Source: Actinomycetes bacterium
GTDB taxonomy: Bacteria > Actinomycetota > Acidimicrobiia > Acidimicrobiales > Acidimicrobiaceae
Assembly: GCA_021819025.1 (NCBI GenBank)
Contig: JAKASN010000009.1
Span: 1 to 12,842, forward strand
Reading direction: 5' to 3'
Length of the DNA stretch: 12,842 nt
A program made the translations under genes and the position numbers. The stretch's first letter is position 1, and every line of letters starts with the position of its first letter. The notes under the pieces were generated by a model. That model saw nothing but the letters and a program-made list of their open reading frames with translations. It was not told the origin of the DNA and made no database searches. Below are positions 1-12,842 of the stretch, in pieces.

Positions 1-2
1 TA

Positions 3-668
3 ATGGTTGAGATACTGTTGCCCTCAGAGGTTGAAAAACAACTCTCTGATGCCATCGACAGCGCTGCATCGTGGAAAATCTTTGGTGCTGCAATGGTCGA
101 TACCCTCACCGAGTGGGCAGGCGATCCATCTCCGGTTTGGACTTACGCATGCCAGGGCCGCTATCTGAAACACGAAGTCGCCCAGTCCAACATGCAGACG
201 GGTCTTGTTGCACGAGGAGTGCCGGAAACAGCCGCCAATGCGCTATCAACGCTGTGGAGCAAAAAGATATATGGAAACGACTGGATAAAGCTCGACCGCC
301 GTTTGCGCCGAGACGCAGCCGCCCATTCTGGGAATACGGCTTATCTCGCCAACGCACAGGTGCTAAATGGAAATAAGCCGGTTGGCTACTGGAGCGCACC
401 GACCGAACTTTTCGCCCGCGCCGGATCGGCTGTGGTGTTTGATCGCTTGCGCGAGATCCACGGAATTGCAAATGGCTTCCTGGACGCCTCGAGCGCTCCA
501 GAGTGCTTCGACCCCGCAATGCATCGGGCCAACCCCAACCCAGCGGGATCGGAACGCGAGCGCTTCCGCTCGGCCTTCACCGAGACGCTGCTGAAGGCAA
601 TGCAGCAAGAGGACGCCGACGCTCCCTATCGCCAGAGAGCCGGGACCCAGCTGCGGATGCGCTTCTGA
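3..668 (+). CDS. C-terminal part of a polyvalent (LPD1-type) mobile-element protein
   Basis: The frame is open at the left window edge, so the ATG at 3 may be internal and the protein may be larger. The 221 visible residues are soluble, with no signal peptide or membrane segment. Around residues 125-150 the stretch GYWSAPTELFARA, followed by an acidic, Leu-rich tail, resembles the YWs.p.E.fARAfe core of the large polyvalent-protein-associated domain LPD1. Those domains sit in giant multidomain proteins of conjugative elements and phages, often beside primase, helicase or methyltransferase modules, and are thought to act during early establishment in a new host. The domain call rests on motif memory and not on a search. 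A perfect hairpin follows the stop by 5 nt, and an integrase tail lies on the opposite strand nearby. Both fit the end of an integrated element. Confidence 0.6.
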   Translation: MVEILLPSEVEKQLSDAIDSAASWKIFGAAMVDTLTEWAGDPSPVWTYACQGRYLKHEVAQSNMQTGLVARGVPETAANALSTLWSKKIYGNDWIKLDRRLRRDAAAHSGNTAYLANAQVLNGNKPVGYWSAPTELFARAGSAVVFDRLREIHGIANGFLDASSAPECFDPAMHRANPNPAGSERERFRSAFTETLLKAMQQEDADAPYRQRAGTQLRMRF

Positions 669-673
669 GATCC

Positions 674-694
674 GCTTGGGGCACCGCCCCAAGC
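674..694 (+). terminator. perfect 9-bp hairpin after the LPD1-type gene
   Basis: GCTTGGGGC (674-682) pairs perfectly with GCCCCAAGC (686-694) around an ACC loop, 5 nt after the stop codon of the upstream gene. There is no T-run afterwards, so it is either a U-tract-less terminator, as is common in actinobacteria, or an mRNA-stabilising stem. Confidence 0.55.
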
Positions 695-917
695 CAAAGA
701 TGTGGTCTTGGTCTCCAGGGAATCGCGTTCCTTTTCAGATTCTGGCCTTGTAGCTCGGCGGTATCACCCGCCTGGAGTCTTCGGCGGAATCACGATCTTT
801 GAAGCAATTGTTTCATGGTTCCGCATGGAGCCACGGTGGGATCGGTTAACACCGGCTTCTCCGAACTACCGGCAGCCAGTACGCCCCAAGACATCACTAA
901 GACGGCTTTTCAAAAAC

Positions 918-1334
918 TCAGTTAGACGTTGAAGTCGGTGCCGATGAAAGTTCACTCTTCTCGGGATGCGACGGTGTGGTGACGACGCGAACTGCAGTGC
1001 GAGCGAAGCCGGGCGTGTCGAGGTGCACCTCAGTCTGTCGGGCCGCGATCTCGTCCATGGTGACAAGCTTCTCTCGCGTCGCGGCGAGGCTCACCCGCAG
1101 TCCTTCGGTTTCACCGGGCCAGCCCTCGCGAATTGCTTCGTCGATGCGCAACCCGAGGTTGACCTCGATTTCGACGAGGCGCGACCGCTGGCGGGGGTCG
1201 GGGCGAAGCAAGGGGCAACGGATGCAGCTGTGCTCATGGATGCACGGCGTCGCGTAAGAGCGTCCGCACGTCCCAAGTGATACTTTTCGGCGCTCGAAGT
1301 GGCCCCGGAATAGAAACCTCGCATTGCCGACCAC
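918..1334 (-). pseudogene. tyrosine site-specific integrase, C-terminal fragment
   Basis: This minus-strand frame reads HFERRKVSLGTCGRSY, then TPCIHEHSCIRCPLLRPDP, then RLVEIEVNLGLRIDEAIREG and GLRVSLAATREKL. It closely matches the zinc-ribbon-like, Cys/His-rich tail with a terminal coiled coil that I know from actinobacterial phage-type tyrosine recombinases (consensus around C.HEHaCiRCP.L). The natural stop is at 918-920. The catalytic domain with its R-H-R-Y residues is absent. Upstream on this strand (1335-1500) the matching frame gives no recognisable integrase sequence, so this is a fragment and not a working recombinase. Its company with the LPD1-type gene suggests the boundary of an old integrative element. 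The family assignment is from motif recognition; the truncation is seen directly. Confidence 0.6.
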
Positions 1335-1696
1335 GAGGTGCAGCCGTGCCTGACGCGTCGCTCTGTCCCAGCCGATATGGGTGTCGCGTGGCGCGCAGCG
1401 ATGTTTGCAACATCCCCTCCGGCAGCGGGTACATGATGAAGGAGATCACTCCGAAGCTCTCGGTACGCTGTTCCACCTCGGAACCGTGCCTTTCCTGAGC
1501 GAATGCTGTCGCTGAGGCCAGGAGTGGCTGACGTGCGCCAATCGTACGAACTGAGACTTTTGGCTAGGGTTGAAACAAAGTCAGCAACGGGGGAGCTGGT
1601 CAGAAGTTGAACGGTTTCAGCATTGCTCCAAGTGTGCGGTATGTTTAATCCAGTGTCTACTCTTGCTGGGGAACCTCAAATTTGGACGGAGAACTT
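1335..1696. other. intergenic region, no gene recognised
   Basis: A 362-nt gap between the integrase fragment and the TM2 gene. Several frames stay open by chance on both strands. The minus-strand frame at 1234-1476 (starting MEQRTESFGVISF) could be a frame-shifted upstream continuation of the integrase, but I do not recognise it. The promoter of the TM2 gene must lie here. I see no convincing -35/-10 pair, and no tRNA-like or direct-repeat attachment site could be picked out by eye. Confidence 0.3.
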
Positions 1697-2173
1697 ATGA
1701 AGGGCTTGATTGTCATTATCATCTTGGTCGCGCTTGCCATCAGCAGCTACAAGGCGTACAAGGCGAATCAAGAAGAGACTTCGGAAGAGCGAACGATCAA
1801 ATCGCTACCGCCCACGGTTCAGCGCACCGTTTCACAGATGGATGCAATGTCGCAAAGCGCCTTCTTCAACGAGTACGAAAAGAAAAAGAAGAAGGTGTCT
1901 AGGGCCTACCTCGCTTGGTTCTTCATTGGTTGGCACTACCTCTACCTCAAGAAGGTCGGTGTTCAATTCGCCTTATGGGCGACTTGGTTCATAGGGCTTG
2001 GAGAAATCTGGCGGGTGGTTGATCTCTTCCGCATGCCGAGCATCGTGCGAGGCTGTAAAGAAGGAATCGCCCGCGACGCTCTTCAGACCTTGGCAATCGG
2101 CAACCAGTTCCGCAGCATGGCCGTGCCGATCGTGCCGATCGTCCAACCTCCGGACATTGCTGGCGCCAGTTAG
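1697..2173 (+). CDS. TM2-domain membrane protein
   Basis: A 158-residue membrane protein. The frame could start at TTG 1682, but ATG 1697 has GGAGA (1688-1692) at ideal distance and is preferred. Residues 3-17 form an N-terminal hydrophobic anchor. A hydrophilic linker leads to a basic patch (KKKKK, 62-66), then a TM2 domain (about 67-115): A-Y-L-A-W-F-F-I-G-W-H-Y-L-Y-L-K-K followed by a second hydrophobic helix and the closing IWRVVDLFRMP. TM2 domains are two-helix modules of unknown biochemical role, here without the usual partner domain. The last residues may not be native. A GTGCCGATC tandem duplication encodes VPIVPIV, and just after it the sequence matches the possible end of the neighbouring IS3 remnant, so the C-terminus may have been rewritten by an insertion. 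Confidence 0.7.
   Translation: MKGLIVIIILVALAISSYKAYKANQEETSEERTIKSLPPTVQRTVSQMDAMSQSAFFNEYEKKKKKVSRAYLAWFFIGWHYLYLKKVGVQFALWATWFIGLGEIWRVVDLFRMPSIVRGCKEGIARDALQTLAIGNQFRSMAVPIVPIVQPPDIAGAS
2122..2139 (+). repeat. 9-bp perfect tandem duplication
   Basis: GTGCCGATC occurs twice back to back and keeps the reading frame (VPI VPI). It ends 2 nt before the proposed outer end of the IS3 remnant. Confidence 0.6.
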
Positions 2174-2206
2174 TCTCACCAATCCGTTGAGCGCGTAATA
2201 CTCTGT
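2165..2206 (-). pseudogene. possible C-terminal remnant of IS3 orfB transposase
   Basis: On the minus strand a short frame reads FGTEYYALNGLVRLTGAS just before the proposed right end. IS3-family orfB proteins commonly end with an EA.YY. motif close to the terminal repeat, so this may be the last orfB codons after a large internal deletion. The match is short and the frame has no normal stop. Confidence 0.25.
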
Positions 2207-2323
2207 ACCGAACGGTGCGCAACTCGGGGAAGGACCCCACTCCAACACGTGCACCGGCGTCTCTTCGGTGCAGGTGCTTGGTTACCGCCAGACCGGAACT
2301 TACTTGCCATTTTGACCTGATTT

Positions 2324-2635
2324 TCACCATCTAGCTGCCAAAATAGCTAATTTGTTTGAGGCCGCCTTGAAGATCTCATTAGCCCTGCGCAGCTCGGAGT
2401 TCTCCCGTTCCAGTTCTTTCACGCGGGTCCGCTCATCGGTGGTGATCCCGGACCTGATGCCGAGATCCACCTCAGATCTTCTCACCCACGTGCGAAGAGT
2501 TTCTGCGGACATGCCAAGCTCTTGTGCAACGGACATGGTTGTCGCCCACTGCGACGGGTACTCGTTCAGATGCTCTGCAACCATCCGAACCGCTCGCTCA
2601 CGAATCTCCGGTGAATACCTTCCAACTTTTGCCAT
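2324..2635 (-). pseudogene. IS3-family transposase OrfA, 3' end altered
   Basis: The 103-residue minus-strand ORF starts MAKVGRYSPEIRERAVRMV, a canonical IS3 OrfA opening. A helix-turn-helix follows (VAQELGMSAETLRTWVRRSE, about 37-56), then a leucine-zipper-like coil (RVKELERENSELRRANEIFK, about 71-90). Known OrfA proteins then run into a frameshift window feeding OrfB. Here the homology stops after FKAAS and the ORF ends in unrelated residues (KLAILAARW). No OrfB frame follows downstream (below 2324), so transposition by this copy is impossible without a helper. OrfA alone normally binds the terminal repeats and can regulate transposition. The family call is secure; the exact breakpoint (near 2350) is inferred. 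Confidence 0.8.
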
Positions 2636-2755
2636 GTTCTTATCCTCTCAAGGTTTCCTGGCTCCAAGAAATCCGGGGAGGTCCAGGTAACGAATCGGCA
2701 ACCCCGCTGTTCATTTGTGCGCAGCACAACACTTCGCCGTCCAATTCCACCGATG

Positions 2756-2779
2756 GCAGCTGACCCCATGCAGCTGACC
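2756..2779. repeat. short direct repeat GCAGCTGACC
   Basis: GCAGCTGACC occurs at 2756-2765 and again at 2770-2779, in the debris between the IS3 remnant and the ISAzo13-like remnant. It may mark an old junction, but no element boundary could be tied to it. Confidence 0.35.
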
Positions 2780-2953
2780 ACTACACGGTGTCAAGCTCGC
2801 GACGAACCGCAAATCGCCCAATGATTCTCTTGAGCCAGCGCAATCGCACGTCCACTGCCACTCGATCGTCATCAGAGATGAGTATCGCCAAAGGCTAGGT
2901 CACGGAGGAAGTGCCGAACTTGCTTGGAAACGACGCCCCGCCAATCATTCAAC

Positions 2954-3043
2954 CCAACCTGAATCAAGGTCACCGACAACGAGCTTGCTGCCATTCCCGT
3001 CACAAAACACGACTTCCACGGGTAGTGGAACTACGCCATCTCG
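2954..3043 (+). pseudogene. C-terminal remnant of an ISAzo13-like transposase
   Basis: In one frame this reads P-T-stop-IKVTDNELAAIPVTKHDFHG-stop-WNYAIS. It closely resembles the C-terminal block KV.D..LAA.P...HDFHGeWNYt. that I recall from ISAzo13 (Rhodopirellula-type) transposases. TGA at 2960 and TAG at 3023 interrupt it, each a one-base change from a plausible sense codon (Gly and Glu respectively). Sequence upstream (2800-2950) keeps frame-shifted hints but no readable DDE core. This is dead transposase DNA, and the family name rests on motif memory. Confidence 0.5.
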
Positions 3044-3087
3044 GCAACAGATCGACCTTAATAGCAAGCATGTGATTTATTTACGGG

Positions 3088-3198
3088 CCCTCAGAGTTCG
3101 AGCGCTACTACGAATAGAAAGCCATTCCTTTCGAGTGGCAGTTCGCCCGTGACGATCTCGCAAAGTTCATGGAACGCCTAATCGACAAGCGCAACTGA
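3088..3198 (+). pseudogene. C-terminal remnant of an IS630-type transposase
   Basis: The frame reads SEFERYYE, an in-frame TAG at 3115, then KAIPFEWQFARDDLAKFME and RLIDKRN before TGA at 3196. IS630-superfamily DDE transposases typically end with a (Y)YN/E..a.PFeWkftR.DL..ll.rl motif. The whole catalytic part is missing and the start lies in unrelated debris, so this is a fossil tail. It follows the ISAzo13-like tail within 50 nt, suggesting nested insertions at one hotspot. Confidence 0.5.
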
Positions 3199-3384
3199 CG
3201 TGCCACTGGTCTGACGGTTCCCGAAAACGTGATCGCAATTATGGTCCAGACCAGAGTACTCAAGCGGCGAGGTCGAACCTTCGGGTTATTTGAAGGATAG
3301 GAAGTGGATGGGTGGCTCAGCAGAGGCGAGCCTTTCGGACGCATAGCTCATCAATCTGGGCCGTAACGGTCGGAGTTTACCGGT

Positions 3385-3400
3385 CCCGCCGTAAGGCGGG
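3385..3400. other. GC-rich hairpin with a GTAA tetraloop
   Basis: CCCGCC (3385-3390) and GGCGGG (3395-3400) pair perfectly around GTAA, a GNRA-type loop. No T-run follows. It lies about 80 nt upstream of the regulator promoter and could be a terminator shielding that promoter from read-through, or a leftover subterminal hairpin of a mobile element. Nothing in the sequence decides between these. Confidence 0.4.
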
Positions 3401-3478
3401 TGGGTTAGCTGCGACGGCCTTGCCTGCTAGAGTGCCGACCGAGTCGACCGACGGTCCCGTTTGCTCCGCGTTGGTTTA

Positions 3479-3507
3479 TTGACAGGCACCGGTTAATATG
3501 TTCTAAT
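3479..3507 (+). promoter_or_regulatory. sigma-70-type promoter of the GntR regulator
   Basis: A perfect TTGACA -35 box (3479-3484) is followed after exactly 17 nt by TCTAAT (3502-3507), five of six matches to the -10 consensus. Transcription would start near 3513-3515, so the upstream TTG at 3507 cannot be the translation start. Confidence 0.75.
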
Positions 3508-3518
3508 TGTATGCAATT
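3505..3518. promoter_or_regulatory. probable operator of the GntR/FCD regulator
   Basis: AATTGTATGCAATT is an inverted repeat (AATTG-TATG-CAATT) that overlaps the -10 box and the expected transcription start. This is a classic place for autorepression. TTG-N4-CAA type palindromes are typical of FCD-subfamily GntR operators. The nine bases TGTATGCAA recur in front of the CoA-transferase gene. Confidence 0.6.
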
Positions 3519-3545
3519 CGTCGAATTGGAGAGGTCGGTTACAAG

Positions 3546-4247
3546 GTGGTCAAGCCAAGATCGTCTGCAGAAGCAACCTATATTGCACTCAGGCATCGCC
3601 TTTTGGAGGGGCACTATCCAGCAGGGTTTGCCCTTAGAGAGACGGAGCTTGCTGAGGAGTTCAGTACCTCTCGAACCCCCGTCCGTGAAGCCCTAAGGCT
3701 GCTGGCTGCAGAAAGGTTGGTCGAGTTCGAGCCCAACAAGGGAGCGAAAGTTGCTCCTTGGACAGGAGTAGACCTTCGCCGGATATTTGGACTCCGTCAG
3801 CGATTGGAGGGGTATGCCGCCGCGAAGGCTGCCGACCAGATAAGCGCTGGGGAGATTCAAAAACTCGAACGGCTCTGCGAGGAGATGGAGGAGGCGAATG
3901 GCCAGTCGCCGCAGAGATTCCAGGAGATTGCCGTGCTAAATAATACATTTCACGGGATCATTTTGGAGGTCGGAAGCGATAGCAGACTGGTGGCCATAGT
4001 GGCCGATCTCGTCGAAATATCGCTCGTGAGGCAGACGTTCGCTCACTACGATGCAGAGCAGCTTCACCGGTCTTTTGCTCACCACCGTGAACTGGTCGCA
4101 GCCTTTCGTTATAAGGATTCGGAGTGGGCCGAGTCGGTGATGAGTGCTCATATTTTTTCTGCCCGCGCTGTACTAACCGGAATCGCTGATTGCCTTGGCG
4201 AACAAGCTGGCGCTCCGAAGGTCTCCCCTGTGCGAGTTTTCGAATGA
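3546..4247 (+). CDS. GntR-family transcriptional regulator, FCD (FadR-like) subfamily
   Basis: A 233-residue DNA-binding regulator. The frame opens at TTG 3507, but that codon lies in the -10 box. GTG 3546, preceded by GGAGAGG (3528-3534), is the better start. The N-terminal winged helix (about 9-70) has the hallmark LRETELAEEFSTSRTPVREA with recognition helix TPVREALRLLAAERLV. The C-terminal FCD all-helical ligand domain has the metal-site pattern N132-x3-H136, H180 and H202. FCD regulators usually bind small carboxylates or fatty-acid derivatives through this metal, and the ligand relieves repression. Its own promoter carries an inverted repeat shared with the next gene's upstream region. 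It is therefore probably an autoregulated repressor of the organic-acid genes that follow on the same strand. Confidence 0.88.
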   Translation: MVKPRSSAEATYIALRHRLLEGHYPAGFALRETELAEEFSTSRTPVREALRLLAAERLVEFEPNKGAKVAPWTGVDLRRIFGLRQRLEGYAAAKAADQISAGEIQKLERLCEEMEEANGQSPQRFQEIAVLNNTFHGIILEVGSDSRLVAIVADLVEISLVRQTFAHYDAEQLHRSFAHHRELVAAFRYKDSEWAESVMSAHIFSARAVLTGIADCLGEQAGAPKVSPVRVFE

Positions 4248-4285
4248 TGAGCTCCGATGACTTGCTTGATCCGTTGACCGATGAT

Positions 4286-4299
4286 AATGTATGCAAAAT
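4286..4299. promoter_or_regulatory. second putative GntR operator, before the CoA-transferase gene
   Basis: AATGTATGCAAAAT shares TGTATGCAA with the operator at 3505-3518 and overlaps possible -10 boxes (GATAAT 4283-4288 or TAATGT 4285-4290). TTGCTT (4262-4267), 17 nt before TAATGT, could be the -35. The site lies 26 nt before the TTG start. This implies that the regulator controls the CoA-transferase gene. Confidence 0.5.
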
Positions 4300-4325
4300 C
4301 TGCTGTTTAGGAAGGGATTGAGGTT

Positions 4326-5540
4326 TTGCCGGTAGAGATGTCTGACATACGCGGCCCCCTAGCTGACGTGAGAGTCATTGAAATGGGCCAGCTTGTTGCT
4401 GGCCCATTTTGTGGCCAACTTCTTGGGGACTTCGGGGCGGATGTGATCAAGATCGAGGATCCCGGTAGAGGCGATCCGATGAGGCAGTGGGGCAGAGAGA
4501 AGCCAAATGGCACCTCTTTGTGGTGGCCCTTATTGGCTAGAGGAAAGCGCTCTGTAACGGTAAACCTTCGCAGTAAGAAGGGACAAGATCTCATTAGGGA
4601 TATTGTGCGACAGTCGGACGTCGTCCTGGAAAACTTCAGGCCAGGGACGCTGGAACGTTGGGGGATGTCGTACGAGGAACTTAGCGCTATCAATCCTCGG
4701 ATTGTTCTGACCAGGGTAACTGGCTACGGCCAGACTGGCCCGTACTCATCAAAGGCTGGTTATGGATCGATTGGCGAGGCAATGGGAGGGCTTCGCTATG
4801 TGTCGGGAGACCCATCATCGCCTCCCTCTCGAATGGGTATCTCGATAGGTGATTCCCTGGCTGGTATGTTTGCTGCTTTTGGCACCATGGTGGCTTTACA
4901 TGCTCGAGAGAAAACGGGAAGAGGTCAGGTGGTGGATAGTGCAATCTACGAGGCGGTGCTTGCCCTGATGGAGTCGCTGATTCCCGATTACACCCAGGCT
5001 GGATATATCCGGGAGCGTAGCGGCGCTATTATTCCGAACGTCGCACCTTCGAATGTCTATGGCACCAAAGATGGGCAGTTGATACTGATTGCAGCTAACC
5101 AGGACAGCGTATTTTCCCGCCTTGCCAAGGCCATGGGCCGTGAAGAACTTGCTATGGACGAGCGGTTCGCCAGTCACTCGTCGAGAGGTGCCCATCAGGA
5201 GGCTCTCGACGAGATAATCTCGCAATGGTGTTCAACGTTGTCGATTGGCGAACTCGAAAAGGTTCTCGATAATTTTGGGATTCCCCAAGGCAAAATGTAT
5301 CGAGTTCCAGAGATGCTTGAGGATCCCCACTTCAAGGCCAGGAGTGACATTATCAGCCTTCCGCACCGTATTTTCGGTGAAATAGCAATGCAGAACGTTG
5401 TCCCGCGTTTGTCGGATACCCCAGGCTACGTTCGCTGGGTAGGGCCGGAGCTGGGCGAACACAACGACGAGGTATTTTCTGGACTTTTAGGGATGGCAGC
5501 GCACCGACGTCAGGAGTTAGAAGGCGAGGGGGTGATTTAG
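4326..5540 (+). CDS. CoA-transferase family III (CaiB/BaiF type)
   Basis: A 404-residue cytosolic enzyme of normal family length, expected to move CoA between two carboxylic acids, for example from succinyl-CoA to the imported acid. TTG 4326 is preferred because AGGAAGGG (4309-4316) is well placed for it; ATG 4338 has no comparable site. The N-terminal signature is clear: ADVRVIEMGQLVAGPFCGQLLGDFGADVIKIE (14-45), then VVLENFRPGTLERWG and GYGQTGPY. The catalytic aspartate should be D176 in GISIGDSLAG, where family III enzymes form an aspartyl-CoA anhydride/thioester. The C-terminal part (about 225-380) follows the usual interlocking-ring fold pattern with a P-hinge region. Family members act on oxalate, carnitine, benzylsuccinate, itaconate, citramalate and others, so the substrate is open. 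The neighbouring importer and lyase suggest a di- or hydroxy-carboxylate. A 12-bp perfect hairpin lies in the first 30 codons, and the terminator stem overlaps the last codons. Confidence 0.9.
   Translation: MPVEMSDIRGPLADVRVIEMGQLVAGPFCGQLLGDFGADVIKIEDPGRGDPMRQWGREKPNGTSLWWPLLARGKRSVTVNLRSKKGQDLIRDIVRQSDVVLENFRPGTLERWGMSYEELSAINPRIVLTRVTGYGQTGPYSSKAGYGSIGEAMGGLRYVSGDPSSPPSRMGISIGDSLAGMFAAFGTMVALHAREKTGRGQVVDSAIYEAVLALMESLIPDYTQAGYIRERSGAIIPNVAPSNVYGTKDGQLILIAANQDSVFSRLAKAMGREELAMDERFASHSSRGAHQEALDEIISQWCSTLSIGELEKVLDNFGIPQGKMYRVPEMLEDPHFKARSDIISLPHRIFGEIAMQNVVPRLSDTPGYVRWVGPELGEHNDEVFSGLLGMAAHRRQELEGEGVI
4381..4409. other. perfect 12-bp hairpin inside the CoA-transferase gene
   Basis: AAATGGGCCAGC (4381-4392) pairs perfectly with GCTGGCCCATTT (4398-4409) around the loop TTGTT, and T4410 allows a further G-T pair with G4380. 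It lies about 55 nt inside the reading frame and encodes the conserved EMGQLVAGPF segment. It may be an early intragenic attenuator or an accident of codons for that motif. Confidence 0.5.
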
Positions 5541-5580
5541 AGTTGCGAAATTCTGGGATATCGCCCCGTTTTTTGTTTTT
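5529..5580 (+). terminator. rho-independent terminator after the CoA-transferase gene
   Basis: GGGGTGAT (5529-5536) pairs with ATCGCCCC (5560-5567) with one wobble. After G5568 the stem is followed by TTTTTTGTTTTT (5569-5580). The stem overlaps the last codons and stop of the CoA-transferase gene. The loop of about 23 nt is long, but the T-run is strong. It separates this gene from the transporter genes, which must have their own promoter or rely on read-through. Confidence 0.6.
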
Positions 5581-5649
5581 CCAGCAGTGGTCTGATCTCC
5601 ACAACTTAGGCGTTGACGGCCTAACTAAAGGTATGCGGAAGTCTCGATC

Positions 5650-5680
5650 CATTGCAGTTAGAGATCATTACATTTCAAAT
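5650..5680 (+). promoter_or_regulatory. weak promoter candidate for the ABC transporter genes
   Basis: TTGCAG (5652-5657) and TCAAAT (5675-5680) are spaced 17 nt apart, each four of six to consensus, about 60 nt upstream of the lipoprotein gene. A GTATGC core reminiscent of the regulator site lies further upstream at 5631-5636, but without the full inverted repeat. This is a suggestion only. Confidence 0.25.
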
Positions 5681-5737
5681 ATGGATCAACAGCTCTGTAT
5701 TCGATAGTTTGAACACAAAGGAAAGAGGAGGTATGTC

Positions 5738-6829
5738 GTGAAGGCAAGAAATGGGAGAATGGTAACCTATGGGATCGCTTTGTTGGCGGTTCCAGTTGTG
5801 CTGGCAGCATGCGGCAGCAGCTCGGCTGTGCCGAAGTCCAGCACGTCCTCGTCGTCTCCGGCCCCACCCCCGACGCTCACGGTGGCAATTGCTTCAAACA
5901 CGACATTGTATGGGTCAGCTTGGATAGCGCAGGCTAAGGGTCTCTTCACCAAGAATGATGTGAATGTTCATCTGTTAACCAACACCGAGACGGGCACTGC
6001 TGCGTTGGTTACATCGGGGCAAGCTGACATTGCCCTATTCACGACTGCTTTCCCTTTGGAGTTGGCGCACGAGGGACAGGATGCCGTAATTATTTACAAT
6101 ACGACAAACACTGTTGTACCGGCGGTAATTTCGCCTCCGTCGATTAAGTCACTTGCTCAATTGCAAAGTCTTTCTTCTTGCCGAATGAACACCCCTAGCG
6201 TGGGATCGGTGTTCTACGGCTCCGCCCTGGCCTTTAAAAGCTACTACCACATCAACTGTTCCATCGTACCTCTTAGTACGGTTACCGTACAGGTGCCTGG
6301 TGTAACATCTGGACAGTACCAGGCATCTCTTGTGATTGCTGACGCAGCTGAACCTGCCGTTCTTGCTGGTAAAGCGAATCTTATCGTCAACCCTCTTAAC
6401 CTGACTGTTGGTGAGCGCACCGCATTCGAACCATATGGAGCCTATCCATCGCTAGTCGCCTTTGGAATAAAGTCGACGCTCGACGCAAATCGTGTGGCAG
6501 TGACGCGTTTCGTGAAGGCTCTGTATGAGGCGGGTGCTGTTATTGGCAGCGATTCGGCCAGTCAGCTCGGCGCGTTGACGGTAACTCAACTGTCATCAGA
6601 GCTACCTGGGCTGACTCAGCAGTCGGCGACATATTCATGGTCCGCTTCGAAGCAGTCAATTCCTTTGGGAGCTACAAGAGGATATATAAGTGCTGCACTT
6701 TGGCAGAAGACTTTGCTTGGTGTAGCTAGTTGGGGCCTCAGCAACTTCACTCCATCAAGCGCGAGCAACTCCTATGCTGAGCGCGTGGACATGAGCTTTT
6801 ACAACGCAGCCGTAAAACCGGGGTCGTAA
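5738..6829 (+). CDS. ABC importer substrate-binding lipoprotein, NMT1/SsuA/TauA type
   Basis: A 363-residue exported lipoprotein that captures the substrate outside the membrane. GTG 5738 is set by GGAGG (5727-5731) at 6-nt spacing; an ATG at 5733 runs into a stop at once. The signal peptide has a basic n-region, a hydrophobic core (11-22) and the lipobox VLAAC with C25 as the lipidation site. A Ser/Pro-rich linker (26-45) follows, then the mature domain starting TLTVAIASNTTLYGSAWIAQAKGLF. The next stretch, NDVNVHLL..TETGTAALVTSGQADIAL, is the standard NMT1/SsuA pattern. Such proteins bind sulfonates, taurine, thiamine precursors, aromatic acids or other small organic acids. The ATPase gene starts 5 nt after the stop, so the three transporter genes form one unit. 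The substrate is not predictable, but the flanking CoA-transferase and lyase point to a carboxylate. Confidence 0.85.
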   Translation: MKARNGRMVTYGIALLAVPVVLAACGSSSAVPKSSTSSSSPAPPPTLTVAIASNTTLYGSAWIAQAKGLFTKNDVNVHLLTNTETGTAALVTSGQADIALFTTAFPLELAHEGQDAVIIYNTTNTVVPAVISPPSIKSLAQLQSLSSCRMNTPSVGSVFYGSALAFKSYYHINCSIVPLSTVTVQVPGVTSGQYQASLVIADAAEPAVLAGKANLIVNPLNLTVGERTAFEPYGAYPSLVAFGIKSTLDANRVAVTRFVKALYEAGAVIGSDSASQLGALTVTQLSSELPGLTQQSATYSWSASKQSIPLGATRGYISAALWQKTLLGVASWGLSNFTPSSASNSYAERVDMSFYNAAVKPGS

Positions 6830-6834
6830 CCAGA

Positions 6835-7692
6835 GTGGAGATCGACGACCCTGCCATTCGTATTGAGCCCGAGGTTTTGCTCTCCGAAGTGAGCTATCGC
6901 TATCCAAGTGCATGGGAAGCACTTCGGGGCGTGGACCTTATGGTTCCCCATGGGGCGACCGTTAGTGTCATCGGCCCAAGCGGCTGTGGTAAGTCGACCC
7001 TTTTGAGACTGGTAGCTGGGCTCAACGAACCTTCAAGTGGGTCGATATGGTGCAGGCCAGCACCGATGGGGAGACTTCCAGTTGCAATGGTGTTCCAGGA
7101 AGATGTCTTGCTCCCATGGATGACGGTTAGGAAAAATATTAATCTACATCGGCGGTTCCAGCGCGGGGTAGGGCTTTCCGGGTTGTTTAAGGGGACCAGG
7201 CGCTCCAAATCCATGCAGTCTGAAGAATTCAGTGATGACCAAGCAGATCGGTTGTTATCGCTTGTGGGGCTAAGTGATACAGCAGATCTGCATCCTCGCG
7301 AACTGTCCGGGGGTATGCGGCGGAGGGTTGGCGTTCTCCAGGCGCTGGCACCTTCCCCAGCTCTCCTTCTACTCGATGAGCCATTTTCAGCGGTGGATGA
7401 GCCGACTCGTATTGGGATACATGATGACGTGAGAGAGCTGCTGAGGACCTTGGATGTGACGAGCCTCCTGGTGACCCATGACGTGGCTGAGGCGATAGCT
7501 ATGGGCGACTTTGTAGCTATTCTTTCGCCACGGCCAGCACATATTGAGACAATCGTGCCCGTTCCGTTTTCGGGAAGGCGAAACATGCGTGAACTTCGGA
7601 ACATGCCTGAATTCCTTCAGCTTTATGGAAGTATTTGGGAACTGCTAGTAAAGGCAATGTCCGATGGCCAGGGAGATCGGGAACCGAGGTGA
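6835..7692 (+). CDS. ABC importer ATPase, SsuB/TauB/NitT type
   Basis: A 285-residue ATP-binding subunit that powers the importer from the cytosolic face. All motifs are present: Walker A GPSGCGKST (47-55), Q-loop glutamine in MVFQEDVLLPW (Q88), signature LSGGMRRRV (157-165), Walker B LLLLDEP (177-183) and switch histidine in LLVTHDV (H215). Between the Q-loop and signature (about 104-133) there is a basic, Ser-rich insert that seems longer than in typical SsuB-like proteins. GTG 6835 has only a weak ribosome site and sits 5 nt behind the lipoprotein stop, so translation is likely coupled. Its stop overlaps the proposed GTG start of the permease (GTGA at 7689-7692). Confidence 0.9.
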   Translation: MEIDDPAIRIEPEVLLSEVSYRYPSAWEALRGVDLMVPHGATVSVIGPSGCGKSTLLRLVAGLNEPSSGSIWCRPAPMGRLPVAMVFQEDVLLPWMTVRKNINLHRRFQRGVGLSGLFKGTRRSKSMQSEEFSDDQADRLLSLVGLSDTADLHPRELSGGMRRRVGVLQALAPSPALLLLDEPFSAVDEPTRIGIHDDVRELLRTLDVTSLLVTHDVAEAIAMGDFVAILSPRPAHIETIVPVPFSGRRNMRELRNMPEFLQLYGSIWELLVKAMSDGQGDREPR

Positions 7693-8603
7693 CTGGTATC
7701 GAACAAGGGATGTCGGACACTGGCATTTCGGCGAACAGCAGGGTTGGAAATCAAGAGTATACCGCGTTATTGTCGAGTGCCTCAGGTCGGCGACTGATTG
7801 GGTTTGCCGGTGCATCTCTACCAAAGCGGAAGCGACTCTTAATCCAGTGCGTTCTTGTAGGAATTCTCTTAGCGGGCTGGCAATTTCTCCCAATGATTAA
7901 CATTCTATCTCATCACATTCGTTTACTGAATAGCTTCTATATCAGCTCTCCAAGTGATGTGTACAGTTGGATCCTAAAGCTTATGTTCGGCGCAAAAGGT
8001 ACACCTGTAGTCTGGCCGTATCTTTATAATACGGTGATCGGAGCAGTCGTAGGAAGCGCGATCGGTGTTGCAGTCGGTGCCGCAGCAGGGCTTGTCCTCT
8101 CCGAGAGTCGCTCCGTGAGCCAAGTGATACAGCCCTTTGTGGTTGTTGCGAATTCTGTGCCGCGTATCGCATTGATTCCCATTGTGGTGCTTATAGTTGG
8201 TCCGACGATTGAGTCCTCAATTGTCAGCGTTATCTTGGTTGTGTTCTTCCTTGCTTTCTTCAACGCATTCGAAGGTGGCAAGAATATCAGACAGCCGATG
8301 ATCGAGAATGCGGTACTACTGGGCGCCAGCCGATGGAATATCATGTGGGACCTTCGAGCGCCAAATGTGATTTTATGGACGTTTGCTGTTGTTCCGAATG
8401 CGATCAGTTTCGGGATCGTGGTAGCGGTTACTAATGAGCTGCTTACAGGTCTTAATGGCATGGGTGCTCTCCTCCTCACTGCGACGACAAACTTAGAAGC
8501 AGGGTTAACGTTCGCTGTAATTGTGGTCTTGTCCGTCGTGGGGGTGAGTCTTTACGCTGTTGCTGAGGTTGGGCGAAGGAAGGTGGTTCGCTGGTTGGCT
8601 TAG
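7689..8603 (+). CDS. ABC importer permease, SsuC/TauC type
   Basis: A 304-residue integral membrane subunit. The frame extends back to 7635, but GTG 7689 gives a 4-nt overlap (GTGA) with the ATPase stop and has purine-rich sequence upstream, which is the normal arrangement for coupled subunits. ATG 7710 is a weaker alternative. After a hydrophilic N-terminus (1-50), about six membrane segments can be seen near 51-69, 113-137, 148-171, 177-195, 228-250 and 274-293. The EAA loop that docks on the ATPase is ENAVLLGASRWNIMWDLRAP (206-225), with the conserved Gly 9 residues before the Ile. This matches the BPD_transp_1 family. The membrane partner completes a full lipoprotein-ATPase-permease importer, presumably working as a homodimer. 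Confidence 0.88.
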   Translation: MTGIEQGMSDTGISANSRVGNQEYTALLSSASGRRLIGFAGASLPKRKRLLIQCVLVGILLAGWQFLPMINILSHHIRLLNSFYISSPSDVYSWILKLMFGAKGTPVVWPYLYNTVIGAVVGSAIGVAVGAAAGLVLSESRSVSQVIQPFVVVANSVPRIALIPIVVLIVGPTIESSIVSVILVVFFLAFFNAFEGGKNIRQPMIENAVLLGASRWNIMWDLRAPNVILWTFAVVPNAISFGIVVAVTNELLTGLNGMGALLLTATTNLEAGLTFAVIVVLSVVGVSLYAVAEVGRRKVVRWLA

Positions 8604-8649
8604 AGTTTAGAGGAGCATCGGGAAGCGGAGATCTGAGCGTTTGAGTCTA

Positions 8650-8691
8650 TTGAAACATTGGACATTCGCGTAATAGCGCAATTGTACATTT
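8650..8691 (+). promoter_or_regulatory. possible promoter/operator region before the lyase gene
   Basis: The 103-nt gap before the lyase contains TTGAAA (8650-8655), TTGGAC (8658-8663), TAATAG (8671-8676) and AATTGTACATTT (8680-8691). The last resembles the left half of the regulator site AATTGTATGC. No pair has ideal spacing, so this is a weak call for an internal promoter with a degenerate operator. Confidence 0.25.
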
Positions 8692-8706
8692 AGAGCGGAG
8701 GGTGAA

Positions 8707-9570
8707 ATGATAAATGGTCCTAAAAAGTTAAGGGAACTTCTGGCGGGAAGTGGTCTGATCTGGGGTCCAGGGGTTTACGATGGCATTTCCGCCAGGATCG
8801 CTATGGAATTTGCTTTCCCGGTTCTCTACATGACGGGAGCGGGAACTTCCGCGTCACGATTAGGCATGGCTGACTTGGGACTTGCAACCGCGTCTGATAT
8901 GGTGGCTAACGCCAGATCAATTGCTCAACTCGTGGACGTTCCCTTGCTTGCCGATGCTGATAATGGCTATGGCGGTGTGTTGAATGTGGTCCATACTGTA
9001 CATCAATTCGAAATGTCGGGCGCTGCTGGAATCCACATTGAGGATCAGGTATCTCCAAAGAGGTGTGGACATCTCGATGGCAAGGTTGTTATACCACGGC
9101 AAGAATTCAAGGAGCGCATAGCCGCTGCGGTCAAGGAGCGGTGGAATCCGGAATTTGTTATTGTTGCCCGTACTGATGCTCGGGCCCCTCATGGGTTTGA
9201 GGAGGCGTATAGCCGGATCGAGGATGCCTTCGAAAATGGGGTGGATATGGGGTTCCTTGAAGCGCCGCAGTCGATGGCGGAAATTGAGATGATTGCAACG
9301 CGCTGTTCTGGGCCGATGCTCCTCAACATGGCGACCGGCGGGAAGACGCCTTCGCTTGACGTCAAGACTATAGAAGATCTGGGATTCAAGATGGCGGTTT
9401 GGCCGGGAGCGTGCATGATTCCCGCTGCCTTGGGAATTCGCCGGTCACTGGAAGTGCTCCGCTCACAGGGCACCGACAAGGAGGTGGTGCAGGCTGCGCC
9501 TCGTGAGTTTTTTAGGTGGATGGGCCTTGAGGAGCTAGAAACGCTGGAAGAGCGTTACAGGTTTCAATGA
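8707..9570 (+). CDS. isocitrate lyase / PEP mutase superfamily C-C lyase
   Basis: A 287-residue cytosolic TIM-barrel enzyme, of similar length to PrpB-type proteins. ATG 8707 has GGAGG (8697-8701) 5 nt upstream. Metal-binding and active-site motifs are intact: D83 and D85 in LLADADNGYGG, E112-D113 in GIHIEDQ, the flexible-loop signature SPKRCGHLDGK with C120, and RTDA (155-158). KRCGH is the form found in true lyases (2-methylisocitrate lyase, isocitrate lyase, 2,3-dimethylmalate lyase), where the cysteine acts as acid. PEP mutases and many hydrolases differ here. It should cleave a substituted malate or citrate-like acid to pyruvate or glyoxylate plus a second acid. There is no 2-methylcitrate synthase or dehydratase nearby, so a housekeeping PrpB role is not supported. 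It is the only gene of the set starting with ATG. Confidence 0.88.
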   Translation: MINGPKKLRELLAGSGLIWGPGVYDGISARIAMEFAFPVLYMTGAGTSASRLGMADLGLATASDMVANARSIAQLVDVPLLADADNGYGGVLNVVHTVHQFEMSGAAGIHIEDQVSPKRCGHLDGKVVIPRQEFKERIAAAVKERWNPEFVIVARTDARAPHGFEEAYSRIEDAFENGVDMGFLEAPQSMAEIEMIATRCSGPMLLNMATGGKTPSLDVKTIEDLGFKMAVWPGACMIPAALGIRRSLEVLRSQGTDKEVVQAAPREFFRWMGLEELETLEERYRFQ

Positions 9571-10622
9571 AGGGGAGTTGTGCGATGGGCGGGCCTCGGG
9601 TGGTGGATAGAGGATTCGTTCGTCGTTGCGAAGTGTCCAACGGAGAGGGGCCCGAAGGTTGGCTGGTCTTTGACGATTCGATAAGCTGCTGTCGGGTTAG
9701 GGTTTGTCGTTGTCGGGGCCAGGACCGGGAGACTGCGGAGCCCAGCAGAGCGCGGGCCAGATTTTTCAAGGAGAGGAATGGCGTCCGCTCTGTCCGTGAA
9801 CGACGTTGTTGTCGTCGTCGTTTTTGCGAAATGATTCGCTGGCTAGCACCAAGGGTGCCCGGTGTTGGTTGTTAGGACACGGGCAGGTGACACCGGACCA
9901 ACCTAGTGCAGACCATGAAGGGTGGCGCGGCTAACCCATCACAGCTTCTGAAGGCGTTAGAGCGAGCGCGTGCTTTCGTTCTTTCCTATACCCTGCAACC
10001 AGGCGGGGTGACGCCATCGGGAGTTTGTTGGTTATAAGTTCAGTGGAGGCGATCATGTACTTTCGGCTTATGCGGCAATTCGTTCTGGCGTTGCAACCGG
10101 GTCAATGTTCTCGGTTGTCCAAGCACGCCGATGGTGATTCTGCTAAAAGGCCATCGGACAACATCTACCGTGTTGGCCCGTTAGCCCCACCACTCTCTTG
10201 CACCGCTGAAGCTGGCATTGGCCTGTTATGTGCTGTTACCAGCGGATATAAGCTTACATATGATTTAATAGCGCGCAGCAACGGCCCTGGAAATTCTCAG
10301 GACAGCGATAATCGCTCACACTCGGAAAGTTTGGCAACGGGCCAACTTAACTACACCACGGCTCCTTGCCGATCCCCGATCAACTTTATTTTATTTTTGT
10401 TCTTCAGACGGATTCAAAAGGTCGTCCCAAGTGGCATATTATCTTTGTGGTCGTCGGCCGGGTGGTTGGGCGCAGGCGTTATACGCAGAGCGCAACAAGG
10501 GCTTGACTTGACCAGAAGGATGCCAGTACTCATGTGATGGAGCCCGTTAATTGTTCGCAGTAGCATTACGCAGCTGACGAAGCGCACACGGCCATTGACG
10601 GACTGTCCAAAAGGAAGAGACG
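9571..10622 (+). other. gene-poor decayed region after the lyase
   Basis: No intact gene is convincing here. A ribosome-site-like AAGGGGAG just after the lyase stop precedes ATG 9585, but that frame (ending 9875) is rich in Arg and Cys and looks like noise. The flavoprotein-like fragments occupy 9778-10137. The 170-codon frame at 10025-10537 has no family resemblance and reads the flavoprotein-like tail in the wrong frame. CCGATGG (10128-10134) and CCATCGG (10151-10157) form a stem that ACAAC/GTTGT can extend. Positions 10380-10400 are T-rich without a good stem. I see nothing else. Confidence 0.35.
9778..10137 (+). pseudogene. decayed flavin-dependent oxidoreductase (amine-oxidase-like)
   Basis: After a good ribosome site (AAGGAGAGG) an ATG at 9778 begins MASALSVNDVVVVVVFAK, then stops. 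The same frame resumes as FAG and HQGCPVLVVRTRAGDTGPT. Together this mimics the first beta-alpha-beta of an FAD-binding Rossmann fold (DVVVVGaGfAG...GcpVLVVe.r...G), with the Gly-rich loop destroyed and stops inserted. About 110 nt later the same frame is open again (10012-10137) and reads HREFVGYKFSGGDHVLSAY and then AAIRSGVATGSMFSVVQARRW. That is reminiscent of the C-terminal FAD-contact segment (FaGgd...a.rSG..aa) of flavin amine oxidases. The middle is missing or unreadable. This reconstruction is by eye and needs a profile search. Confidence 0.3.
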
Positions 10623-10700
10623 ATGGGAGTTGGCGTGCTTCGAGTGGCTACTAGGGATTTCTGTTCAATGTTCGGACGGGTAGGTCCTCGCACAAAATGA
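10623..10700 (+). CDS. 25-codon ORF coupled to the ACT-domain gene
   Basis: ATG 10623 is preceded by AAGGA (10611-10615) at good spacing, the best ribosome site in this stretch. The peptide MGVGVLRVATRDFCSMFGRV ends in PRTK, and its TGA overlaps the ATG of the ACT-domain gene as ATGA (10697-10700). The ACT gene has only a weak ribosome site of its own, so this small frame could serve as a translational leader or be the remaining tail of a lost gene. It has no run of branched-chain codons as an ilv attenuator peptide would. Confidence 0.35.
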   Translation: MGVGVLRVATRDFCSMFGRVGPRTK

Positions 10701-10978
10701 GCCGAAACGTTGAGGTCCCGGGTCGATCTACAATCTCGTGTCCGCTATGGCATGTCGAAGTCGAGTGCGTCCCCGCACCTATCCTGGTGGAGCGTGTACT
10801 CGTGGTGCTGCGGACGCGCCAGGTGGTCATTAGCGAGCTTCACTACATCGCTCCGAGAGCGGCTGACGCCGCTCTCCTGACGCTCACTGTTGAGGGGTCC
10901 CGGGAGGTTATCGAACAGGGAATGCTCTTCACGGAACGAGTTATCGGCGTGCTCGGTACCCGAATGTGGCCGCAGTAA
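10697..10978 (+). CDS. small ACT-domain protein, IlvM-like
   Basis: A 93-residue protein that is almost entirely one ACT domain. Residues 17-86 run WHVEVECVPAPILVERVLVV, LRTRQVVISELHY, ALLTLTVEGSREV and LFTERVIGVLG, the beta-alpha-beta-beta-alpha-beta pattern of ACT_5/IlvM. That is the short regulatory subunit of acetolactate synthase that binds branched-chain amino acids. No large subunit or other ilv gene is in the window, so the partner is either encoded elsewhere or lost. The start overlaps the stop of a 25-codon ORF (ATGA), and the only ribosome-site-like sequence is TAGGT about 11 nt upstream. A perfect 9-bp hairpin sits inside the coding region. The domain call is reasonably good; the role is unknown. 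Confidence 0.6.
   Translation: MSRNVEVPGRSTISCPLWHVEVECVPAPILVERVLVVLRTRQVVISELHYIAPRAADAALLTLTVEGSREVIEQGMLFTERVIGVLGTRMWPQ
10855..10876. other. perfect 9-bp hairpin inside the ACT-domain gene
   Basis: GAGAGCGGC (10855-10863) and GCCGCTCTC (10868-10876) pair perfectly around TGAC. It encodes part of the ...APRAADAALL segment. There is no T-run afterwards. Confidence 0.4.
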
Positions 10979-11427
10979 CGGCTTTTCGAGTAAAGAGCGG
11001 TTGGGGACCTTTGCGAACGATGCTCTATTCGAAGGCAGTGATCATCGAGAACAACTACCACTGCCCAAGTTTGTCTGCTCCGTCTCTGTTCGATCGCTCG
11101 GCCGCCAAACTCGATGTTGGACGCATCTAAAATGAAGGCTGAGAAAGTGGGATGGAACCCAAGTCGGGTGAACTCGCATGTCACGAACGCGCATCAAAGT
11201 TGCAGCGTGGCGTAAAATTTGCCCGGGCACCGAGTGCGCGGCAGGGGGCACCCGCCAGGTTGGCCTCTGCCGCGATCCTCAGGAAACCTAGTCATCAATT
11301 TACCCGCAGTGGTTAAAAAAATCTGATGACCTGGTTCGTTGGGTAACGCTCAAGCTTGGATGATTGTAGAAGTTGCTTCAGTAGCTTGGGAACCCACTGT
11401 GGCTCCATTACGCACTACTAGATGAGC
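10979..11427. other. intergenic region between convergent genes
   Basis: No gene is recognised in these roughly 450 nt. The main structure is an 11-bp stem, CGCGGCAGGGG (11237-11247) with CCTCTGCCGCG (11264-11274), one wobble and a 16-nt loop. It has no T-run on either side, though A/T-rich AAATTTTA lies 18 nt beyond its minus-strand exit. It may be a bidirectional terminator between the ACT gene and the permease, or a fold of an unrecognised RNA. On the minus strand the permease frame continues past its TAG (11428-11430) for a further 25 sense codons to TGA at 11350-11352. Confidence 0.35.
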
Positions 11428-12714
11428 CTAGATCGCCCCTATTATCAGGAAACCGATAAGCACCGCGCCGAACCAATTGTACGGTCGGGGTTGTGTCGGC
11501 TTCACCGACTCCCAGAATGGATAGACAAAAATAATAGCCCCAATTATTGGCGCAACAATGCGACGCAACCATCTGACCCCTTGGCTGTGATTGTGGAGTT
11601 CATGGACGACAAGGGCGATGTTGGTGACCATAAAGACCAAAATGATGAAATCCGTTCCCAAGGTGGCGAGTTCCGCGTACGCGTTGTAACCTGTTGCCAC
11701 CGAGAAGCCACCTCCAGCAATACCTCCGAATATTAGGAATAGTACAGTAGCGACGACAGCGGAGACCAAAATACTGATTCTAGGGACACGAGTTTTCGTA
11801 TCGACTGAACCCATTGCCTTGGGGAAAAGACCATCGCGGCCCATGCTGTACCACACTCGGGAGATGGCATTGGAAGAAGCGATCACCACTGCTATTGCAC
11901 TGGTAAGCCCAGCTAGGTACATGAAATATACGAGGGGGTGGAAAGCGTTTCCGACACCTGTGATATACGGGAATACTTGTTTCGCCAAAAGTCCAGTGTT
12001 GTTGTTGAAGCCCACCTGCTCGGTCCAAGCTGCAAAGACATAGAGCACGGTAGCTATAATCGCCGCGGCAAATACGGCAAAAGGAATAGTCTTCTTTGGG
12101 TTTTTCGCTTCTTCAGCCAATGGAGCTGAGGAGCTAGTGCCCAGGAAGAGAAAGATTGCCAGAGTAAATGCGAGGCCGAAGCCAGATACACCATGGGGGA
12201 TAAGAGTCGGATTGAACGTGTTTCCGCTTTGAGCAATCGCACCTGGGTTGTGGATGAGCATGGCTACGCCGCCAATGATCAGGACTGCTATTTCAAAAAT
12301 TACTAAGGATGCCGATATTCGAACCGAGAACTTCACACCTCGCAATAGCAGCGCTACCACTAAGAGTTCGGCTAGAACTGCGGGAATCCACCAAGGGAGG
12401 TGTGCGTAGTTTATAACCGTTATAGTTCCGAGTGCGTTCGATACCCATAGTCCGACCCCCATGGTTACAACGCCGACGATTGCAGCAAGACCTGCACTAT
12501 AAATGAAGGCGAACAGCGCGCCGGTGTGGCTCCCGAAGGTCCGTCCTATGTAAGTATTGTAAAAACCCGCGCTTGGCATATCTTTGTTGAACTCTGCAAC
12601 CGTGTTTATGTGGAATGCAAAGCCAATAGCTGCTGCCACTAGAACAAATCCAAGTGCGCCTCCGCTTAGAGAAGCCAGTGCCCCAAACACCAAAAAGGCT
12701 CTCCTAACACTCAT
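11428..12714 (-). CDS. APC-superfamily amino acid/amine permease, probably truncated
   Basis: A 428-residue cytoplasmic-membrane transporter on the minus strand. The frame is open up to 12819, but ATG 12714 with AGGGA 5-6 nt before it is the best-supported start; the 35 extra residues upstream do not look membrane-like. Family hallmarks are clear: AEFNKDMPSAGFYNTYIG after TM2, FLFLGTSSSAPLAEEAKNPKKTIPFA in the middle (unwound TM6 and the EEAkNPkk loop), and SSNAISRVWYSMGRDGLFPK. Hydrophobic segments account for roughly 10-11 helices. Usual members are about 450-500 residues with 12. Most of TM1, with its substrate-backbone GxG-type motif, seems missing before GALASLSGG. The protein also ends in mid-helix (GFLIIGAI) at a TAG after which the frame continues. 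It may be a degraded permease, perhaps once paired with the decayed flavin oxidase nearby. Confidence 0.78.
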   Translation of the reverse strand: MSVRRAFLVFGALASLSGGALGFVLVAAAIGFAFHINTVAEFNKDMPSAGFYNTYIGRTFGSHTGALFAFIYSAGLAAIVGVVTMGVGLWVSNALGTITVINYAHLPWWIPAVLAELLVVALLLRGVKFSVRISASLVIFEIAVLIIGGVAMLIHNPGAIAQSGNTFNPTLIPHGVSGFGLAFTLAIFLFLGTSSSAPLAEEAKNPKKTIPFAVFAAAIIATVLYVFAAWTEQVGFNNNTGLLAKQVFPYITGVGNAFHPLVYFMYLAGLTSAIAVVIASSNAISRVWYSMGRDGLFPKAMGSVDTKTRVPRISILVSAVVATVLFLIFGGIAGGGFSVATGYNAYAELATLGTDFIILVFMVTNIALVVHELHNHSQGVRWLRRIVAPIIGAIIFVYPFWESVKPTQPRPYNWFGAVLIGFLIIGAI

Positions 12715-12842
12715 GTGGGTCCCTTGAGCCCCCGAACGAGGAAAGAATCCCAGGACAAGCAAGACTTTCGGGTGTAAAAAAGCATTAGAAGAAACGCGCA
12801 CGGTTTGTCGGGTAGGCACGGCCCATTGCTGGGCCGCACCCC

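What the first reader, a model, noticed from the sequence alone, without database searches (positions are those of the whole stretch)
3479..9570. A self-contained, GntR-controlled uptake-and-cleavage system for an unknown organic acid
Six consecutive plus-strand genes encode a GntR/FCD regulator, a family III CoA-transferase, a complete NMT1/SsuABC-type importer and a KRCGH-type C-C lyase. All have intact catalytic motifs while the flanking DNA on both sides is decayed, which suggests selection for this set. The combination does not match the known pathways I can name. There is no 2-methylcitrate synthase/dehydratase (propionate), no itaconyl-CoA hydratase or citramalyl-CoA lyase (itaconate), and no formyl/oxalyl-CoA decarboxylase (oxalate). 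A branched or hydroxylated dicarboxylate such as a substituted malate is my guess.
Basis: partly seen in the sequence, partly recalled or inferred. Interest (0 to 1): 0.75.

Follow-up and report, generated by a model that had tools for sequence, protein, structure and literature searches.

The report
Branched-diacid uptake and cleavage operon
A relative of the acid-loving bacterium Acidithrix carries a small regulated gene set that most likely imports a branched dicarboxylic acid and splits it into two usable pieces; its parts recur in scattered catabolic gene clusters whose substrates are not known to us.

Summary
In detail: six open plus-strand genes (GntR/FCD regulator, family III CoA-transferase, NMT1-type lipoprotein, ATPase, permease, KRCGH lyase) lie at about 3507-9570 of a MAG placed in the genus of Acidithrix ferrooxidans. 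TTGTATACAA-type sites, also found before related GntR genes elsewhere, lie before GntR, CoA-transferase and lipoprotein, which argues for one regulon. 'Self-contained' and 'matches nothing' are not right. The CoA-transferase looks native; in plasmid records its clade sits with an HMG-CoA-lyase-like gene (15 of 17), LeuCD-type hydratase (8 of 17) or HyuAB (5 of 17). The lyase belongs to a separate clade, reached by score in 1 of 42 family genomes, so probably acquired; more distant relatives sit near LeuCD in 20 of 80 loci. Rubrobacter and Methylobacterium clusters hold the same families together, but the exact six-gene order was not seen elsewhere. The host's PrpD-linked (methylcitrate-type) lyase is another gene. 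Best reading: import of a 2-alkylmalate or a precursor, CoA-free C-C cleavage, and CoA transfer to a product or to the alkylmalate. Substrate and activities are inferred, not shown. New variant of a known kind; moderate interest.

The parts
3507..3516 (.). operator-like site TTGTATGCAA (1 mismatch to TTGTATACAA) before GntR
3546..4247 (+). GntR/FCD transcriptional regulator (frame open from TTG 3507; GTG 3546 has the better ribosome-binding site)
4287..4296 (.). operator-like site ATGTATGCAA (2 mismatches) between GntR and CaiB
4326..5540 (+). family III CoA-transferase (CaiB/BaiF), grouped by tree with the copies of A. ferrooxidans and Ferrimicrobium
5709..5718 (.). operator-like site TTGAACACAA (2 mismatches), 19 bases before the lipoprotein gene
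5738..6829 (+). NMT1-type substrate-binding lipoprotein
6835..7692 (+). ABC transporter ATPase (Walker A, signature, Walker B intact)
7710..8603 (+). ABC transporter permease (frame open from 7635)
8707..9570 (+). PEP mutase/isocitrate lyase superfamily C-C lyase, KRCGH, alkylmalate-lyase-like

Best explanation
A GntR/FCD-regulated catabolic operon for a branched dicarboxylate of the 2-alkylmalate kind. Proposed steps: (1) lipoprotein, ATPase and a permease homodimer import the acid (inferred from families); (2) the KRCGH lyase cleaves the free 2-alkylmalate without CoA into a 2-oxo acid such as pyruvate and a short carboxylate such as acetate or propionate (inferred from family, motif and the neighbours of relatives); (3) the CoA-transferase moves CoA onto the carboxylate product, or onto the alkylmalate itself so that an HMG-CoA-lyase-like enzyme encoded elsewhere in the genome can cleave it (inferred); (4) GntR controls three transcription starts through TTGTATACAA-type sites (sites shown, binding inferred). 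The set looks like a native GntR-CaiB pair joined to an acquired importer-lyase block (inferred).
For: Lyase: best solved relatives are 2,3-dimethylmalate lyase and oxaloacetate acetylhydrolase, then petal death protein (model pLDDT 87). LeuCD near the lyase in 20 of 80 genome loci and in 7 of the 9 plasmid loci with such a lyase that I read: yes in L173, L175-L179 and L196, no in L184 and L197. Same families together: Rubrobacter L025 (GntR, lyase, HMGL-like, SBP, ATPase, two permeases, CaiB 46%); Methylobacterium L176 and L196 (CaiB 64-65%, lyase 48-49%); Rhodococcus L173, where the only plasmid hit to the SBP (E limit 1e-8) lies under 4 kb from a lyase. CaiB clade, 17 of 17 plasmid records read: HMGL-like 15, GntR 11, LeuCD 8, HyuAB 5, KRCGH lyase 3, SsuA/NMT1-like importer 3. 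Sites.
Against: The exact order was not found elsewhere. CaiB near the lyase in 11 of 80 loci may be no more than its high copy number gives. In 17 of 17 order-level CaiB loci no KRCGH lyase is near. Methylobacterium's SBP and permeases do not align with the window's at E 1e-3 and its GntR genes lack the site, so that cluster is an analogue, not a copy. No LeuCD-type hydratase was found; PF00330 gives one AcnA-sized match in a 74%-complete MAG. Oxaloacetate acetylhydrolase is as near to the lyase as dimethylmalate lyase. No activity or ligand is known for any part.
Confidence: 0.45

Rival explanations
1. Chance neighbours: the native GntR-CaiB pair still serves another pathway (HMGL-like genes on other contigs, a HyuAB set now lost or unbinned), and an acquired importer plus lyase simply landed downstream.
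For: GntR beside CaiB-HyuA-HyuB-isochorismatase is the arrangement in four family genomes, two of the same genus; CaiB groups with family copies while the lyase clade and the SBP at full strength are found in 1 of 42 family genomes; IS3 fragment nearby.
Against: Operator-like site also before the SBP, all three sites in 0 of 2000 shuffles; the families meet also in Rubrobacter and Methylobacterium, and CaiB with lyase in Sphingomonas; base composition is even across the six genes.
Confidence: 0.25
2. Oxalate route: the lyase is an oxaloacetate acetylhydrolase giving oxalate and acetate, and the CoA-transferase is a formyl- or oxalyl-CoA transferase.
For: Oxaloacetate acetylhydrolase 3m0j is the best fold match, 43% identity; formyl-CoA transferase models score 242-250 bits.
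Against: Those models' cut-offs are 442-504 bits; none of the ten window frames first scanned is an oxalyl-CoA decarboxylase; the position that is Ser in the acetylhydrolase (marker recalled) is Pro here, as in petal death protein.
Confidence: 0.08
3. Propionate route: the lyase is a second 2-methylisocitrate lyase (PrpB).
For: TIGR02317 prpB is its best NCBIfam model, 235.7 bits of a cut-off of 354.4. The missed cut-off says little, because the PrpD-linked lyases of this MAG (280.9) and of A. ferrooxidans (273.9) miss it too.
Against: Nearer to dimethylmalate lyase (224.6 bits) than to E. coli PrpB (157.5); the MAG and A. ferrooxidans already have a lyase next to a PrpD that passes its cut-offs; no methylcitrate gene among the window frames scanned.
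Confidence: 0.07
4. The importer brings in another substrate (aromatic acid, sulfonate, imide) whose breakdown only later yields the lyase substrate.
For: The lipoprotein hits no NCBIfam model; Novosphingobium L183 and the two Aminobacter CaiB clusters sit among aromatic-degradation genes.
Against: No oxygenase or ring-opening family among the window frames scanned.
Confidence: 0.15

Closest known systems
2,3-dimethylmalate lyase (Aspergillus enzyme 3fa3/3fa4; nicotinate fermentation, recalled)
   Same: Fold, KRCGH acid, 38-41% identity; relatives of the window lyase lie beside LeuCD-type hydratases, as a dimethylmaleate hydratase-lyase pair would (pathway recalled).
   Different: No hydratase or isomerase in the window; substrate unknown.
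Petal death protein (1zlp), a 2-alkylmalate lyase (specificity recalled)
   Same: Same ARTDARAP stretch, where the acetylhydrolase has a Ser and 3fa3 a Thr.
   Different: 32-33% identity, plant enzyme, no operon.
CaiB-HMGL clusters with LeuCD and/or HyuAB-isochorismatase (Acidiphilium, Geobacillus, Novosphingobium, Peribacillus plasmids)
   Same: CoA-transferase of the same clade, 48-64% identity, GntR regulator in 11 of the 17 records read.
   Different: The window lacks HMGL, LeuCD, HyuAB and amidase and has an importer and a KRCGH lyase.
Methylobacterium plasmid clusters L176 and L196
   Same: CaiB, GntR, KRCGH lyase and an SsuA-like importer side by side.
   Different: Two permeases, LeuCD and HMGL present; importer proteins not closely related; no TTGTATACAA site before GntR.
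Itaconate pathway Ict-Ich-Ccl (PMC9875883, passages read)
   Same: CoA transfer onto a branched C5 diacid, then cleavage.
   Different: No hydratase and no CoA-ester lyase in the window; KRCGH lyases act on free acids (recalled).

Membership tests
PEP mutase/isocitrate lyase superfamily, C-C lyase branch | Pfam fold and KRCGH catalytic loop | tested here: met
2-methylisocitrate lyase (PrpB) | TIGR02317 cut-off | tested here: inconclusive
   235.7 of 354.4 bits, but PrpD-linked lyases of this MAG (280.9) and of A. ferrooxidans (273.9) miss it too
2-methylisocitrate lyase (PrpB) | methylcitrate genes beside it | tested here: not met
   none among the window frames scanned; PrpD (604.7 of 575 bits) lies with another lyase on C218
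2-alkylmalate / 2,3-dimethylmalate lyase | nearest solved relatives are of this type | tested here: met
   (oxaloacetate acetylhydrolase is equally near)
2-alkylmalate / 2,3-dimethylmalate lyase | cleavage of an alkylmalate | not testable with these tools
   needs an enzyme assay
Oxaloacetate acetylhydrolase | active-site Ser marker (recalled) | tested here: not met
   Pro at the position in the alignment
Family III CoA-transferase | PF02515 above cut-off, catalytic aspartate | tested here: met
   421 bits of 23.3; GDS at 175, role of the Asp recalled
Formyl-CoA:oxalate CoA-transferase | TIGR03253 cut-off | tested here: not met
   242.2 of 504.2 bits
Succinate-glutarate CoA-transferase | NF052585 cut-off | tested here: not met
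   288.7 of 750 bits, the best model
NMT1/SsuABC-type importer | NMT1 lipoprotein, ATPase and permease together | tested here: met
   lipoprotein only 29.3 of 20.5 bits
LeuCD-lyase module | LeuCD-type hydratase beside the lyase | tested here: not met
   absent from the window frames scanned; elsewhere in the MAG one AcnA-sized match to PF00330, MAG 74% complete

The most novel reading that the evidence does not exclude
The clusters that share these genes are pieces of one undescribed catabolic route for alkyl-substituted maleimides and maleates: HyuAB opens a cyclic imide, the isochorismatase-like amidase frees the alkylmaleate, LeuCD hydrates it to a 2-alkylmalate, and two interchangeable endings cleave that, either CaiB plus the HMG-CoA-lyase-like enzyme or the KRCGH lyase. 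The window is the short version that imports the diacid and uses the CoA-free ending. Tetrapyrrole-derived maleimides (such as 2-ethyl-3-methylmaleimide) would be a natural source, which would fit the recalled preference of petal death protein for 2-ethyl-3-methylmalate.
Probability: 0.15. Interest if true: 0.75.

Novelty: new variant of a known kind. Interest (0 to 1): 0.45.

Why it matters
It gives a concrete, testable substrate class to many 'isocitrate lyase/PEP mutase family', 'CoA transferase' and 'hydroxymethylglutaryl-CoA lyase' genes that annotation leaves without a role, and suggests two exchangeable ways to cut the same branched malates. Enzymes for alkylmaleates and alkylmalates were described from cell extracts decades ago (recalled); a gene set would let that old chemistry be tested.

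Tried and rejected
PrpB and oxalate readings: set aside on context, nearest relatives and marker residue; the PrpB cut-off itself turned out not to discriminate. Compositional test for acquisition: the six genes are even (GC 0.50-0.55, GC3 0.52-0.57), so it gives no support. SBP as a marker for more clusters: 3 hits including itself in the protein database, 1 of 396 phylum genomes, its own, weak hits in 18 other family genomes; one of these loci, L230, is another ABC set without the lyase. Lyase clade in other phyla: P0004 (Alicyclobacillus ferrooxydans) and P0036 (an Eremiobacteraeota MAG) are named, but I could not reach their neighbourhoods. Sigma-70 and terminator scans gave about what shuffles give. 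The family's other lyase (C543; 63-68% to copies in 8 of the 9 genomes of genus g442, the ninth not fetched) has a HbpS/GlcG-like neighbour in the MAG and is not this system. Literature: ten searches; those for gene combinations found no paper with all terms, and one search found 5 papers with two of three terms, 4 listed, none opened. The library lacks most subscription journals.
Full report
What is there. The window is contig C434 of a 2.74-Mb MAG in 543 contigs, 73.9% complete. A genome given as same genus (G214) carries a CoA-transferase that sits at zero branch length with the database protein of Acidithrix ferrooxidans (P0146), so the host is a close relative of that species (family Acidimicrobiaceae; the genus assignment is the tool's). 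The six genes are open, on one strand, with gaps of 78, 197, 5, 17 and 103 bases, and their motifs are intact.

One regulon. While reading the promoter I saw AATTGTATGCAATT at 3505 and TGTATGCAA at 4288 (neither pattern is in excess over shuffles in the window as a whole). Some relatives show TTGTATACAA-type sites near their GntR genes. With TTGTATACAA and at most one mismatch, 12 of 26 GntR genes in the loci examined have a site in the 350 bases before the first aligned residue or 30 into it, against 0.013 per 380 bases over all 751 kb. Leaving out the six loci that suggested the pattern (window, L153, L155, L156, L162, L178) it is 7 of 20. One of the positives, Azospirillum L178, has the site between its GntR (45% to the window's) and a lyase-LeuC-LeuD-SBP-ATPase-permease-permease-lyase row. 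The window has sites before GntR (one mismatch), CaiB (two) and the lipoprotein (two) and none before the lyase; 0 of 2000 dinucleotide shuffles have all three, the single chances being 0.039, 0.016 and 0.081. Two of the three were seen before the pattern was fixed, so only the third, before the lipoprotein, is independent, and it is weak alone. Fourteen of the 26 GntR genes, those of Methylobacterium included, have no such site.

The lyase. By sequence its best solved relatives are 3fa3 (2,3-dimethylmalate lyase, 224.6 bits), 3lye (oxaloacetate acetylhydrolase, 214.4), 1zlp (petal death protein, 169.4) and 4iqd (annotated as a phosphorylmutase, 166.8), ahead of E. coli PrpB 1mum (157.5). The predicted fold agrees: 3m0j 43%, 3fa3 38-41%, 1zlp 32-33%, PrpB 32% identity. 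It misses the NCBIfam PrpB cut-off, but so do the PrpD-linked lyases of this MAG (C218) and of A. ferrooxidans, so that test decides nothing; the presence of that PrpD-linked lyase, the nearest relatives and the neighbours do the work. A third lyase, on C543, has orthologue-like copies (63-68%) in genus g442 of the family. In a tree of 126 lyases the window's falls in a 25-row clade with full support (SH-aLRT 100, quick method), whose named members are Alicyclobacillus ferrooxydans and an Eremiobacteraeota MAG, the rest unnamed or only 'bacterium'. Judged by score with the clade's profile, only the window's copy reaches it (501 bits; next 345 and 340) among 42 family genomes and 396 phylum genomes; in 296 class genomes no other match passes 50% identity (one, G131, is at 50%). 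The lipoprotein is found at full strength in 1 of 42 family genomes; 18 others have weak hits of at most 56 bits. I take the importer-lyase block as acquired; base composition neither supports nor opposes this.

The CoA-transferase. It lies in a supported group (99/95) with the copies of A. ferrooxidans and Ferrimicrobium; two other family copies, L155 and the same-genus L163, fall just outside it. It is 64-70% identical to copies in four family genomes (L153, L154, L155, L163), where CaiB lies with GntR, HyuA, HyuB and an isochorismatase-like amidase, and an HMG-CoA-lyase-like gene in two. All 17 plasmid records with a close CaiB (E at most 1e-130) were read with 8-9 kb on each side (L176 through its lyase hit), two without annotation and so by tblastn alone: HMGL-like 15 of 17 (not L181, L197), GntR 11, LeuCD 8 (in L180 about 7 kb away), HyuAB 5, KRCGH lyase 3 (two Methylobacterium, one Sphingomonas), SsuA/NMT1-like importer 3 (two Methylobacterium, Geobacillus subterraneus). 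Several come in pairs from one genus and are not independent. In 17 order-level loci (L153-L169, from 17 of the 19 other matching genomes) no KRCGH lyase was found within the 12-20 kb held. The MAG has an HMGL-like gene on C65 (55% to L153's) and a fragment on C499 (66%), and HyuB homologues of only 25-29%.

Context of lyase relatives. Of 120 confirmed loci the tool kept the best 80, 36-49% identical to the window's and outside its clade. Within up to 10 kb on either side: LeuC and LeuD in 20 of 80, HyuA in 11, HyuB in 11, isochorismatase-like in 12, tripartite-transporter binding proteins in 16, CaiB in 11, GntR 5, HMGL-like 4. LeuC is usually one or two copies a genome, so 20 of 80 is far above chance by a rough estimate that I did not compute, and runs of Rokubacteria and Microvirga among the 20 are not independent; CaiB and the tripartite proteins are multi-copy, so those counts mean little. 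In Halalkalicoccus (L072) the order is HyuA, HyuB, isochorismatase-like, lyase. Of nine plasmid loci with such a lyase that I read (one search found 184 records, 25 listed), seven have LeuCD beside it (Variovorax, two Methylobacterium, Arthrobacter, Azospirillum, Paraburkholderia, Rhodococcus) and two do not (Halorussus, Sphingomonas). The Rhodococcus row is the closest for the importer: SBP 27%, ATPase 38%, permease 41%. It was found because the single plasmid hit to the lipoprotein fell under 4 kb from a lyase hit; it has no CaiB in the 30 kb read.

How it most likely works. LeuCD-type enzymes hydrate cis-diacids of the maleate kind, KRCGH lyases cut 2-hydroxydiacids to a 2-oxo acid and a carboxylate, and HMG-CoA-lyase-like enzymes make the corresponding cut on a CoA ester that a CoA-transferase would supply (all from general knowledge of the families). 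The clusters thus seem to combine a hydratase with one or both of two endings. The window keeps the CoA-free ending and an importer. The CoA-transferase then either activates the carboxylate product, or sends part of the alkylmalate to the HMGL-like enzyme elsewhere. Shown: genes, motifs, site distribution, gene neighbourhoods, trees. Inferred: every reaction, the substrate, the direction of transport, control by GntR.

Known and new. The label '2,3-dimethylmalate lyase' in PMC9804861 and PMC8471276 (passages read) stands for genes in methylcitrate contexts, so it alone proves nothing. PMC7609661 (passages read) cites the papers on petal death protein and dimethylmalate lyase; I have not seen those. 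No held paper contained all the gene-family terms that I combined; one search gave partial matches that I did not open.

Verdict. Real, probably functional, and partly assembled from native and acquired parts. Known enzyme kinds in an order not seen elsewhere in what I searched: a new variant of a known kind, interest 0.45.

Noticed in passing
window 2324-2635 (-): IS3-type OrfA transposase fragment (PF01527 above cut-off, NCBIfam IS3 below), near the operon.
   Followed up: no
window 3-668 (+): Frame with an LPD1 domain (large polyvalent protein-associated) at the contig end.
   Followed up: no
window 10697-10978 (+): 93-aa frame with a sub-threshold ACT_5 match (17.4 of 27 bits) in an otherwise gene-poor stretch.
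   Followed up: partly
L072 5368-10900: Haloarchaeal row HyuA, HyuB, isochorismatase-like, KRCGH lyase; lyase-HyuB-HyuA rows in L042, L044, L060 and L081 of proteobacteria and a Gemmatimonadota MAG.
   Followed up: partly
L182 4264-15862 and L200 4390-13505: Two Geobacillus plasmids share CaiB-HMGL and LeuCD; one has isochorismatase-HyuAB in front, the other an ABC importer, as if the front ends were exchangeable.
   Followed up: partly
L170 143-1664; L221 8651-10266: A second lyase of the family lies beside an HbpS/GlcG-like gene (PF03928, named haem-degrading; tested in L170, by eye in L221); role unknown.
   Followed up: partly
L196 13046-14638: A second lyase next to an isochorismatase-like gene and a branched-chain-type ABC importer, 3 kb from the main Methylobacterium cluster.
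   Followed up: no
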